This document shows, piece after piece, positions 1 through 64,000 of a DNA stretch of 64,000 nucleotides; within the stretch, counting starts at the first letter, position 1; each line of letters opens with the position of its first letter. Source of the DNA: a virus; the IMG/VR virus record IMGVR_UViG_3300008110_000046, positions 1 to 64,000 of that record; one strand, given 5' to 3'. A program made the position numbers and the translations under genes. The notes under the pieces are model-generated. The model searched no databases, was not told the origin of the DNA, and worked only from the letters and a program-made list of their open reading frames with translations.

Positions 1-8
1 TGTCAATA

Positions 9-461
9 CTATAATGTAATGTCTTCCATTCCAGCAGTTCTTAGTTTAATGATATTACTCATTTGCCATTGCTTTATATCAAGGCTTTTGATAATACCCA
101 ACCATTTATTTCTAATCAATGCAAACTCATTAATTAGCTTTTCAAAGTCAACTACGTCTGCTTCACCATCAACATATTTTTCTACGTCTCGACTGCTTAA
201 CGCTCTTTGATAATTTTCTAGATATTTTCTAAATGTTTTACTACGTAGACGTCTAAGTTCTATATTAAGATATTCTAATATAGCTTCAATTTCTTGAAGT
301 TGGTTGAATCTCTGCTCAACCACGCCTGGTAACTGAGCAGAGAGTTTTTCAATATTACCGTATATTTTACATTCTGTCTGTGCTTGAGCTAACTCATTAT
401 AGTAGTACTCAAGGCAAGCAGGTAGTTCAGAAAGATCTTTACTTACCTTGTTGTACCACAT
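9..461 (-). CDS. uvsY: UvsY-like recombination mediator (tentative)
   Basis: Protein of 150 aa, close to T4 UvsY (137 aa), which loads UvsX recombinase onto gp32-coated single-stranded DNA. It is mostly helical and charged. The C-terminal part (roughly residues 105-150, with RNKWLGIIKSLD, NIIKLRTAGMEDITL) resembles the C-terminal pattern I recall from UvsY proteins of marine T4-like phages. It sits two genes downstream of uvsX and in the same block as gp32, the expected partners. A GAGGA Shine-Dalgarno lies just before the ATG and the preceding gene ends 2 nt upstream. There is no catalytic motif to confirm the call, which rests on size, C-terminal pattern and neighbours; a generic helical phage protein is the alternative. 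Confidence 0.6.
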   Translation of the reverse strand: MWYNKVSKDLSELPACLEYYYNELAQAQTECKIYGNIEKLSAQLPGVVEQRFNQLQEIEAILEYLNIELRRLRSKTFRKYLENYQRALSSRDVEKYVDGEADVVDFEKLINEFALIRNKWLGIIKSLDIKQWQMSNIIKLRTAGMEDITL

Positions 462-463
462 TA

Positions 464-709
464 TTAGTCCTCGTCTTCGTAATATTCTTCATCTTCACCT
501 TCGTCATCATAGCCTGCTTCCTCACGAAGTAGTGCTTTGATAGCTTCATCAAGATGATTATCAAGACCTTGCAAACCTTCTAGAGTGTCTGTACTAACAT
601 CATTATCAACTAAAAAGTCAACAAAATGATTAGCGGCAGTATCCATATTTTTTGCAGGGATATATTCTTTGAACAAGTCCCAGATTTCAATGATTAGTTG
701 TTCTTCCAT
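464..709 (-). CDS. Small acidic protein between uvsX and uvsY-like gene
   Basis: Protein of 81 aa with an Asp/Glu-rich tail (last ~15 residues almost all D, E or Y) and a helical N-terminal half (MEEQLIIEIWDLFKEYIP). Marine T4-like phages often carry a small acidic gene at this spot, but no function is known to me. The start follows the uvsX stop closely and uses a GAGGAAAA sequence inside the uvsX end, so it is probably translated from the same mRNA. The acidic tail could mimic DNA or contact a DNA-binding partner such as gp32 or UvsX; that is inference. Confidence 0.75.
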   Translation of the reverse strand: MEEQLIIEIWDLFKEYIPAKNMDTAANHFVDFLVDNDVSTDTLEGLQGLDNHLDEAIKALLREEAGYDDEGEDEEYYEDED

Positions 710-711
710 GA

Positions 712-1773
712 TTACGCATTTTCCTCTACAATATCTTCAACCTCAGCTTTTGCCAGTGAAGTATTATAATTAGCCATAATGACATTAAGACCGTCTTTTT
801 CGTTACGTTCCCACGCTTTACGGAATTGTTTAATAATTTCGCCTTCAGGTGTTACATAAACAAGACTGTTACCTTCTTTCTTTAGAAGACCTTTACTTTC
901 TGCAAGATCAACTAATCCACTAAACGGGCTCATACCTGTTTCATATGGAATCTCAACCTGAACAGATTCAAAGGGTTTAGCATACCTTGTTTTCATAATC
1001 TTACAAGCGGCACGAATACCGTTAACTGTGGTAGTCTTATTACCATCAGCATCTGTTTTAAGTTTTAACTTACGCATAGCAACAACAATACTAGATGCAT
1101 AAATGAAACCTTGACCACCACTGATCTTGTCATCAGGGTCAAACATATCTTGGCTTGCGTATGTGTGATTGGTTGCTACCAATCCCACGTTATAACTACC
1201 AAACATATTAACACAGTTACGAACAAGTGCTGTCAGTGCTTTAGGCTTACGACCCATGTCACCTTTCAAATCACCTGCTTCAAATTGATTAATATCAGTT
1301 GGAGTCAGCAACATGCCCAATGAGTCAATAACAAACAATACTTTTGGTCTGTTACCATCTTCCATTGTTTTGTACTCTTTCATGAATTCGTGAATAGTTT
1401 TTGCCACGTCATCAATCATAGCCATGTTAAGTTTGAGCAGTTTGTCTTCACTAGTATCTACACCAAGTGCGTGTAGCCATGCTTCATCTAGTGCGTTTTC
1501 ACTGTCAATTAGAACAACATAAATGCCTTGTTCTTGTGCGTGTCTTACAATGTTGCCTGAGCAAATATAAGATTTACCTGCACCACTTTCACCAGCAAAT
1601 ACAGTAACTTTACCAAGAGGAATACCTTTGTTAAAATCGCCACTGATCAGGTAGTTGAGTGCATAATTACCTGTTGAAATCCAGTCTGTAGGATCGTTAA
1701 AACCAACACCAAGCCCGTCAATAGACTTAGTGAGGGTTTTACGAAACTTCGAGACATCAAATGCCTTACCCAT
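712..1773 (-). CDS. uvsX: UvsX RecA-like recombinase
   Basis: Protein of 353 aa, near T4 UvsX (391 aa). It forms filaments on single-stranded DNA and drives strand exchange for recombination-dependent replication and repair. Walker A GESGAGKS is at residues 61-68 and a Walker B-like strand VLFVIDSLGML near residue 150. The DNA-binding loop region holds SGGQGFIYASS around residue 220. The C-terminus is acidic (EVEDIVEENA). An AGGAGG Shine-Dalgarno precedes the ATG. It is flanked by gene 32 upstream and the acidic and UvsY-like genes downstream, the standard T4-like recombination cluster. Confidence 0.96.
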   Translation of the reverse strand: MGKAFDVSKFRKTLTKSIDGLGVGFNDPTDWISTGNYALNYLISGDFNKGIPLGKVTVFAGESGAGKSYICSGNIVRHAQEQGIYVVLIDSENALDEAWLHALGVDTSEDKLLKLNMAMIDDVAKTIHEFMKEYKTMEDGNRPKVLFVIDSLGMLLTPTDINQFEAGDLKGDMGRKPKALTALVRNCVNMFGSYNVGLVATNHTYASQDMFDPDDKISGGQGFIYASSIVVAMRKLKLKTDADGNKTTTVNGIRAACKIMKTRYAKPFESVQVEIPYETGMSPFSGLVDLAESKGLLKKEGNSLVYVTPEGEIIKQFRKAWERNEKDGLNVIMANYNTSLAKAEVEDIVEENA

Positions 1774-1792
1774 TCGTAAACCCTCCTAATTA

Positions 1793-2791
1793 TTATTCTG
1801 ATTTATTTTGACGTGCGCGAATTGCGGCTAAAATGTCTTGAGCACGTTCGCTACCGCTACCACTTGCTGGTGCTGAAGCTTTTGTGCTTGGTTCATCTTC
1901 CCACGGTGCAGTCTCTGCCTTTTCAGCTTTTGGTGCAACTTTAGGCGCCGCATCAACTGCGCCAACATCTGCTTCTGCATCGTTGCTACGACCACTACCA
2001 GTCATACCTGCTGGTTTGAAGTACTGACCCCAACGGTCCATGTCAAATGCTTCGCCATCAACAGATGCTTCAAACATCTCTTTGATAACTTTCAATTCAA
2101 CATCTGTTGGCTTCTTAGGAAGGAAGTCACGTAGATTGAAAAGACCTCTTTCTTTTACTGCGCTTTGTTCGTCATCACTAAGAGCACGTTCACGACGTCC
2201 CCACTTACTTGTGGAGTAATCAGCATAACCACCTTTAGTTGTTTTAACGATTTTGAAGTCAAGACCACGAACGTAGTCTGTTGGCAATTCTTCAATTTCA
2301 TTATCCATCAACGCACCTTTAATAATATTAAAGATTTGTGGACCAATAATAAAACGACGAATTGGATTTTCTGGAGTTCTATCTTCTTTGAACTTGCCAG
2401 CGTCAACAACAAAACCTTGGAATACGTAAGACTTTTTCTTCCAGTACTTACGACCCATATCTTCCAAACTCTTATCCTTGAACCAAGGACGTACTTCAGT
2501 TAGAATTGGGCAAGTTTCACCCCACATTTCCATACAAGGAACTTGTACAGTAACAGGACGTGAATCTGTTTGACCTTTGATGCCAGCAAATGGCAACTTG
2601 ATCATGGCACGTTCTGCCCAAAAGAAAGTATTGTTTGGATCGTTGTCTGGAAGGAAACGGACAGTTACTTCTTGTCCTTCTGCAATATTCCAGTGTGGGA
2701 AAATGGCGTTGTCGCCACCTGTTTGACTACCGCCTGACTGACGGTTATTTTGTTCTTGAAGCTTTGCTCTAATTTCTGCTAAAGATGCCAT
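1793..2791 (-). CDS. 32: gp32 single-stranded DNA-binding protein
   Basis: Protein of 332 aa (T4 gp32: 301 aa). It coats single-stranded DNA and organises the replication and recombination proteins. A basic N-terminal segment (MASLAEIRAKLQEQNNRQ) fits the cooperative self-binding domain. The core contains VTVQVPCMEMWGETC and KYWKKKSYVFQGFVVD. The C-terminal third is Ala/Pro/acid-rich with PWEDEPS, like the protein-interaction tail of T4 gp32, and ends in a helix AQDILAAIRARQNK. Only two cysteines (C86, C94) are seen around the T4 zinc-site position, so the His-Cys3 zinc site looks incomplete. A strong AAGGAG ribosome-binding site precedes the ATG; no clear promoter was identified between it and the terminator upstream. 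Confidence 0.93.
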   Translation of the reverse strand: MASLAEIRAKLQEQNNRQSGGSQTGGDNAIFPHWNIAEGQEVTVRFLPDNDPNNTFFWAERAMIKLPFAGIKGQTDSRPVTVQVPCMEMWGETCPILTEVRPWFKDKSLEDMGRKYWKKKSYVFQGFVVDAGKFKEDRTPENPIRRFIIGPQIFNIIKGALMDNEIEELPTDYVRGLDFKIVKTTKGGYADYSTSKWGRRERALSDDEQSAVKERGLFNLRDFLPKKPTDVELKVIKEMFEASVDGEAFDMDRWGQYFKPAGMTGSGRSNDAEADVGAVDAAPKVAPKAEKAETAPWEDEPSTKASAPASGSGSERAQDILAAIRARQNKSE

Positions 2792-2852
2792 AATGTTTCT
2801 CCTTATAATATGCCTTTAGTTTGCCTTTATTTGTCTGTGCCACTACACAAAC

Positions 2853-2886
2853 AAAAAGCGCATACGTTTAATTGTATGCGCTTTTA
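2853..2886 (-). terminator. Intrinsic terminator between 878-aa gene and gp32
   Basis: An 11-bp perfect stem (2855-2865 with 2874-2884, AAAGCGCATAC) has an 8-nt loop and T-runs on both sides. On the minus strand the stem is followed by TTTTTGTTTG. It lies downstream of the 878-aa late gene and upstream of gene 32, so it separates late transcription from the gp32-uvsX unit. Confidence 0.9.
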
Positions 2887-2912
2887 TTTATCTTGTCAAC
2901 TGGAATTTAGGA

Positions 2913-5549
2913 TTAGATTCCGGCTAACTTTTTCAAATCAATTACTTCGCCTGTTTGTTTATTTGATTGAGATTTTGTGCCTATTCCAGCTAATTTCTTT
3001 AAGTCGATAAAATCAGTACTTTCATTGACCTTCATAGTTTTTACTGGAGACTTATTAATAGCTACTAATGCGCTATCTCTTTTCACTTGTCCACTTAACA
3101 CTTTAATATCTTCAAACATTTGTGCTTCGTGACTTTGTGAGGCTAGTTTTTGAATTAAACGTTCTGCAAGTTGTCCTGCCTTGTCGCCAAATTCTTTTTC
3201 AACTTTAATTTTGACACCTGTTTCGCCTAATGGGAAATTGCCTGTGTTACGGTCATAAAAGCCCATAATAAATTCTGCAATTTCTTTCATTGGTGCTCCA
3301 CCAGATTTTTTCTTTTCATCTGTTTGTAGTTCTTCACCTTCATCTACATCTGCACCAAAACCTGTAGTGTCTTGTTTAATACCACCACTCTTTGCCTTAT
3401 TGCGTAGATTGGAAATAAATTGTGCATCGTCATCTTCTTCACTGCCTTTAATGCCACGTAGTTCTGCATCAATGTCCGCATCGCTCATTGCTGAACGTTT
3501 TGGTGCTTCATTTGATCCAGTAATGCGACTCCATGCGGTCATTGTTTTTTCATCACTTACACCTAACATTGGCAATGTATTGAAGAATTCTTGTTCAACT
3601 TCTTCTGGCTGTACTTCGCCACTTTTAATTGCGCGAGCAATGTTTTGTAGATATTCCATTGCGTGACGTTTTTCTTCTGGAGTTTGATCCATATTTTCTC
3701 TTGTAATAGGTGTGTGACGATTTGGGTCAAGTATATGATCTGGTTTTTCTTTGCCTGGATTTACCATATAATCTTGTGCGTCCTTTTCTGCTTTTTCTGC
3801 TTTTTCTTTGTCGTTGTAATATTTTCCACCAGCAGCCACACCAGCACCAGTTACACCAAGTCTTGTTACTGGATTAAAAGCAAAACTAGTAATAGCTTTA
3901 TCTGCTAAGTCGCCTACTGCACTGCCTAATTTACCAACTGATTTTGTCCAATGTTCTTGTACTTCAGATTGCTGTGATTCATGCAAACTGTCAAAAACTA
4001 ATTCATGTAGTAGATCACCATGCTCGTCTCTTAACATTTCTAACTCTTCATCAGACATGTCCGACCCATCTTCAAATTGTCCGTCACTGAAATATGCATC
4101 TGAAAAATCTGGATAATCCCTAGTATCAACACCGTCAACTTGCAGACTGTTTACATCAACTTCTTTTCCATTAATAGTGATGCCTTGTTGCATACCTTCT
4201 TGAACAGGTGTTTGTTGTACATCCAATGCGTTATAAATTTCTGGTTGGAATTTGCTTAAGAATTCCATTACAACGTCGGCTGCGTTTGCATCTGGACCTT
4301 GTTGTTCTGCCAGTTGTGCCAACTGAATTTTAGTTGCATCTGGAACATCAATGCCTAATTCTTCTAGTGTGCCTGTTACATTGTCCCCATTGAGTCCAAC
4401 AGGGAAATGCTCACTTAATAATTCGCCTAATTTTGAAAGATCTTCAGGATCTAATCTAGTTTCTACTAATGTATGTGCCCAATCATAAAATACACTCTCT
4501 GGTGTTAGGGTTGCTACATCTTCTAAACTTAATTCTGGTGTTTGGTCTTCTAATTGAGCAACTTCTTCTAAATCAATTTCATTTTCCTGCATGATACGAT
4601 GTAACAATGGGAAAACTTCTGCAATGTCTTCTTTAAAACTTTTAACAGTAAATTTATCTTTATAATCTTCTAATGTGATGTCATCAATTAAAGGCATGTC
4701 ACCGCTCATACCTGATTCACATTCTTGTTTAAATGCCTCATAATGATGTTGCATACTTATTTTATTGATCTTATCTTTCAACTCTTGAAGTTTAACTTGT
4801 GCTCGTTCAACTATGTTGCTAGTTCCACTATTCATTAGGTCTTCACGGTAGACATAGTTTTTAAAGTTTGATAACTTAGCCATGTCTTCGCTCATCTGTA
4901 TAATTTTTTGACCAACTGGATCATGAGGATATCCTTCATTTGCCACGTGACGTTGCATTGCCTTTGCACCAGCCAAATGTTTAAATGGATATTTGAACCT
5001 TTCTCCTGAAGCGTTTTCAATAAACAGACTTTCTAAATTTCTACTTCTTGCGCCTGGAATTGATTCGTCTACTGGTTTGCTGTGACGAATAATTAGTTTG
5101 GTTCTTTGTAATGCTTCTAGAGGTCTATAACTAGTGCGACTAGTGCCTCTCATCATTGATTCACTCATAACAGGTCCTTTATTGGCCAAATAGCCATAAT
5201 CTCTTTTATCTAAATTTGTTTTGCTGATATCTCTAGTATCAAAGCTCATTAATCTTTTCATGGCAAATTTTCTCATTTCTCTTAGGAAAGAATACCAAGT
5301 TTTAGAAGTTAACTCGTCAGCATCTTCTAATATGTTCTTGTTAAAATATAATTTTAAGCTGCCTGGCTCGTTGATGCTAATGCTAACTGTGCCTAAATTG
5401 CTTTCATTAAAAATTGCGTCAAAATCAAAGAATCTGCCCTTGGCAGCTTCAAATGTGGACTGCCCGCTCTCATCGCCCATCTCCATTTTAGGGAATCGGC
5501 TACGTATCTTATAGAACAGGTCTTGGGCAATAATATCTTGATTAATCAT
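2913..5549 (-). CDS. 878-aa late protein with C-terminal IDLKKLAGI repeats
   Basis: Function not recognised. The protein has a structured-looking N-terminal ~250 residues (FYKIRSRFPKMEMGDES, YSFLREMRKFAMKRL), a long acidic and probably disordered middle, a short Gly/Ala-rich hydrophobic stretch (LGVTGAGVAAGGKYY), and a C-terminus with two copies of IDLKKLAGI about 20 residues apart. The same motif (IDIRKLAGL) ends the scaffold protein gp22 in this window. A late-promoter box 5 nt before the ATG and a position next to the large terminase argue for a virion or head-assembly role. No Shine-Dalgarno is present. Candidate roles are an internal head protein or a protein that rides on the scaffold; both are inference. 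Confidence 0.85.
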   Translation of the reverse strand: MINQDIIAQDLFYKIRSRFPKMEMGDESGQSTFEAAKGRFFDFDAIFNESNLGTVSISINEPGSLKLYFNKNILEDADELTSKTWYSFLREMRKFAMKRLMSFDTRDISKTNLDKRDYGYLANKGPVMSESMMRGTSRTSYRPLEALQRTKLIIRHSKPVDESIPGARSRNLESLFIENASGERFKYPFKHLAGAKAMQRHVANEGYPHDPVGQKIIQMSEDMAKLSNFKNYVYREDLMNSGTSNIVERAQVKLQELKDKINKISMQHHYEAFKQECESGMSGDMPLIDDITLEDYKDKFTVKSFKEDIAEVFPLLHRIMQENEIDLEEVAQLEDQTPELSLEDVATLTPESVFYDWAHTLVETRLDPEDLSKLGELLSEHFPVGLNGDNVTGTLEELGIDVPDATKIQLAQLAEQQGPDANAADVVMEFLSKFQPEIYNALDVQQTPVQEGMQQGITINGKEVDVNSLQVDGVDTRDYPDFSDAYFSDGQFEDGSDMSDEELEMLRDEHGDLLHELVFDSLHESQQSEVQEHWTKSVGKLGSAVGDLADKAITSFAFNPVTRLGVTGAGVAAGGKYYNDKEKAEKAEKDAQDYMVNPGKEKPDHILDPNRHTPITRENMDQTPEEKRHAMEYLQNIARAIKSGEVQPEEVEQEFFNTLPMLGVSDEKTMTAWSRITGSNEAPKRSAMSDADIDAELRGIKGSEEDDDAQFISNLRNKAKSGGIKQDTTGFGADVDEGEELQTDEKKKSGGAPMKEIAEFIMGFYDRNTGNFPLGETGVKIKVEKEFGDKAGQLAERLIQKLASQSHEAQMFEDIKVLSGQVKRDSALVAINKSPVKTMKVNESTDFIDLKKLAGIGTKSQSNKQTGEVIDLKKLAGI

Positions 5550-5554
5550 AATGA

Positions 5555-5562
5555 TATTTATG
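5555..5562 (-). promoter_or_regulatory. Late promoter box CATAAATA, leaderless arrangement
   Basis: Minus-strand CATAAATA matches 7 of 8 bases of the T4 late promoter (TATAAATA). It ends exactly 5 nt before the ATG of the 878-aa gene, so by T4 spacing transcription would begin at the A of the start codon. No ribosome-binding site fits between. Confidence 0.7.
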
Positions 5563-5567
5563 CTTTC

Positions 5568-7139
5568 TTAGTTTATGAATATAGGCATGGGCATTATGGT
5601 TTCTTCAGTGTTTCTTAGGATATCGTAGACTGAAGGATCCCAGTCACTGAGAACTCCCATCATTCTAACACATAATAACATGCTCATTACAAGGTCATCA
5701 TGATCCCCGTTTTTTGCCTCAAAACTGCTGCCTGAAGCAACAAACGATTTTAGTTGACTCACTAGAGATTTGCTCTTTATTTCTATGGTTTTATTTTCTA
5801 CTAGTTGCTTGAATTTAGCGCAGGCAGCAATTTTAGCATTGTGCGTGGTGTTAAATCCTTTACGGAATTTACGAACATGCCCTCTTCTAATAGGTTCGCT
5901 GATAAACAATCCTTGTATATTATCTTCGCCAATTTCATTAATAGCTACCAATGCGGCTTCGCCTACTGTGTTGTTTTCCACACTGTAATAGACTTTGGGA
6001 CTGTCTATTCCCCCTCCTGCTTCTTCACTGATATACTTGCAGATGTCTCTCATTATTCTAACCTGTTGCTGTATAGGAGTCATATTATGTTGCCACTCTG
6101 CAATTTGTTTCATGCCAGGAATTTCAAATACTTCTATACCAGAATAGTCGCCGCCAGTTCCTAAACTTGGATCCAATGCCACAAGATATGACTTACCTTT
6201 TTGTATTTTGCCATACCAACGAACCTGTCCCATACGCATAACTGGTTCTACACCTTCCATCTCTGCTAGAACTAATGCGCTAATCAATGTTTCATCAAAG
6301 ATAATAAATTCGCATTCGTGTTCACGACGGAAACGTTCTTCGCCAATACGTGCTCGTTCTTCAGAAGCCCATTTTTCATCTCTATCAGGGTGCTCACTCC
6401 AATGTGCTCTAAATGGATGAAACCCGTTGATACCAACATCTTTCTCATCACCGTATTCATCAAATAATTTGTTGGCTTCTTTCCATATTGTAGCAAATTG
6501 GTCTTCGTCGCTGTTAGGAGTGCTGGTAATAATTGCTTTACCACCAGTGCTCAACGTTGGGGAGATAGAAGTCCAGAATTCACTAGCAATGTTTGGTGGG
6601 ACGAAGGCAAACTCATCACAATATAATAATGAAATAGCCATACCACGACCTGTATTACTGGTTGTAGTTTGACTTACTATTCGACTACCATTGTCAAATT
6701 CAATACTGCCTTTATTATAACTTGTAACACCTGCACGTAGAAAGTCAGGACATAGTTCGTAGGCATAACGAACACGTTGCATGATTTCCTGCGCACCTGA
6801 ATATTTGTGTGCGGCAACTAGGATTGTGCTATCTGGTATGAACATAGCATACCAAAGCAAATACCCTGCTGCCGTAGTTGTTTTACCAGTTTGACGTGGC
6901 ATCATGTTTACATTAAATCTGTAATCATGATAACTGTGTAAAAGTTTAACTTGAAAGTCAAATGGCTCAAATAGCATTTGACCTTTGGTTGGGTGCTGTA
7001 TGTAAAAGAAATTACGAATAAAGTATTCGGGTCCCGTAATAGGATCCGCACACAACAGCATCTGTTGTATTTCTTCTTCAGTCCACTTTTGCCTTATGTG
7101 GGCTTTTTTAATTAATACGCCTTCTAAGCTCTTTGCCAT
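5568..7139 (-). CDS. 17: Large terminase subunit gp17 (ATPase/nuclease)
   Basis: Protein of 523 aa (T4 gp17: 610 aa), the packaging motor that translocates DNA into the prohead and cuts the concatemer. The ATPase Walker A PRQTGKTT is at residues 81-88, Walker B LLYCDEFAF at about 171-179 and the coupling motif TSTPNS near 206. The RNase H-fold nuclease has acidic residues in VALDPSLGTGGDYSG, YYSVENN and GDHDDLVMSM. It is separated from the small subunit by four other genes, unlike T4 where 16 and 17 are adjacent. Its start has no Shine-Dalgarno but a late box 5 nt upstream. Confidence 0.97.
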   Translation of the reverse strand: MAKSLEGVLIKKAHIRQKWTEEEIQQMLLCADPITGPEYFIRNFFYIQHPTKGQMLFEPFDFQVKLLHSYHDYRFNVNMMPRQTGKTTTAAGYLLWYAMFIPDSTILVAAHKYSGAQEIMQRVRYAYELCPDFLRAGVTSYNKGSIEFDNGSRIVSQTTTSNTGRGMAISLLYCDEFAFVPPNIASEFWTSISPTLSTGGKAIITSTPNSDEDQFATIWKEANKLFDEYGDEKDVGINGFHPFRAHWSEHPDRDEKWASEERARIGEERFRREHECEFIIFDETLISALVLAEMEGVEPVMRMGQVRWYGKIQKGKSYLVALDPSLGTGGDYSGIEVFEIPGMKQIAEWQHNMTPIQQQVRIMRDICKYISEEAGGGIDSPKVYYSVENNTVGEAALVAINEIGEDNIQGLFISEPIRRGHVRKFRKGFNTTHNAKIAACAKFKQLVENKTIEIKSKSLVSQLKSFVASGSSFEAKNGDHDDLVMSMLLCVRMMGVLSDWDPSVYDILRNTEETIMPMPIFIN

Positions 7140-7144
7140 AACTT

Positions 7145-7152
7145 TATTTACT
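7145..7152 (-). promoter_or_regulatory. Late promoter box AGTAAATA, leaderless arrangement, for gp17
   Basis: Minus-strand AGTAAATA ends 5 nt before the gp17 ATG (spacer AAGTT). It directly follows the terminator at 7161-7178, so gp17 is probably transcribed from here as a leaderless late message. Confidence 0.65.
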
Positions 7153-7154
7153 GA

Positions 7155-7180
7155 AACAAATAGGCTCCGTAGAGCCTATC
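7155..7180 (-). terminator. Intrinsic terminator between 135-aa gene and gp17
   Basis: Stem TAGGCTC/GAGCCTA (7161-7167 with 7172-7178) has a 4-nt loop; on the minus strand it is followed by TTTGTTT. It lies downstream of the 135-aa gene and immediately upstream of the gp17 late box. Confidence 0.7.
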
Positions 7181-7204
7181 TGAAACTTCCTTTTAAGGAA
7201 TTAA

Positions 7205-7612
7205 TTAAGCAGTTGTAAAGGATGTTGCATCAGCTACAGTAGTTCCACTGATATCTTTATCATTTGGTCCAACGCTAGTAACAGAATAGGTAAATGTGCT
7301 AACACCTGTTCTAACAGCAGTAGAGTCAGCACCAATTTGACGAATTCTATGCTGTAGATCTGCGGCACTGGCATTGTAATCCATAACTAGATAAATCTTA
7401 CCAGTATTGTCATTAGCAACAAAAAATGCCAATGGGTTAACTTCTCTAACTATTTGTTCAACTGTTTCTTCAACTGTATCATCTTCTGCACTAATATCTA
7501 CAGCAGTACCGCCAGTGTTTTTTACTGTGCAAAGAAATAATTTGCTGTTTAATGGGTAAATGGTTCCAGCTGTGCAAGCTAGTCCATTAATTCTTGTAAA
7601 TCCGGCTGACAT
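7205..7612 (-). CDS. Small probable virion protein (135 aa)
   Basis: Function not recognised. The sequence is beta-rich and Thr/Ser/Val-rich with few lysines, typical of small phage structural proteins. The central part (FFVANDNTGKIYLVMDY) looks like strands, and the last ~30 residues are low in charge and Thr-rich. An AAGGAG ribosome-binding site lies before the ATG. It is the last gene of a run that includes the 437- and 881-aa proteins and ends at a terminator. A capsid decoration or head-associated role is possible but not shown. Confidence 0.75.
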   Translation of the reverse strand: MSAGFTRINGLACTAGTIYPLNSKLFLCTVKNTGGTAVDISAEDDTVEETVEQIVREVNPLAFFVANDNTGKIYLVMDYNASAADLQHRIRQIGADSTAVRTGVSTFTYSVTSVGPNDKDISGTTVADATSFTTA

Positions 7613-7622
7613 TTAGTTCTCC

Positions 7623-8936
7623 TTATTGACCGTTTTTAAATTGGGTGTATGCTTGTAGTAGGCTCTCTTTAGTCATTACTGGAAAACCTTTTGGCATAGT
7701 GCCATCCATTCTGTCGCCTACATCAACTGCATTAGGCTGGTAAGCATGAGCATTTGTATCTAACTCTGGTACCTCTCTTGGATCTTTAGGAGTATTGCCA
7801 TACTCTTCTTCCATACTGCCAGTTAATGTTTCTTTATCATCGTGGTCGTGATCATGATGATGACTATTCATGCTATCTGAATCACCACGAGAAATGATAT
7901 CAATTGCTTTAACAATCGGCATTGGAGGCATTGGGGAGGATCCCAACATATCGCCTGTTACAGGTTTAACTCCTGCTAGATTCATAATAGCTGCCAACAT
8001 ATTAGCAACTTCTTGTCCGTTGCCAGCAGTGGCATTAATACTTAAACTGGCTGTTTGATTTGGTGTGCTAGGCATCATTCCACATTCTTCCAATTGAGTT
8101 GATTCATGCAGTGCTACGATTTCTTTTGGTTTAATAATGCCTGCAATATTGTCGCGTTCTGTAATTGACTTTTGACCAGATAATTTTAAAATATCAGCAA
8201 TACTTTCTTTAGTGGTTTCTGGTTCTACTTGTCTACTATCGCTAGCGTCTCGTCTTTCCCCTTCTTGTCCGGCACCATCTACTGGTGTATCACCTGCATC
8301 TCGATCTTTAAATGCTCCTTGTGCTATGCCAGCCGGAGTGCCAAATATCTTACGTGCCCCTGCACCCACTATATCGGTTCCAAGATCAACTAGACTATCA
8401 CCTGTAGGATCTGCCTCTGAGCTTGTTGCGGCTCGGTAACCTAATTCTGCTGTGCCAACTGGTGCAGACCATTGCCAAATACTTTGAGAAGTAGGATCTG
8501 GTTTATCTACCTTTGCAGGAGTTACTATTTTACTGGCAGCATCTTTCTTAATTGCGTCTTGCCTTCCAACTATATTGTCAAGTCTAGAAGTGTCGCGACC
8601 ACGAGTAGTTAGCTTATCTCGCATTTTGTCTAACTTGTCAATTCGAGCATCTGCTTTATCTTGTCTTGCTACTTGAGCAAGATTTTTTTCTGCTTGTTTT
8701 TCTGCGGCCGCTACCTGAGTTTTGTAGGTATCAAGAACTCCGCCTGGCTTTGAATCGGCACTGGAATAAGTTGTTTTAATATCTTTGTTCCAAATCTGTC
8801 TTGGATCCATTTTTTTAACTTGATTGCTTAGCCATTCACCACTAGCACCAAGTAAGTCGCTAGTTGCTCCTGCAAGTTTGGCTGTTTTTTCAACTTTTTT
8901 AGCTGGGCCTTCGTTCATCAATTCATTCATTTTCAT
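7623..8936 (-). CDS. 437-aa low-complexity protein, His-rich C-terminal part
   Basis: Function not recognised. The N-terminus MKMNELMNEG is followed by lysine-rich helical sequence. Residues 60-130 are a charged helix rich in K, D and A; the middle has a Gly/Ala segment (DIVGAGARKIFGTPAGIAQ). The segment KESIADILKLSG resembles the IDLKKLAG motif of the 878-aa protein. Near residue 360 is a metal-binding-like cluster HHHDHDHDD. The C-terminus KESLLQAYTQFKNGQ is helical. It lies between the 881-aa and 135-aa genes in one transcription unit. An N-terminal capsid-targeting peptide cut after MNE is possible by analogy with T4 internal proteins, but weaker than in the 194-aa protein. Confidence 0.8.
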   Translation of the reverse strand: MKMNELMNEGPAKKVEKTAKLAGATSDLLGASGEWLSNQVKKMDPRQIWNKDIKTTYSSADSKPGGVLDTYKTQVAAAEKQAEKNLAQVARQDKADARIDKLDKMRDKLTTRGRDTSRLDNIVGRQDAIKKDAASKIVTPAKVDKPDPTSQSIWQWSAPVGTAELGYRAATSSEADPTGDSLVDLGTDIVGAGARKIFGTPAGIAQGAFKDRDAGDTPVDGAGQEGERRDASDSRQVEPETTKESIADILKLSGQKSITERDNIAGIIKPKEIVALHESTQLEECGMMPSTPNQTASLSINATAGNGQEVANMLAAIMNLAGVKPVTGDMLGSSPMPPMPIVKAIDIISRGDSDSMNSHHHDHDHDDKETLTGSMEEEYGNTPKDPREVPELDTNAHAYQPNAVDVGDRMDGTMPKGFPVMTKESLLQAYTQFKNGQ

Positions 8937-8944
8937 AATAATTC

Positions 8945-11590
8945 TTACCTTCTAGATAAATGTTTAATTCTTTCTAACTCAGAAGATGGATCTTCTTTAA
9001 CAGCGCGAGCAACATTTGTTGCCATTGCTGCCGCATCTCTTTTATTGACATCTCCTAGTTTATCAGCGGCCCATTGCACACCGTCACCAGCTTTGTCAAC
9101 TCCAGCAGAAAATGCAATATCTCCTGCTAGTGCTTTTCCACCACCTTTTAATAAATCTGCTTTGCTATTAGCTTGATTTGCCAGTGCTCTAGCTTCTGGA
9201 CTAGTTGCTACAGCTTTTACTCCTTGTGCAACATTTTTGCCACCTTGATAAGTCTTATGTAACATATTAGCTAAACGACCACCACGGGCAACAGCCGCTG
9301 TGCCTGCAATAGGTGCGGCTAATCCGCCAGTTGCGTAGGTTGCTAGGGCACCAAGACCTGTGATTCCAGCATCAATGGCTAGATCCTTATAATCATAATC
9401 AAAGTCTGGATGTAGTCTGTCACTCATACTCCATTCTATCAGTTCGTCTTTTAAAGAGTTTAATTGCAAAGACATTTCTTTTAAAGTTAGATCTTCCTTG
9501 ACACTACCAGCGGCATGTTGGAGTGCTGGCGCAATGTCCTTCCCATCTTTTTGATCCTGTGCAATCATTTTTTGTAAATCGTTGGCACTTATTGTTGTTA
9601 AATCAATGTTACCTGGTGTAGAAGATTTTGTTCGTAGTCTATTACCAGTATTTTGAGATGATTGATCAGCAGGCTGTCCTCTAAGGGCTTGTAATCTAGC
9701 AAGATCATCTGCGCTAATTATTTGCGATCTTTGTCTATCATAGATTGCTTTGCCTTCTGCACTATCACTTGCAGGACCAATCCATCCAAGACCTGGACGC
9801 TCTTTGAATCCTTGTCCTGCTACTGTATCATCAATCTCCCAGCTACCATGCACTGGATGTTGACCAGCGGGGGCGGCACGCCATCTCATTACATTACCAG
9901 TCTTAGGATCAACATCTCTGTCACCTTGTTTTAAATCAAAATGGCTTTTTTTCATGTTACCTGTGGAAACTCGAAGAGAACTAGGATCAGATGATCCATA
10001 TCTTGCCATTAAGTCTTTGTCTCGTTGTCTACCTTGAGCCGCTGCCAAATCGTCTAATCTTTTCTTTTCGGCTGCTAGAACTTCTTGATCTTTTCTTTCT
10101 TGTTCTTGTTTAGCATCGTCTGCCGCACGTTGTTCTGGAGTCCTTGGTACTAGACTAAAATCTGTTTTGGGCATTTCTGGGACTACATACTTACCGTCTT
10201 TATCAAATGTCATGGTAGTACCATCTTTAAAATGAACGGTTCTACCTTTTCCTTCACCTGGCACTATTTTAGCTACGTCTTTTTCATCATAAAAGGTATT
10301 GGTGCCGCCAGTAGCACTTGGAACAACAGCGGCCTGGGCAGCACCATTGCCGCCACCACCAGTAGTTACAGTAGCAGTGCCATCTACCTTGCCATCTACC
10401 TTGCCATCTACCTTGCCATCACCTCCACCGCTAGGATTTTGTCTAAAGTGAGCTAATAATGCTAGATTTGCTGCCGCGGTGCCTGCGGTATATTTTCCTT
10501 TACCTAATATAGAATCAACTTTCTCTTGATTTAATCTATCAGTTCTATTTTTAAATGCACCATTACTTGCTAAGGCTAGTTGTGCTCCTACACTTGTTCC
10601 TGTAGACGTGCCAGTACTTGCACCGCCTGCATCATTTTTACCGCCTTTACCGTCTTTACCGTCTTTACCGCCTTCAGCTTCCCTACGTTTCTTTTCTTCG
10701 GCTGCGGCGGCTTCTTTTCTTTTCCTTTCAGCTTCAGCATCCTCTTCTCTTTTTTTCCTTGCGGCTTCTTCCTCTTCTCTTTTTTTCCTTGCGGCTTCCT
10801 CTTCATCTTTTTTCTTTTTTGCGTCAGCTGAATTTGTATCAGATGCTGGAGGACGTTCTTGTGCCGAACTATCAGCTGACGCCCCTCGCTTAGGATCAGC
10901 GGCCTTGGCTAGTTTCCATGTATTTGCATCAAGATTGTCTACAATTTGTTGTCTCAAATTTTCATCCGATACTTTCCATATATCGCCTGGATTTTTTTTA
11001 ACGTGAGCAATGTAAGCTCTCATTCTTCTAGCATCAGCACTATCACCGGTAGCAACGTCTTTATACGATTTGACGGTGTCCTTTCTATCTCTAATTATTT
11101 CCCACCATTCTTTTCTTCTTGCTTCTTCTAGTGGTTCACCTGGCTTAGGTGTGTCAATTTTTCTAGGACCTTGTTCAACATCTTTTTGTTGTTGTACACT
11201 AGCACTGGTGTTAGGTTGTATAGTTGGCTGTGAAGGCTGTGTTCGTTGACCAGCAACTGCTCCTAGAGCCGCCTTCATAAGTTCAATGTCTTTTTTTGGA
11301 TCACTATATTTGGCTGGCTCAGCATCTGGCTTTTGATTTGGAAACTGTAGTGCCTTTAATTGTTCTGGCGACAACTGATTAGGTTTATCGTAATCTGGTT
11401 GTTTGCCAGGAATTTTGTCTTGTGCATTAGGAGAAATTGAAGTAGGATTTTGATCAACTTCAGAACCTGTTGGACTAGTACCCTGCATCTTTGACATTTT
11501 ATTTGCCATTACCAGATCTGGCATTGACATCTTATCTGGCATTGACTGATCTAATTCATCTAATCTAGTAAAGAGTTCTCTAAAATTCAT
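8945..11590 (-). CDS. 881-aa repeat-rich protein, candidate internal head protein
   Basis: Function not recognised. The N-terminus MNFRELFTRLDELDQS contains an LxE site (LDE) like those cut by T4 gp21. Residues ~240-300 are a charged helix with repeats of EEEAARKKRE, followed by Gly/Lys/Asp runs. Around residues 390-404 are three tandem copies of KVDG encoded by a 12-bp DNA repeat. The C-terminal ~180 residues contain a Gly/Ala-rich hydrophobic segment (GLGALATYATGGLAAPIAG) that could be membrane-active. It is co-oriented with the 437-aa gene. A packaged and ejected protein is an inference from architecture; an assembly factor is the alternative. Confidence 0.8.
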   Translation of the reverse strand: MNFRELFTRLDELDQSMPDKMSMPDLVMANKMSKMQGTSPTGSEVDQNPTSISPNAQDKIPGKQPDYDKPNQLSPEQLKALQFPNQKPDAEPAKYSDPKKDIELMKAALGAVAGQRTQPSQPTIQPNTSASVQQQKDVEQGPRKIDTPKPGEPLEEARRKEWWEIIRDRKDTVKSYKDVATGDSADARRMRAYIAHVKKNPGDIWKVSDENLRQQIVDNLDANTWKLAKAADPKRGASADSSAQERPPASDTNSADAKKKKDEEEAARKKREEEEAARKKREEDAEAERKRKEAAAAEEKKRREAEGGKDGKDGKGGKNDAGGASTGTSTGTSVGAQLALASNGAFKNRTDRLNQEKVDSILGKGKYTAGTAAANLALLAHFRQNPSGGGDGKVDGKVDGKVDGTATVTTGGGGNGAAQAAVVPSATGGTNTFYDEKDVAKIVPGEGKGRTVHFKDGTTMTFDKDGKYVVPEMPKTDFSLVPRTPEQRAADDAKQEQERKDQEVLAAEKKRLDDLAAAQGRQRDKDLMARYGSSDPSSLRVSTGNMKKSHFDLKQGDRDVDPKTGNVMRWRAAPAGQHPVHGSWEIDDTVAGQGFKERPGLGWIGPASDSAEGKAIYDRQRSQIISADDLARLQALRGQPADQSSQNTGNRLRTKSSTPGNIDLTTISANDLQKMIAQDQKDGKDIAPALQHAAGSVKEDLTLKEMSLQLNSLKDELIEWSMSDRLHPDFDYDYKDLAIDAGITGLGALATYATGGLAAPIAGTAAVARGGRLANMLHKTYQGGKNVAQGVKAVATSPEARALANQANSKADLLKGGGKALAGDIAFSAGVDKAGDGVQWAADKLGDVNKRDAAAMATNVARAVKEDPSSELERIKHLSRR
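10379..10420. repeat. 12-bp tandem repeat, 3.5 copies, inside 881-aa gene
   Basis: GCCATCTACCTT occurs three times in perfect tandem plus a partial fourth copy, encoding KVDG repeats on the minus strand. Perfect DNA identity suggests recent slippage expansion. Confidence 0.9.
10752..10805. repeat. Imperfect ~27-30 bp repeat encoding EEEAARKKRE-type helix
   Basis: Two near-identical copies of a pyrimidine-rich unit (ending CTTTTTTTCCTTGCGG) encode the charged repeats of the 881-aa protein. The repeat is visible directly as repeated plus-strand text. Confidence 0.75.
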
Positions 11591-11592
11591 AA

Positions 11593-12177
11593 TTATTTCT
11601 TCCCGCTAATTGGACTTGTGCTTGAACCTTCACTAAATTCAGGAGATGATTTAGAACCTTCACTAGGTATTTTTTCTCCTCGATCTTTTGCACGTGCCTT
11701 GCTTTCTTTAGCAAGATCTTTTAAAAGGCTCTGATTATATTTGCTACCATAATAATCATCTGATTTAACTTTTGGTAGTTCTTTGTAATTTGGGTCGTCT
11801 AGTAGAGCGTTTTTACGCTTTTCATCAGTTTCTGCTTGATAGCCTTCGCTTGGCTCATTTGGATTACGTACAACAACATTGCCTGCTCCTAATTTTGCAC
11901 CTGAGCAAAGATACTCATGTAATTCTTGAGGTGTTGTTGGATAATTTAAAGATACATCAAAGATGCTGACATTAACGTTTTTTAATGTAGGAAAATCCAA
12001 AGGCAGTCCTTGGATAGGTGTTGTGCTTTGTTTTGTAAAGTTGTCAACACCGTATTTTTCAAGTAGACTTTTGATGCTTTTCTCTTGATCTTCTGTGATA
12101 TCCCCAGCGATTTTCAGCTTGAAGACATACTTCTTCTTTTCGAATGATTCAGTAATATAATCTTTTAAAGTTTTCAT
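11593..12177 (-). CDS. 194-aa protein with T4-type capsid-targeting N-terminus
   Basis: The N-terminus MKTLKDYITES closely resembles the capsid targeting sequence of T4 internal proteins (MKTYQEFIAEA in IPIII), which the prohead protease gp21 cuts after Glu; here the cut would follow ITE. The next ~85 residues look like a compact alpha/beta domain (YVFKLKIAGDITEDQEKS, VNVSIFDVSLNYP). The C-terminal ~70 residues are Lys/Ser-rich and probably disordered. Similar small proteins occur in other marine T4-like phages as I remember them, with no established function. I infer a protein packaged in the head. A weak AAAGGG lies upstream of the ATG. Confidence 0.8.
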   Translation of the reverse strand: MKTLKDYITESFEKKKYVFKLKIAGDITEDQEKSIKSLLEKYGVDNFTKQSTTPIQGLPLDFPTLKNVNVSIFDVSLNYPTTPQELHEYLCSGAKLGAGNVVVRNPNEPSEGYQAETDEKRKNALLDDPNYKELPKVKSDDYYGSKYNQSLLKDLAKESKARAKDRGEKIPSEGSKSSPEFSEGSSTSPISGKK

Positions 12178-12196
12178 AACTCTATGACCCTTTGAT

Positions 12197-12685
12197 TTAT
12201 TTATCTATGTTTTTTAACTTTTGCAACAGGCTATTCCTGTCAGTGACCACGAATCCTTTGCCCTCAACTAGGTTTCCATCGTCCCCATTCTGCTTCTGAT
12301 CTAGGGCTTGTTTTTTGAGCTGTAATTCGATCATTTTAAGTTTTTTGTCTATCTTAGCAGATTTAGCTTCAATTGCATTTTTCAGCATACTGCTGGCTAC
12401 TTCAAATATTCTTGATCCGTAACGTGCTTCTACATTCATACCTAGATCCATGAGATCATCATAAGCATCTGTGGCTCTTTGAGCCAAAGCATCTAATTCG
12501 TTATCACTTAATTCGCCCAAGCCTTTGACCTGAGGCAGTGCAGAGCTGATTTTGTCAAACTCTTCTATTGTACGAATTCGTTGTTCTGCGGTCTCCTGAA
12601 TTTCCTCAGGTTTAATTATTTCTGCCGATATTTTCTTATCTGGATTTGGTGGCAGGTCTAGTAGTTCTTCAAGTTTCTTTGTCAT
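12197..12685 (-). CDS. 16: Small terminase subunit gp16
   Basis: Protein of 162 aa (T4 gp16: 164 aa). It forms a ring that recognises DNA and stimulates gp17. The central coiled-coil (about residues 60-135, with LGMNVEARYGSRIFEVASS and LKNAIEAKSAKIDKKLKMI) matches the T4 gp16 oligomerisation core, where the R(A/I)xEVAS pattern is typical. The C-terminus VVTDRNSLLQKLKNID is a separate helix. The start overlaps the gp4 stop as ATGA, indicating translational coupling. Confidence 0.88.
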   Translation of the reverse strand: MTKKLEELLDLPPNPDKKISAEIIKPEEIQETAEQRIRTIEEFDKISSALPQVKGLGELSDNELDALAQRATDAYDDLMDLGMNVEARYGSRIFEVASSMLKNAIEAKSAKIDKKLKMIELQLKKQALDQKQNGDDGNLVEGKGFVVTDRNSLLQKLKNIDK

Positions 12686-13131
12686 CTTTTATTTTTCTTT
12701 GGATTATGAAATATGTCTTGCTCATTAATTATCCTAAAGACAATTCCGTTTTGTTTACACCAGGCCCCTGCTGCCGCCCACTTTGCTTGATTTTTTACAT
12801 ACTGTGCCTGATTGTAAACATTTTTACCTACACGCTCCTTAAGCATTTGACTAGCAGGTTTGATCTCTACTAGTTCAGTTCTTTTATTGCCATGCTTGTC
12901 TTCATACTGTATTAAAAAATCTGGTACATAAACAGTTTGTCTGCCAGATAAAGGATCTTGATAAGGTATCTTCACACTTTCACTGGCCCAGTTTGTGATG
13001 TTAGGATGACTATCACACATATTCATAAAAGTCCACTCCCAACTGCTACGGTATATAGGTTCTCTACCTCCTACATACTTTGAAGGATTTTTTAAAAGAA
13101 ATTTACCTTTAGAAAAATTACCTAAACTCAT
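12682..13131 (-). CDS. 4: Head completion protein gp4 (gp50/gp4-like)
   Basis: Protein of 149 aa, the same size as T4 gp4 (150 aa). It acts after packaging to make the head competent for tail joining. Family features are the N-terminal GKFLLKNPSKYVGG, IYRSSWEWTFMNMCDSHP, and a PD-(D/E)xK-like core: PYQDP, then YVPDFLIQY and ELVEIKPA, the VPDF/EIK arrangement of TnsA-like nucleases. The gene overlaps its neighbours on both sides by ATGA, tying it into one operon with the 124-aa gene and gp16. Confidence 0.9.
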   Translation of the reverse strand: MSLGNFSKGKFLLKNPSKYVGGREPIYRSSWEWTFMNMCDSHPNITNWASESVKIPYQDPLSGRQTVYVPDFLIQYEDKHGNKRTELVEIKPASQMLKERVGKNVYNQAQYVKNQAKWAAAGAWCKQNGIVFRIINEQDIFHNPKKNKR

Positions 13132-13502
13132 GCTCTTATATTTCTTTGTACCAAGTTAATAGGATTGGTTTTATAAATGATTCCAAGACTACTGGTTTTT
13201 ACTCTGTTGTAGTTCATTATACTTAATAAAAATTCATTTAGCTGTAATGGATTATAACCTTTTAACGAATCAATAATTTCCTGTGGCTTGTAATTACTTT
13301 CTTTGGCAGTTTTTAAAATAACATAGGTTATATTTTCTGCCGCTGACGATTCAAATCCTTTACTTTCAAAAAATCCTTTTAAAAGATCAATATCTTCAAC
13401 TACCAAATCAATTGGCTTAGAATAATAGTTGTCAAAATATTTAACAACTTTTTGAAGACTGTTCTTGTCTGGACTGTTAGGTAAATTATTATATGTTGTC
13501 AT
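13128..13502 (-). CDS. Conserved small virion-cluster protein (124 aa)
   Basis: Function not recognised. It is a helical protein starting MTTYNNLPNSPDKNSLQ, with a central GFFESKGFESSAAENITYVIL and a C-terminus NYNRVKTSSLGIIYKTN. The general pattern recalls small proteins beside tail or baseplate genes of cyanophages, where function is also unassigned. The ATG lies 2 nt after the stop of the 583-aa tube-like gene and overlaps gp4 by ATGA, so it is part of a head/tail-completion operon. Confidence 0.75.
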   Translation of the reverse strand: MTTYNNLPNSPDKNSLQKVVKYFDNYYSKPIDLVVEDIDLLKGFFESKGFESSAAENITYVILKTAKESNYKPQEIIDSLKGYNPLQLNEFLLSIMNYNRVKTSSLGIIYKTNPINLVQRNIRA

Positions 13503-13504
13503 AT

Positions 13505-15256
13505 TTAAAATAGGCCATTTATTGATTCAAAATTGTTAACAGCAAATTTAGCTATTTCAAAAGTCCATAATGTCTTAGCCGCCACATTTGCATCTTCTAA
13601 TGTTCCATTATCAACTAAAACTTGATTAGCGGCTTTAGAAGCATTTTTATTAATAGCCACTATCAATGACTCTGGCATTTTATCGTAGACTTTCTTTAAT
13701 TCTAAATTTGTTAGTAACGAAGTTAAAACAGTTCTAACTATTGAATCTGATTCATCAGTTGTGCTCAATGTACTAGCATTAGATTCTACATAATAAGAAA
13801 CTGTACCACCACCTATCAATAGTCTTGCTGCCGCAGATGAAACGACATCAGGATTAGATTCGCTTTCATAAATTTGAGTTACAGCTTTGGCAGCTAAATT
13901 ATATAATTCATTTTTCTGTGATCCAGACAAATTATTATATGTTTCTACTAGATATGTGTTTTGATTTCTTTGTAATGCATCAATAGCATTATTAACTATT
14001 GCAGTGTTATTTAAATTTACATTTGTTGCAATATTAGAAGTTGAAATTGTTACTCTATTTTGTTCTAATGGTGCTATTTGTACATTTACGGCTCTAGGAC
14101 TTACATTTGATCTACTAGTTGCTTCAGTATAAAATTCGCTAAACGTAGGTCTTGGTACTGACAATCCTTGAACAGCTCCAGTAACTCCATTTACTAATCC
14201 AAATCCAATAGAATTGATTGTAGCATTTCTTACTTCAGCGTTGACCACATCTTGATTTAAATTATTTGCATTATTGATAAGACGAACACCTCTAAGTATT
14301 ACATCTAATCCGCCTCTAGCATCTGCATTTGGATTATCTTTCATGTCCTGCAAATCTTGGAATAAACTTGTTCCATCTGCAATTAAACCATTAGGGCCAT
14401 ATAGTCCGCCACTAAAGCGACCAAATATTCCACCTAACGGACTTGGGTCTAAATCATAATGTAAGTCAGTCCATCCACTAGGATTAAACCTAGTAACTTT
14501 ACCCTGGCCCATGTATAGACCTTCATATTCAATAGTAACATTGTGTTCTAATGTTGCTTTTGCATCAGAAGCAAGGGTATCCATGTTCCAACTTCTTATT
14601 TTTGGATTTACTAGAGTATGTAGGAAAAATTGTTTTCTACTTAATTGGTAAATTTCAATACTGCGTAGAACAGGTTCAGATGCATTAACGTCTAAACCGT
14701 AGCGAGCAGGATCTGTAGTGTTAATAAAATTTGAATCAGCAGGATTAGATCTTTCTAAAAGTTGCTGTTGTGTTACTGGTGTAGGTTGTTGATATCTATT
14801 TTTTGGGTTAGTAGGTATAATTCCAGGCGCGGCATTGTTGCCACCATAATAACTATCTGCACTATGATACTGATAATACATTTGCCAAAATTCTCTTACC
14901 AAACCTTTATTATCATCATGCAACACCATATTGACTGGCTGGTATGTTACTTTAGAATAGTATGGTTGCTTTTTGTTATAGACATTAATAACACCGCCGT
15001 CAAATGATATTTTTGGTAGGTCACATTTTTTAACCAACATGCCTAATTCTAAATCTTGTCTACTACTACGCCATGCTTCACCGTCTGCAACTTTTGGATT
15101 TAATCTAAAACGGACAAAATATAAAAAACCATGTTTAGGCGCTAGCCTATAGAAGTTCTGTACAAACAATCTATTGGCATGTTTGTAATCTTTTAAATTG
15201 GTGTCTGATAAATCACCACTGATACTGTTGAGAAAATTGGTAAAGATATTGGCCAT
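13505..15256 (-). CDS. Tail tube (gp19)-like virion protein with long C-terminal extension
   Basis: Protein of 583 aa. Residues ~30-260 share the gp19/gp54 tube fold pattern with the gene just upstream: YFVRFRLNPK, LVKKCDLPKISFDGGVINVYNKKQPYYSKVTYQPVNMVLHDD parallels the gp19 segment ending VYNSKIFYAGKHTWQPINMTVRDD. (The parallel is read as aligned blocks VYNKKQPYYSKVTYQPVNM and VYNSKIFYAGKHTWQPINM.) The C-terminal half is helical and Asn/Ala-rich with no recognised domain. It could be the tube initiator or a terminal tube protein rather than the main tube. A late box lies 5 nt before the ATG with no Shine-Dalgarno, and a terminator separates it from gp19. Confidence 0.75.
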   Translation of the reverse strand: MANIFTNFLNSISGDLSDTNLKDYKHANRLFVQNFYRLAPKHGFLYFVRFRLNPKVADGEAWRSSRQDLELGMLVKKCDLPKISFDGGVINVYNKKQPYYSKVTYQPVNMVLHDDNKGLVREFWQMYYQYHSADSYYGGNNAAPGIIPTNPKNRYQQPTPVTQQQLLERSNPADSNFINTTDPARYGLDVNASEPVLRSIEIYQLSRKQFFLHTLVNPKIRSWNMDTLASDAKATLEHNVTIEYEGLYMGQGKVTRFNPSGWTDLHYDLDPSPLGGIFGRFSGGLYGPNGLIADGTSLFQDLQDMKDNPNADARGGLDVILRGVRLINNANNLNQDVVNAEVRNATINSIGFGLVNGVTGAVQGLSVPRPTFSEFYTEATSRSNVSPRAVNVQIAPLEQNRVTISTSNIATNVNLNNTAIVNNAIDALQRNQNTYLVETYNNLSGSQKNELYNLAAKAVTQIYESESNPDVVSSAAARLLIGGGTVSYYVESNASTLSTTDESDSIVRTVLTSLLTNLELKKVYDKMPESLIVAINKNASKAANQVLVDNGTLEDANVAAKTLWTFEIAKFAVNNFESINGLF

Positions 15257-15261
15257 AACGA

Positions 15262-15269
15262 TATTTATC
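15262..15269 (-). promoter_or_regulatory. Late promoter box GATAAATA, leaderless arrangement
   Basis: Minus-strand GATAAATA ends 5 nt before the ATG of the 583-aa tube-like gene (spacer TCGTT) and follows the gp19 terminator within a few bases. Confidence 0.7.
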
Positions 15270-15273
15270 CATT

Positions 15274-15302
15274 AAAAAAGCCCAGAATAAATCTGGGCTT
15301 TT
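15274..15302 (-). terminator. Intrinsic terminator after gp19
   Basis: Stem AAAAGCCCAG with CTGGGCTTTT, loop of about 7 nt, flanked by A/T runs (15276-15302). It ends the gp18-gp19 transcript on the minus strand just before the next late box. Confidence 0.9.
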
Positions 15303-15320
15303 GATCCGCTCCCGTGTCTC

Positions 15321-15947
15321 TTAACCAGTTAAACTAGTACGTAGCTGTCTACCTACGAAAGTACCGATACCATTTGGATTACCTGCGCCATTTAATTGTA
15401 GCGCATTATCGTATTGAATTGCCATTGTAATATCAACTGGACTGCTTTCTGCGTATGTTAATTCGTTATAGTTAATATCAGTTAAGAAACAACCATATAA
15501 CTCAAATGTTTCCAAAACGCTTGGATCCTGTGCTCCGTTACCGCCGTCTAAAATCTCAATTCTCATTGTAAACTTGTAATCGCTACCTGAAGATGCGCTT
15601 ACTTGTTCTAACATGTCAAATTGTTTTTGTACCTGCTCGCCTACTAAGCGACTAACTTGACCATTAACATCATCACGAACGGTCATATTGATTGGTTGCC
15701 ATGTATGCTTACCAGCATAGAAAATCTTGCTGTTGTAAACATCCACAGTCTGCATATCAAACTGAACGTTTGGACGAGCAACTGTCATAACTTGTTTTGT
15801 TAATTCAGTTGTTGGTTTAGTAACGCCAAAGTTATCCATAAGTACACGGAATCTGTACTTGAGCTTAGGCATTAGTAAGCCTTGGCTTGTTGCGCTTTGG
15901 CCACCTGGAATAGGTACTGTAAATCTACTTAAACTTGAAATTGCCAT
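15321..15947 (-). CDS. 19: Tail tube protein gp19
   Basis: Protein of 208 aa (T4 gp19: 163 aa). It polymerises as hexameric rings to form the inner tail tube. Typical features are PKLKYRFRVLMDNFG, ARPNVQFDMQTVDVYNSK and WQPINMTVRDDVNGQVSRLV, plus the late strand FELYGCFLTDINYNELTYAE. It follows the sheath gene gp18 in the normal order. A strong AAGGAG lies 7 nt before the ATG, and an intrinsic terminator follows. Confidence 0.94.
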   Translation of the reverse strand: MAISSLSRFTVPIPGGQSATSQGLLMPKLKYRFRVLMDNFGVTKPTTELTKQVMTVARPNVQFDMQTVDVYNSKIFYAGKHTWQPINMTVRDDVNGQVSRLVGEQVQKQFDMLEQVSASSGSDYKFTMRIEILDGGNGAQDPSVLETFELYGCFLTDINYNELTYAESSPVDITMAIQYDNALQLNGAGNPNGIGTFVGRQLRTSLTG

Positions 15948-15961
15948 TTATAGCTCCTTAA

Positions 15962-18900
15962 TTATTGACGTGACTTAATATCGCCTACATTCTTCAATCT
16001 TAGAGGAATGTAAATGAACTCAACTGCTTTGACCGGTTCAACAGCAATATCAACATAAAGTTGGTTATTACTAATCACGCTTGGTGTGTTGTTTGTCTCA
16101 TCGCACACTACGATGAAGTCATATATACCACGCAAACTAACCAAATCCAACATTAAACTTTCACAAACGTTCTTAATCTCGCTACGTGTTTGTTTGTCAT
16201 TTGGTTCAAACAAGAATGGTTTAGTAATAATGCCTAACTGTCTACGTAGATAGCTTACCAAACGTGCTACGTTGATTCTATCTAAACTACTGTTTATACC
16301 TGTCTTTGTGTATTGTCCAAATGCTACTAAACCAGCGCCTGGAATATTAGTAATTGGATTGATCTTAACTTGCGCCATTTGATCGCGAACGCCTTGATTC
16401 AAACTAACTGGAATAAAGCTACCATCTTTCAAATAACCAACACTTGTTGCATTAGTAATACCACCACGACGTGTACCAGCTGGAGCAAACCATTGGAATG
16501 CTCTTTGGTCGCTCACTGCGATTGTACGCAACATCATGTGACTTGCAGGAACAACAACATTGCTACCAGTTAGATCAGTTGTTAATCCACTTGGATAGTA
16601 AACTGCTAAGTGATCACTGTTTGTGTGCAATCCTTGCTCTCCATCAATGCCAGTATTAAAATAATCTGTTCCATAGTTAATTAGTGAGCTTGCATTACTT
16701 TCTAAACGTAATGGTGTGTCACCAACTACTAGTGCAGTTCCATTTCTACTGCTATTCAAATTAACCATGTCGCTGATTAATTCTGGATATCCTGGGCAAG
16801 CAATTAGGTTGAAGAAAATATTATCTTCATCTAAAATACGTTGGTTTGTATTGATAGCAACTTTTAGTTGACCAACAACGTATGCTCTTTGTGCCTTACG
16901 TCCAAAATATGAAACTTGATTTAGATCAGCGCCACTGATACTTACCCAACGATCTGGGAAGTAGCTAGTCATTGCTTCATCAAAAATTGTGTTTCTTTCA
17001 GAAGTGTTAATATAGTTGCGCTTGTATTGCTTGATGTTAAATCCACTTCTGCGAGTATTCCATAGTAGCATACCACGTGGATAAGCCGCTGGATCTGGAC
17101 AATCAAAATCAACAAAGTCACTACTTGCTAGTGCATCAATAGTTGCTGGTGCAGTTGCACTACCACTAGTGGCCCAACGTGCGTCTGCAAAAATAATACC
17201 ATATTGACTTGTGTGATCAGTTACATCAATTGCGTCCCAAGTTTGGCTTGTAACATTCCAACGCTTAATTGTGCGACCATAGTTGTCTTGACTGCTAGAG
17301 TCAACCCAAATGTCGCCTTCATTACGACCAACGTTAGATGGTCTTGTTGCTTGTACTAATACTTGAGCAGATGCATATACCTGTTTAAGTCCTTTCCAGC
17401 GTGTTCCATTGTGTACCATAATATCAACTTGATCTTGATAAGTTGCGTACCAAAGTTTTCCATCTGCTGGAGCATCTGTTGGCTGTGTAGCTTGTGGGAA
17501 GTATCCGTCACCTATTGATGCTAGTGGAGCCCAATTACTAATTCTTAGTTCATAAGTGGTCCCTATTGGGCCAGTATAAACATTAGCTAATGTGTTGTTA
17601 AATCCTAAAGTTCCCCATGTTGCGCCATCTAAATATATCTCACCGCCTTCAGCATGTGTCAATACTAGTTGACCATCAACATAGTCAGCTGTAACATTTA
17701 CTAATGCACTGTTATTGATAGCTGTTCTTAAACTATCTAAACTTGTACCTGTGGTAATACTTACTACATTTAAAGTCGAAGTATTTTTAACAGTTTCTGC
17801 AATACCCACTGTTGCACTAACAATAGTCACGTTTGAAGCAACTGTTACTGCGGCTCTTGTTGAACCAGAATTTTTTCTATACATTAGTTTAAAACTACCA
17901 ATGCCGTTTTGTTCAAAATTAGCATTTACAAACAATGAACCAACAGCTAAACCACTACCACCGTTTAGTGGATCCATCTTGAATAAAGCTTCAACTGTGC
18001 CTGAATAAACTGGAGCATCTTTTGTTTCAAATAAACGTGTATCGCTGTTAAAGTTTTTAACAACCCACTTTGCACCCAAATTAAATTCAGTAGTTTTAAA
18101 CCAAACGCTGCCATTTGGTCTTGGAGTAGCATCTGTACTAGTCCAAAATGGTAATTTGGTATGATCACTAAACTGTACAGCTGGTGATCTGTATGAACCA
18201 GCTAAAATACCAATGTCGTCTGAAGCGGAAGTAGCACCAACTTGTAGTAGTGTTTCTGGATCAGTACCTGGTCCAAATACCACCGCAACGTTTGTGTTTG
18301 CTAAAATTTCAAATTTGTTGCCATTAACTCTTGCGCCAACTGAAGTGATACTAGCAGTGTCTAATGCGTCGTTGATTTCTGCTACCATTTCTGCAACTGT
18401 TGGATGTGCGTTTTGACTTCCGTTGAAAGAAACAGTTGCAACACTTGATCCAACAGTAATGGTCATACCATAGGTTGCGCTGCCTAAATCAATTTCACCA
18501 TTGGTGAAGCTCTTAGAAGAAACGGCTGGCCAACTTGATGTCCAGTCTAAAATTGTTGGGTTATTGGCGCCAAATACTGTTTCACCACTTGTACCAATTT
18601 TAACCCATGTTCCACTAGTATTTTTGTACCATACGTTATTTTCTGTAGCCAATGTTCCCACAGTAACAACTGCATAATCGCCCAATGATCCAATTGTAGA
18701 TTTTGGCGCGCCTGCTGTAGTATCTGAGCTAGATGTGATTACAATAGGTGATTTTGAAATAAACTGTTGTAGAGTTGCGCTCCACTCAAAAATACCAAAA
18801 CGTGATCTACCAGTGTCAAACCAATAAGTACCAGATGTTGGATCTCCTACTGGGATATTTGCAGTACCAGAAAGTGCTCCTAAATCAACACCTGCACGTA

Positions 18901-19231
18901 AAATGTAGGCGCTGTTACTTGCACCTAAATAACTGTAGGCAGCAAATAAACCATATTCGTTTAATTCGCTTCCTTGGATAGCATTTCCGCCAGCATCCTT
19001 TTGGAAGGATGGTACGCCAAATCTATCTGTTAGATCTTTTTGGCTAGTTGCCAAATATAAACTGTTTGCGTTGGCTAAAGTGGTGCCTGCGGCAACACCT
19101 GTTCCAGACGCATTTGTCTTATCCTGCGCTGTGGCAATCAAAACCAATGGAATTGTGCCAGGTGTCGCTGGATTATAAAAACTTTCATCAATGACGTTAA
19201 CTTGTACGCCAGGTGATCCTAATTGTGCCAT
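15962..19231 (-). CDS. 18: Tail sheath protein gp18, enlarged
   Basis: Protein of 1089 aa (T4 gp18: 659 aa), the contractile sheath. The N-terminus MAQLGSPGVQVNVIDESFYN and the C-terminal ~400 residues are typical sheath: RGMLLWNTRRSGFN, FQWFAPAGTRRGG, INPITNIPGAGLVAFGQ, ARLVSYLRRQLGI, PFLFEPNDKQTRSEI and VEPVKAVEFIYIPLRL. The extra length lies between residues ~130 and ~670 and contains at least five short modules with a W-(F/V/Y) strand then a later Trp, for example YWFDTGRSRFGIFEW, VWYKNTSGTWVKIG and HNGTRWKGL. These would face outward on the sheath. AAGGAG lies before the ATG. Confidence 0.95.
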   Translation of the reverse strand: MAQLGSPGVQVNVIDESFYNPATPGTIPLVLIATAQDKTNASGTGVAAGTTLANANSLYLATSQKDLTDRFGVPSFQKDAGGNAIQGSELNEYGLFAAYSYLGASNSAYILRAGVDLGALSGTANIPVGDPTSGTYWFDTGRSRFGIFEWSATLQQFISKSPIVITSSSDTTAGAPKSTIGSLGDYAVVTVGTLATENNVWYKNTSGTWVKIGTSGETVFGANNPTILDWTSSWPAVSSKSFTNGEIDLGSATYGMTITVGSSVATVSFNGSQNAHPTVAEMVAEINDALDTASITSVGARVNGNKFEILANTNVAVVFGPGTDPETLLQVGATSASDDIGILAGSYRSPAVQFSDHTKLPFWTSTDATPRPNGSVWFKTTEFNLGAKWVVKNFNSDTRLFETKDAPVYSGTVEALFKMDPLNGGSGLAVGSLFVNANFEQNGIGSFKLMYRKNSGSTRAAVTVASNVTIVSATVGIAETVKNTSTLNVVSITTGTSLDSLRTAINNSALVNVTADYVDGQLVLTHAEGGEIYLDGATWGTLGFNNTLANVYTGPIGTTYELRISNWAPLASIGDGYFPQATQPTDAPADGKLWYATYQDQVDIMVHNGTRWKGLKQVYASAQVLVQATRPSNVGRNEGDIWVDSSSQDNYGRTIKRWNVTSQTWDAIDVTDHTSQYGIIFADARWATSGSATAPATIDALASSDFVDFDCPDPAAYPRGMLLWNTRRSGFNIKQYKRNYINTSERNTIFDEAMTSYFPDRWVSISGADLNQVSYFGRKAQRAYVVGQLKVAINTNQRILDEDNIFFNLIACPGYPELISDMVNLNSSRNGTALVVGDTPLRLESNASSLINYGTDYFNTGIDGEQGLHTNSDHLAVYYPSGLTTDLTGSNVVVPASHMMLRTIAVSDQRAFQWFAPAGTRRGGITNATSVGYLKDGSFIPVSLNQGVRDQMAQVKINPITNIPGAGLVAFGQYTKTGINSSLDRINVARLVSYLRRQLGIITKPFLFEPNDKQTRSEIKNVCESLMLDLVSLRGIYDFIVVCDETNNTPSVISNNQLYVDIAVEPVKAVEFIYIPLRLKNVGDIKSRQ

Positions 19232-19265
19232 GTCCTAATCTCCTTAATGGGATCCTTGTCCATAA

Positions 19266-19273
19266 TATTTAGT
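19266..19273 (-). promoter_or_regulatory. Late promoter-like box ACTAAATA upstream of gp18
   Basis: Minus-strand ACTAAATA lies about 35 nt before the gp18 ATG, leaving room for the AAGGAG ribosome-binding site. It shares the TAAATA core with the other late boxes. Confidence 0.5.
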
Positions 19274-19338
19274 GATATTTTTAATATTTCACTGGTTATA
19301 CCAAAGGAAAAAGGGCACGAAAAGGGCTAATTAATTAT

Positions 19339-19677
19339 ATGAATCGCCCGTTGTGTAAAAAATGTCGTAAAAATCTAGCCGCTATAAATTATCACAAGGA
19401 AGATAGGATATATTATAGAAGCATGTGTGATAGTTGTGCTCGTGGCACAACTGTACAAGAACCTAGATGGGTACGTGCTGGTTATAAAAAGAAAAGTAAA
19501 TGCGATAAATGCGGAGTTACCAGCACACAGTCAGTAATTTTTGATGTTTACCACGCAGATGGTGATTTAAACAACTGCACACACAGTAATCTAAAAACAG
19601 TGTGTGCTAATTGTCAAAGAATTTTAGTTAAACAAGGACTTGGGTGGAAGCAAGGCGATCTTCTACCAGATTTTTAA
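19339..19677 (+). CDS. Small zinc protein, HNH-like C-terminal pattern
   Basis: Protein of 112 aa with four CxxC pairs (CKKC, CDSC, CDKC, CANC), enough for two zinc ribbons. The C-terminal half (FDVYHADGDLNNCTHSNLKTVCANCQ, shown here as YHADGDLNNC then NLKTVCANC) follows the spacing of HNH nucleases (H-x-DG-x-x-N-N-x-x-NL-x-x-x-C-x-x-C), but the final catalytic His is Gln. Similar cysteine-rich proteins occur in marine T4-like phages without a known function. It is alone on the plus strand between minus-strand genes, and its last 50 bases overlap the 3' end of the dNMP kinase gene. It may be a DNA-binding zinc protein or an inactive HNH relative. Confidence 0.8.
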   Translation: MNRPLCKKCRKNLAAINYHKEDRIYYRSMCDSCARGTTVQEPRWVRAGYKKKSKCDKCGVTSTQSVIFDVYHADGDLNNCTHSNLKTVCANCQRILVKQGLGWKQGDLLPDF

Positions 19678-20290
19678 CCTTTTCAAATAAATCGTCAATG
19701 CTGGTATTATTTTCTAGTACAGCGTCAAACTTAGTTCCAACCCATGCAGTTTCACTAGCATGAATTCCAAATTTTTCTAGATTGTGTTTACTAATGGCCC
19801 ATTTCATATTGCCATTTTCCCCTTGATTAGCGTTTAGAGCCCATTCATACCACTCAGGAAGTTCACCACGTTTGACCCATACAATGATTCCGCCTGCATC
19901 ACGGATTGATTTAATTTCGTTAGGGAAACGGCAATCACTAATAACAATATCGTCAGTACTATTGCGGAGTTTATTCTCTAAACTAGCAATCCAAATGTCA
20001 TCATGAAAGCTTCTGCGGCATACTTCAGTGCCCCAATATTGTAGTACCCAGCGTGGTGTTAAGTTTGGCATACCCAAGCGTTCACTCCACCACGGGTCTA
20101 CTTGTTCTCGCCATTCACGGGCTTGTTTAGTGCGTCCTTCTAGCATAGTTCTGTCCCAACCAAAGACATGAGAAACTGCGTCTTTTAAACTGTTGGCAAA
20201 ACTCTCTCTTCTAAAACCGTGAAAATTTGTAAGATAGTCAGCAATAGTATCTTTGCCTGACCCAATGAATCCGCACACACCTATAATCAT
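19628..20290 (-). CDS. 1: Deoxynucleoside monophosphate kinase (T4 gp1-like)
   Basis: Protein of 220 aa from ATG (T4 gp1: 241 aa). It phosphorylates deoxynucleoside monophosphates to feed phage DNA synthesis. The P-loop GFIGSGKDT is at about residues 7-15, followed by FRRESFANSLKDAVSHVFGWD and RWVLQYWGTEVCRR, which are typical of the family, and VISDCRFPNEIKSI as the Walker B region. An in-frame TTG lies 4 codons upstream, but the ATG at 20290 has GGGGGA directly before it and gives a natural N-terminus MIIGVCGFIG. It overlaps the convergent zinc-protein gene by 50 bp. Confidence 0.92.
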   Translation of the reverse strand: MIIGVCGFIGSGKDTIADYLTNFHGFRRESFANSLKDAVSHVFGWDRTMLEGRTKQAREWREQVDPWWSERLGMPNLTPRWVLQYWGTEVCRRSFHDDIWIASLENKLRNSTDDIVISDCRFPNEIKSIRDAGGIIVWVKRGELPEWYEWALNANQGENGNMKWAISKHNLEKFGIHASETAWVGTKFDAVLENNTSIDDLFEKVKNLVEDRLASTQVLV

Positions 20291-20350
20291 AGTATCCCCC
20301 AAGGTATACTATATTTTATGTTATTTGTGTTACAGAGTCAAGTCTTTTGA

Positions 20351-21139
20351 TTAACCGGTTACCCAGGTATAACCGCCCCAACCTTGACCACCAACTCCTG
20401 AAGGATCACCTTTTTTCAGTTCTTCTTCAAGTTCTTTCATCCTTGTAAGACCTTCAGATTTAAGTGCGCCACCGTTTAGTTGTGTGCCACCCTGTGGACT
20501 GGCTATTTGTGCAAATTTTTCACGGGCTTCGCCTAGCATGACTTTGCATCCAGCTAGTGTATATTCTTTAATCCATATACCTGCATAAGGGTCTTCTAAA
20601 AATGCAAAGTCTGGACGGTGATTATATACCCAAAGAAGTAGTCGTTCATTGCTTTGTGGGCGTTGTTGTATTGTCAGTTTACGTGTCTGTGGGTTGTAGG
20701 TAAAGTTAATGTAGCTACCAAACATTTTACCCACTAATTTTTGATATCCTGCAAACATGTAGTAAGTTGCTAAACCGCCCATATTTGAGCTTGTAAGCAA
20801 ATATGTGTTGGTGTAGGCCAAATTGAATGGTTCAAACAACGTTCCACCATCCCCGCCCCCTGTTCTTGAACCAATGCTTCTACGGAAGATTTCACGCACC
20901 ACTGTGATTTCTCTTGGTAGAATATATTCGTTCTGATTTTGTACCATATCTAAGAAACAATAACTTTCTTCAACGGCATTACTGGCTCTTTGACGATAAA
21001 TTGCCATGGCTTTTTCTAACGCTGTTTCGTAGTGTATTGGGTCTAACTCAACATCAATCATGCCGTCGCCCAAGAAGGCTTTGACGTATGAGAATACTTT
21101 TTCTTTTTCGGTTTTTAGGGCGTCTAGTTGGTCACTCAT
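20351..21139 (-). CDS. 13: Neck protein gp13
   Basis: Protein of 262 aa (T4 gp13: 309 aa). With gp14 it closes the head vertex and joins the tail. It matches the family at DGMIDVELDPIHYETALEKA, FNLAYTNTYLL, GGLATYYMFAGYQK and IKEYTLAGCKVMLGEAREKF, and at the LNGGALKSEGL/ELEEELKKG end that parallels T4 gp13. The chosen ATG (MSDQLDALKT) has a late box GGTAAATA ending exactly 5 nt upstream; an in-frame start further upstream would run into the divergent gp14 gene and has no support. This suggests a leaderless mRNA. Confidence 0.9.
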   Translation of the reverse strand: MSDQLDALKTEKEKVFSYVKAFLGDGMIDVELDPIHYETALEKAMAIYRQRASNAVEESYCFLDMVQNQNEYILPREITVVREIFRRSIGSRTGGGDGGTLFEPFNLAYTNTYLLTSSNMGGLATYYMFAGYQKLVGKMFGSYINFTYNPQTRKLTIQQRPQSNERLLLWVYNHRPDFAFLEDPYAGIWIKEYTLAGCKVMLGEAREKFAQIASPQGGTQLNGGALKSEGLTRMKELEEELKKGDPSGVGGQGWGGYTWVTG

Positions 21140-21144
21140 GCTTA

Positions 21145-21152
21145 TATTTACC
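21145..21152 (-). promoter_or_regulatory. Late promoter box GGTAAATA, leaderless arrangement, for gp13
   Basis: Minus-strand GGTAAATA ends 5 nt before the gp13 ATG (spacer TAAGC). It is one half of a 40-bp divergent promoter pair with the gp14 box. A weaker alternative reading is that its AAGG acts as a distant Shine-Dalgarno. Confidence 0.6.
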
Positions 21153-21164
21153 TTATCATATTCC

Positions 21165-21172
21165 AATAAATA
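21165..21172 (+). promoter_or_regulatory. Late promoter box AATAAATA for gp14
   Basis: Plus-strand AATAAATA ends 7 nt before the gp14 ATG (spacer CACTACT), predicting a leader of 0-2 nt. No Shine-Dalgarno is visible. Confidence 0.6.
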
Positions 21173-21179
21173 CACTACT

Positions 21180-22514
21180 ATGCCAAGACTCAGTTTATAC
21201 CGCCCAGAAAAAGCCAACGATTACACCTTTATTGATAGACTTGTTTTAGAACAGTTTATGGTAGGGGGAACGGATGTCTACATCCACAAATATTTAGGCC
21301 CAAAAGACCCATTAGAGGGACAATCTACCCCAGATCAGCCCACAAATACCCACGGTGTTTCTGAATTGGGTATACAAGATTTACTATTATTAGAAACTAG
21401 AGACAGGAGATACAGTGATGACATCTATGTCATGCGTTGTATCTACAATATGCAACAATTGGATTGGAGTCTAACGCAGTTTGGACTATTTTTAGCCAAT
21501 GATACTATATTTGTTCACATACATTTAAACGATTGTGTAAAAAGAATAGGTAGAAAATTAATGGCTGGCGACGTTTTGGAGTTGCCGCACCTAAAAGATC
21601 CTCATGCGCTTAATGAAGCCACTGTTGCCCTTAGAAGATTTTATGTTGTAGAAGATGTATTAAGACCTACAGAAGGATTTAGTCAAACTTGGTACCCACA
21701 TTTGATAAAAATCAAATGTAAACCACTGGTTGATAGTCAAGAATTTAAAGATATACTTGACAAGCCTGCTGAAGATCCATTGAGTCCATATGCAAGTGAT
21801 GATTCTACTACTGCGCTACGAGATTTAATTAGCAGTTATAATAGAAATATGGATATTAATAATGCTGTTGTGGCGCAAGCAGAGCTTGATGCGCCTATGA
21901 GTGGTTACGATACTGATTCTTTATGGATGGTACCAGTTGATCCTAGTGGAAAAGTTATGCTAATAGATGCTAGCGGCGAACAAATAGATGCTAGTAAATT
22001 TTATATGACTAGTACCACTGACGAAGGAGTTATTAGATATCTAAATAAACTTTGGACTCCAGAATCTATTACTGAACCAGAATTTTTAATTAATCCTACT
22101 GAGTTAGAATTGCAAAATAAGGGTATACCAGTAATAGATACCAGCATTATTTTAAAGAGTCCTCGTCAAAATTACTATATTGGCTATTTGATTGGTGACA
22201 GTGTGCCTCCAAATGGATATCCTTTGAGTGGCATGGGCGCACAATTTCCTGATACAGCAGTTGATGGCACATTCTTTTTAAGAACTGACTTTTCACCAAC
22301 AAGATTGTTTAGGTATAATGGTTCTAGTTGGCGTGTTTTTGAAGATAATGTGCGTATGACATTAAGCAACACCAATACACGTAAGACATTAAAAACAGGA
22401 TTTATTAATAATACGAATCAAACTACCATTGGAGACAAGGTCATTGACGAAAGACAACCAATTAGTAAACCTTTGGAAGTTGGAAAGAATTTAAAACCTG
22501 AGGCAGACAATTAA
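21180..22514 (+). CDS. 14: Neck protein gp14
   Basis: Protein of 444 aa (T4 gp14: 256 aa). It works with gp13 at the head-tail joint. Family features of the cyanophage type: MPRLSLYRPEKANDYTFID, QFMVGGTDVYIHKYLGP, DRRYSDDIYVMRCIYNMQ, QFGLFLANDTIFVHIHLND, GDVLELPHLKDPHAL and RRFYVVEDVLRPTEGFSQTW. The extra C-terminal part contains a small module (DGTFFLRTDFSP then RLFRYNGSSWRVFED) resembling modules in the gp18 insert. The ATG at 21180 was chosen because family homology starts there and a late box lies just upstream. gp15 starts in the overlap TAATG. Confidence 0.93.
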   Translation: MPRLSLYRPEKANDYTFIDRLVLEQFMVGGTDVYIHKYLGPKDPLEGQSTPDQPTNTHGVSELGIQDLLLLETRDRRYSDDIYVMRCIYNMQQLDWSLTQFGLFLANDTIFVHIHLNDCVKRIGRKLMAGDVLELPHLKDPHALNEATVALRRFYVVEDVLRPTEGFSQTWYPHLIKIKCKPLVDSQEFKDILDKPAEDPLSPYASDDSTTALRDLISSYNRNMDINNAVVAQAELDAPMSGYDTDSLWMVPVDPSGKVMLIDASGEQIDASKFYMTSTTDEGVIRYLNKLWTPESITEPEFLINPTELELQNKGIPVIDTSIILKSPRQNYYIGYLIGDSVPPNGYPLSGMGAQFPDTAVDGTFFLRTDFSPTRLFRYNGSSWRVFEDNVRMTLSNTNTRKTLKTGFINNTNQTTIGDKVIDERQPISKPLEVGKNLKPEADN

Positions 22515-23905
22515 TGCAACATTATTATGACGGACAGATAAGAAGATATCTAACACAATTTATTAGAGCACTAAGTGGCTTTAGTTATAAGGATAGTCAA
22601 GGAAATTTGAAAGAAGTTCCTGTTAGATTTGGTACGGCTAACAAACAAGCCGCCGCAGTACTACGACAAAACAGCGAAAACTTTTTAATGCAAGCACCTT
22701 TTATCAGTGTTTACATTAATAATCTTGAATTAAGTCGCGGACGTATGCAGGATCCTAATTTTGTCAGTAAAGTTCATGTAAGAGAAAGAGAGTGGGACGA
22801 AAATTTAGGCGAATATACAGCTAATAAGGGTGCTGACGTTACTATTGAACGTTTAATGCCTAATCCTTATCAATTAAGTTTAATAGCTGATATTTGGACC
22901 ACAAATATTGATCAAAAATTACAAATTTTAGAGCAAATTATTGTATTATTCAACCCTGCTGTAGAATTACAGACAACTAGCAGTTATTTAGATTGGACCA
23001 GTTTAACTACATTGGAATTAATGGACATACAGTACACTAATCAAGTAGTTCCAAGCGGTGATCAAGAATTAGAAATAGCAAGTTTGACTTTTAGCGCACC
23101 AATTTGGTTAAGTCCGCCAGCAAAAGTGAAACGCATGGGAGTTATTACTAGTATTATTGCTCGTGTGTTTGATGAAGAGGGAAATATTACAGATGATATC
23201 ATTAATGGCACATTAATGAGCAGACAAGTTATTACTTTTGACAATTATGGCATACTAATAACAGATAATAGTGGTCAAGGCCTGTATACTGCCAAATTAT
23301 TAAGCAATAGTGAAAGCACTACCACTTCTTTTAATACTAAAACAACAAAAAATGGCGTTGATATCAATTGGTTAGAGATTTTAGAGAAATATCCTGGCAA
23401 GTACGTGGCAAATTTAAGTAAAGTTCAGGTTATGAAGCCAGATGGCCGTTGGGCTCAAGCCAGTATTTCATTAAATCCTGATAACGAATCACTTTTAAAT
23501 TTAAATTTTAAGACATTCGATGATAGTTGGCCCACTAATACTGTTATTGCTGGCAGAGGAACCATAGATGCAATTATTGATCCTACTAAACCAACTAATA
23601 GGATTGCTACATCTGGTCTACGATACCTAATATTAGAAGATATTAACATCACAGATAGAACTTATGGTCCTGAAAATGCGAGTCAGCCAGGTGTTGCTCA
23701 ATGGGGCGACCTAATAGCTAATGCCAATGACATAATTGAATATAATGGCACTGAATGGACAGTTATTTTCAATAGCCAGCAGACTAATACACTAACCTAC
23801 ATAACTAATGCTTATACTGGTGTGCAGTATAAGTGGGACAGCGCACAGTGGACTAAGAGTATGGAAGGTGTTTATCCTGCAGGCAAATGGCAAATAGTTC
23901 TATAA
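22514..23905 (+). CDS. 15: Tail completion/sheath stabiliser gp15
   Basis: Protein of 463 aa (T4 gp15: 272 aa). It caps the head-proximal end of the tail and stabilises the sheath. The N-terminal YYDGQIRRYLTQFIRALSGF and EVPVRFGTANKQAAAVLRQ, then MPNPYQLSLIADIWTTNIDQ, QILEQIIVLFNPAVELQ and SLTFSAPIWLSPPAK, follow the gp15 pattern. The C-terminal ~200 residues are an extension ending with an NGTEW strand pattern like the modules in gp14 and gp18. It overlaps gp14 by one base (TAATG), so translation is coupled. Confidence 0.9.
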   Translation: MQHYYDGQIRRYLTQFIRALSGFSYKDSQGNLKEVPVRFGTANKQAAAVLRQNSENFLMQAPFISVYINNLELSRGRMQDPNFVSKVHVREREWDENLGEYTANKGADVTIERLMPNPYQLSLIADIWTTNIDQKLQILEQIIVLFNPAVELQTTSSYLDWTSLTTLELMDIQYTNQVVPSGDQELEIASLTFSAPIWLSPPAKVKRMGVITSIIARVFDEEGNITDDIINGTLMSRQVITFDNYGILITDNSGQGLYTAKLLSNSESTTTSFNTKTTKNGVDINWLEILEKYPGKYVANLSKVQVMKPDGRWAQASISLNPDNESLLNLNFKTFDDSWPTNTVIAGRGTIDAIIDPTKPTNRIATSGLRYLILEDINITDRTYGPENASQPGVAQWGDLIANANDIIEYNGTEWTVIFNSQQTNTLTYITNAYTGVQYKWDSAQWTKSMEGVYPAGKWQIVL

Positions 23906-24339
23906 ACAAACTAGTAGTATGTAGTGGTGCTTTATTTTATTCAAAAAGCACTAAAAGATTCTTATTCTTACAAAGAACCCAAGGTAAAACTGCTAAATCT
24001 TGGGGGATTGTTGGCGGAAAACAAGAAGATAAAGACAGTACTACATACGAAGCACTTAAACGTGAAATTACTGAAGAAATAGGATTCTTACCAGAAATAA
24101 AGAAAACTATTCCTTTAGAATTGTTTGTTAGTAATGATGATAATTTTAATTACCATACATACCTGTTAATAGTAGAAGAAGAATTTATACCCAAATTAAA
24201 CTATGAGCACAGTGGTTGGGCTTGGGCTACTATGGATCTTGCACCAAAGCCATTACATCAAGGTCTACGCAATACATTTACCAATAAAACAATTAGAACA
24301 AAATTAGAAACTGTATTTGACATCATAGATGTAATCTAA
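23887..24339 (+). CDS. Nudix hydrolase
   Basis: Protein of 150 aa (T4 NudE: 151 aa). Nudix enzymes hydrolyse nucleoside diphosphate-linked compounds using a metal bound by the Nudix helix. The box reads GGKQEDKD...REITEEIG: the catalytic REIxEE end is intact, but the usual Glu after the Gly loop is Asp and the spacing to RE is one residue longer than the standard GX5EX7REUXEE. The rest (FLQRTQGKTAKSWGIVGG) is a normal Nudix strand. It overlaps the end of gp15 by 19 nt, so it is likely a late gene; the substrate is unknown. Confidence 0.88.
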   Translation: MANSSINKLVVCSGALFYSKSTKRFLFLQRTQGKTAKSWGIVGGKQEDKDSTTYEALKREITEEIGFLPEIKKTIPLELFVSNDDNFNYHTYLLIVEEEFIPKLNYEHSGWAWATMDLAPKPLHQGLRNTFTNKTIRTKLETVFDIIDVI

Positions 24340-24353
24340 TATTTTTACAGTCA

Positions 24354-24384
24354 CAAAAAAGCCCCATTTCTGGGGCTTTTTGTT
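24354..24384. terminator. Bidirectional intrinsic terminator
   Basis: Stem AAAAAGCCCCA/TGGGGCTTTTT (24356-24366 with 24371-24381) has a TTTC loop. It sits between the convergent Nudix (+) and 2667-aa (-) genes and has T-runs in both directions. Confidence 0.92.
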
Positions 24385-24399
24385 TGACAGCGTAATCTC

Positions 24400-27300
24400 T
24401 TACGCTTGGCTTTCTTTCCATGAAATACGTGCTGTAACTGTTGTTGCGGCACTTGTATCTGTTGGAACAATACAAACTGTAATAATGTCTGGACCGTTTG
24501 GATAGACATAATCACCGCCTAAGATACTGTTACCAATTTCAGCAATTTCACTTAGATCTGCTGTAACTGGGCTGTTAACGGCTGCACGGAATTCGTAAAT
24601 TGTAACTCCGCCGTTTACTGTATCTGTAGTTTGACCAGTGTGTTTAATAACCTGTGTCAATGATGGTGCACCATAGTTTGCAAAGTATGCCTGTTGTGAT
24701 AACGCGGCATTTAGAATCAACTTAACGGAAGCAGGCTTGTTGTTGCTGTTACCAACAACTAGACCAACTTGTTGTAAGTTAATACTCATGCGGTTAATAA
24801 TATCACGTTCACCTAAAGCACCAACTAAGCTGTTGTCTACACTTGGAGCTAGACGTAAACTTAGAATTGGCACGTTTGTTCCAACTAGTGCTTGTGGAAT
24901 ACTGATTGTATCAGAACCACCAGAACCAGAAGCAACTGTGAACAAGTACGCTTTATCATCTTCAAACACACCGTCCATGATTACAGAAGCACCCCAGTGA
25001 TATAAGCTAGGAGCGTAACTTGGTGCGTTACCGTTCTTAATTTCATATCTTGCTGGCAAGTTACCAGAACGTAAATAAGCCTCTGTTTCTTTGTTGTTGT
25101 GAATGAATTCATGTACGTACATTACTACTCCGTCAGTTCCTTTGAATCCAAAACGCACTTTACCTGCACCGTACCAACTGTAATCCATATAGGTCATCTG
25201 CATACGATTGATGTTTAGTACCATTCCACTTCTGCCAGTTCCGTCACACTTATCAAGACTCCACTCACTTTGTGGAATACGTAAGTCTTGTGTCAATGTT
25301 CCAACAACGTTATTACGTGTTGTTCCACGATAAGCAGGAGTTACTTGTATCTGTGTATCACTAACAACTTTGTTAACTCTATAGCTCATACCACGAATAA
25401 CAATGTTGTTACCAATTTCTAACTGTTTTGTAAAGTTAGTGTTGGTACCATTTACCACGTTACTCTTGTTAGTCACATTCAAGAAACCACCAAGTTGTTT
25501 GGTACTGTTACGACGAACACAGTGTAAACTCTTTCCGTCATATTCCCAGAACATACCGTTTTGGTCATCAAACATACCTGAACGTACTACAGCATCTTGC
25601 CATCCTGCCACAAACAAGTTAGGGAATCCACGTGGTGCTAGATCATAAGGAATTCCATTTGTAATGTATCTAAATGTAAAGTCATCAATGACGTTAGCAA
25701 CTACGAAGTTTGGTCCACTTAACGGCTGTGTATATGGAGCACCACGTACAATGTTAGCAATGATTGAAGCACTGTTAGTATCAATTGCTGTCTTTGCAGT
25801 TTGGAATTCTGCATCTGCCCATACTACGCTAGGTTCAGTACGTGTTGCTGGCAATAATGACAATGCTTGTGTAACACTAGTTGCACCAACAACATCTGCT
25901 GTAATTTGAACTAAATCTTGTGCTTTAGTAATTTCTCCAGCATTTGCGTTTGAACCTGTAGTATCTTGTGTTAGCAAGTTACCTGTAGACTTAGTTACAG
26001 TAGTTCCAGCTAAAATTTGACCAATGATAGTCTTCAAACGACCATATGCGGCAACAGTTTGAACTCTGTGATCTGGACTAATTGTTGCTCCTTGATTTGA
26101 GAAACCATAGAAGAAGAATTTAGCCTGATCATAGGTTGCACTGTTTCCACCATATAGAATGTCATAAACAATTGCGTTAATGGCATACTTAACGTCACGT
26201 TCGCACTTAGCAGTGTCGTGATTGTATAGTGGATAATTTTGTTCTACCCATTTCTCAACTTCACGTGCCATAAAGTCACGGTTATTAACTAAACGTGCCT
26301 TAGCTGCCAATTGACTTGAACTTGCGTTAGTTGGATCGTTGTAGCTTAATGCATCAGCGGCACTTCTACCGTTGTTGATGATATCTAATACTTCATTCCA
26401 GAACGTATTGCTACGTGTTGTTGCGGCTGCACTTGCACTAACCCCAGCCAAAGCCGCAGTAGCATTTCTTGCATTGGTAATGTTACGCTTAACTCCTTCA
26501 GAAATTTCTAAGCTGTTAACTTCAGCAATTCCTAAGAAAATAGAGTTATAGTTTGTACCTAACGCAACGTCAAATCCTGCTCCTAATAGTAGGTAACCTA
26601 AATCGCGTTCGCATTTTACTGCTTCGTATTCACTAGTAGATCCTACGTTTTCTACGATAATTTTATTACCTGTAAGAAGTTTGTGTGGACGACGTGTTAC
26701 AACTGTTGCGTATGTTGAACCGTCATGTGTAATTCGACTTACATCAATACTTGGACTAAAGTTTATACCTGTAGAGTATTGTAAGCCTTTACCAGACTGA
26801 TAACGGAAATACTTACGTGTTTGACGTACAATACTTACGTTTGGTCCTCTACTTGCATTAATTTCAACGCCACCATCAAACGGTCTGTGTACGTTCATAC
26901 AATCTGGACGTACATACAACTGTGTTTCATTAATGATTGGTAGTGCTGTTAAAACACCGTCACGAATATTACCGTCAACTTGACCAGTGAAGAATGCTGT
27001 ACCAGTAAATGATGTACCACTGGTAATATCACCAGTTGTATTGTAACGGATCCAACTTGAACCTGCCGCAGTTGCCGCTACCAAATAATGGTTGAATCCT
27101 GAGCCAGTGTTAGTAATATCACGATGTACCGCCTTTAATGCGTTGGCTAGGTTGTCAGCTAAACGAATTGTGTCATCGTTAACACGGATAACATAATAAG
27201 TTGCACCGTCTGTTAAGTTACCAACAATTGTACCAGAGTTAGCTGGACCAATTGAGTAGTAAACTTTAGTACCAGTTTGTAATCCGTGCGCTGGCAATGT

Positions 27301-30300
27301 AATTTCATCAGTTGTTGCGTTGACAACTTGTGTAACTAAACCACTGACTGCCACTGTTGTTTCCTGTGGGTTAAATGTAATTGCACGGCTTGGGAACGGA
27401 TCAGTAACTACCATTTCTGAATCGTTGTTTACTGCAAGTACGTTCATAGAATATGTAGCGTGTTCTAACACTTCAAATCTATGATATACACCAGTACCAA
27501 GTGCTGTCAAGTTGACCATGTATTGGAAGTTTCCTGTATCACCGCTACCACCACGCAGTGCTTCAGCAGGGTTAGTATGTAGCGTAATATCGTTTGCTCC
27601 TAAAACGTTTACATAGTAAACTCTGTTGGCTGTTAGACCACCAATAGCAGTTTGAGGTAGACCAGATACGTAAGAATCATAATCACTTGAAGCTGCCTGT
27701 GAAGCACCGCCAAGTGCATCAATTCTATAAATTACTGCATCACCGTTACGTAGACCGTGTGCGGCTGTAAAGTTAATAACATTATCTGCAAGAATAACAC
27801 GAGCTGCCAAAGAACCGTCAAAGTAAATTGTTCTACGTGGAATTGTATTAGATACACGTATTACATCTCCACCTCTATAGCTGGTTAAGAAACGTGTGCT
27901 ATAACTTGGCAATGATGGGCATACAATCCAGCTGACACTATAACGAGCACTATCATTAATTGGTGCTTGACCTGTATTAGCTGTACCAGATCTTGTACCA
28001 CTTACGGACATGTAATATGAATTTCTGTATAGTACAACGTCACCATAGTAGTAACTATCTGATGTGTTCCACTCGCCTTTGAAAGTTGTACCAGTTAAAG
28101 TTGGGTTAGTAACTTTAAATTGGTGAACTGATCCAGTTCCTACACCTAAAATATCCGCACGGTCAGTGTTGGTATAAGCACCTACCCATGTATTGTGTAG
28201 AGAGAATTGGTTTGCTGCCTGTCCAGCTGCCGCGCCACCTGCAACTGAGCCAAATAGTGTATTAGAAACGAAGTATTGGCGTCCATTGATTAGACCATTA
28301 ATCTGCGTTCCACCTGCCCATACTTGGTAAACAACGCGGTCACCAGTGGTAAAGCCATGATTGTTAAACACGATACGATCTGAAGCTGCCAAGGCTGCTG
28401 CCGATGAACTACCGTTAACAACAATGTCACGTGCAACAACTGTGCCTAGTCCAACTCCTAAACTATCACCTGCAACTTGAGCAGTGGTTAATGTATGGCT
28501 ACCTGCACTACCATTACTGCTATAACGTGTGATAGCAATACCAGCCAATGCGTTTGCTTTGGTTGTGGCCAATTGGAAAGCATTTAATTCTTTGCTGATC
28601 ACGTAGTAAACTGTTGCATCGGTTAATTTAACATAGCTGTCATAAACACCAGTAGCACTGTCACCAATAGCGTATGTTAATGCGCCTTTGCTATATGTTA
28701 CGGCAGTACCTGTAGCTAGACCATGGTTAGGAATATAAATTATACCGTCTGTCAAATTCATTTGATCTTGAGGATCAAACTTAAATTGACGCTGAGCGAT
28801 AGTAGAACTAGCAGTAAATGACATGCTGGTTGTAGTTGGCAAACTTGAGATTGTATATCCGCCATCTAGTGTACCAGTTGAACTAGTATCTTCAAAACTA
28901 TGTGTTGGAACTGAAGTTGTAGTCAACCCTGCCAATGGAACAGCATTATAGAACTGGCGGAAAGTAAAGTTAGCGGCAGTACCAACAGCAGTGATGTCAA
29001 TTGGATATGCCGCGTAAGCCAATGCTGGGCTTAGTGCTAATGCGAATGTATTGTTGTCAATAACGATCACATAGTAAATGGTTGTTGCGGACCAACCAGT
29101 AACTGCACCACCAGTTGACAGTGCTGTTAGCAATACTGTTTCAGCTGTTCTAAAACCGTGATTTGTAAATGTCCAAGTATCAGTTGTTGCATTTGCACTA
29201 CCAAAAGCAACGTTGAATGTACGTGGCAATGTTTGTGTTGTTGTGAACAACTGGAATGTACCATATAGTTTTTCAACTACTTGGCCATCCTCATAAGCTG
29301 CCGCAGTAGTACTGTTTTGAGCACGAGTTACATTTATGGTAAATGGATTACTTGCACCAGTAATGGTTCCAACAATCATAACTTCGTTACCAACACGTAT
29401 ATAATCACCTTGAGCCAAGTTTGTTGTAGCTGTAATCTGTAGTGCAGTTGCACTTGCTGTACATGCGTACAATGTTCCTGGAACAGCCAAAGGAAGATCT
29501 TGTACTACGTTTTTAACAATGTATTGATTATTATTGATTAAACCAGGGGCACCAGTATATGGGCTACCAATATCTACACCGCCTTGATTTTCATAACGCA
29601 CTAGTGCGTTTTCAACAAAAAGCTGTGATTGTCTAGGAATAATAATTCTATTGCCTTGTGGGTTAGCTACTGCTGTATTGGCAAAACTTTGTGTAGCAGT
29701 AACACCTGCAATGGCAGTAAACTGCACAGTTGGCTGACCTGTTGGAAAAGTACCAACGGAGTACGCTTGTACTTTGAAGATATTATTGGTAATTGGAACC
29801 ATATAATAACTAGATGCATTAGTCATACCAGTAATTGGTGTTGCCGCTGTATAGGTCATACGTACACGAGGCCAACTACGACCAGAACTATCACTTACTA
29901 AGTCAAATAATGGACCTGGATAGTCATAACCAGTTGGATATGTACCTTGTGTACCAGTACCACCAGTTGTTTGAGTAGCCGCAGTACCGCCATGATTAAT
30001 CAAGTAGAAGCTGTTGCTGTATGGATTTTCTTCAATTCTAAAAGCATAGAATCTACCTGCACCAACTGTTACTGTGCCAGCAAAGTTAATTGGGGCGCCA
30101 TTTGGAGCAGTTGTTAAAGAGAATTCTTTAACAGCGCCAGCAGTATTAGCACTGATTATACTTTCAACATAATACTTTTGATAAGAAGTATATGTATTTG
30201 GCGTATCAATTACTGTAGTTGGTAATGTTGAACCAGTACCATTTTTAATAACAATTGGTGTGTTTTCTTGGATGTAAGATGGTAATGTGTTAAACAATGC

Positions 30301-32403
30301 AATTACACGATCTCGACCAGTACCAGCACCGCCAGTTGTACCAGCCGCAGTAAAGTTAGCAATGGTAAATCCTGGATGGAACGCATAAACACCGCCTGCA
30401 GCCGTATTAGATGTTGTAAAGTTTAACTTAGTTGCTCCAACACCAGTTGAATATGGAGTTGCACCAGCTGTGCCGTTTTCAGTTGTGTATACGTCAAATT
30501 GGTCTCTGTTTACAACGCTGACGAAATAGACTTGTCCTTCTACTGGAACAGTTGTACCACCAGACCAACTATTACCGCCACCAACAAACATAATTGGTTC
30601 ACCAGTTGTTAAACCGTGATTTTTAATAAAAATTCTATCTGCTGTAATTGCACTTACGTTTTGACGGAACCAATACTTACCAGTGGTTGCTTTCCAATCA
30701 TGGATAGAAGCACGAGTATGGTTGATCATTGGTGAAGTGTGTAGAACAGCACGAGCGCCAACAGTAGTATAAATGTTATAACGATCAAAACTTGTTGTTC
30801 CGTTACCACCACTATCAACTAGAGTATAGGTTTGCGTTGCAGCCTGATTGCTCAATGTACCAGTGTTGTCGGTTGGACCTTCCATTTCAAAAGTATTACC
30901 TGTTGCTGTCCAGTTAGCTGAACGAACAACGTACACACCGTTAAGTGCGGCAACACCCATACCAGCAAGGGTAATTTGTTGACTTGGAACAATACCTAAC
31001 GCATTAACTGTGTTTAAACCGTTAAGTGTTACAACAACAGTTGCAGATCCGCTTGTGGCAGCAATAGTTGAGATTTTATCTTCAATTCTGTCACCGCGTT
31101 TGAAAAGAGCAAAATCATGATTACCAGAACCACGACCGTTAAATGAAATTAAGTTTGTGCCTGCATAAGCATCTTTAGGATTAGATGTTAAACGTAATGT
31201 GTCTTTTGTTAACACTACAGCAAACATCATACCAGAGTTGGTGGTAGCCCATGTTGGAATTGTACCGCTGCCTAATGGGAAATCGTTTCCACTGATAGCG
31301 TCAATACTAGGTGTTGCACCGCCGCTACTTACACCAACGTATGCTACTGGGTCACCAGTAATTAATCCGTGATTTGGAATAGTAACAACGCTTGTGCCAG
31401 TATCAATACCGCCTACCGCCGCAATAGTGCGACGAATTGTGCCATCATGATATGGTTCAAAAATGTTAAAGTTACCAGTGGCTAAACTGATAGAGCTACG
31501 ATCTTCAACTTGTCCACCGTTAACAACACTACGTGGATCAAATGAAATTGCATTTTTACTTAAACTGTTAACTAGGGCAAATGTAGCACCAACTTTAAAA
31601 CCGTGATCAAAAGTGGTTCTTGCTGTTAATGTTGTTGAGCCGTCAGTGGTAATTGTTCCAGTGATATTAGAAGCTGTGTTATCTAATTGAATATTTGAAC
31701 CTACATAGAAACGACCAGTTGTGATTGTTGTATATGAAGTAAAGATACTAACTGGGTTAGTAACCGTACCTTGTAGTTGTACAGCTCTTGCTTCAAATGT
31801 AAACACATAATCTGTTGTACGTTTGACAACAAATGTTCCCTCAGCAGTTACGCTGTCAACTCCACGAACGTCAATTGGTGTACCTGTACTAATACCATGA
31901 GGACTTGAAGTAGTAACAGAAATTAAACTTGTGCCGTTAACAGTAACATCAACAACGTTACTTAATGGAACGTCACCTGCTAATGAGTGGAAAGCTGGGA
32001 CTTCGTTTTGACGCTCTAAGGTTTCCCATTTTGAGCTCTGTAAGCCATATTCAAAGTCAGTGTCAATTAATGTATTTGGTTGTGAAACGCGAAGTTTTGA
32101 AACAGGATCTGTCAAAAATTCTGCGGGTTGGAAAGGCACAGTGTCTCTCTCAATAAAGACCTGTACTTGATCGCTGGCGCTCATTGCCGCGCAATCATAC
32201 TCTAATATGTATGATGTAGTATCAGTAGCTGGATTGTATGACCAACTACTTACGCCTTTATTTCCATCGGCGAAGTTGTAAAGAATAATGTTGCGTGTCA
32301 CGTTTGTAATCAGCAACACTCTCTTTAGAGGCACATTACCTTCAACAGTGATTGTATCTGTTGTTGGACTAAATGTGTAGTCGAAAATCAGTGATTTTGC
32401 CAT
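24400..32403 (-). CDS. Giant repeat-containing tail/fibre protein (2667 aa)
   Basis: At 8 kb this is the largest gene in the window. It is beta-rich and Thr/Gly/Asn-rich, as in phage fibres. The body carries recurrent motifs of the type HG(L/F)xTGxxVxY followed about 30 residues later by YYV or YFV (for example NHGLATGTAVTYS, AAHGLRNGDAVIYR, PAHGLQTGTKVYYS), at roughly residues 168, 268, 348, 600, 1086, 1224, 1351, 1549, 1706 and 1904. Around residues 1925-2230 is a helical segment with two CERD(L/V) motifs. The C-terminal ~350 residues look globular. It has a late box and AAGGG upstream. Host adhesion is likely but the exact place on the virion is not shown. Confidence 0.85.
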   Translation of the reverse strand: MAKSLIFDYTFSPTTDTITVEGNVPLKRVLLITNVTRNIILYNFADGNKGVSSWSYNPATDTTSYILEYDCAAMSASDQVQVFIERDTVPFQPAEFLTDPVSKLRVSQPNTLIDTDFEYGLQSSKWETLERQNEVPAFHSLAGDVPLSNVVDVTVNGTSLISVTTSSPHGISTGTPIDVRGVDSVTAEGTFVVKRTTDYVFTFEARAVQLQGTVTNPVSIFTSYTTITTGRFYVGSNIQLDNTASNITGTITTDGSTTLTARTTFDHGFKVGATFALVNSLSKNAISFDPRSVVNGGQVEDRSSISLATGNFNIFEPYHDGTIRRTIAAVGGIDTGTSVVTIPNHGLITGDPVAYVGVSSGGATPSIDAISGNDFPLGSGTIPTWATTNSGMMFAVVLTKDTLRLTSNPKDAYAGTNLISFNGRGSGNHDFALFKRGDRIEDKISTIAATSGSATVVVTLNGLNTVNALGIVPSQQITLAGMGVAALNGVYVVRSANWTATGNTFEMEGPTDNTGTLSNQAATQTYTLVDSGGNGTTSFDRYNIYTTVGARAVLHTSPMINHTRASIHDWKATTGKYWFRQNVSAITADRIFIKNHGLTTGEPIMFVGGGNSWSGGTTVPVEGQVYFVSVVNRDQFDVYTTENGTAGATPYSTGVGATKLNFTTSNTAAGGVYAFHPGFTIANFTAAGTTGGAGTGRDRVIALFNTLPSYIQENTPIVIKNGTGSTLPTTVIDTPNTYTSYQKYYVESIISANTAGAVKEFSLTTAPNGAPINFAGTVTVGAGRFYAFRIEENPYSNSFYLINHGGTAATQTTGGTGTQGTYPTGYDYPGPLFDLVSDSSGRSWPRVRMTYTAATPITGMTNASSYYMVPITNNIFKVQAYSVGTFPTGQPTVQFTAIAGVTATQSFANTAVANPQGNRIIIPRQSQLFVENALVRYENQGGVDIGSPYTGAPGLINNNQYIVKNVVQDLPLAVPGTLYACTASATALQITATTNLAQGDYIRVGNEVMIVGTITGASNPFTINVTRAQNSTTAAAYEDGQVVEKLYGTFQLFTTTQTLPRTFNVAFGSANATTDTWTFTNHGFRTAETVLLTALSTGGAVTGWSATTIYYVIVIDNNTFALALSPALAYAAYPIDITAVGTAANFTFRQFYNAVPLAGLTTTSVPTHSFEDTSSTGTLDGGYTISSLPTTTSMSFTASSTIAQRQFKFDPQDQMNLTDGIIYIPNHGLATGTAVTYSKGALTYAIGDSATGVYDSYVKLTDATVYYVISKELNAFQLATTKANALAGIAITRYSSNGSAGSHTLTTAQVAGDSLGVGLGTVVARDIVVNGSSSAAALAASDRIVFNNHGFTTGDRVVYQVWAGGTQINGLINGRQYFVSNTLFGSVAGGAAAGQAANQFSLHNTWVGAYTNTDRADILGVGTGSVHQFKVTNPTLTGTTFKGEWNTSDSYYYGDVVLYRNSYYMSVSGTRSGTANTGQAPINDSARYSVSWIVCPSLPSYSTRFLTSYRGGDVIRVSNTIPRRTIYFDGSLAARVILADNVINFTAAHGLRNGDAVIYRIDALGGASQAASSDYDSYVSGLPQTAIGGLTANRVYYVNVLGANDITLHTNPAEALRGGSGDTGNFQYMVNLTALGTGVYHRFEVLEHATYSMNVLAVNNDSEMVVTDPFPSRAITFNPQETTVAVSGLVTQVVNATTDEITLPAHGLQTGTKVYYSIGPANSGTIVGNLTDGATYYVIRVNDDTIRLADNLANALKAVHRDITNTGSGFNHYLVAATAAGSSWIRYNTTGDITSGTSFTGTAFFTGQVDGNIRDGVLTALPIINETQLYVRPDCMNVHRPFDGGVEINASRGPNVSIVRQTRKYFRYQSGKGLQYSTGINFSPSIDVSRITHDGSTYATVVTRRPHKLLTGNKIIVENVGSTSEYEAVKCERDLGYLLLGAGFDVALGTNYNSIFLGIAEVNSLEISEGVKRNITNARNATAALAGVSASAAATTRSNTFWNEVLDIINNGRSAADALSYNDPTNASSSQLAAKARLVNNRDFMAREVEKWVEQNYPLYNHDTAKCERDVKYAINAIVYDILYGGNSATYDQAKFFFYGFSNQGATISPDHRVQTVAAYGRLKTIIGQILAGTTVTKSTGNLLTQDTTGSNANAGEITKAQDLVQITADVVGATSVTQALSLLPATRTEPSVVWADAEFQTAKTAIDTNSASIIANIVRGAPYTQPLSGPNFVVANVIDDFTFRYITNGIPYDLAPRGFPNLFVAGWQDAVVRSGMFDDQNGMFWEYDGKSLHCVRRNSTKQLGGFLNVTNKSNVVNGTNTNFTKQLEIGNNIVIRGMSYRVNKVVSDTQIQVTPAYRGTTRNNVVGTLTQDLRIPQSEWSLDKCDGTGRSGMVLNINRMQMTYMDYSWYGAGKVRFGFKGTDGVVMYVHEFIHNNKETEAYLRSGNLPARYEIKNGNAPSYAPSLYHWGASVIMDGVFEDDKAYLFTVASGSGGSDTISIPQALVGTNVPILSLRLAPSVDNSLVGALGERDIINRMSINLQQVGLVVGNSNNKPASVKLILNAALSQQAYFANYGAPSLTQVIKHTGQTTDTVNGGVTIYEFRAAVNSPVTADLSEIAEIGNSILGGDYVYPNGPDIITVCIVPTDTSAATTVTARISWKESQA

Positions 32404-32428
32404 TTTAAGTTACCCTTTTAAGTTCTAA

Positions 32429-32436
32429 TATTTATC
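32429..32436 (-). promoter_or_regulatory. Late promoter box GATAAATA for 2667-aa gene
   Basis: Minus-strand GATAAATA lies about 25 nt before the ATG. The short leader after it carries AAAAGGGT as a ribosome-binding site. Confidence 0.6.
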
Positions 32437-32441
32437 TATGC

Positions 32442-35400
32442 TTACGCCAACGCAATACTAAACGCCACACTTAGCGAGTTAATACTTTGATCCACATAAG
32501 TTTTTACAGCCTGTTCTGTTGGAACAGCTAAGTTTGAATTTCCGCTTAATGTTCCATCAGCAGAAAATTCGTTAATTTGTTCTCCAATCTGCGCACCAAT
32601 ACTACCTAGTCGCAAACTTGTCAAACCGCTTAAGTCAAACGCATTAGCGTTCAATGTTGCACGACCTGTTGCTTGATCAACTTTGAAGAAGTCGCCTACC
32701 CTAAAGTTACCGTCTTGATCCGTACTTACGTAGAACACACGTCCTGGTAAGTTTTCAACAATTTCGTTAACTTGTAATGTTGGCGAAAGTTGTGTAGGAT
32801 ATGCAGTTGATCTTCCTCCACTACCAATAGCCAAGAAATCATGACCAGTTAAACGAACCTTACTATACTTTGTTCTAACAGTGACTCCTGTTCCCTCTGC
32901 ACTTGCTAAGAGCTTTTCAGTGGTCAATGTTAATATTGCAAATCCTGCTGGTTTATATCCAGTAGCAGCCGCAGTATAGTCAACAGCTTGAATAACGTAT
33001 GTTCCGCCTGCACTAGCAATGCTCAAACTTGCGCCTGCAACAGGTTCAGCAGTTAGTCCTGAAACTACTACTAGGAATCCTTTTTGTCCAGTAACTCCAC
33101 CAGTAACAATTGACGCTTGAACCGCAGTAGCAGTTCCAGTGATAGTCTGTCCAGCACTAAATGTACCACTGTTTACTTTAACGTATAATACGCCTGCGCT
33201 TGGTTGTGAACTTAGGATTGTTGCACTACCAGTTGGACTCGTTAATGTCTCTCCAGTATTGAATACACCAGTTGAACTAGCATAAGTGATTAGTTCTCCG
33301 TATAATGTTCCAGTAATAGCTGTTTCGCTGGCATCAAAACCGCCTGCAATACAACCATATGTTCCATAACTGTTATTACCGTTCAATGAACGAATCTGTC
33401 CGCCTGTACTTGCCGCATATCCATATGTACAGAAATATGTAAAGCAAGAAACAACTTCAGCTTTTCCAGTATTTGAACACCAAATACCAATTCCACCGTC
33501 ATTGTTCATAGTATATCCGTGGAAAACAATCGATCTATAACCAGTGGCATGAACTGCTCCATTTACAACTGCGCCAATACCGCCCACTGAGAAACATGAA
33601 CATTCTAGTACATACGGAGACTTAGTTGTGATTGGACTTGCAGGATTCAACGCCACAAATACTCCTCCTGGAGTTGAAGTATCAACGTCGCCTGGAGTTC
33701 CAACTAAAAATCCATTTAATCCTTGCATTGTTATTTTTTGCAACAATGAGCCATTACTCATTAAGAACATAGTTTGAGTTTCGTCGCCAACTTGTGGTTC
33801 AACAATAACACTTCTTAAACTATCTCCGACAATATACACATTGGCAGGGATGATAATAGGAAGATCTTCTGTGTATGTTCCACTCTTAACAAAAATAGTT
33901 GCTGGACCAGTTACTGTTGTACAGGCATATTTGATTGTTGCAAACGCACGATTAATGCTCTTTCCGTCGTTGCCATTATTTCCTTCTGGTGTAACATAAT
34001 AAACTTGTCCAGTTACATTATTGTTTTCCCAAGCAGGTAGTCCAGCGCCGTTAACTGCTAAAACTTGACCGTTAGTTCCTACTGGAATACGTTCAACTGC
34101 ACCACCTGAACCTTTACGTAGTAAGTCACCTGCGGTAGTCAAGATTGGGGTCACATCACCTGTTTGTGCTACCAAATTCCATTTTGTTGGATTTGTAGTT
34201 GGGGTGTTACCAATGTTGTTAGCACTGATGCTGATCCATGTGCTACCCAAGTATTCTACTGTGTCATCTAATTCATATTCTGTTCCAGCCGCATAAGTTC
34301 CCTTCCAGAACATACCAGCAGCCAACAAACTCCAATATGTAGCATTTGGTGGTTCAACTCCACCGCCGTTGTTTGAAGTATGTGCAAGAATACAAATGTA
34401 ACTACGTGCGCCATATCTTACAATATCGCCTGCTAGATAAGCAGTACCATTTGTATAAGTTGGATTTGGTGCTAGTCTAACCCCGTCAACGTACAATGTA
34501 AAGAAACTGGTATTAGTTGGTAAATTGCCAGATCCTTCTGCGGTTGCAATATATAATTTTGCACCGTACTTAACTACTTCACCAACTTTATAAGTTGTTC
34601 CTCCAGCATAATCGCCTGCAAAACTAAAACCTGTAGTAAACGGATCCCAGTTAGCTGTATTAGTTGGCGTAACACCAGTTGTATTAACTTTGGCAGCATA
34701 GATACTACCACCATAATTTACTAACTCACCTGGCTTATATGCTGTAGCACCACTATAAACACCTGCGTAAGTATAGCCTTTGGTTAATACGTCCCAGTTT
34801 GCTGTTACTGTTGGCAAATTGCCAGTAGTGTTTCCTTTAGCTACATAGCTGTAACCACCATACTGTACAATGTCACCTTTAACGTATGCAGTTGCTCCGC
34901 TATACGCACCTAGTGATTGTAGGCCGCTGACCATCGTATCCCAGTTGGCTGTATCAGATGGTAAATTGCCTGTTGTATCTTGTTTTGCTACAAATGCGCT
35001 TGCACCGTATGTAACAATGTCGCCCTTCTTATAAAGAGTTGCGCCATTATAAATTCCTTTATAAACGACACCTTGTGTAATTACTGTAAAATAATTTGTG
35101 TCTGTTGGAAGATTACCTGTGGTAGTTACGGAAGCAACGTAAGTGTTAGCACCATAAGAAACAACATCACCTGGTTGATAAGTTGCGCCGTTATCGTATG
35201 TACCTTCAAATTGCAAACCAGTTGCAAACATTGTAAATTTAACTGTGTCAAATGTTACGGTACTGGTATGATGCGTGTTACAAATATAAACTTGCCCACC
35301 ATAGCTAACCATATCGTTTAGCTTGTAACGAGTAGCACTTGCCCATGTTCCTTTGAAAGCAATACCGTCGTTGAATAAGCTCCACTTACTGAAATCATCT

Positions 35401-35729
35401 TCAAGACCTAATGCGGCAGTTGAAGCAGAAGTGTGACTGGTATTTGCAATGTAGCTACGTCCACCATAGTTAACAATATCGTTAACCTTGTAGTATGTAG
35501 CAGTTGCCCAAGTACTTCCCCAAGACTGACCGTCATTCATTAACTGCCATTTGCCAGCAGTTAAATCAGTCTCAAACCCGCCAGTTGCGTCAGAGTCTGC
35601 AATGTGACCTAGCACACAGACGTATGCCTTGCCGCCGTAGCGTACAATATCATCTTTTACGTATGTTGTAGAATTGGTCCATACGTTTTTCCATACGAAA
35701 CGCAATCTACCAAGTTTAAATTCTGCCAT
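32442..35729 (-). CDS. Tail fibre with ten CBM5/12-like repeats and a beta-helix
   Basis: Protein of 1095 aa. Residues ~1-515 hold ten tandem modules of 45-55 residues with the pattern (T/Y)xGxxYxxGDxVxYGGxxY then GNLPT then NW, as in carbohydrate-binding modules of the chitinase type (CBM5/12). A linker of the AGDLLRKGSGGAVERIPVG type follows, then a right-handed beta-helix (YYVTPEGNNGNDG, ATIFVKSGTYTEDLPIIIPA, VYIVGDSLRSVIVEP). The same beta-helix occurs in the 1235- and 1126-aa fibres. I infer a receptor- or glycan-binding fibre. AAAGGA lies before the ATG. Confidence 0.88.
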   Translation of the reverse strand: MAEFKLGRLRFVWKNVWTNSTTYVKDDIVRYGGKAYVCVLGHIADSDATGGFETDLTAGKWQLMNDGQSWGSTWATATYYKVNDIVNYGGRSYIANTSHTSASTAALGLEDDFSKWSLFNDGIAFKGTWASATRYKLNDMVSYGGQVYICNTHHTSTVTFDTVKFTMFATGLQFEGTYDNGATYQPGDVVSYGANTYVASVTTTGNLPTDTNYFTVITQGVVYKGIYNGATLYKKGDIVTYGASAFVAKQDTTGNLPSDTANWDTMVSGLQSLGAYSGATAYVKGDIVQYGGYSYVAKGNTTGNLPTVTANWDVLTKGYTYAGVYSGATAYKPGELVNYGGSIYAAKVNTTGVTPTNTANWDPFTTGFSFAGDYAGGTTYKVGEVVKYGAKLYIATAEGSGNLPTNTSFFTLYVDGVRLAPNPTYTNGTAYLAGDIVRYGARSYICILAHTSNNGGGVEPPNATYWSLLAAGMFWKGTYAAGTEYELDDTVEYLGSTWISISANNIGNTPTTNPTKWNLVAQTGDVTPILTTAGDLLRKGSGGAVERIPVGTNGQVLAVNGAGLPAWENNNVTGQVYYVTPEGNNGNDGKSINRAFATIKYACTTVTGPATIFVKSGTYTEDLPIIIPANVYIVGDSLRSVIVEPQVGDETQTMFLMSNGSLLQKITMQGLNGFLVGTPGDVDTSTPGGVFVALNPASPITTKSPYVLECSCFSVGGIGAVVNGAVHATGYRSIVFHGYTMNNDGGIGIWCSNTGKAEVVSCFTYFCTYGYAASTGGQIRSLNGNNSYGTYGCIAGGFDASETAITGTLYGELITYASSTGVFNTGETLTSPTGSATILSSQPSAGVLYVKVNSGTFSAGQTITGTATAVQASIVTGGVTGQKGFLVVVSGLTAEPVAGASLSIASAGGTYVIQAVDYTAAATGYKPAGFAILTLTTEKLLASAEGTGVTVRTKYSKVRLTGHDFLAIGSGGRSTAYPTQLSPTLQVNEIVENLPGRVFYVSTDQDGNFRVGDFFKVDQATGRATLNANAFDLSGLTSLRLGSIGAQIGEQINEFSADGTLSGNSNLAVPTEQAVKTYVDQSINSLSVAFSIALA
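34200..35720 (-). repeat. Ten tandem CBM5/12-like coding repeats (~141-165 bp)
   Basis: Period is ~47 residues. Modules 4 to 8 are most alike (GDIVTYGAS, GDIVQYGGY, GELVNYGGS with GNLPT and ANWD blocks), which suggests recent duplication; modules 1-3 and 9-10 are more diverged. Confidence 0.8.
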
Positions 35730-35766
35730 TTTCTTTTTCCTTTAAGGTAAATCTTATTAATTTTTA

Positions 35767-35774
35767 TATTTATT
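35767..35774 (-). promoter_or_regulatory. Late promoter box AATAAATA for 1095-aa fibre gene
   Basis: Minus-strand AATAAATA about 37 nt before the ATG; the leader contains AAAGGAAAAAG as the ribosome-binding site. Confidence 0.6.
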
Positions 35775-36138
35775 ACACATCTGAAGGGTAAGTATAGGCC
35801 TTGTTGACTCGTGCAACCAACTCGCCTTGTGCGTTCAAATAATAATAAATGCTTCTGCTATCCCATCTATATTGGTCTGGATTTAGATTAGTATCTGGTC
35901 TAATATGATCTTCATTTCGACCGTCAAAATAGTCTACTCCTACCTCAAACTCTGTAAAATCGTCTTCTGCCAATCCTATATTATTGACAACAATTTCTTC
36001 ATCAACGCCTAATAATTGATCTACTCTAGTAAAATATAAATCACCTTCTTCTGTTCTACGTAGAGCGTAATAATATCTTGGATTATTTGCACCAAGCAGT
36101 GCTGATGTATCCTGATCTCCTACATAATATGTACTCAT
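35773..36138 (-). CDS. Small fibre-cluster protein (121 aa)
   Basis: Function not recognised. It is acidic and Tyr-rich (NPRYYYALRRTEEGDLYFTRVDQL, given as YYYALRRTEEGDLYF) with the pattern VGVDYFDGRNEDH and a C-terminal strand SIYYYLNAQGELVARV. Small proteins of this kind occur among fibre genes in marine T4-like phages. It has an AAGGAG ribosome-binding site and lies in the run between the 112-aa and 1095-aa genes. A fibre-attachment or chaperone role is possible. Confidence 0.75.
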   Translation of the reverse strand: MSTYYVGDQDTSALLGANNPRYYYALRRTEEGDLYFTRVDQLLGVDEEIVVNNIGLAEDDFTEFEVGVDYFDGRNEDHIRPDTNLNPDQYRWDSRSIYYYLNAQGELVARVNKAYTYPSDV

Positions 36139-36150
36139 AATTTCTCCTTA

Positions 36151-36489
36151 TTACGATATTTCTACGTAACTTACAATTGAATCAACTGCATTTGCTACAT
36201 TTGCTATCACATGAACTGCATTATCTGGAGCGACCAATAATCTTTCGCCACCATTGACTGCTCTCAATGTTTGATTAGCAGGTATAATTATATCTTTCAT
36301 GTAATACCCTAAAACTGATGGTACTACACTTGAGTCAGTGACTGTGATACTAACAGTCACTGGATCTGCTGTTTTATTGGCCAAACTCATACCAATCACA
36401 GTTGCTCTTGCTGTAGGAGGCATTGTTATGATTGATGTTGGACTTGTCGCCACATTTGGGGTTATTTTATTTTTAAATGCTGTTGCCAT
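36151..36489 (-). CDS. Small beta-rich fibre-cluster protein (112 aa)
   Basis: Function not recognised. It is composed mainly of beta-strand-like segments (TARATVIGMSLANKTADPVTVSITVTD as blocks ATVIGMSLANKT and VTVSITVTDSS), ending in VANAVDSIVSYVEIS. Its size and layout resemble the 104-aa protein at 44463-44777, which ends DVVNAVISSMAVA. The two may be distant paralogues placed on either side of the two paralogous fibre genes. It starts right after the 1235-aa gene, with AGGATAA before the ATG. Confidence 0.72.
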   Translation of the reverse strand: MATAFKNKITPNVATSPTSIITMPPTARATVIGMSLANKTADPVTVSITVTDSSVVPSVLGYYMKDIIIPANQTLRAVNGGERLLVAPDNAVHVIANVANAVDSIVSYVEIS

Positions 36490-36492
36490 TTT

Positions 36493-39400
36493 TTATCCTA
36501 ATGTTAAAACTAATTGAATTGATAATTCTTCAGCTTCGCCAACTGTAATATTTGCAGTCTGTTCACCTGCAGAGTTAATCCACTGACTTCCGTTGTAAAC
36601 TTCTACTCGTTTATCAGAAGTATTATATCTAAGCATTCCAATTTCAGGAACTATTGGTCTTTCAGGTGTTAATCCATAAGGAATGACTATTGCGCCAGTT
36701 CCTTCAAACTTGTAATAGCCTGTACCAGTTTGTTGGAAAGTTAAAACTGCATTATTTGTTGTTGCTCTAATTTCATTATCTTTAAATGCAAAATTTTCAA
36801 TATTAACAGATCCTGTACCAGTAGCCTGAATATTAATATTAGTATCAGTGGCCAATGTAGAAATTGTATTATTGTCTATTGATAATTGGCCAATTTCAAA
36901 TCTATCAGCACGTAGTCTTGTAGCATTAATATCTGCTATTAAATTTCCATTAGAATAAAATCTAATAACATTGTCGTTTGCACCTGGTGTTAATTCAGCT
37001 GTAATATAAGTGTTTAGATCTGTATCATATACACCATCTAATATGAGCCAATTGCTGCCGTTATAACCTTCAAAGTGAGTTGTTTCACTGTTATATCTAA
37101 TACCGCCAACTTGTGACCCTCTTTGATCAATCGTACCAGAAGGAAGTCTTAAGCTCTGTGTTGAATCAATATAAACAATTCCAGAGCCATTTGGTTTGAT
37201 TACAAAATTTTCGTTGGATGTTGTTCTTATTTCATTATCTTGAATTTCAAAATTTTCAAATTTAACAACACCTATACCAGTGGCAGCTAGGGTCAATGGA
37301 CTATTGACATTTGATGATTGTACAGTTGATCCGGTAATTTGTAAGGTGTCAACATTTAATGTATTAGTATATAAATTATTCCAACGTTTTGATGTTGATC
37401 CTAAATTGTATACTCCGCTTGGAATTAAATCGCTGGTAATTCCTGCAACAAAGCTAATAGTATCTGTTGGTTGATCACCAATTATAATATTACCACCAAT
37501 AGTAACGTTACCACCAACTTCTAAGTCGCCCGTAATAGAAACATTGTTTTGTAAGTTGATTTGATCACTAGCTGAAGCAATATTTAGGTTAGTGGTCAAT
37601 GTTTCTATAGTAGAACCACTAATTTTAATGTCGCCAGTAGTTATTTGTGTTGGCTCAACAGTTGTTACGTTTGTTCCATCACTCAATGTTAAACCAGTAC
37701 TACTTGCAATGTTGACATTAGATGCAGTAAATTGTACCTGTCCTGTTACTTGATTAACATAAAATAAATCACCAACTCTAAAGTCGCCTTTATGGTCTAC
37801 TGAATTATAATAAATGTATGCACCGTTGGTATCAACTACTTCGTTCGCTTGTACAACTAGTCCTTCATCATTAGAACTATCTTTTCCAGTTCCAATGTAA
37901 GCAAAGTTGTGACCAATCAAATACATGATTACGCCTTTGCCGTCTCCTGCAACGCCGTAATTTCCGTATACGTTGGCGCTGGACATAGATCTAACTTCTG
38001 TACCAAAATCTGAATAATCGACCAATTCAATATATTTTGCAGTTCCTGTTGCAGTTCTTATATCTTGTATTACAAATGAATCGTCTTCTATATCTGTAGA
38101 ACCCTCTGTGCCATTAAAATGTAATAATAAAACTGTATCAGCTGTTTTTACAAATTCTGATGTTGGAACTGAGAAATTGCTTGTATATTTTGCAATGCCT
38201 TTGCTAACTCTAAGTTCGTCAATTAGTCCATTAAAGTTCCCAGCAATTCCATCAAATCTTGAACCAATAGTCAATGGACTCTGTATGTAATTAGTGTTAT
38301 CAGTCCAAGTAGAACCTACTTGTACTCCGTTAAAGAACAATCTTGTAGATGTACCACTTCTAGAAAGGGCTATGTGATGAAACGCTCCCGTTGTAACATC
38401 AGTTCCTGTAATTCTAACTGCACCATTTACATAATATGTAAGCTGATTAGTGTTTTGAATATAAACTACCGGTGCATTTTGTGTATTTGTTGTTCTAAAA
38501 TCTAAAATATTATGTTGAGCGCCAGATACACTTCGGTTAATAAAACATTCTAATGTAAAATCTCCTGTACCAAAATTAAAATCTGGTGTTGAGCCTATCG
38601 TTAGATAATCACCAGTACCGTCTAATAACAGCGCCGCAGTTCCAAATTTTTTGTTGGTCTGTGTCAATTGTGCATTGCCGTTGGCCGTTACTGTTTTTCC
38701 GTTAGCATCAGCTTTAGAAACTAAACCATCAACTTTGCCAGTTAGGAAAATTTTGTCGCCGCTGATACTACTAATAACTCCCTGTGCTAGAATAGTAGTT
38801 CCATCACTGTCGTAAGATGTTAGTGTTTGTCCTGCACTAAATGTACCAGTGGTAGTTGAAACTCTAATGGCTGTTTTTCCTGTGCCAGCAAAACCAGTTG
38901 TTCCAGTTAATCCTCTTAGACCATAATTTGCATAGTAGGTAAAACTGTTAAGCCATTCAACTCTAACACCGTTGGTCATTGTTATGGCATTGGCACCAGG
39001 AGTAATAAATGTTGCACCATGGAATAAACAGGCTGCTTCTTTGCTTGATGGGCTTACGACACTGCCATCTAACAATGCACCACGACCAGCATCACCTTGA
39101 TCAAATCCTAAAGGATCTGTTGGGCTTGTTACACTTCCTTTTGTTATTACACTCACGTTTCTAATATAAGGGCTCTTAGAAGTTACAGTCATTCCTGAAG
39201 CATATCTAAAAGCGTGTCCAGTATTATTTGTACTGTTATAGAAAAAATCAGCAACTGTTAAATCTTCAATGGTTACTTCACCATTTAATAAAAACGCATC
39301 TTTATCATTTGACCCCAATGTTGGTTTGATAATAACACTTCTAATCCCTGATCCTCTAATTGTCACTCCAGCAGGAACAGTCATTGGGAAGATTTCAGTG

Positions 39401-40200
39401 TAAACTCCTGGATAAACTATAACAGTAGTTCCAGAAGTTGCTTGTGTTAGTGCATATTTTACAGATCCGTAAGGATCGTTTTGATGGGTACCTGAATTGG
39501 CGTTGTCACCAAACGTTGAAACATATATTGTATTTCCTGGACGGAATGCTAGATCAATTCCGCCTACAGTTAGGGAATTTGTTACAATGTTGTCAGCGTT
39601 AACAGTGTTAATATAGGCGTTTTGCCAACGTTTGTCACTTTGACCAATGTCATATGTGTCGGTTTGAGATGGTAATAAATTTCCATCTACTCCGCCTGCC
39701 AATGTAACGTTTTCTGAGTTAATGGTTCCAGTAGCAGTAATGATTCCTTGAATATGTAAATCGCCATAAATCTCTAAATTAGAGTTAATGTTTACATCAC
39801 CTGTACCAGAGGGGTCTATATCAATATCAGTGTCTGGAGTGAATGCCCCAATGATATTGTCTTCAACAGTTAGGTCGCCTGCACGTAGTTTTCCATTATA
39901 AACTACTGCATTAGCTCCAGAAGGAAGAATATTAATAATTCCATTAGTAGAAGTAATAGAATTGTTTGTAACTGTTAGGTATGTGGTATTATCGCCGACC
40001 TTTAGTTGATTGTCAACTATTAAATTTGTAGTTTTTGTTGTTCCGTTTACGGTTAATTCGTGAGTGGGCGTGTTGGTTTTGATCCCAATTTTGCGATCGT
40101 TAACATCTAAATACAATAGATCCGTGTCAAACGCTAAATCAACTCCATTACGAAGCAGATTCGATTTGAGCAATGGACCGGAAATTTGACCAACGGCCAT
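36493..40200 (-). CDS. Tail fibre paralogue A with beta-helix and LamG domain (1235 aa)
   Basis: The N-terminus ISGPLLKSNLLRNGVDLAF is shared with the 1126-aa paralogue. A beta-helix starts near residue 225 (YVSTFGDNANSG, GVYTEIFPMTVPAGVTIRG). At about residues 500-700 is a LamG/concanavalin-like domain (KFGTAALLLDGTGDYLTI, GDFTLECFINRS, FHHIALSRSG, NGLIDELRVSKGIAKY). After it comes the conserved block ANVYGNYGVAG then IGHNFAYIGTGKDSSND, and C-terminal repeats with NLGSTSKRWNNLYT. It ends in a short GEAEELSIQLVLTLG. The paralogue lacks LamG at this point. A sugar-binding role for LamG is inferred from the family. Confidence 0.9.
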   Translation of the reverse strand: MAVGQISGPLLKSNLLRNGVDLAFDTDLLYLDVNDRKIGIKTNTPTHELTVNGTTKTTNLIVDNQLKVGDNTTYLTVTNNSITSTNGIINILPSGANAVVYNGKLRAGDLTVEDNIIGAFTPDTDIDIDPSGTGDVNINSNLEIYGDLHIQGIITATGTINSENVTLAGGVDGNLLPSQTDTYDIGQSDKRWQNAYINTVNADNIVTNSLTVGGIDLAFRPGNTIYVSTFGDNANSGTHQNDPYGSVKYALTQATSGTTVIVYPGVYTEIFPMTVPAGVTIRGSGIRSVIIKPTLGSNDKDAFLLNGEVTIEDLTVADFFYNSTNNTGHAFRYASGMTVTSKSPYIRNVSVITKGSVTSPTDPLGFDQGDAGRGALLDGSVVSPSSKEAACLFHGATFITPGANAITMTNGVRVEWLNSFTYYANYGLRGLTGTTGFAGTGKTAIRVSTTTGTFSAGQTLTSYDSDGTTILAQGVISSISGDKIFLTGKVDGLVSKADANGKTVTANGNAQLTQTNKKFGTAALLLDGTGDYLTIGSTPDFNFGTGDFTLECFINRSVSGAQHNILDFRTTNTQNAPVVYIQNTNQLTYYVNGAVRITGTDVTTGAFHHIALSRSGTSTRLFFNGVQVGSTWTDNTNYIQSPLTIGSRFDGIAGNFNGLIDELRVSKGIAKYTSNFSVPTSEFVKTADTVLLLHFNGTEGSTDIEDDSFVIQDIRTATGTAKYIELVDYSDFGTEVRSMSSANVYGNYGVAGDGKGVIMYLIGHNFAYIGTGKDSSNDEGLVVQANEVVDTNGAYIYYNSVDHKGDFRVGDLFYVNQVTGQVQFTASNVNIASSTGLTLSDGTNVTTVEPTQITTGDIKISGSTIETLTTNLNIASASDQINLQNNVSITGDLEVGGNVTIGGNIIIGDQPTDTISFVAGITSDLIPSGVYNLGSTSKRWNNLYTNTLNVDTLQITGSTVQSSNVNSPLTLAATGIGVVKFENFEIQDNEIRTTSNENFVIKPNGSGIVYIDSTQSLRLPSGTIDQRGSQVGGIRYNSETTHFEGYNGSNWLILDGVYDTDLNTYITAELTPGANDNVIRFYSNGNLIADINATRLRADRFEIGQLSIDNNTISTLATDTNINIQATGTGSVNIENFAFKDNEIRATTNNAVLTFQQTGTGYYKFEGTGAIVIPYGLTPERPIVPEIGMLRYNTSDKRVEVYNGSQWINSAGEQTANITVGEAEELSIQLVLTLG

Positions 40201-40300
40201 ACAATCACTCCTTTAACCCCGTGTTTCACGGTTAACCACCTTACATTGCGGGTTTACCACAGTATGTCATGTAAAACTTGGTCGGCTTTACAATTATAGA
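40201..40300 (-). promoter_or_regulatory. Long structured leader of 1235-aa fibre gene
   Basis: About 95 nt lie between the late box and the ATG. A hairpin CCGTG-AAA-CACGG, extendable by TTAAC/GTTAA, sits just upstream of the AAAGGAG ribosome-binding site. It could tune translation of the fibre or stabilise the mRNA end. Confidence 0.4.
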
Positions 40301-40308
40301 TATTTATC
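40301..40308 (-). promoter_or_regulatory. Late promoter box GATAAATA for 1235-aa fibre gene
   Basis: Minus-strand GATAAATA lies in the gap between the two paralogous fibre genes, about 100 nt upstream of the downstream ATG. Confidence 0.6.
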
Positions 40309-40319
40309 GGTTTTTGAAA

Positions 40320-43300
40320 TTAACCCAAGATAAGGGTCCAAACATTGGTTAATTGTTCAACGTCGTCTTCAGTGGCGTTGCCTCCTACCCCACCAAAGTT
40401 ATCAAAAGAATCTCCGTCCCAAACTTCCATAGTCTGTGTATCAGGATTAAATCGAATTGTTCCAATTTCGTTTGCTAGAGGTGCTACCAAATTATTAACT
40501 GGTACTAATACCGCAGTTGTGCCTCCTAATTTAACCCAACTAAATTGTGTTCCAGGCATCTTGATAGGATCATTGGTTAAATTAATAATATCATCACCAT
40601 CAAATTTAATATTATTAAGCATAACATAACCTGTCCCAGATGTAGACAAATTCAAACTATTTGACCCAGTGACAGAAATAGTATTTCCAGTGCTTGTAAT
40701 TTGATCAACATTCATAGCGTTAGCTGATATTGCAGTTGTAGTTATGGCAGCTACTGTTGAATTATTAATTACAAATGGTATAGTATTATTAGTTGGATGG
40801 GCAACAACTCTTGTATTCCTATTAGATGAATATACTCCCCCTAGAGCAGTCCTAAAATTTCTTTGCCCTACAAATTGATTTAGTGCGTTGTCATACCTAA
40901 TTTCTGCACTGTTCATAATAGGTTTATCTGCGCCTGTACCTGAAGGTAATCTTAAAGAATCACTTGAATCTATATAGACATTGTAGTTAGATTTAGGTTT
41001 AATTCTAATGTTAACACCAGTATTAGCTGATAGTATATTGTCAGTAAATGTCAAACCGTCAACGATTACCCCACCTGTACCATTTCCTACTAGGTTTAGG
41101 TTAGAATTAAGTGCCGTTATTGTATTGTTGTCTATTGTTAGATTTGGTAAATCAATGCCATTGATCCAAGAAGTCGTCCATCTTTTTGAGTTAGATCCAA
41201 GATTGTATGTGTCGCCAACATCTGGTATGATATCTTGATTTAAATCCATTGCAATGGTCACAGTGTCAGTACTTTGATTTCCAACAGTGATCGTTCCTTT
41301 GAAATCTAAAATTCCTGAAACATTTAGATTTTTTGCAATATTGACGTTGTCGTCAAGTAAAAATATACCAGTTGCAGTTTTAAAGTTTATAGGACCAGAT
41401 ATAGTCTCAATAGTAGACCCACTAAATCTAAAGTTGTTAGACTCAACTTTATAAGGAGCTAATATTGTTGTATTTGTTCCGTCACTGACAGTAATAGTTG
41501 ATAGCCCAGATAAGTCAAAAGAATCACCACTAAAACTAGTAGTTCCTTTCTTAAAGTTTACTAAAAAGTTATCGCCAATTCTAAAATCTCCACCATGATC
41601 AGTAGAAATATATCTAACTTTAGCACCGTTTAACTCTACAGTTTCATTGGCTTGCACCCTCAATGTGTTGTCATTTGATGCATCCTTTTCAGTGCCAATA
41701 TAGGCAAAATTGTGTCCTATTAGATAAGCTAAAACATCTGCTCCATTACCAACAAAGCCATACTTGCCATAAACATTTGCACAACTGATACATCTAATCT
41801 CTGCACCATAAGTGGCTGTTGTAGCTACTCCTGGAGAGGAAAAAATTGGGATTCCAAAGCCAGCTACCAATGAAGTAGTAACATAGATTCTCCACATATT
41901 AGTATTAACAGGGTCTTCAATTACGTAATCAACGATGTATAATGTACCTGCTACATTAATGGTCCAATCTTTACCTACAGTTGTTTCAAAATTAGGAGGA
42001 AGATTATACTTGTACCATGCTACCCACTTTTCACCTACTGAGTTTCCAGTAGTATCCCAAATATCATTAGTAACAATAAGCGTTGTTCCAACATCTGGAT
42101 AGAAGCTAATAGGTTTAAGCTGTGCTGTTGGATCAATGTTTTGATCAAATGTCATTCTCCACTGGGTTGGATATATAGGATCTGTTACAACTGATACTAC
42201 TTGGTAGAATAAAGGTTGTAGTGGATACCTATCAAGCACTGCTGTTTGACCTACTAACGACTCTACAAATGTTTGACTGGTGTATAGAGATTTGTCTAAA
42301 TTTACGCTGTCTGGAGTATAAGAAATGCTTGTATATCCTGGACCAACATTAACTACACCAGGAGCTGTACCATTTACTGTTTCAAACCCTAGTAAACCTT
42401 GAGTTGCATAAAATCCTCTATTGGCATAATATGTAAAACAATCAATTGCTTCTACTCTTACACCATTAGTCATAGTAACAGCGTCAACACCTGGAGTGAT
42501 AAAAGTCACTCCATAAAATAGCATACTGGCACTGATGCTGGTATTATCAGCTACACTGCCATCAATATATGCTCCTTTACCTGCATCATGTGTATCATAA
42601 CTTAGTGGGTCAGATAATGTTATATTTGATCCTTTGGTAATTACGCTGACATTTCTAACATAAGGACTCTTACTAGTAACTAGATAATTGTTTGCAAATC
42701 TAAAAGCGTGACCAGTATTGTCTACAGCATTATATCTAAACCCAGTTACTGTTAAATCTTCTACTGATGTATCACCATTTAGTAAAAAGGCATCTTTATC
42801 AATTGTTCCTGCGGTAGGCTGAACTATAACTCCTCTTATTGATGTTCCAATTATAGAAACACCTGCAGGAACTGTTAAAGGAAAGACTTCAGTGTATGTA
42901 CCGCTAGTGATATGGATAGTCGTTCCAGCAGTTGCTACACTTAGAGCTTTTGCGATAGTTCTAAATGGACTCAACTGTATGTTACCTTGATTTGTGTCTG
43001 ATCCTAAAATACTAACATAATAACTGTCGCCTGGTAGTGTTAAAAATACTGATATGCCAGGAGGAACTGTTGGTATCACTACATTATTAGTGTTAACAGT
43101 TTCAAAATATGCTTGATCCCAAGTGTATTCAGGACTACCAACAGAACCTGTATTGTTAACTGCTGGTCTTACATCAATACTTAAATTGCCTACTTCAGTT
43201 TGTGGTAATGGATCTGTTACAGTTGTTGTAAAATATAGTGCATTTCCATTAATAAAAACGTTACCAGTAACATTTGTTGTAGACTTAAAATTTGTTCTTC

Positions 43301-43700
43301 CTGTTCCTGATGGATTAATATTAACACTAGAGTTGGTGCTGGTAGTGCTTATTGTTGCCGCAGAAAATCTTATATCGTCTGTATCAAGTTTTGGTACATT
43401 TATTAATTGTGGCGATTCAATAATAAAATCTGAATTATTTGACGAAGTAATATTGTTTGTGGTAAATGTTACTCCATTAACCACAACTGGGAAATCTGAA
43501 ATTATGTCTACAGTTCTAAGCCCAGTATTAATTACCTCTAAATCAGGAGTTGAAGGAGTACAAACTACTTTTTTGCCTACACCAATTTTTCTACATTGTA
43601 CATCTAAGTACAACATATTAGTTTCAAAGGCTAAATCTATACCTTTTCTTTCAAGGTTAGCTTTGAGTAACGGTCCAGAAATTCTTCCGACGTTGGACAT
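40320..43700 (-). CDS. Tail fibre paralogue B with beta-helix (1126 aa)
   Basis: The N-terminus ISGPLLKANLERKGIDLAF and LYLDVQCRKIG match paralogue A. The beta-helix begins near residue 225 (YYVSILGSDTNQG, GTYTEVFPLTVPAGVSIIG). Where A has LamG, B has a different ~190-residue insert (from about VVNVGPGYTSISYTP to IFSSPGVATTATY) of unknown fold. The flanks are conserved: ANVYGKYGFVG and IGHNFAYIGTEKDASND. The C-terminal part repeats NLGSNSKRWTTSWI-type strands. AAGGAG lies before the ATG. It follows the 250-aa gene closely in the same direction. Confidence 0.9.
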   Translation of the reverse strand: MSNVGRISGPLLKANLERKGIDLAFETNMLYLDVQCRKIGVGKKVVCTPSTPDLEVINTGLRTVDIISDFPVVVNGVTFTTNNITSSNNSDFIIESPQLINVPKLDTDDIRFSAATISTTSTNSSVNINPSGTGRTNFKSTTNVTGNVFINGNALYFTTTVTDPLPQTEVGNLSIDVRPAVNNTGSVGSPEYTWDQAYFETVNTNNVVIPTVPPGISVFLTLPGDSYYVSILGSDTNQGNIQLSPFRTIAKALSVATAGTTIHITSGTYTEVFPLTVPAGVSIIGTSIRGVIVQPTAGTIDKDAFLLNGDTSVEDLTVTGFRYNAVDNTGHAFRFANNYLVTSKSPYVRNVSVITKGSNITLSDPLSYDTHDAGKGAYIDGSVADNTSISASMLFYGVTFITPGVDAVTMTNGVRVEAIDCFTYYANRGFYATQGLLGFETVNGTAPGVVNVGPGYTSISYTPDSVNLDKSLYTSQTFVESLVGQTAVLDRYPLQPLFYQVVSVVTDPIYPTQWRMTFDQNIDPTAQLKPISFYPDVGTTLIVTNDIWDTTGNSVGEKWVAWYKYNLPPNFETTVGKDWTINVAGTLYIVDYVIEDPVNTNMWRIYVTTSLVAGFGIPIFSSPGVATTATYGAEIRCISCANVYGKYGFVGNGADVLAYLIGHNFAYIGTEKDASNDNTLRVQANETVELNGAKVRYISTDHGGDFRIGDNFLVNFKKGTTSFSGDSFDLSGLSTITVSDGTNTTILAPYKVESNNFRFSGSTIETISGPINFKTATGIFLLDDNVNIAKNLNVSGILDFKGTITVGNQSTDTVTIAMDLNQDIIPDVGDTYNLGSNSKRWTTSWINGIDLPNLTIDNNTITALNSNLNLVGNGTGGVIVDGLTFTDNILSANTGVNIRIKPKSNYNVYIDSSDSLRLPSGTGADKPIMNSAEIRYDNALNQFVGQRNFRTALGGVYSSNRNTRVVAHPTNNTIPFVINNSTVAAITTTAISANAMNVDQITSTGNTISVTGSNSLNLSTSGTGYVMLNNIKFDGDDIINLTNDPIKMPGTQFSWVKLGGTTAVLVPVNNLVAPLANEIGTIRFNPDTQTMEVWDGDSFDNFGGVGGNATEDDVEQLTNVWTLILG

Positions 43701-43710
43701 ATTTTACTCC

Positions 43711-44463
43711 TTATCTATCAAAACCGTATATAATGTATATAGGTTTTCCTAAAGGCACTGGATTGTCAAATTTAACGTATCCTTTATTGGCTGTGACTTC
43801 TATAGTGTAATTAATTTCTGGGAGTTGATAAACGTTTTCAACGTAAACTTGTATGTTAGTTGAACTAGGGTTTCCTAAATCATCAACTGGAATAAAATTA
43901 TTATTATCAACGTCTAAAATTTCATGTGTTAAAGAACCATCTAAATTTACTTTTAATGTTGCAGTTCCTGAAACAGTGGCAGTTGGTACATTCACGTATC
44001 CTGTACCACCAGAAACAACTGTAATTTCAGTGATCACGCCAGAAGGATTTACTACTGCTATTGCCACTGCATTGTCATCTCCAATGTCTGGAGGACTAAT
44101 TGTAACGTCTGGCGGATCTAAAGGATCGTAACCACTACCACCATTTAAAACAGTTATAGTATTAATTTCTCCTGTGGCAGCACCAACACCAATTTCTTTT
44201 AATTTAATTCTACTTGGTCTATTAGTTCTAACTTTTTCCCAACTCCAAGAAGGATCATAATCAGTGTATACTTCAAAATCATTTTCTTCTGAGTTATAAC
44301 GTATCATACCTGGAACACCAGTCACAGGCCTATCATTGGTAGTTCCAATTGGTACAGTTAATGATTTATTAGTATTGACTATTGCTCTACCATCAGCTTC
44401 AACAGAGAAACGTTGACTTTTTGGTTTGTACGTGTCAATATTTTTACGTTTTATAAATTTCAT
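43711..44463 (-). CDS. Fibre-associated protein with GGxGY repeats (250 aa)
   Basis: The N-terminal region (SLTVPIGTTNDRPVTGVPG, GMIRYNSEENDFEVY) resembles the C-terminal segments of the long fibres in this cluster. The centre has two GG(S/T)GY motifs (NGGSGYDPLDPP, SGGTGYVNVPTA), a repeat common in phage tail proteins. The C-terminus (YTIEVTANKGYVKFDNPVP) is a beta domain. It starts in a TAATG overlap with the preceding gene. A short fibre or hinge subunit is likely, with no direct proof. Confidence 0.75.
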   Translation of the reverse strand: MKFIKRKNIDTYKPKSQRFSVEADGRAIVNTNKSLTVPIGTTNDRPVTGVPGMIRYNSEENDFEVYTDYDPSWSWEKVRTNRPSRIKLKEIGVGAATGEINTITVLNGGSGYDPLDPPDVTISPPDIGDDNAVAIAVVNPSGVITEITVVSGGTGYVNVPTATVSGTATLKVNLDGSLTHEILDVDNNNFIPVDDLGNPSSTNIQVYVENVYQLPEINYTIEVTANKGYVKFDNPVPLGKPIYIIYGFDR

Positions 44464-44777
44464 TATGCTACCGCCATACTGCTGATCACAGCATTAACAA
44501 CATCTGCGGCATTAGATTGCATAGTAACAGTATCACCATCACTTAAAACTAATTTTTCCATATCCATAACAAATGTGTCGCTGGCCACTATAGTTAAACT
44601 TTTTAAAATTTGATTAGCGTTTCCTCGACTGCTTCCATCAGGTATTACCCAAACATCCACAACAGCATCCGTACTGGTGCTGTGATTGCAAATCATTAAT
44701 GTTGTTATACCGTTTTCGCCAACAGACACAAAAACATCTGTTGGGTTAGTATTTGCTAAATTCGTTGCTGTTATCAT
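44463..44777 (-). CDS. Small beta-rich fibre-cluster protein (104 aa)
   Basis: Function not recognised. It has strands such as TTLMICNHSTSTDAVVDVWVI (block VDVWVIPDGSS) and ends DVVNAVISSMAVA. Layout and length resemble the 112-aa protein at 36151-36489. It sits between the 368-aa and 250-aa fibre proteins, its stop overlapping the next ATG (TAATG). It may be a small collar or adaptor on the fibre. Confidence 0.72.
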   Translation of the reverse strand: MITATNLANTNPTDVFVSVGENGITTLMICNHSTSTDAVVDVWVIPDGSSRGNANQILKSLTIVASDTFVMDMEKLVLSDGDTVTMQSNAADVVNAVISSMAVA

Positions 44778-44785
44778 AATAATCC

Positions 44786-45892
44786 TTAGAACATTAAACT
44801 AGCAAAAAACGCACGGCGTTTGCTAGGTAATTCATCTCTCACATTTTCACTATTCACAAAAAATAATCCTGTACCTCCTGGTCCTTCATAATCAGGATAA
44901 ATTTTAACTCTACCACTTTCATTAGCTGGCGCTTGATAAACACTATCAATGACCATACTCAATGAAGTTTTTAATTCTATAGAAGGATTAGTTGATATCC
45001 CAGGTCCTGGTTTAGTAGACAGTATCATTCTTGTATTAGCTGTCTCCATGGTAATCTCGTTTGAATCATTGATTTTTATATCACCAATAACCATTCTATT
45101 ACCAAAGACTGTAATCCATTGATTGCCACCAATACTTGTTCTTAGTTGTGCTTCTGTTACAGCGCCTGCGCCTGAGCTTGGATAACCTGGAACGTCTTGT
45201 TCAACAAATTCTAGATAAGTGTTATTTCTAAAAACTGGAACACCTGCACCAGTTCTATAGTTTAACTGAATACGTCTTCTATCTGGCTGTAGTTCAATTG
45301 CATAATCTACATAGCCTTTGTTTGGAATATCGTTGTCTTTATTTCTAGTAATAATTCTTTGTGTGTAGTTTGAAACTCCATCAACAGTAACAGTTCCTTG
45401 TGAATTATCTGCTCCTAAAAGACTAAGATCAGTATTTGATGTTCCTGTTCTAATAGCGTTCACTACGATTGCAGAATGTCCTTCTGAACTTATTCCACCA
45501 GAAGGAGGACCAATATAAAATTCCCAAATTCCAGAATTTGTTACGCCATTAAAAGTCCAACTTTTATTTTGATTATAAAATAAGTTTGCATTGTAATTAG
45601 GAGATGCAGGACCTCCTCTAGCAATACTTAAACCTGAAATACCATTGCCACTAACACCTGCAGTTGCACCATTACTTAAACCTGATTCGCCCTTGTTTAA
45701 GACTAATATTTTATCATTGATGACTAAATCACTACTTTCAATAGTAGTGGTTTGGCCGTTTACTTGTAAGTTTCCGTAGATGTGAACGGTGCCTAAATTG
45801 TCACTGTCATATTTGGTTTCTAGATAGATATCGTTAGACGATTGTACGTGCCAATCGCCACTAATTCGATTAACTTTTTTAATAGATGGCAT
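44786..45892 (-). CDS. Tail fibre/structural protein (368 aa)
   Basis: The N-terminus NRISGDWHVQSSNDIYLET, then TVHIYGNLQVNGQTTTIES and VINDKILVLNKGESG, is a pattern seen in short fibre or hinge proteins of marine T4-like phages. The middle has WTFNGVTNSGIWEFYIGPP; the C-terminus has VKIYPDYEGPGGTGLFFVN. It is the first gene of a fibre run and has its own late box and an AAGGAAA ribosome-binding site. Which fibre segment it forms cannot be told from the sequence. Confidence 0.78.
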   Translation of the reverse strand: MPSIKKVNRISGDWHVQSSNDIYLETKYDSDNLGTVHIYGNLQVNGQTTTIESSDLVINDKILVLNKGESGLSNGATAGVSGNGISGLSIARGGPASPNYNANLFYNQNKSWTFNGVTNSGIWEFYIGPPSGGISSEGHSAIVVNAIRTGTSNTDLSLLGADNSQGTVTVDGVSNYTQRIITRNKDNDIPNKGYVDYAIELQPDRRRIQLNYRTGAGVPVFRNNTYLEFVEQDVPGYPSSGAGAVTEAQLRTSIGGNQWITVFGNRMVIGDIKINDSNEITMETANTRMILSTKPGPGISTNPSIELKTSLSMVIDSVYQAPANESGRVKIYPDYEGPGGTGLFFVNSENVRDELPSKRRAFFASLMF

Positions 45893-45910
45893 GTTCGTTT
45901 CCTTGTATGA

Positions 45911-45918
45911 TATTTATC
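45911..45918 (-). promoter_or_regulatory. Late promoter box GATAAATA for 368-aa fibre gene
   Basis: Minus-strand GATAAATA lies 18 nt before the ATG. The short leader contains AAGGAAA. Confidence 0.6.
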
Positions 45919-45933
45919 TGTATGGCAAAATCA

Positions 45934-46212
45934 TTAACTTTGCGATAAAAGAGCTACCATATACAGCTTATTAAAATTTTTGATCAGTTTATTGATAATA
46001 ATTATTTGCTCATCTACTCTTCGTAAACTAGCTTTAGATTTTTGATTTCTAGCAATCACTTCAAGATTACCAAGTTTTACAACTTCTAAATCAACTGCCC
46101 GTAACATCCGACTAACATCTTTTTTAAACATAGGTAGGTTGTTTTGGCTATTTTCTAAACGATTCCTAACCCTATGCCAGTCTAAACTAGAAGTTATCAA
46201 ATACTCTTCCAT
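45934..46212 (-). CDS. Small basic helical protein (92 aa)
   Basis: Function not recognised. It is mostly alpha-helical and Arg/Lys-rich (HRVRNRLENSQNNLPMFKKD, then SRMLRAVDLEVVKLG, ASLRRVDEQIIIINKLIKN). It lies between the major capsid gene and the fibres with its own late box AGTAAATA ending exactly 5 nt before the ATG, right after the capsid terminator, so it is a separate late unit. No Shine-Dalgarno. It could be a small DNA-binding or assembly protein. Confidence 0.75.
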   Translation of the reverse strand: MEEYLITSSLDWHRVRNRLENSQNNLPMFKKDVSRMLRAVDLEVVKLGNLEVIARNQKSKASLRRVDEQIIIINKLIKNFNKLYMVALLSQS

Positions 46213-46217
46213 AGCAG

Positions 46218-46225
46218 TATTTACT
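46218..46225 (-). promoter_or_regulatory. Late promoter box AGTAAATA, leaderless arrangement
   Basis: Minus-strand AGTAAATA ends 5 nt before the ATG of the 92-aa gene (spacer CTGCT), immediately after the capsid terminator. It is the same octamer as at gp17. Confidence 0.68.
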
Positions 46226-46228
46226 CAC

Positions 46229-46258
46229 AAAAAAGCCCACCGAAGTGGGCTTTTTGTT
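46229..46258 (-). terminator. Intrinsic terminator after major capsid gene
   Basis: Stem AAAGCCCAC/GTGGGCTTT (46232-46240 with 46245-46253) has a CGAA loop and flanking A/T tracts. It ends the gp22-gp23 transcript on the minus strand. Confidence 0.92.
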
Positions 46259-46276
46259 TGCTTTGTAACTCTAAGA

Positions 46277-47455
46277 TTACTGGAAGCTAACGTTGCTAGA
46301 TGTGATAGCAACTTTGCTTAGGTAATCAGCCGCGTTACCTAGAGAAGAAGCAGTGTTGCTTAGTTCTACGTAACCATAACGTGTCATAAAGCCAACTACT
46401 GGTTCAAAAGTAGCTGGATCTAGAACAACGCCAGAGCTCATTAGAGGAATGTATGGGCAATAGAATGCAGCCGCATCAGCTTCGCTTGGTCCTTTGTAAC
46501 CTAGTAGAACTTGGTTATTGTCTTGACCACTGTCAGCTAAGTATGCGTCAACGTAAACACGCATAGCACCGTTCAATGTACCAACAAACTTAGTGTTTGT
46601 AGGTGCTTCAAAAGTACCTTCTGTTGTACGTGCAAATGCACTTGTAGTAGCAGACTGAAGAATTGTAAGAGCTTGGTTACTTACAACTGCCCAGTTAGCC
46701 GCACCACGACGTGTACGCTGTGCAATCTTGTTTGCTTCACGGTTGATTAGAACTGCTAATGCGGCATGCTCGTCACCAACGAATGTAGCTGTACCACTTA
46801 CTGCTGCCTGGTCGTATGTAGAACCAACACCAGCTAGTGTACGTAGGGAAGCTAGAACTTCTTGATCGATTTCAGCAGTAATTTCTTGTGCTAGAGCAGC
46901 CATAATTTCTGCTTCAATATCGATACCTTGTTGTGCTTGTGCATCTTGAGCAGCTTCGAAGGTCCAACGTGCGCTTAGTTTGCGTGTCTTAGCTTCAACA
47001 GCTTGTTTCAAGATTTGAATGCTCATACGCTTACCTGGTGTACCTTCTAGGCTAGCAGTAGCGGCAGCTTTACCGTCACCACTGGAACCTGTACCAGAGT
47101 AGCTAGTAGCAATCTTGAATGGGCTTAGTGCTTCTTCACCAGCTGTGATACCATCACTTGTATCAGCATAGCGGATACGTAGTGTATGAATCTGACCAAC
47201 TGGACCAGTCATTGGTTGAACGCCGACGATTTCGTTAGCGATAACTGTTGGCATAACACGACGGATTACTGGAAGAATCACGCGGTTTAGTGTTGCAACA
47301 TTACCAGCACTTGTAGAGCCAGCTGTTGCACTTTCTGCAAGATACTTACGAGTATTCTCTAATGTAACACCCATAACGGCCTTTTTATGACCTTGTAGGC
47401 CTTCTAGTAGGGCCTCTTTAGTTTCTTGCCATTTTTCGTTTAGCAATACGGACAT
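46277..47455 (-). CDS. 23: Major capsid protein gp23
   Basis: Protein of 392 aa (T4 gp23: 521 aa). It forms the hexamers of the head shell. Typical of the family are NRVILPVIRRVMPTVIANEI, VQPMTGPVGQIHTLRIRY, RKLSARWTFEAAQDAQAQ and the C-terminal VLDPATFEPVVGFMTRYG. The N-terminal ~40 residues end in KYLAES, which fits a gp21 cleavage site (LxE), so a propeptide is probably removed. The small insert region compared with T4 explains the shorter length. AAGGAG lies before the ATG and a terminator follows. Confidence 0.97.
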   Translation of the reverse strand: MSVLLNEKWQETKEALLEGLQGHKKAVMGVTLENTRKYLAESATAGSTSAGNVATLNRVILPVIRRVMPTVIANEIVGVQPMTGPVGQIHTLRIRYADTSDGITAGEEALSPFKIATSYSGTGSSGDGKAAATASLEGTPGKRMSIQILKQAVEAKTRKLSARWTFEAAQDAQAQQGIDIEAEIMAALAQEITAEIDQEVLASLRTLAGVGSTYDQAAVSGTATFVGDEHAALAVLINREANKIAQRTRRGAANWAVVSNQALTILQSATTSAFARTTEGTFEAPTNTKFVGTLNGAMRVYVDAYLADSGQDNNQVLLGYKGPSEADAAAFYCPYIPLMSSGVVLDPATFEPVVGFMTRYGYVELSNTASSLGNAADYLSKVAITSSNVSFQ

Positions 47456-47467
47456 TTTGTCATCTCC

Positions 47468-48571
47468 TTAGTTTTTAAGACCCGCTAGTTTGCGGATGTC
47501 AATTAAATTATCAATACCTTCTTGAACTTCGGCAGTGATTTTGGTAGGCTTGTCGCCTGTGATTTCTTTGCTTTCATTTAGTGCCTGTTTTTGTGCCTTT
47601 GCGTGTGCCTTACCTTCCATCACCGCTGGTAAGTACTTGTCAAACGCTACGGACAACTTAGCAGTCTGTACAGACTCTAGGAGTTGACTCATAATCGCTC
47701 TCTTTTCACTACTTAGCGGAGCTAGTAATTCTTGCATTGCTTCCTTGCGTTCCATCAAGTCTTGAGCAATGCGAGCTTCACGCTCCTTGCTTTCAACTAG
47801 TTGTTGTGCTTCAGATAATGCTTGTTGTGCTTCAGCTAGTTCTGCTTCTTTCTTATCAACAATCTTCAACAAACGTGAAGTTGTTGACTTTTCATTAACA
47901 TGACTAGCCATATATTCTGCTGTGAAGGCTTCAAAAATCTTGCGTCCAAAGTGATTCTGACGAGCACTATCAATGTCTTCACGTAGTTGAGTGATTTCAG
48001 TTGTTAACTTTTCACTTACTGCGTTTTCAACAATAGCGGCGCTCTTCTGGATAAACGCTTGTTTGATTTCAGCAAATTTTTCTTTTGCTTCACGAACTAA
48101 ACGTACTTTGGTTTCTGCAAGGTCTTTTTTATCTTCTGCGAATTCTTGGATTTCACGAGCTAGTGCTTCTACTACAAAAGCTTCTAACTTAGCGAAATTT
48201 TCTGCAACTTTTTGACGGTCGCTTTGGAATTCACCTAACTCTTTTGCTAGATTCTGGATAACAAAAGTTTCAAGTAATTGAGAATCTTTGGTCATCTTTG
48301 CTACATATTGAGCTTGTGCTTCCGCTAGGCTCTGTCTGTCAGCAACGAATTCAGCGATCTCTCCGGTCAACTTCTCACCTACCATCTTGTCAAGACTTTC
48401 AATCATAACGCTACGATCGTGATCGTAACGTTGTGCAAATTCTTCACGCAATTCGGCAGTAAGTTGGTCGCGAGTTTCTTGGAGCTTTGTGGTCCAAGCT
48501 GTTTCGATGTCAGCCTTAATTTCCTCAGAAATTACGCCGCTCTCGAAAAGTTTTTTGAATGCGTCCAACAT
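47468..48571 (-). CDS. 22: Prohead core scaffold gp22
   Basis: Protein of 367 aa (T4 gp22: 269 aa). It fills the prohead and is degraded by gp21. Nearly the whole length is charged coiled coil (KLEAFVVEALAREIQEFAED, ESKEREARIAQDLMERKEAM). The C-terminus GIDNLIDIRKLAGLKN carries the motif also found twice at the end of the 878-aa late protein. The N-terminus FKKLFESG has an LxE-type site. It lies between gp21 and gp23, the standard order, with GAGGAG before the ATG. Confidence 0.93.
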   Translation of the reverse strand: MLDAFKKLFESGVISEEIKADIETAWTTKLQETRDQLTAELREEFAQRYDHDRSVMIESLDKMVGEKLTGEIAEFVADRQSLAEAQAQYVAKMTKDSQLLETFVIQNLAKELGEFQSDRQKVAENFAKLEAFVVEALAREIQEFAEDKKDLAETKVRLVREAKEKFAEIKQAFIQKSAAIVENAVSEKLTTEITQLREDIDSARQNHFGRKIFEAFTAEYMASHVNEKSTTSRLLKIVDKKEAELAEAQQALSEAQQLVESKEREARIAQDLMERKEAMQELLAPLSSEKRAIMSQLLESVQTAKLSVAFDKYLPAVMEGKAHAKAQKQALNESKEITGDKPTKITAEVQEGIDNLIDIRKLAGLKN

Positions 48572-48589
48572 TTCTATTTCTCCTCGGGC

Positions 48590-49216
48590 TTATTTTAGAC
48601 CTTGAATAATATTAAGGAGACTTTCCTTAAGATATTTTTGGGCCTTTGGATCTTCTTTAACTTCGTGTGCTATTTGCATAGCTCTATAACCACCTTTAGA
48701 ATTCATAAAATGTTCATAAATGGCTGTAGGATATGCACCTGGCGCACTTGGCTGTGCTACTACGTCGACTGTAATAATTTCAAAATCTGACACTTCGCCA
48801 GTTCTATCATCAACGTTGCCGCTACCTCTGCTACTAACACCTAGCTTAACGCCAGACTCTAACATGGTGCGGACTAAATTTCCCATTGGCGTTGGCAAAA
48901 TTTTAAATTTGCCGTAGCCGTTTGGACCGTCCATCCACATATCTGTAATCATGTGACTGACACGATCCAAATTTACTTTTAAGTCATCTGGATGATCAAC
49001 TTCGCCTAATACGCTATATCCATTTTTGATTTGATCAATCAACGTCTTGACAGCATTGCCAATTTGGTCTACAGGATAAACACGCTGATTTGCGTTGCGT
49101 ATCCCGCCTTGAATGCAAATACCCTTCATATAAAGGTTTTTTCCATCCTTGTCGTCGGATTCAACAATACAACGTGCTTGATCGAAGCTTAAACTTTCGC
49201 GTAATAATAGGCTCAT
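48590..49216 (-). CDS. 21: Prohead protease gp21
   Basis: Protein of 208 aa (T4 gp21: 212 aa). This serine protease matures the prohead by cutting after (L/I)xE sites. The catalytic His lies in LGEVDHPDDLKV and the Ser in KLGVSSRGSGNVDD, the usual herpes-protease-like arrangement; MKGICIQGGIRNANQRVYP near the N-terminus is also typical. The C-terminus has KYLKES, a possible self-cleavage site. Substrates in this phage probably include gp22, gp23 and the CTS-bearing 194-aa protein. Confidence 0.95.
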   Translation of the reverse strand: MSLLLRESLSFDQARCIVESDDKDGKNLYMKGICIQGGIRNANQRVYPVDQIGNAVKTLIDQIKNGYSVLGEVDHPDDLKVNLDRVSHMITDMWMDGPNGYGKFKILPTPMGNLVRTMLESGVKLGVSSRGSGNVDDRTGEVSDFEIITVDVVAQPSAPGAYPTAIYEHFMNSKGGYRAMQIAHEVKEDPKAQKYLKESLLNIIQGLK

Positions 49217-49229
49217 TAATTTGTCCTAA

Positions 49230-50063
49230 TTACTTGGCGTGGCTTGGAGCTAGTGGGCTCTTGGTATTGCCTGCGCTTTCTCCGCTACCTTTTTTCTCAG
49301 CGCCATGACCTTTGCTGTCCTTGCTGAAAAATTGTTTAGCATTGGTGCCGCCTGGAACATTAACATTACCTGCGTTATCTTCCTTTGCACTTGGGTTTAG
49401 CAAGCCACCTTTGACTCCACCCTTTTCATCACCAGATCCTAATTTAAATGCTGTTCCGCCCATACGGTTTTCACCTGCTACTGGACTTTTAGCATTTACA
49501 CTCTTTTCACCTGCGCCTTTCTTCTCTGCGCCGTGTCCATCACTTACTTTTTCGGTATATTCACGAATCATGAACTCGTCTTTCTGTTCATCATCGCCTT
49601 CTTCACCTTCTTCACCTTCTTCATCGCCCATGTCGTCCATGCCTTCTTCGCCGGACATTAGAGCTTCAAATTCTGCTTTTAGTTCTGCTAGAGCGTCTTC
49701 TAGGTCATCAATACGTGCATCTGTATCGCCTTCTTCACCCTCATCGCCAAATTCGTCGCCGAAGTCGCCCATGTCTCCATCGTCCATGCCGTCAGCTTCC
49801 ATGTCACCAACTAGATCGTCAGTTTCATCTTCAACTGCGCCACCAATTTCGATCACGCTTTCTTCTTCCATTCCAAAACTTTCTTCAGTTTTGTCTTGTT
49901 TATTTTTTTCATCTTCTTCGTCTTTTTTTGCTTCTTCTTCAGCAATTAGACTTTCATAAATGCCACGGCTTTTTTCCACAACGATTTGATGGAAAAGCTC
50001 ATTGGCCTTTTCAGTTTCTTCGTTAACTAGATAATCTAGTAATTGTTCAAATTTAGATTGCAT
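49230..50063 (-). CDS. Very acidic prohead core protein (277 aa)
   Basis: N-terminal ~45 residues are helical (FEQLLDYLVNEETEKANELF). Residues ~80-165 are extremely acidic with runs of D, E, G and M. The C-terminal third holds two copies of a GHGAEKKG(A/S)GE unit followed by KSP(V/L)A. Its place between gp20 and gp21 is that of small core proteins gp67/gp68 in T4, but the sequence does not resemble them clearly. Acidic core proteins help shape the prohead and are later degraded. A TGTAAATA box and AAGGAG lie upstream. Confidence 0.8.
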   Translation of the reverse strand: MQSKFEQLLDYLVNEETEKANELFHQIVVEKSRGIYESLIAEEEAKKDEEDEKNKQDKTEESFGMEEESVIEIGGAVEDETDDLVGDMEADGMDDGDMGDFGDEFGDEGEEGDTDARIDDLEDALAELKAEFEALMSGEEGMDDMGDEEGEEGEEGDDEQKDEFMIREYTEKVSDGHGAEKKGAGEKSVNAKSPVAGENRMGGTAFKLGSGDEKGGVKGGLLNPSAKEDNAGNVNVPGGTNAKQFFSKDSKGHGAEKKGSGESAGNTKSPLAPSHAK

Positions 50064-50101
50064 TGCAAGGTCTCCTTAAATTTAGGCAAGGCTGTCGAGT
50101 A

Positions 50102-50109
50102 TATTTACA
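50102..50109 (-). promoter_or_regulatory. Late promoter-like box TGTAAATA for acidic core gene
   Basis: Minus-strand TGTAAATA lies ~40 nt before the ATG; a second AT-rich element (TATATAAATTA) sits ~15 nt further upstream. Either could start the gp21-gp22-gp23 unit. Confidence 0.45.
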
Positions 50110-50184
50110 GCGTAGATAATTTATATAGCAGAAATACGTCAAAAAGACGCATTTTTGACGTTAAATGTCAAATAATTTTTAATT

Positions 50185-50445
50185 TTATTGAGCAGGTTGA
50201 ACTGGAGTTGCGTACTGAGCTTGTATTAATTCAGACTCCATTGCAAGTTCTGCCATGTGTGCTTCATAATTTTTACGCATTTGATTTATCTGTTTCAAAG
50301 ACAAACGTGTCTTTCTTGTATCAGATAACTCAAGTTTGTGTTTATCATCTTCTGGCTCATAGCGTTTATCCGCAATCATATCGGCGTCAAAATCATCTTC
50401 GCCTTTATAATCTTTGTCAAAATAAATGAATTCACGTAAGAACAT
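50185..50445 (-). CDS. Conserved small prohead-cluster protein (86 aa)
   Basis: The N-terminus MFLREFIYFDKD and the block KLELSDTRKTRLSLKQINQM are like small proteins I recall after gp20 in cyanophages, often called gp68-like core proteins; I cannot assign it with certainty. The centre is acidic, the rest helical. It starts 11 nt after the gp20 stop with no Shine-Dalgarno; a late-box-like AATAAATA overlaps the gp20 stop 8 nt upstream. Confidence 0.8.
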   Translation of the reverse strand: MFLREFIYFDKDYKGEDDFDADMIADKRYEPEDDKHKLELSDTRKTRLSLKQINQMRKNYEAHMAELAMESELIQAQYATPVQPAQ

Positions 50446-50453
50446 AGTAGTAT

Positions 50454-50461
50454 TATTTATT
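50454..50461 (-). promoter_or_regulatory. Late promoter-like box AATAAATA overlapping gp20 stop
   Basis: Minus-strand AATAAATA contains the TAA stop of gp20 and lies 8 nt before the next ATG. It could be chance, but the same spacing family recurs at gp14. Confidence 0.4.
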
Positions 50462-52181
50462 GTGCAGGGGCAGGAGTTGCACTTGCACCTATGGATTCTG
50501 GGCCACCTGCTGGCTCTGCGCCTGGTGGCGGTACATCTGGATTTTCTTCTTCACCACTTAATGAATCCATATCACCTTGTATACCACCTGGTGTAATGCC
50601 AATACCACGCATTTCCTGTCCAGGTGCTTGTGCTGTACCAGTGTCTCCAACGATGTTTTCTTGACGCCATAGCATTTCGTTTTCCTGCATTTCTTCTGCA
50701 CTTAGTCCTAAGAAACGCTTTAATGCAAATCGTTTGCTCATGTAAGGTACTTCAGATACTGCTTGGAATGTGCTTACACGTTGTCCATCTAGCTCTGTTT
50801 GACGATAAGCCGCAAAGTTTTGTGGAGGATTAAACTTTAAATCAAAGATGTTAGGGTCAATATTAATACCACTATTCTTTAGATATAGTTTAAATTCTAA
50901 GTCAAACGCTTCAGCAAATAAGCTCTGTAAACGCTCACAATAATAGTTAAAACGTAGCTCTTGAATGTATGCAGTACCTACACGACCATCGGTAAAACTT
51001 GCATTTGAATCGTCTGGACCTGTTGGCAAATAGCTACTTGGTATGCGTAAAGCACGGAATAATTTGTTGGTAAAGAAGCGTAAATCTTCAATCTCACCCA
51101 AGTTTGAACCGCCTTGTAATGTGTCAACACGGCTACCACGACCCTCTGCTGTTTGTGGGAAGAAGTAATCTTCTGTGGTGCTTAGTGGGTTAAAACCACT
51201 GTCAATAACTGACTGACCACCGCCTGTAATACTTGGGATACGGCGTTGATTAACTTCATTTTTAACACGTTCTACGAAACTCATAGCCATGTGACTTGGC
51301 ATGTTACCAACGTCAATGTAAAAAATTCTACGTTCTGGAGCACGGACAACACGATAGATAATAATCGCATCTTCCAATAATTCTTTTTGTTTGTAAACTT
51401 TAAAACACATTTCCAGCAGACTATTGCCAAATGGATAGTTGCTGTCCAGTCCTTCACTTAAACTTAAATGAATAACATGATTAGCGTCAACTGCTACTTG
51501 ATCTTGACTATGACTGAATCTGCTGCCAGTTAATTGCGGATATCCGCCAACCATACCACGTTGGAATCCACCACCAGTTACATAGGCCGCATTTCCTGGC
51601 GTTGCTCCTGGAGCATTTGGATTGATTTGTGTAACCGTTAGTGTTTGTAAATTAATGTTTAAATCACGAATAACATACTGCTCTGGAATTTTTCCTTCAC
51701 TTTCGTTAACAATGATTTTATCGACTTTGCTAGGATCAATGTAAATCCATTTTTGTGTTTCTGGATCACGTACAAAGAAGCAGTCCCCGTATTTGTATAA
51801 ATTACGTATTGTTTTAAAAATTCTAACATCAAATTGATTGAGTTTATACCACTGCTGTAGATACTTTTTGATCAATTTAATTTCAGTGTTTGTTGCTTGT
51901 TCGTTATAGCTTACAGTAAAACAAGTACCGTTATCTTTGTTTTTCTGTGTGCAAAATTCTGCTAAAATATCTAAAGCCGCATTAACTTCACTGTCAGCAT
52001 CCATGGTTTGATACTGCTGATAACGCTCTAATCTATTAGGATGACCGCTATAAACATCTGGAAGGAAGCTAGAGTAGTTGCTACGATAGGCGTTATACGC
52101 ACTACCTTGTCCGCTTATAGGACTCATGGCTCCGCCTTGATTGTTAACTTTAACAGGTGTGAAATACTTTTTCCAAGCCAT
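50457..52181 (-). CDS. 20: Portal protein gp20
   Basis: Protein of 574 aa (T4 gp20: 524 aa). A dodecamer at one head vertex serves as the DNA channel and initiates head assembly. Typical are DADSEVNAALDILAEFCTQ, LFRALRIPSSYLPTGPDD, LLEDAIIIYRVVRAPERRIF and YIDVGNMPSHMA. The C-terminus is Pro/Gly/Ala-rich and probably disordered. It lies directly downstream of the tape measure gene. AAGGATTAAGG precedes the ATG. Confidence 0.96.
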   Translation of the reverse strand: MAWKKYFTPVKVNNQGGAMSPISGQGSAYNAYRSNYSSFLPDVYSGHPNRLERYQQYQTMDADSEVNAALDILAEFCTQKNKDNGTCFTVSYNEQATNTEIKLIKKYLQQWYKLNQFDVRIFKTIRNLYKYGDCFFVRDPETQKWIYIDPSKVDKIIVNESEGKIPEQYVIRDLNINLQTLTVTQINPNAPGATPGNAAYVTGGGFQRGMVGGYPQLTGSRFSHSQDQVAVDANHVIHLSLSEGLDSNYPFGNSLLEMCFKVYKQKELLEDAIIIYRVVRAPERRIFYIDVGNMPSHMAMSFVERVKNEVNQRRIPSITGGGQSVIDSGFNPLSTTEDYFFPQTAEGRGSRVDTLQGGSNLGEIEDLRFFTNKLFRALRIPSSYLPTGPDDSNASFTDGRVGTAYIQELRFNYYCERLQSLFAEAFDLEFKLYLKNSGINIDPNIFDLKFNPPQNFAAYRQTELDGQRVSTFQAVSEVPYMSKRFALKRFLGLSAEEMQENEMLWRQENIVGDTGTAQAPGQEMRGIGITPGGIQGDMDSLSGEEENPDVPPPGAEPAGGPESIGASATPAPAQ

Positions 52182-52190
52182 CCTTAATCC

Positions 52191-54542
52191 TTATTTTTGT
52201 AGGTTTTGTTTTAATATATCAGTTAATCTAGAAAAGGCACTTTCTAGATTTTTTACAGCAGTCATCGTACCTTCATTTGCAGTTTTCATAGCACCGTCCC
52301 ACCAATCAGGCTTAACAAATGATACTATTGACACATTGTTATTTACCGTTCCTGCCATGGGTACTACAACATTTCCTGTACCGGCTCCACTTGCATCAGA
52401 GGGCGCCGCAGTGTCTGCTCTTACCTGTGTTCGAGCACTATTTTCTTGATATTGCTTTAATATATTCTGTGCATCATTTCGAAGACTTTGACTGACTGTA
52501 GGATCAATTATTTGAACTTTAACCAATGACTCACCATTATTTGTTTTTTCATCAATGATATTAAATTGATCTTTTTTCAATCCAAAATCATTCATCAATG
52601 AATTAACTATGGCATCCTTGGTTAATTTTACAGATTCATCTAAATTCTTTCCTTCTAATTCTTTAACTTTAAAACCTAATGCAGATTCTCTTGGATTTCC
52701 ACTTGGTATTAAATTAGGATCTGAAGTTGCGCCGCCAGTTGTTTTAAGTTGTCTCTGCAACATTGCACCTAGAATGAGCGTTCCAGCTTGATTATCAGTA
52801 ACCTTAAGTGCTTCTGTGAGTTTTTTAATTAAATCATTGTTTACAGTTTCAGTAACATCAATTTGGCGATTTTCGCCACTCGCTGTTCTTCTATCAACTG
52901 TTAATCTACTTGACGCACTCTGATTAGAAGGGACTGCATTAGAAGCATTATTTGAACTTGCATTAGCGTCGCCTAATCGCACGTTGAGTAATTTTTCAAC
53001 GTATGCTTCCATTTCATTGATACCCTTGTTCATAATATCATCAGGAATTGGCATATCAATTCCGTATGAACTTAGCATTTGATTAAAATACTTTCTAGCA
53101 GAATCTAGTGCGTTTCCGCCTGCTTCTAGACCTAAGTCAGCTAATTTTAATGATGATGTTGCTATGGCTAAACCAAGTCTGTTCAGTTGTCTATTAACTC
53201 CAGCAGTTGTGTGAGCTAATTTGATTTGATTATTTTGTAATTGTGTGAAGGAATCTAATGTCTTACCGTCAGGAGTTAAATTATCTTTTAAATTTGAAAC
53301 AATTCTTTTCAACTCTTCTGGTTTAGCATCTCTAAGACCTGTTATAAACAATAGTTGTTGTTCTAAAAATTTTGCCTGTTCGCCACCTGCTATGAGTTGT
53401 GCATCAACCTCTTGTCTTAACCTTTGTAATTGATCATCAGAAATATTTTTTGCAAAATCTAACAGACCAGATTTGGTAAGTGCTTCTTCTGCATTTTTAC
53501 CTTGACTTAGAAGACTCATAAAATCTTCTAGTTCATTGTTCATTCCTGTAAAGCCTTTTACAGCTTGAAACAAGGCTGCTTCTTGAGATGTTGCTTCACC
53601 TTTTAAACTTTTCATCACAGCTATGGCAATATCAGCACTTCCAGTTAAACTTTGTAAAAAATTAACCGCAGTTTTTTCACCATCGTTCAAAGTTCTCATA
53701 AAAAGTCTATTGGTAATTTTTTGATTGGCTTTGGCCATTTCTTCCATCATTGCTCTACTATTAGAACCTATGGCTGTGGCAAATATGTTCAACTCTCTAG
53801 TAGATCTCAACATGCCTTGCCCAAATCCCTTGTAATCGTTGCCATATCGTTTCAGTACGTCACCAAACCCACCAGATGCTTCGGCAGCTAATAACATTTG
53901 TTCAGTTACTCTTTGCGGCGCAATACCAAGACGACCAAATTGGTTCATCAAATCAGGAGTTACTTCTTTAAATACATTTCTTAAATTTTTAAGTCCACCA
54001 CTAACTGACGTTGACCCAATTTTTAAACTAAAACCAAATTTATCAACTAGTTCAGTGACACCTCGTACATCAGTACCTAGTTCAGTGGCTTGGACACCTA
54101 ACTTACTAAATTCTTCAACAGTTGCACCGCCTACTTGTACCATTCTACTGTAAGCATTCTGTTGTTCCTGTAGCATTGCAACAGATTCAGAAGCAAATCC
54201 AAAGAACTTGGCTAACACACTACTTTCTTTTCTAAGTTCTCCTGCTATCGTACTAAACGTATAGCTGACATTTTCAATATTAGATTCAAGGCCTCGAACT
54301 ATCTTGTAGGCACCTGTGCCCACTCCTTTGAATATCTCTGCAACGTCCTTCATAGAACTTGCAGTACTTTTAACAGCGTTTGCCGCGCCTTCTATTCTTC
54401 TTCTAGTGGACTTATCAGTATTATTGTCAACTATTTTATTTCTACTCAATACGTCCAAAATGGCATCAAGAGTATCCTCCGTTGCCATGTTTCGCAACGT
54501 AACATTTTCGCTACCAATATTACCTGTTACTGATCCAGCCAT
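52191..54542 (-). CDS. Tail tape measure protein
   Basis: Protein of 783 aa, the size class of tape measures (T4 gp29: 590 aa). It sets tail length and lies inside the tube. Long helical stretches (AEIFKGVGTGAYKIVRGLES, VQVGGATVEEFSKLG, SRAMMEEMAKANQKIT) and repeated Ala/Gly/Leu-rich helices fit the class; residues ~100-330 resemble the usual TMP N-terminal part. It is divergent from the gp26/gp51-like genes, which in T4 act as assembly factors for gp29. AGGAG lies before the ATG with a late box further up. Confidence 0.85.
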   Translation of the reverse strand: MAGSVTGNIGSENVTLRNMATEDTLDAILDVLSRNKIVDNNTDKSTRRRIEGAANAVKSTASSMKDVAEIFKGVGTGAYKIVRGLESNIENVSYTFSTIAGELRKESSVLAKFFGFASESVAMLQEQQNAYSRMVQVGGATVEEFSKLGVQATELGTDVRGVTELVDKFGFSLKIGSTSVSGGLKNLRNVFKEVTPDLMNQFGRLGIAPQRVTEQMLLAAEASGGFGDVLKRYGNDYKGFGQGMLRSTRELNIFATAIGSNSRAMMEEMAKANQKITNRLFMRTLNDGEKTAVNFLQSLTGSADIAIAVMKSLKGEATSQEAALFQAVKGFTGMNNELEDFMSLLSQGKNAEEALTKSGLLDFAKNISDDQLQRLRQEVDAQLIAGGEQAKFLEQQLLFITGLRDAKPEELKRIVSNLKDNLTPDGKTLDSFTQLQNNQIKLAHTTAGVNRQLNRLGLAIATSSLKLADLGLEAGGNALDSARKYFNQMLSSYGIDMPIPDDIMNKGINEMEAYVEKLLNVRLGDANASSNNASNAVPSNQSASSRLTVDRRTASGENRQIDVTETVNNDLIKKLTEALKVTDNQAGTLILGAMLQRQLKTTGGATSDPNLIPSGNPRESALGFKVKELEGKNLDESVKLTKDAIVNSLMNDFGLKKDQFNIIDEKTNNGESLVKVQIIDPTVSQSLRNDAQNILKQYQENSARTQVRADTAAPSDASGAGTGNVVVPMAGTVNNNVSIVSFVKPDWWDGAMKTANEGTMTAVKNLESAFSRLTDILKQNLQK

Positions 54543-54567
54543 TAAAATTCTCCTAGAAAACTGCGTA

Positions 54568-54575
54568 TATAAATA
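54568..54575 (+). promoter_or_regulatory. Perfect late promoter TATAAATA for gp26-like gene
   Basis: Exact match to the T4 late consensus, 34 nt before the GTG start of the gp26-like gene. It overlaps the promoter zone of the divergent tape measure gene. Confidence 0.75.
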
Positions 54576-54588
54576 TTAACCTATACTA

Positions 54589-54596
54589 TATTTATT
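54589..54596 (-). promoter_or_regulatory. Late promoter box AATAAATA for tape measure gene
   Basis: Minus-strand AATAAATA about 46 nt before the tape measure ATG. It lies on the opposite strand just downstream of the perfect plus-strand box, so the two transcripts would overlap at their 5' ends. Confidence 0.55.
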
Positions 54597-54609
54597 GGAG
54601 TTACAAATC

Positions 54610-55467
54610 GTGGAAAACAGCAAAAATCCCCTAACCGCATTTATGCGTAGGCCTAAAATCTTTCTAAGATTGCCTAGCAAAGGTCGTTATTGGTCTGAAG
54701 GTAGCATTGAAATCAATGAGCAAAACGAGTACGAAGTCTATGCTATGACCGTTAAAGATGAATTGTTGTTGAAAACTCCAGATGCTCTACTAAATGGTTA
54801 TGCCACAGTATCAGTGGTTCAGAGTTGCATACCTGCTATCAAAGACGCTTGGCAAATGCCCAGTGTTGATTTAGATGCTGTGTTAATAGCCATTAGAATA
54901 GCCAGTTTTGGTGAAAAGGTCAATTTGGACATTGCTATACCTGGTACTAATGAAGCAGAACCTTACGAGATCGATCTAAGACCAATGCTGGACAATGTTA
55001 TAGATAACGTAGTATGGGAACCAGTGGTTAAGGTCAATGATGATATCACTGTGCATATTAAACCAATTAGTTATAGAAATTTAACACAGTCTAATATAGC
55101 AAGTTTTGAAGCAGAACGTATACTACGCCAACTAATCAATCCAGAAATATCAGAAGATCTAAAAGTACAGTTAATGAATCAAGCTGCCGAAAGACTAGCT
55201 GATGCCAACGTCATACAGGTTGTTAATGGTATTGAACGTATTGACACTACCAATGGCAGTACTGATGATTTTGAATATATTAGAGAATTTCTAAACAACA
55301 GTGATCCAACTGTGTTTAAAGCTATCAGCAAAAGATACAGAGAACTCAATGAAAAGAACACCTATTCAGAAATCACAGTACAGACTCCACCTAAGTATAT
55401 AGAACAAGGTGTACCACCAACCATTACTACTAAATTTGAACTAGACTACGCAAGTTTTTTCGAATGA
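54610..55467 (+). CDS. 26: gp26-like baseplate hub/tail assembly protein
   Basis: Protein of 285 aa. The N-terminus NPLTAFMRRPKIFLRLPSKG with the LPSKG motif and the repeated acidic/hydrophobic blocks (MTVKDELLLKTPDALLNGYA) are those of the T4 gp26-type family in marine T4-like phages. In T4 gp26 and gp51 help assemble the hub around gp29. The start is GTG at 54610 because GGAG at 54597-54600 is the Shine-Dalgarno; the in-frame TTG at 54595 is inside that signal. The last codons contain TTTTTTC, a classic -1 slip site, just before the stop. Confidence 0.82.
   Translation: MENSKNPLTAFMRRPKIFLRLPSKGRYWSEGSIEINEQNEYEVYAMTVKDELLLKTPDALLNGYATVSVVQSCIPAIKDAWQMPSVDLDAVLIAIRIASFGEKVNLDIAIPGTNEAEPYEIDLRPMLDNVIDNVVWEPVVKVNDDITVHIKPISYRNLTQSNIASFEAERILRQLINPEISEDLKVQLMNQAAERLADANVIQVVNGIERIDTTNGSTDDFEYIREFLNNSDPTVFKAISKRYRELNEKNTYSEITVQTPPKYIEQGVPPTITTKFELDYASFFE
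55455..55461 (+). promoter_or_regulatory. Candidate -1 frameshift heptamer TTTTTTC
   Basis: T-TTT-TTC in the gp26 reading frame (zero-frame codons AGT TTT TTC GAA TGA). A -1 slip gives TTT TTT CGA ATG AGG and enters the gp51-like frame with no stop, making a fused protein. Confidence 0.5.
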
Positions 55468-55478
55468 GGCTTTTGTCC

Positions 55479-55691
55479 ATGACAATGCCCGAAATCCTTG
55501 AGTTTACAGATAAACTTGAGGCACAGGCAAAGGCCTTAACTAAAGAAGCATTTAGGGTAAGTTGGCACATGCGAGGTGCTATCAATCTAGATCAGACCTA
55601 CGCATTGAGCTCTGAGCAACTAGATGTCCTACAAGATATAATCAAAGAGAATTTTGAATTTACAAAAGAAACTAAAATGCCTTTTATCTAA
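55479..55691 (+). CDS. 51: gp51-like tail assembly protein
   Basis: Protein of 70 aa from ATG 55479 (or 75 aa from an ATG at 55464 overlapping the gp26 stop as ATGA). Helical, with SWHMRGAINLDQTYALS and the C-terminal KENFEFTKETKMPFI, which resembles the small gene after gp26 in marine T4-like phages. GAGG at 55466-55469 lies 9 nt before ATG 55479, supporting that start. Pairing with gp26 suggests a tape-measure or hub assembly chaperone. It may also be made as a gp26 fusion by frameshifting. Confidence 0.7.
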   Translation: MTMPEILEFTDKLEAQAKALTKEAFRVSWHMRGAINLDQTYALSSEQLDVLQDIIKENFEFTKETKMPFI

Positions 55692-56194
55692 GTCATAAGT
55701 TTCCTTAAAGTACAGTGGTATTATTCAATGAGCTAAAGCTCATTTGTTCGTTACTTCGTAACTCACATTTTATTTCATTTTATTAAGAAGAATAACTGCG
55801 AAGCAGTTGTTAATACTCATCTAGATAGAGCGTCCACACTTCGCCCGTTGCCGGGCAAAGAAAGAAAGTTCTCATCTGAGTATCACAATCCACTTAGTGT
55901 TATGGCATTACAGAGGCGGTCAGCCTGTACCTCGAGCCACGTCTTATTCTGACGGCATACTATACACAATACACTAACATTCTGTATAGCACTGGGAATC
56001 ACGTTGATGTTCCCATCCTTTGGCCTATTTTTAACTCCATTCAAACAGCAAAATCGTAGGTCTTAACGATCGTCGTCCTGTTAAGGATAGTCGCTGAGTA
56101 CTTTTTGTGGCAAAAAGATTTCCGTCCCCTACCATTCCGTAGGATTCTTCGGCGCACGAACTTAGCCTGCGCGAGCTGTAACCACTGATAAGCC
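55692..56194. ncRNA. Gene-free 0.5-kb region packed with hairpins; candidate structured RNA
   Basis: No coding region is seen. At least eleven inverted repeats fill the interval: AATGAGC/GCTCATT (55727-55744), GTTAC/GTAAC (55750-55762), AACTGC/GCAGTT (55794-55808), GCCCG/CGGGC with a 4-nt loop (55843-55856; GCAA, a GNRA loop, on the minus strand), AGGC/GCCT (55914-55926), CGTC/GACG (55940-55954), CTATAC/GTATAG (55960-55989), GGGA...TCCC (55994-56014), CTTAAC/GTTAAG (56062-56085), CTTTTTG/CAAAAAG (56101-56117), CCTAC/GTAGG (56128-56143) and GCGCA/TGCGC (56152-56172). It lies between convergent genes. A longer-range pair ATACTCA/TGAGTAT encloses the GCCCG hairpin. Strand is not certain. Confidence 0.5.
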
Positions 56195-56620
56195 TTAGGA
56201 TTTTAGTATGTGAGAGCCATGGACACGGACTTGTATATGTCCGTTATAGTAATCATCTGATTCTAATACTTGCCTTAAAAATTGCTCTTTTGCTTCTAGA
56301 TATGATGTTTGTGATTTACTGTTACAATAGTGCAGTATTTCTCTTTTGAAATTTTCTTTGCCTAATTTTTCTATGTCTGCTGTGAGATTTGGACTTGAGC
56401 CATAATATTCTTGCCAATCGCTGTCTATTTTACTGCGAATCTTCTTTTTCTTTTTAGTGCCGTTTTTTAATTTTACTACTCGATATGTTGTTTTGCTAAA
56501 TTTGGCCAGCTTCTTACCAATGTATTTTCTACCTGTTAGAATGTTGGTTATGATATAAACAAACCCCACACAATCTTCAGGTAGTTCTGTAACTACATTG
56601 CCTTGATACTCCCAAGTCAT
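56195..56620 (-). CDS. GIY-YIG endonuclease
   Basis: Protein of 141 aa with the GIY-YIG core near the N-terminus: GFVYIITNILTGRKYIGKK (residues ~19-37), a basic linker (KNGTKKKKKIRSK), and SDWQEYYGSSPNL then a Glu-containing helix SYLEAKEQFLRQVL. Such single-domain nucleases are homing or repair enzymes in T4-like phages. Its ATG overlaps the stop of the 51-aa gene (ATGA), so it is in the gp46-gp47-gp55 operon rather than inside an intron. It ends right at the structured gene-free region, which may be coincidence or a relic of a mobile intron. Confidence 0.88.
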   Translation of the reverse strand: MTWEYQGNVVTELPEDCVGFVYIITNILTGRKYIGKKLAKFSKTTYRVVKLKNGTKKKKKIRSKIDSDWQEYYGSSPNLTADIEKLGKENFKREILHYCNSKSQTSYLEAKEQFLRQVLESDDYYNGHIQVRVHGSHILKS

Positions 56621-56772
56621 TTATTTTTAACATTTCCAATTTCTTGCTTGATACGTCGACGCTCACGGTCCAAAAGATCTACTCGCTTGATTAGCTGTTG
56701 CATCATTTTTTCTAATTGAGCAATTTGTTTTTGTAGTTCTTTAACTTGTGATGCGTCGACTGTGTGGGACAT
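56617..56772 (-). CDS. 51-aa coiled-coil protein
   Basis: A short gene with ATG at 56772 that overlaps the stop of the H1-like gene (TAATG) and a TGA overlapping the GIY-YIG start (ATGA). It reads MSHTVDASQVKELQKQI, continues QLEKMMQQLIKRVDLLD and ends in a basic RERRRIKQEIGNVKNK. Heptad-like leucines suggest a coiled coil. The double overlap and lack of any gap argue strongly that it is a real gene. No function is known. Confidence 0.75.
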   Translation of the reverse strand: MSHTVDASQVKELQKQIAQLEKMMQQLIKRVDLLDRERRRIKQEIGNVKNK

Positions 56773-56969
56773 TACGCTGCCTTTTTTGCTTCTACTCTGG
56801 CATTCTTTTCTGCGGTGATCTCGTTTCTGCGAGCTTTGACTGCTTTCGCTAGTTCTGCTAGAGCTTTCCGTGCTCTAGTACCAGCGGCGTTATTGCCCTT
56901 AACAAACTTTTCGTCTTCTGCTTTCCACTGTGTCAATGTGTCTTCAATTAATTTAATAGTATCACTCAT
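56772..56969 (-). CDS. Histone H1-like (Hc1-type) small basic protein
   Basis: Protein of 65 aa with FVKGNNAAGTRARKALAELA and VKARRNEITAEKNARVEAKK, the GNxxAxxRxRK and RRxEI pattern of Hc1-like proteins. Such proteins bind DNA nonspecifically; phages may use them to condense or shield DNA. AAGGAAA precedes the ATG. It shares the R-K-x-L and RR-x-EI layout with the neighbouring 90-aa protein. Confidence 0.75.
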   Translation of the reverse strand: MSDTIKLIEDTLTQWKAEDEKFVKGNNAAGTRARKALAELAKAVKARRNEITAEKNARVEAKKAA

Positions 56970-57005
56970 AAAAATTTCCTTTAGAATTTGTTAATTGCTC
57001 AGTAC

Positions 57006-57278
57006 TTAATCTTCTGTAGGTCGAACAGGGCGTTCTTTTGGCTTTGCTTTCCTTGGAACGCTTCCTTTTTCCCTATATATTTTTTTGTACTCTTTTCTCT
57101 TTTCATTTTGTATTTCTTGGATGCCCTTCATCATGTCCCTACAAACAGCAACAAATTCTTTCAATGTTTTTCTATAGACAATACCTGACTTTACTGTATT
57201 ATTAGAAAGCCAGTCTTCTCGACAGTTGTAATATTTTACAATCAAATCTAAAAATTTGTCGTGTTCCTTTTGTAGCAT
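57006..57278 (-). CDS. Small basic protein (90 aa), related layout to H1-like gene
   Basis: Function not recognised. HDKFLDLIVKYYNCREDWL is an N-terminal helix; GIVYRKTLKEFVAVCRDMM then QEIQNEKRKEYKKIYREKG form a basic part; the C-terminus is KAKPKERPVRPTED. The pattern G-x-x-x-RKxL followed by a basic helix is similar to the H1-like protein, so the pair may be diverged duplicates. Its ATG follows the gp46 stop directly. Confidence 0.75.
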   Translation of the reverse strand: MLQKEHDKFLDLIVKYYNCREDWLSNNTVKSGIVYRKTLKEFVAVCRDMMKGIQEIQNEKRKEYKKIYREKGSVPRKAKPKERPVRPTED

Positions 57279-59072
57279 TTATGCAGGTTGCTCCACAACA
57301 TCAGCATCGTTTGAGTAACTGGTAAAACCATTCTCTTTGATTACTCTAAGGATACTGTTTACACGCCCAGCTAATTCGTCCTTGTGACTAATTAGATAGA
57401 TGTTTTTATCACGTTCTCTAGCCATTTTCTTCAGTATTCCAAGCCCTGCTTCTACGCCAGCGGCATCCATACCTGCGTCAATCAATTCGTCAATAAACAA
57501 CAAATTAATGGGTTGATATAAGCTCTCCCAAACGTCTCTAAACGCCCAAGATAGACTTAAAATTAGTCTATTTCGTTCACCTCTACTGAGATTATCGAAG
57601 TCTAAGTCCTGTCCAAGTTGTGTAATTTCGACGTTTAAATCGTTCAAAAATTTCACTTGATGCGGCAATCCGCTCTTGGCTAGGTAGTAACTTAGGCGTT
57701 TATTTAAGTATGCTAAATTTTGATCAATGATTTTCTTGCGTATAAAGCTATCTTTATTGGTCAATAGCTTGTGTAGGAAATCCATATGATCCTTGACACC
57801 AGTTAAATCGTTAACCGTGTCCCATGATATTTCTTGTATGGCTGTTTTCTTAAGTTCTTCTACTTGCTCTGTATATGGGTTTATTTCTGTTTGTCTTGCT
57901 GATAGTGCAGTTTCTAATGATTCTACATTGTTTCTATGATTATATGCTTCTTCAGCAGTGTCATAATATGTAGACGGACGACCGTTAATTTCGCCAATCT
58001 CTTTTAGCTCTGCTAGAACTGACATTAGATCAGAGTTAACTTTTTCCAAATATGTTATAGAATCAGTTAGATTCTTTTCTGCAACCTTACGCATTTCTTC
58101 GTGCTTGTGATCGTGTAATTCTTGTTCACAAGCAGGACATTTATTTTCATCTAAATGTTCAAGCTCTGCGGTATATTTGTTTACTGCTTTGTCAGCTTGG
58201 TAAACAGCGGTCTCTAAGGTCGCTTTTTGCTTGTTTAAGGATTTAATCTTAGCAGATTTTTCATCATATTCTTTTAGCTGAGTATGTTTTGTAATTTCTG
58301 CCTCGATATCAACAGAGCGCAACTCTCGAATCGCTTTTTCGAATCCTGCGATGTCTTGCTCTCTCTTTGTTTCCCAGGCTTTGCTTTTAGTAATGAGGCT
58401 ATCGATTGATTGTTGGACTTTTTCATTGCTACTCCTTATGCTTTCAATTTTAAAAGTTTCTGCTTGAATTTGATCTTTAATATCTTTAACTTGAAGTTTA
58501 AGTAATTCTGCTTTCTCACTTAATAATGTTATGCCAAGTAGTTGCTCAATGACTTCTCTTTGATCATTGGCTCTCATACTTAAAAATGGTTCAGTATAGG
58601 TGTTCAATGCAACTAGATGCTTGAACATGGTTTGACTCATGCCCAATAGTGTTTCAATAGATTTTTGTGTTTCTCTACTGTCGCCCTGTGCATCATCGTC
58701 AGCATTGTCTCCTGTTTTTTGTTCTACATGATCTATGTAAAACTTTAAAAAATTTGGTTTACGACCACGTTCTATCTTGTAACTGCGTCCATTGTTGTCA
58801 AATTCTACAGTGACAACCATGTTCTTACCATTAGTCTTGTTGATCAAATTTTCTTTTTTGATCTTGGTTAACGCTTCGCCATACAATGCGTAGCACAAGG
58901 CATTAACAATGGTAGTTTTTCCTGTGCCGTTTCGACTGCCACTGTCGTCGCCACCTAAGTCTAGGTTTTCACCCAGTACAAGAGTCAAATGATTTTTATC
59001 AAAATCCACTGCTTGAGTTTGGTTGCCCACACTCATGAAGTTTTTTACTGTTATATTTTTTATTTTAAACAT
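57279..59072 (-). CDS. 46: gp46 recombination nuclease ATPase (Rad50/SbcC-like)
   Basis: Protein of 597 aa (T4 gp46: 560 aa). With gp47 it resects DNA ends for recombination-dependent replication. Walker A GSRNGTGKTT is at about residues 44-53; the centre is coiled coil with a zinc-hook CPACEQEL; the C-terminal signature NLSRGERNRLILSLSWAF and LLFIDELIDAGMD complete the ATPase. Its start overlaps the gp47 end by 8 nt, implying coupled synthesis of the complex. Confidence 0.95.
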   Translation of the reverse strand: MFKIKNITVKNFMSVGNQTQAVDFDKNHLTLVLGENLDLGGDDSGSRNGTGKTTIVNALCYALYGEALTKIKKENLINKTNGKNMVVTVEFDNNGRSYKIERGRKPNFLKFYIDHVEQKTGDNADDDAQGDSRETQKSIETLLGMSQTMFKHLVALNTYTEPFLSMRANDQREVIEQLLGITLLSEKAELLKLQVKDIKDQIQAETFKIESIRSSNEKVQQSIDSLITKSKAWETKREQDIAGFEKAIRELRSVDIEAEITKHTQLKEYDEKSAKIKSLNKQKATLETAVYQADKAVNKYTAELEHLDENKCPACEQELHDHKHEEMRKVAEKNLTDSITYLEKVNSDLMSVLAELKEIGEINGRPSTYYDTAEEAYNHRNNVESLETALSARQTEINPYTEQVEELKKTAIQEISWDTVNDLTGVKDHMDFLHKLLTNKDSFIRKKIIDQNLAYLNKRLSYYLAKSGLPHQVKFLNDLNVEITQLGQDLDFDNLSRGERNRLILSLSWAFRDVWESLYQPINLLFIDELIDAGMDAAGVEAGLGILKKMARERDKNIYLISHKDELAGRVNSILRVIKENGFTSYSNDADVVEQPA

Positions 59073-60087
59073 GAAGTCCGTTGTAGATTGCCAAAAGTGT
59101 ATTTGTATTGTATGTTCCAGTCTCTAAGGCCAAAATTTGTTCTGCTACAATTTGATCAACGCTTTCAAATTTTGCATCTGTAGCTTCTTCAATGAGTCCT
59201 TCTAAGTTGTCTTTTTCAGTGATTAGACTAAGTTCCCTAATATCATACTCGTTCATGAAAGTTTCTTTAATAAAGTTCGCTTCTTCAAACGTGATATCAA
59301 TATCAAGTGTTACTCGCAAATACATTTTGCTCTTCATTATACTGTCTTTTTCATCTAAAAGTCTACTGAGTTTGACAGTTCGATATTTAGGACAATCAGG
59401 CCAATCTATATATTGTGGAGTTTTATCCCATTCTAAAATCATCATACCACGTGCATCGTCCCAACTATCTGCATAGTTGTGTGGGAAGGCATTGCCAATA
59501 TAATGTATCTTGTCTTGATTTTGACGTTTATGAAAGTGCCCACTAAAAACATAATCTTGATGTTTAAAATGCGTAGCCTGTAACTCTCCGTGATCTGGCA
59601 TCTGCACCATTGCATTCATGTAGAATAATGGAAGTTCAAAGTGACCAAAGATATAACGACTCTTGATCTTTTCCATTCGTTTCCACTCATCGCCAACAAG
59701 CCAAGGAAGTATGGTAACATTTCCTTCTGTAAATTCATGATTTACCATATTGATATTAGGAAATAGTCTGCCGTACTCTAAACTGTGGAGATCACGTTTG
59801 TCTTTATAATACTGATCGTGGTTGCCTGTAATAACATGCACGACATCAAATGCAGAATTTAATTTTTCTAAAGCTCTAACAGTATAATTCATAGTACTAA
59901 CATCCGTAGTACTACGATTATGATGCCAATCGCCTAAGAAAATACAAGTTTCTGCACCTTCTTTTTTGGCAGTGTCAATAAACCAGTCAACAAATGCCAT
60001 GCAATCTTCATTATGTGTTTTACTATTACTTTTTAATCCAAAGTGTATGTCTGTAAAACAGGCAGCTTTTTTAAATAAGTTGCTCAT
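59065..60087 (-). CDS. 47: gp47 recombination nuclease (Mre11/SbcD-like)
   Basis: Protein of 340 aa (T4 gp47: 339 aa). Phosphoesterase motifs are all visible: FTDIHFGLKS (DxH), FLGDWHHNRS (GDxH), TGNHDQYYKD (GNHD), FGHFELP and FSGHFHKRQ (GHxH), so it is an active metal-dependent nuclease by pattern. The ATG overlaps the gp55 stop (TAATG), with GAGGAGG as Shine-Dalgarno. It partners gp46. Confidence 0.96.
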   Translation of the reverse strand: MSNLFKKAACFTDIHFGLKSNSKTHNEDCMAFVDWFIDTAKKEGAETCIFLGDWHHNRSTTDVSTMNYTVRALEKLNSAFDVVHVITGNHDQYYKDKRDLHSLEYGRLFPNINMVNHEFTEGNVTILPWLVGDEWKRMEKIKSRYIFGHFELPLFYMNAMVQMPDHGELQATHFKHQDYVFSGHFHKRQNQDKIHYIGNAFPHNYADSWDDARGMMILEWDKTPQYIDWPDCPKYRTVKLSRLLDEKDSIMKSKMYLRVTLDIDITFEEANFIKETFMNEYDIRELSLITEKDNLEGLIEEATDAKFESVDQIVAEQILALETGTYNTNTLLAIYNGLHV

Positions 60088-60983
60088 TAAACCTCCTCAT
60101 CAGAGTCTTCGTCACTTTTTGCTTGTCTCATACCTTTATATAAGGCAGCTTGTCTTGCAGTTTCTTCTGCATATTCTTGTTGATTTTGTCTAGTGAAGCT
60201 TGGAGTCAATCCATTTTGTTCTAACATGTCATCTCGAATATTTTGATTTCTTTTTTCAATATTAAGAACACGGGTAAAACTGTTAGTGACTGCGGCAGTA
60301 TAGTAAGCAAATGGATTTTCTGATTTAGATTCGTCAAACTGTAACCCAATTTGACTAAGTTGAAGAATCGCTTGCCCCTTCATTTCGTCAACGTAGGTAT
60401 ATCCACGCCAATTACTTCTTTGGGCATATCTCTCTGCCAACATTAAAAACATACGTCCTAGTTCTTCTGTAATTCGACCGTGTTCCTTACTAAAAAGTCC
60501 ATTCTTTAAATCGCCCTTCCAATGGCTTTTACCCACACATATCAAGTTGTCTTTATTATCAAATGCCCAGTGCTGATAAGGGGGAAAGTTACAACGCTCG
60601 TGTGCATCAGCAGTTGACTTAACAGTTTTCTTACGACCTGGCGCAAGTGGGATATGCTCGTGTGTCATTATCCTAAATACTACGTCTTCTTTTGGGACTT
60701 TCTTATAATCTATTACGCAGTCTATTAATTTTACATCCTTAATTCCTGCTGCCTTTTTAGATGCGTATAGTTGTTGCCCTAATCTTTTTGCTCGATTCTT
60801 TTTTGCTTGGGCAACAGTCCTAATATTGATTTTATCTAAACTACCTAGGATAAGATCATAGTCTTCATACTTCTTGTCCACAAATGAACCGTAGGTATTC
60901 TTGCTTCTATGGATCTGTAGTAATAGATCCTTGTTATTCAAATATTTGTTGCGTTTCGTAGTTGTTGCAGTCGTTGTTGTCAT
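60087..60983 (-). CDS. 55: Late transcription sigma factor gp55
   Basis: Protein of 298 aa (T4 gp55: 185 aa). It directs RNA polymerase to late promoters (TATAAATA-type). The family core lies in the C-terminal two thirds: HGRITEELGRMFLMLAERYA, RGYTYVDEMKGQAILQLSQ, FDESKSENPFAYYTAAVTNS and FTRVLNIEKRNQNIRDDML. The extra ~100 N-terminal residues are basic and T-rich at the start (MTTTTATTTKRNK), not seen in T4. AGGAG lies 12 nt before the ATG, behind a perfect sigma70 promoter. Its target boxes are seen across this window. Confidence 0.92.
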   Translation of the reverse strand: MTTTTATTTKRNKYLNNKDLLLQIHRSKNTYGSFVDKKYEDYDLILGSLDKINIRTVAQAKKNRAKRLGQQLYASKKAAGIKDVKLIDCVIDYKKVPKEDVVFRIMTHEHIPLAPGRKKTVKSTADAHERCNFPPYQHWAFDNKDNLICVGKSHWKGDLKNGLFSKEHGRITEELGRMFLMLAERYAQRSNWRGYTYVDEMKGQAILQLSQIGLQFDESKSENPFAYYTAAVTNSFTRVLNIEKRNQNIRDDMLEQNGLTPSFTRQNQQEYAEETARQAALYKGMRQAKSDEDSDEEV

Positions 60984-61009
60984 TATTATTATAGACTCCT
61001 ATTCCTTAT

Positions 61010-61038
61010 ATTATAAACTACGCACTTAATTTTGTCAA
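61010..61038 (-). promoter_or_regulatory. Consensus sigma70 promoter TTGACA-17-TATAAT for gp55 operon
   Basis: Minus-strand TTGACA (61033-61038), a 17-bp spacer and TATAAT (61010-61015), all exact. It lies ~27 nt before the gp55 ATG, so the late sigma factor and gp47/gp46 are transcribed by host polymerase before late genes. The -35 overlaps the plus-strand late box of gp48. Confidence 0.92.
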
Positions 61039-61045
61039 ATAAATA
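61038..61045 (+). promoter_or_regulatory. Late promoter box AATAAATA for gp48 operon
   Basis: Plus-strand AATAAATA lies ~19 nt before the gp48 ATG, followed by GGGAG as the ribosome-binding site. It touches the -35 element of the divergent sigma70 promoter at base 61038. Confidence 0.55.
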
Positions 61046-61064
61046 TGTTGGGAGATTAAACAAA

Positions 61065-61823
61065 ATGGGTGATATAGTCGATAGTTTAACAAACGGTCTT
61101 GCACAGTTTCAAGATACCTTTCCGCCACAGGTATACGGTACAAATTTGATACAGCAGGCTGCAAACGGTAGAATTACTGGTACAACCTTTAAGATTGGTT
61201 TTGCAAGGTTGGGCACAGAGTCCAGCATTAAAAATAGAGTATATCTAAGCATACCTAGAAAATACTGGGCCGCCGGAACAAAATTACAAATGCTGGGTAA
61301 TGATAAATTGGGTTGGGGAGGCATTTATTTCCCAGTGACTCCTTCAATCAAGCAAGACATTAAAGCTAATTGGGTAGCATCCACCCTTCAGCATAATAAT
61401 TATCAAGTTTACTCGTTCTCTAATGGAGATGTTGGAACCATACAAGTGTCAGGGCAATTTCCAGTACAGTCACAACAAGAAGCATATTATTATGTTGCAA
61501 CACTGAATGCACTTAGAGCAATTACCAAAATGCAGACAGGTAATGATAGTGTACCAGGTGCCCCACCTCCTATATGTAGGTTTAATGCTTATGGTACAGA
61601 CATTTACGAAAATGTTCCAGTAGTAGTAGGTAGTTATAGTGTAGACCTTCCATCTGATGTTGATTATACAACTGGGTTCAGTTTTGATGGAATTGAAAAT
61701 AAAGTACCAACAATGAGTACAATATCAATGACATTAATACCTGTATACAGCAGAGCAGAAATGTCTAGATTTGGAGTTGACGCATTCCTTAATAGTCAAT
61801 TACCAAGAAGAGGCTATCTATGA
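61065..61823 (+). CDS. 48: Baseplate tail tube cap gp48-like
   Basis: Protein of 252 aa from ATG (T4 gp48: 364 aa). Blocks such as GWGGIYFPVTPSIKQDIKA, QVSGQFPVQSQQEAYYYVAT and VPVVVGSYSVDLPSDVDYT, followed by a late strand MSTISMTLIPVYSRAEMS, are those of gp48-type baseplate proteins that start the tail tube. An in-frame TTG 11 codons upstream was rejected because GGGAG (61050-61054) fits the ATG. The stop overlaps the gp53 start (ATGA). Confidence 0.75.
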   Translation: MGDIVDSLTNGLAQFQDTFPPQVYGTNLIQQAANGRITGTTFKIGFARLGTESSIKNRVYLSIPRKYWAAGTKLQMLGNDKLGWGGIYFPVTPSIKQDIKANWVASTLQHNNYQVYSFSNGDVGTIQVSGQFPVQSQQEAYYYVATLNALRAITKMQTGNDSVPGAPPPICRFNAYGTDIYENVPVVVGSYSVDLPSDVDYTTGFSFDGIENKVPTMSTISMTLIPVYSRAEMSRFGVDAFLNSQLPRRGYL

Positions 61824-62134
61824 TAAATGCACAATATTCAAATTATTCTCCTTATCGAGATACTGAATTTAATGGATATTATTTAGATATTTGGACGCCT
61901 AGAGCGGTGCCTGCACTTGACGATGATGTCATGGTAGAGTTACCAAGCCAATATCAACACAGACCAGACTTGTTGGCAAATGATGCATACGGTGATCCTA
62001 GACTTTGGTGGGTGTTTGCAGTTAGAAATCCTAACGTTATTAAAGACCCAATATATGATTTAGTATCAGGATTAAAAATTTATATCCCACAAAAACAAAA
62101 ATTATTAACGTTGTTAGGCGCAGGAAAAACATGA
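61820..62134 (+). CDS. 53: Baseplate wedge protein gp53
   Basis: Protein of 104 aa (T4 gp53: 196 aa). The core ELPSQYQHRPDLLANDAYGD, RLWWVFAVRNPNVIKDPIYD and KIYIPQKQKL is the gp53/LysM-like pattern. It joins the baseplate wedges. It overlaps the genes on both sides by ATGA, forming a baseplate operon. The 3' end of the T4 protein is absent, which is normal for marine relatives as far as I recall. Confidence 0.88.
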   Translation: MINAQYSNYSPYRDTEFNGYYLDIWTPRAVPALDDDVMVELPSQYQHRPDLLANDAYGDPRLWWVFAVRNPNVIKDPIYDLVSGLKIYIPQKQKLLTLLGAGKT

Positions 62135-64000
62135 TAACTAGAAACAATTTAGATATTGGACAAGTAATATCAAATGCTAAAAGAGATTTTCTAAATACAC
62201 TGGTATTTGGTAATCCTTTTCCTGCTAATAATATACTGCATCAATACCGTACCTTTAATTATAGAGTCACTTTAGCTATAGTGTCTGGTCAAGAGAAGAA
62301 AACTCAATCTTATAAAACAAATGGGTTTGATTATATAGTATTTCAAAGTCACGGTAAAAACGTTGACGGAATTACGCCTAGCGGTAGCGAAGAACTTAAT
62401 AAATTGCAATCTTTTGTTAATATGGTTGCTTATGGTAATAGAAATAAATTTGATTTTTATTTAGAAGATCTTTATATTAAGAGCGCCATGGGATCTGGCG
62501 GCAAAGATTGGGGAACACAGGTCAAATTAAAAATTGTAGAACCATATAGTATGGATACGTTTTTAACATCTATTATGACTGGGCTTGCAGCCAAAGGATA
62601 TTATACACTTGATAAAAATGCCGCATTTGTACTAAAAATTGATTTTGTAGGATACAGAGAAAATTCAGAAGAGCCAGAAGTAGTGCCATATTCTACTAGG
62701 TATTATACTTTATCAGTTGTATCTTTAACAGCAAGTTTGACTAGTGAGGGAACCAAATACGAACTGTCAGCAATACCGTTAAATGACGTTGCTAAATTAG
62801 ATGACGTCAACATTGTGCCAGAGTCAATTAAGTTAAAAGGTAAAACAGTTGGGGATATGATAGCGTCATTAGAAAACGCTTTAAATGGTATTGGAGACTC
62901 TAAGAAAAAAGATTCTGATATTGTTCCTACCAAAGTTAAAATTTTATTTGTTGATGATCAAAATAATCCTGTTGATGAAAATTCAGATGTAGTTACTGCT
63001 AAAATAAAAGGTACTAGGATGTTTGACTCGGCTCAAGATTCTGGCGTTAGAGAATTTTTAAAAGACAAAAGTTTATATAAAGTGTCTAGATCAATTGGAG
63101 AAAGAACAGGCGCAGACAACGCAGAGCAACCAGAAATTACACTAACTATTGACGGAAGAATGGGCATATTAACAATGATTGATAGCATCATCGTTGATAG
63201 TTATTATCTAGTAGACAGAGTAAAAGTAAAATTTGCAGGGTATTATAACAAAGATGATGGACAGTTGGATTGGTGGAGAATTATTCCTGAAATTGAAAAT
63301 GGAGAATGGATAGAATCATTGGCAACATATCAAAAAATAATTACCTATTACATCGTTCCAAGAAAAGTTCATTACACTAAATTGACAAGTATTTTTGTTC
63401 CTTCATTTGTTGCTCCTGCTAGAGATTATGAAAAACTAACAGCGAGAATTTACGAGTGGAACTATACAGGCAATAACAAAGACATAACATCACTCAACAT
63501 TAATTTCAATCAGTTATGGACTAAATTAATAACTCCTAGTTACGGTAAAAAGCCAGAGACACAGGGCTCTTCAAATCCTTCTAAGACTGAAAACGGTGAT
63601 GTGGTAAAAGCACCTGTTGCAGTTGTTGCCTTTGTGCCAAAAACAACTACTCCTGCTGGTTCTACTACAACCTTTATACCTGCAAGTGGTTCTGCAAAAC
63701 AAGATCAAGTGAGGTCAGGCTCAGAGACTAATCCACTTTTTGATCTTTCAAGAGATATTAGTAAAATTATCAATAATCCATATGAACAAGTAATGTTGAA
63801 TTTAGAAATATTAGGCGATCCAATGTGGTTAGGCACACAATATATTGACAAAGCCGCTAAAGTGAGTACTGGTCCAGAAGGTGGGTTGTTTACTGTTGAT
63901 GGTGGTATAGCAATAAGAACTGTAGATCCAGTGATTAGAGTTTTGTGTTATGCGCCTAGTGATGTAAACAAAGATGGTTTTATTGCGTCTAATGAAGGCG
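62131..64000 (+). CDS. Large baseplate protein, truncated by window end
   Basis: An open reading frame with ATG at 62131 (overlapping the gp53 stop) runs without a stop to the end of the window, at least 623 residues. It starts MITRNNLDIGQVISNAKRDF and includes YIVFQSHGKNVDGITPSGSE, WGTQVKLKIVEPYSMDTFL, NYTGNNKDITSLNINFNQ and LEILGDPMWLGTQYI. The last motif is common in baseplate hub or long structural proteins of marine T4-like phages. Its place after gp48 and gp53 fits a baseplate role. The C-terminus is not in the window. Confidence 0.8.
   Translation, partial: MITRNNLDIGQVISNAKRDFLNTLVFGNPFPANNILHQYRTFNYRVTLAIVSGQEKKTQSYKTNGFDYIVFQSHGKNVDGITPSGSEELNKLQSFVNMVAYGNRNKFDFYLEDLYIKSAMGSGGKDWGTQVKLKIVEPYSMDTFLTSIMTGLAAKGYYTLDKNAAFVLKIDFVGYRENSEEPEVVPYSTRYYTLSVVSLTASLTSEGTKYELSAIPLNDVAKLDDVNIVPESIKLKGKTVGDMIASLENALNGIGDSKKKDSDIVPTKVKILFVDDQNNPVDENSDVVTAKIKGTRMFDSAQDSGVREFLKDKSLYKVSRSIGERTGADNAEQPEITLTIDGRMGILTMIDSIIVDSYYLVDRVKVKFAGYYNKDDGQLDWWRIIPEIENGEWIESLATYQKIITYYIVPRKVHYTKLTSIFVPSFVAPARDYEKLTARIYEWNYTGNNKDITSLNINFNQLWTKLITPSYGKKPETQGSSNPSKTENGDVVKAPVAVVAFVPKTTTPAGSTTTFIPASGSAKQDQVRSGSETNPLFDLSRDISKIINNPYEQVMLNLEILGDPMWLGTQYIDKAAKVSTGPEGGLFTVDGGIAIRTVDPVIRVLCYAPSDVNKDGFIASNEG

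Follow-up and report, generated by a model that had tools for sequence, protein, structure and literature searches.

A gene-free stretch between convergent genes

The window analysed here (the whole stretch of 64,000 nucleotides, positions 1 to 64,000 of IMG/VR virus record IMGVR_UViG_3300008110_000046) contains a gene-free stretch of 503 bases (55692-56194), flanked by convergent genes on both sides (55464-55691 on the plus strand and 56195-56620 on the minus strand). As stated in a first-pass annotation made from the sequence alone, no gene lies within it, the ORF listing giving chance ORFs of 34-53 aa only. The absence of a second long gene-free stretch in the window, claimed in the same annotation, was also borne out: an apparent 757-base gap left by ORF tiling (20303-21059) is coding, being occupied by an ORF on the minus strand (20351-21217). 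The surrounding genes are:

54595-55467: T4-type baseplate hub, beyond the 75-aa gene
55464-55691, plus strand: convergent 75-aa gene bounding the RNA (ORF listing)
56195-56620, minus strand: SegE-type GIY-YIG gene, directly upstream of the RNA (PF19835, E = 1.2e-33)
57279-59072, minus strand: gp46-like (SbcC-like) recombination endonuclease subunit, conserved upstream neighbour (phrog_77, E = 9e-109)

A 65-aa histone H1-like Hc1 protein (PF07432, E = 1e-13) is also encoded upstream of the SegE-type gene and the RNA (56772-56969, minus strand).

The stretch had been described as packed with stable hairpins, and its folding indeed beats that of dinucleotide shuffles on both strands (minus strand: -146.2 kcal/mol, z = -3.2; plus strand: z = -2.9), with 0/100 shuffles folding as well. 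We regard a structured RNA as settled because of the comparative evidence presented below, rather than because of the number of hairpins.

A catalogued motif within a larger predicted RNA

A covariance-model search against Rfam, as proposed in the first-pass annotation, identified the Polynucleobacter-1 RNA (RF01718) on the minus strand at 56177-56043 (86.8 bits for a gathering score of 37, E = 4.6e-17, model positions 1-141). This was the sole Rfam family reaching threshold in the whole 64 kb. Weak matches to nqrA-II, RAGATH-25, PhrS and NPPA-AS1 lay far below threshold, and a tRNA search of the window found none, leading us to reject a tRNA/tmRNA reading. The Polynucleobacter-1 motif was described as a probable RNA of 141 nt from Burkholderiales and fresh water (Weinberg et al. 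2010, PMC2864571), and tentatively scored 'y' for cis-regulatory in the 2010 table (PMC2864571).

A pattern built from the Rfam (5') part matched 110 IMG/VR stretches. When the relatives were aligned on GGGAYGGAAA, conservation extended from about -60 to +415 and fell off at the next gene. An independent pattern, derived from the uncatalogued 3' part only, matched at least 120 stretches, including 107 not hit by the first pattern, and RF01718 was present upstream at near-constant spacing in 20/20 of the new loci tested; both domains therefore belong to one RNA. While the 5' pattern preselects some alignment columns, the 3'-pattern set is free of such bias. The 141-nt boundary of RF01718 is too short, with covarying structure extending past it by about 315 nt on the 3' side and about 8 nt on the 5' side. 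On comparative sequence grounds, RF01718 is only the 5' third of an RNA of about 460 nt, and the gene-free stretch almost certainly encodes a real large structured RNA. This RNA is kept by hundreds of uncultured large phages. Distant blastn searches of named phages with three different RNAs gave no match, and the GTDB pattern matches (L113-L115) were false, coming from genomes without RF01718.

Covariation along the whole RNA

The tree-aware covariation analysis took in 140 non-redundant sequences with pairwise identities of 43-97% (median 66%). Eighteen column pairs reached E ≤ 0.05, beyond all 20 simulated null alignments (with 20 replicates, E is not resolvable below 0.05), and 16 of these are standard pairs, distributed along the RNA from its first helix to its last. 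A helix search recovered P2, P3, P4, P5, P5a, P5b, P6, P7, P9, P10, P12 and P15 together with the pseudoknots PK1, PK2 and PK3. In an independent alignment of 60 diverse members (MAFFT alignment A1), double changes occurred in 67/85 pairs. Double-changed cells numbered 750, compared with 229 after shuffling, 86.7% of cells were paired versus 72.0% when shuffled, and the covariation score was 0.430 (shuffled, 0.170; slid partners, at most 0.087). P3, P4 and P6 were weaker in this alignment (32-72% paired) and depend on the helix search. The strand is assigned as minus because G-U pairs are frequent. On this sequence evidence, the minus-strand RNA has 12 or more helices and three pseudoknots supported by covariation; its main elements, all on the minus strand, are:

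55727-56185: full conserved RNA, about 459 nt, from PK1 to P15 (conservation profile, tree-aware covariation and helix mapping; predicted ends)
56043-56177: RF01718 Polynucleobacter-1 part (covariance model, full length 1-141)
56181-56185 with the P4 hairpin loop 56107-56111: pseudoknot PK1 (90.4% paired, double changes in 5/5 pairs)
56152-56172: helix P2 (99.3% paired, double changes in 5/5 pairs; two pairs at E ≤ 0.05)
56046-56096: helix P5 with P5a and P5b (94-96% paired; three P5 pairs at E ≤ 0.05)
55979-55991/55958-55970: helix P7 (pairs at E ≤ 0.05)
P7 loop 55971-55977 with 55894-55900: pseudoknot PK2 (97.6% paired, double changes in 7/7 pairs)
55903-55953: P9/P10 (helices 98-99% paired, including PK3; column pairs 255-285, 267-303 and 268-302 at E ≤ 0.05)
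55949-55953/55919-55923: pseudoknot PK3, within the P9/P10 region
55839-55860: hairpin P12, between the twin boxes, CTTTGCCCG-GCAA-CGGGCGAAG (80.9% paired, 60 RNAs)
55727-55745: terminal hairpin P15, terminator-like, at the 3' end (95-97% paired, double changes in every pair)

The 5' strand of PK1 falls outside the Rfam model. The most conserved core lies in the P9/P10/PK3 region (GCUCGAGGUA...ACCGCCUCUGUAAUG). A terminator scan calls the P15 hairpin on the plus strand. At 56076-56088 (columns 129/141, flanking P5a), significant non-canonical covariation (U..C versus C..U) occurs beside a CCU/AGG hairpin, and one of two possible pairs flanking P5a is apparently always retained.

These compensatory changes in homologues, found in both the 140 non-redundant and the 60 diverse sequences, bear directly on what the first-pass annotation had put forward. 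Its suggestion of a large ornate noncoding RNA is backed by the Rfam match, the covariation across 140 sequences and the three pseudoknots, and the GCCCG-GCAA-CGGGC hairpin that it had pointed out is real and conserved, being P12. The longer-range ATACTCA/TGAGTAT pair said to enclose this hairpin fared less well: it exists in the sequence of the window but is not conserved, the second segment being GAUAAUA in most relatives, which is unpairable. Both segments fall within the twin boxes described below.

Genomic neighbourhood

The SegE-type gene is the same-strand upstream neighbour of the RNA in 188/196 loci of the main family, and its stop codon falls within the first helix strand or beyond it in 123/196. 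The RNA is present in 62 of the 78 gp46 relatives; nearly all the others end before the RNA position, and one (L300) carries there an RNA of the sister subfamily. The RNA, found in records of up to 356 kb, is a core locus of large T4-like phages, in the order gp46 - SegE-type GIY-YIG - RNA. By gp46, the closest named relatives are jumbo phages, PA5oct and Paride among them (50% identity), and no copy of the RNA was detectable in these two or in the SegE carriers Melnitz, ACP17 and V45v66. At least 500 named phages have a relative of the SegE-type gene; the RNA is absent from all three of them that were searched whole.

On the other side of the RNA, the next gene lies on the same strand in 108/171 loci and on the opposite strand in 60/171, including the window. 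Late-promoter-like sites (NATAAATA) were found immediately beyond the RNA 3' end in 96/102 cases. The late genes that follow the RNA in loci such as L015 and L050 vary fast and begin about 420-440 nt past GGGAYGGAAA. The N-termini of their products (e.g. MKIYEVIAE) resemble T4 capsid-targeting sequences, so these are likely packaged internal head proteins.

Gene-free stretches were also observed near gp46 in named phages. In PA5oct (76517-77180; L307:8868-9531), as in Paride and nine other records, 664 nt without genes separate gp46 from the baseplate hub. This stretch of jumbo Pseudomonas phages is very hairpin-rich (z = -7.5) and comparable in position to the RNA, with no sequence match to it; it is possibly an unrelated or strongly diverged large RNA. 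In the Sinorhizobium phage Phosso (229759-230748; L309:8411-9400), about 990 nt near gp46 are gene-free and fold strongly on both strands (z = -4.5 and -6.0), with no Rfam match and no relative among named phages.

Paralogues and a sister subfamily

Two large phage records carry more than one copy of the RNA (four in G007 and two in G004). The additional copies have other surroundings, with no SegE beside them, and five paralogues in all are located away from it. In the 327-kb record G007, four loci (L369-L372) have the 3' module replaced by a sequence with a terminator-like ACCCGAGTTTTTCGGGTT, and the twin boxes are absent; the boxes are therefore not required in every member. Another paralogue (L373) shows TTGACA-17-TATAAT after the terminal hairpin.

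The odd RNA of L300 led to a sister subfamily of 58 viral loci (L311-L368), 56 of them with SegE upstream. None of the 58 matches RF01718 or any other Rfam family. The 5' part differs from that of the main family, whose profile aligns to the 3' third in 44/58 loci (best E = 3.6e-15), and the twin boxes are retained. This subfamily is a candidate for a new Rfam entry.

Twin boxes that change in concert

The 3' part of the RNA carries two short boxes on either side of P12, both on the minus strand:

55871-55881: Box 1, ACTC followed by the 7-mer AGATGAG, identical to that of Box 2
55816-55826: Box 2, ATCT followed by the 7-mer AGATGAG, identical to that of Box 1

Across the family, the boxes have the contexts NA-CUC-N7-G and NA-UCU-N7-A and lie about 50 nt apart (47-61 nt). 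N7 is identical between the two boxes in 132/134 RNAs, versus 29 expected by shuffling, and comes in 13 types, while the preceding triplet almost always differs (CUC versus UCU). Partial identity around the boxes reaches -6 and +9. At the first position of N7, changes in both boxes coincide on 20/20 branches and go in the same direction. A search for ACTC-N7 followed by ATCT and the same N7 gave 298 matches in 298/374 loci, with 0-1 for control anchors. In G004, the two paralogues have AGGTAAT and AGATAAT, each doubled within its own RNA. Since they differ and yet are each internally identical, equality is imposed inside each single RNA, and this speaks against one partner common to the whole genome; both points come from this one case.

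A search for cis sites across the alignment revealed no column covarying with the boxes. Complements of the boxes are not enriched nearby, and complementary targets in the 64 kb are at chance level. SegE was considered as the box partner and rejected, none of its residues tracking the boxes above background. Cross-pairing between the boxes (AGAU/AUCU, a helix proposed by RNAalifold) was also discarded, as the GCAU class breaks the pairing without compensation. The twin boxes and their concerted change are new and, in our view, the most interesting feature of this locus.

Interpretation

Our preferred reading, to which we give a probability of about 0.62, is that large T4-like phages make from this gene-free stretch a big structured RNA (~460 nt) that stands alone and acts in trans; that the RNA is free-standing rather than a leader or a UTR we consider quite probable. 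Transcription would either run through from gp46-SegE or start at a promoter within SegE. The RNA would end at the P15 hairpin, just ahead of the late promoter that serves the following gene, and would act as RNA in trans, not as a leader.

The nearly constant presence of a same-strand SegE-type gene directly upstream (188/196 main and 56/58 sister loci), with a stop codon in or past the first helix strand in 123/196 loci, would also fit a cis-acting 3' UTR of the SegE-type GIY-YIG mRNA that controls its stability or expression, with no independent RNA. We regard this as unlikely in view of the five paralogues lying away from SegE in two large records, of the SegE relatives in searched named phages that have no such RNA, and of a size (460 nt with three pseudoknots) that is large for such an element. 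A leader or riboswitch of the downstream gene would be consistent with the same-strand neighbour found in 108/171 loci, many with a T4 capsid-targeting-like N-terminus. However, a cis-regulatory leader should be followed by a same-strand gene on a shared transcript, whereas by sequence the next gene is on the opposite strand in 60/171 loci, window included, and late-promoter-like NATAAATA sites lie past the RNA 3' end, between RNA and gene; the RNA is therefore not the leader of that gene. The paralogue with TTGACA-17-TATAAT past its terminal hairpin points the same way, and the leader reading is very improbable. Similarly improbable is a DNA-level cis element (a packaging, replication or recombination site) with the boxes read as direct repeats, even if strand exchange between sites would require identical short sites at one locus: the compensatory changes with many G-U pairs are a mark of RNA, box spacing is variable (47-61), and inverted arms flanking the boxes are absent. 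The packaging or replication element evoked in the first-pass annotation may survive as a possible additional role, while covariation, strand-fixing G-U pairs and free-standing paralogues indicate action at the RNA level. The degenerated self-splicing intron that it also listed, prompted by the adjoining GIY-YIG gene, is refuted on sequence grounds and has practically no probability left: no group I, group II or other Rfam intron family matches at E ≤ 5, the flanking genes are complete with none split, the SegE-type gene is intact, and the structure is kept as a unit outside coding sequence.

The boxes raise a further alternative, in which the RNA is a template: a polymerase would copy the inter-box segment, and the strand so made would jump from box to box (A-B-A', as in DRT10 or telomerase). 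Matched A/A' segments differing from one RNA to the next are the documented hallmark of templates of this kind (PMC12632851), and the match is here within each RNA, the AGGTAAT and AGATAAT paralogues of one genome each being internally identical. Nevertheless, no reverse transcriptase (PF00078) was found in 18 large phage records or in the record of the window, some of which may be incomplete, while control genomes were positive. In addition, the boxes are separated by 47-61 nt with a stable hairpin, when DRT10 repeat addition is undetectable with a 20-nt spacer (PMC12632851), and the CUC/UCU mismatch beside them is invariant. The template reading is consequently very unlikely. So is the related idea that the 3' module is a copying device, where a strand made on the RNA would re-anneal from box to box to give a repeat product in infection, the polymerase being something other than a recognisable phage reverse transcriptase.

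Under the favoured reading of a free-standing RNA acting in trans, the 3' module would expose the twin boxes, which flank P12, as a pair of equivalent single-stranded sites for docking. As the boxes must match within each molecule, we infer one partner strand, or a two-fold partner, that would engage both boxes of a single RNA, successively or simultaneously. A scaffold or decoy during infection would be the most likely role, and we put forward the specific picture of a two-site docking scaffold or decoy tentatively, at somewhat less than even odds. The twin boxes offer a handle on function, with two short sites, an equality rule and many natural variants, and the partner could be sought by altering one box or both.

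Comparison with known systems

The likeness to Polynucleobacter-1 (RF01718) is a full-length match far above the gathering score. In contrast to the lone 141-nt motif of the catalogue, the motif is here one domain of a phage-borne, non-leader RNA that adds a pseudoknot strand on its 5' side and over 300 nt on its 3' side. A small catalogued motif, once thought probably cis-regulatory, is the first third of a large folded phage RNA. The gene adjoining it belongs to the SegE-type (GIY-YIG) free-standing homing endonucleases (PF19835), but three whole-searched SegE phages lack the RNA and some RNA paralogues lack SegE. In DRT10 and telomerase templates, each RNA has two matching segments that vary in concert between RNAs (PMC12632851). 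The family described here shares this feature, A = A' holding within each RNA and varying between RNAs (132/134), but differs in having no reverse transcriptase found, a long structured spacer and an invariant mismatch by the repeats.

Finally, GOLLD and ROOL are large, pseudoknotted, phage-borne RNAs of unknown function (PMC12286853). The Rfam models of GOLLD, ROOL and OLE have no match in the window, where RF01718 alone reaches threshold, and the RNA of the window is shorter, lies beside gp46-SegE and has no tRNA island around it, the window being free of tRNAs. It is nevertheless likewise large, pseudoknotted and phage-borne, and would join these phage-borne giants with hundreds of sequences to study.
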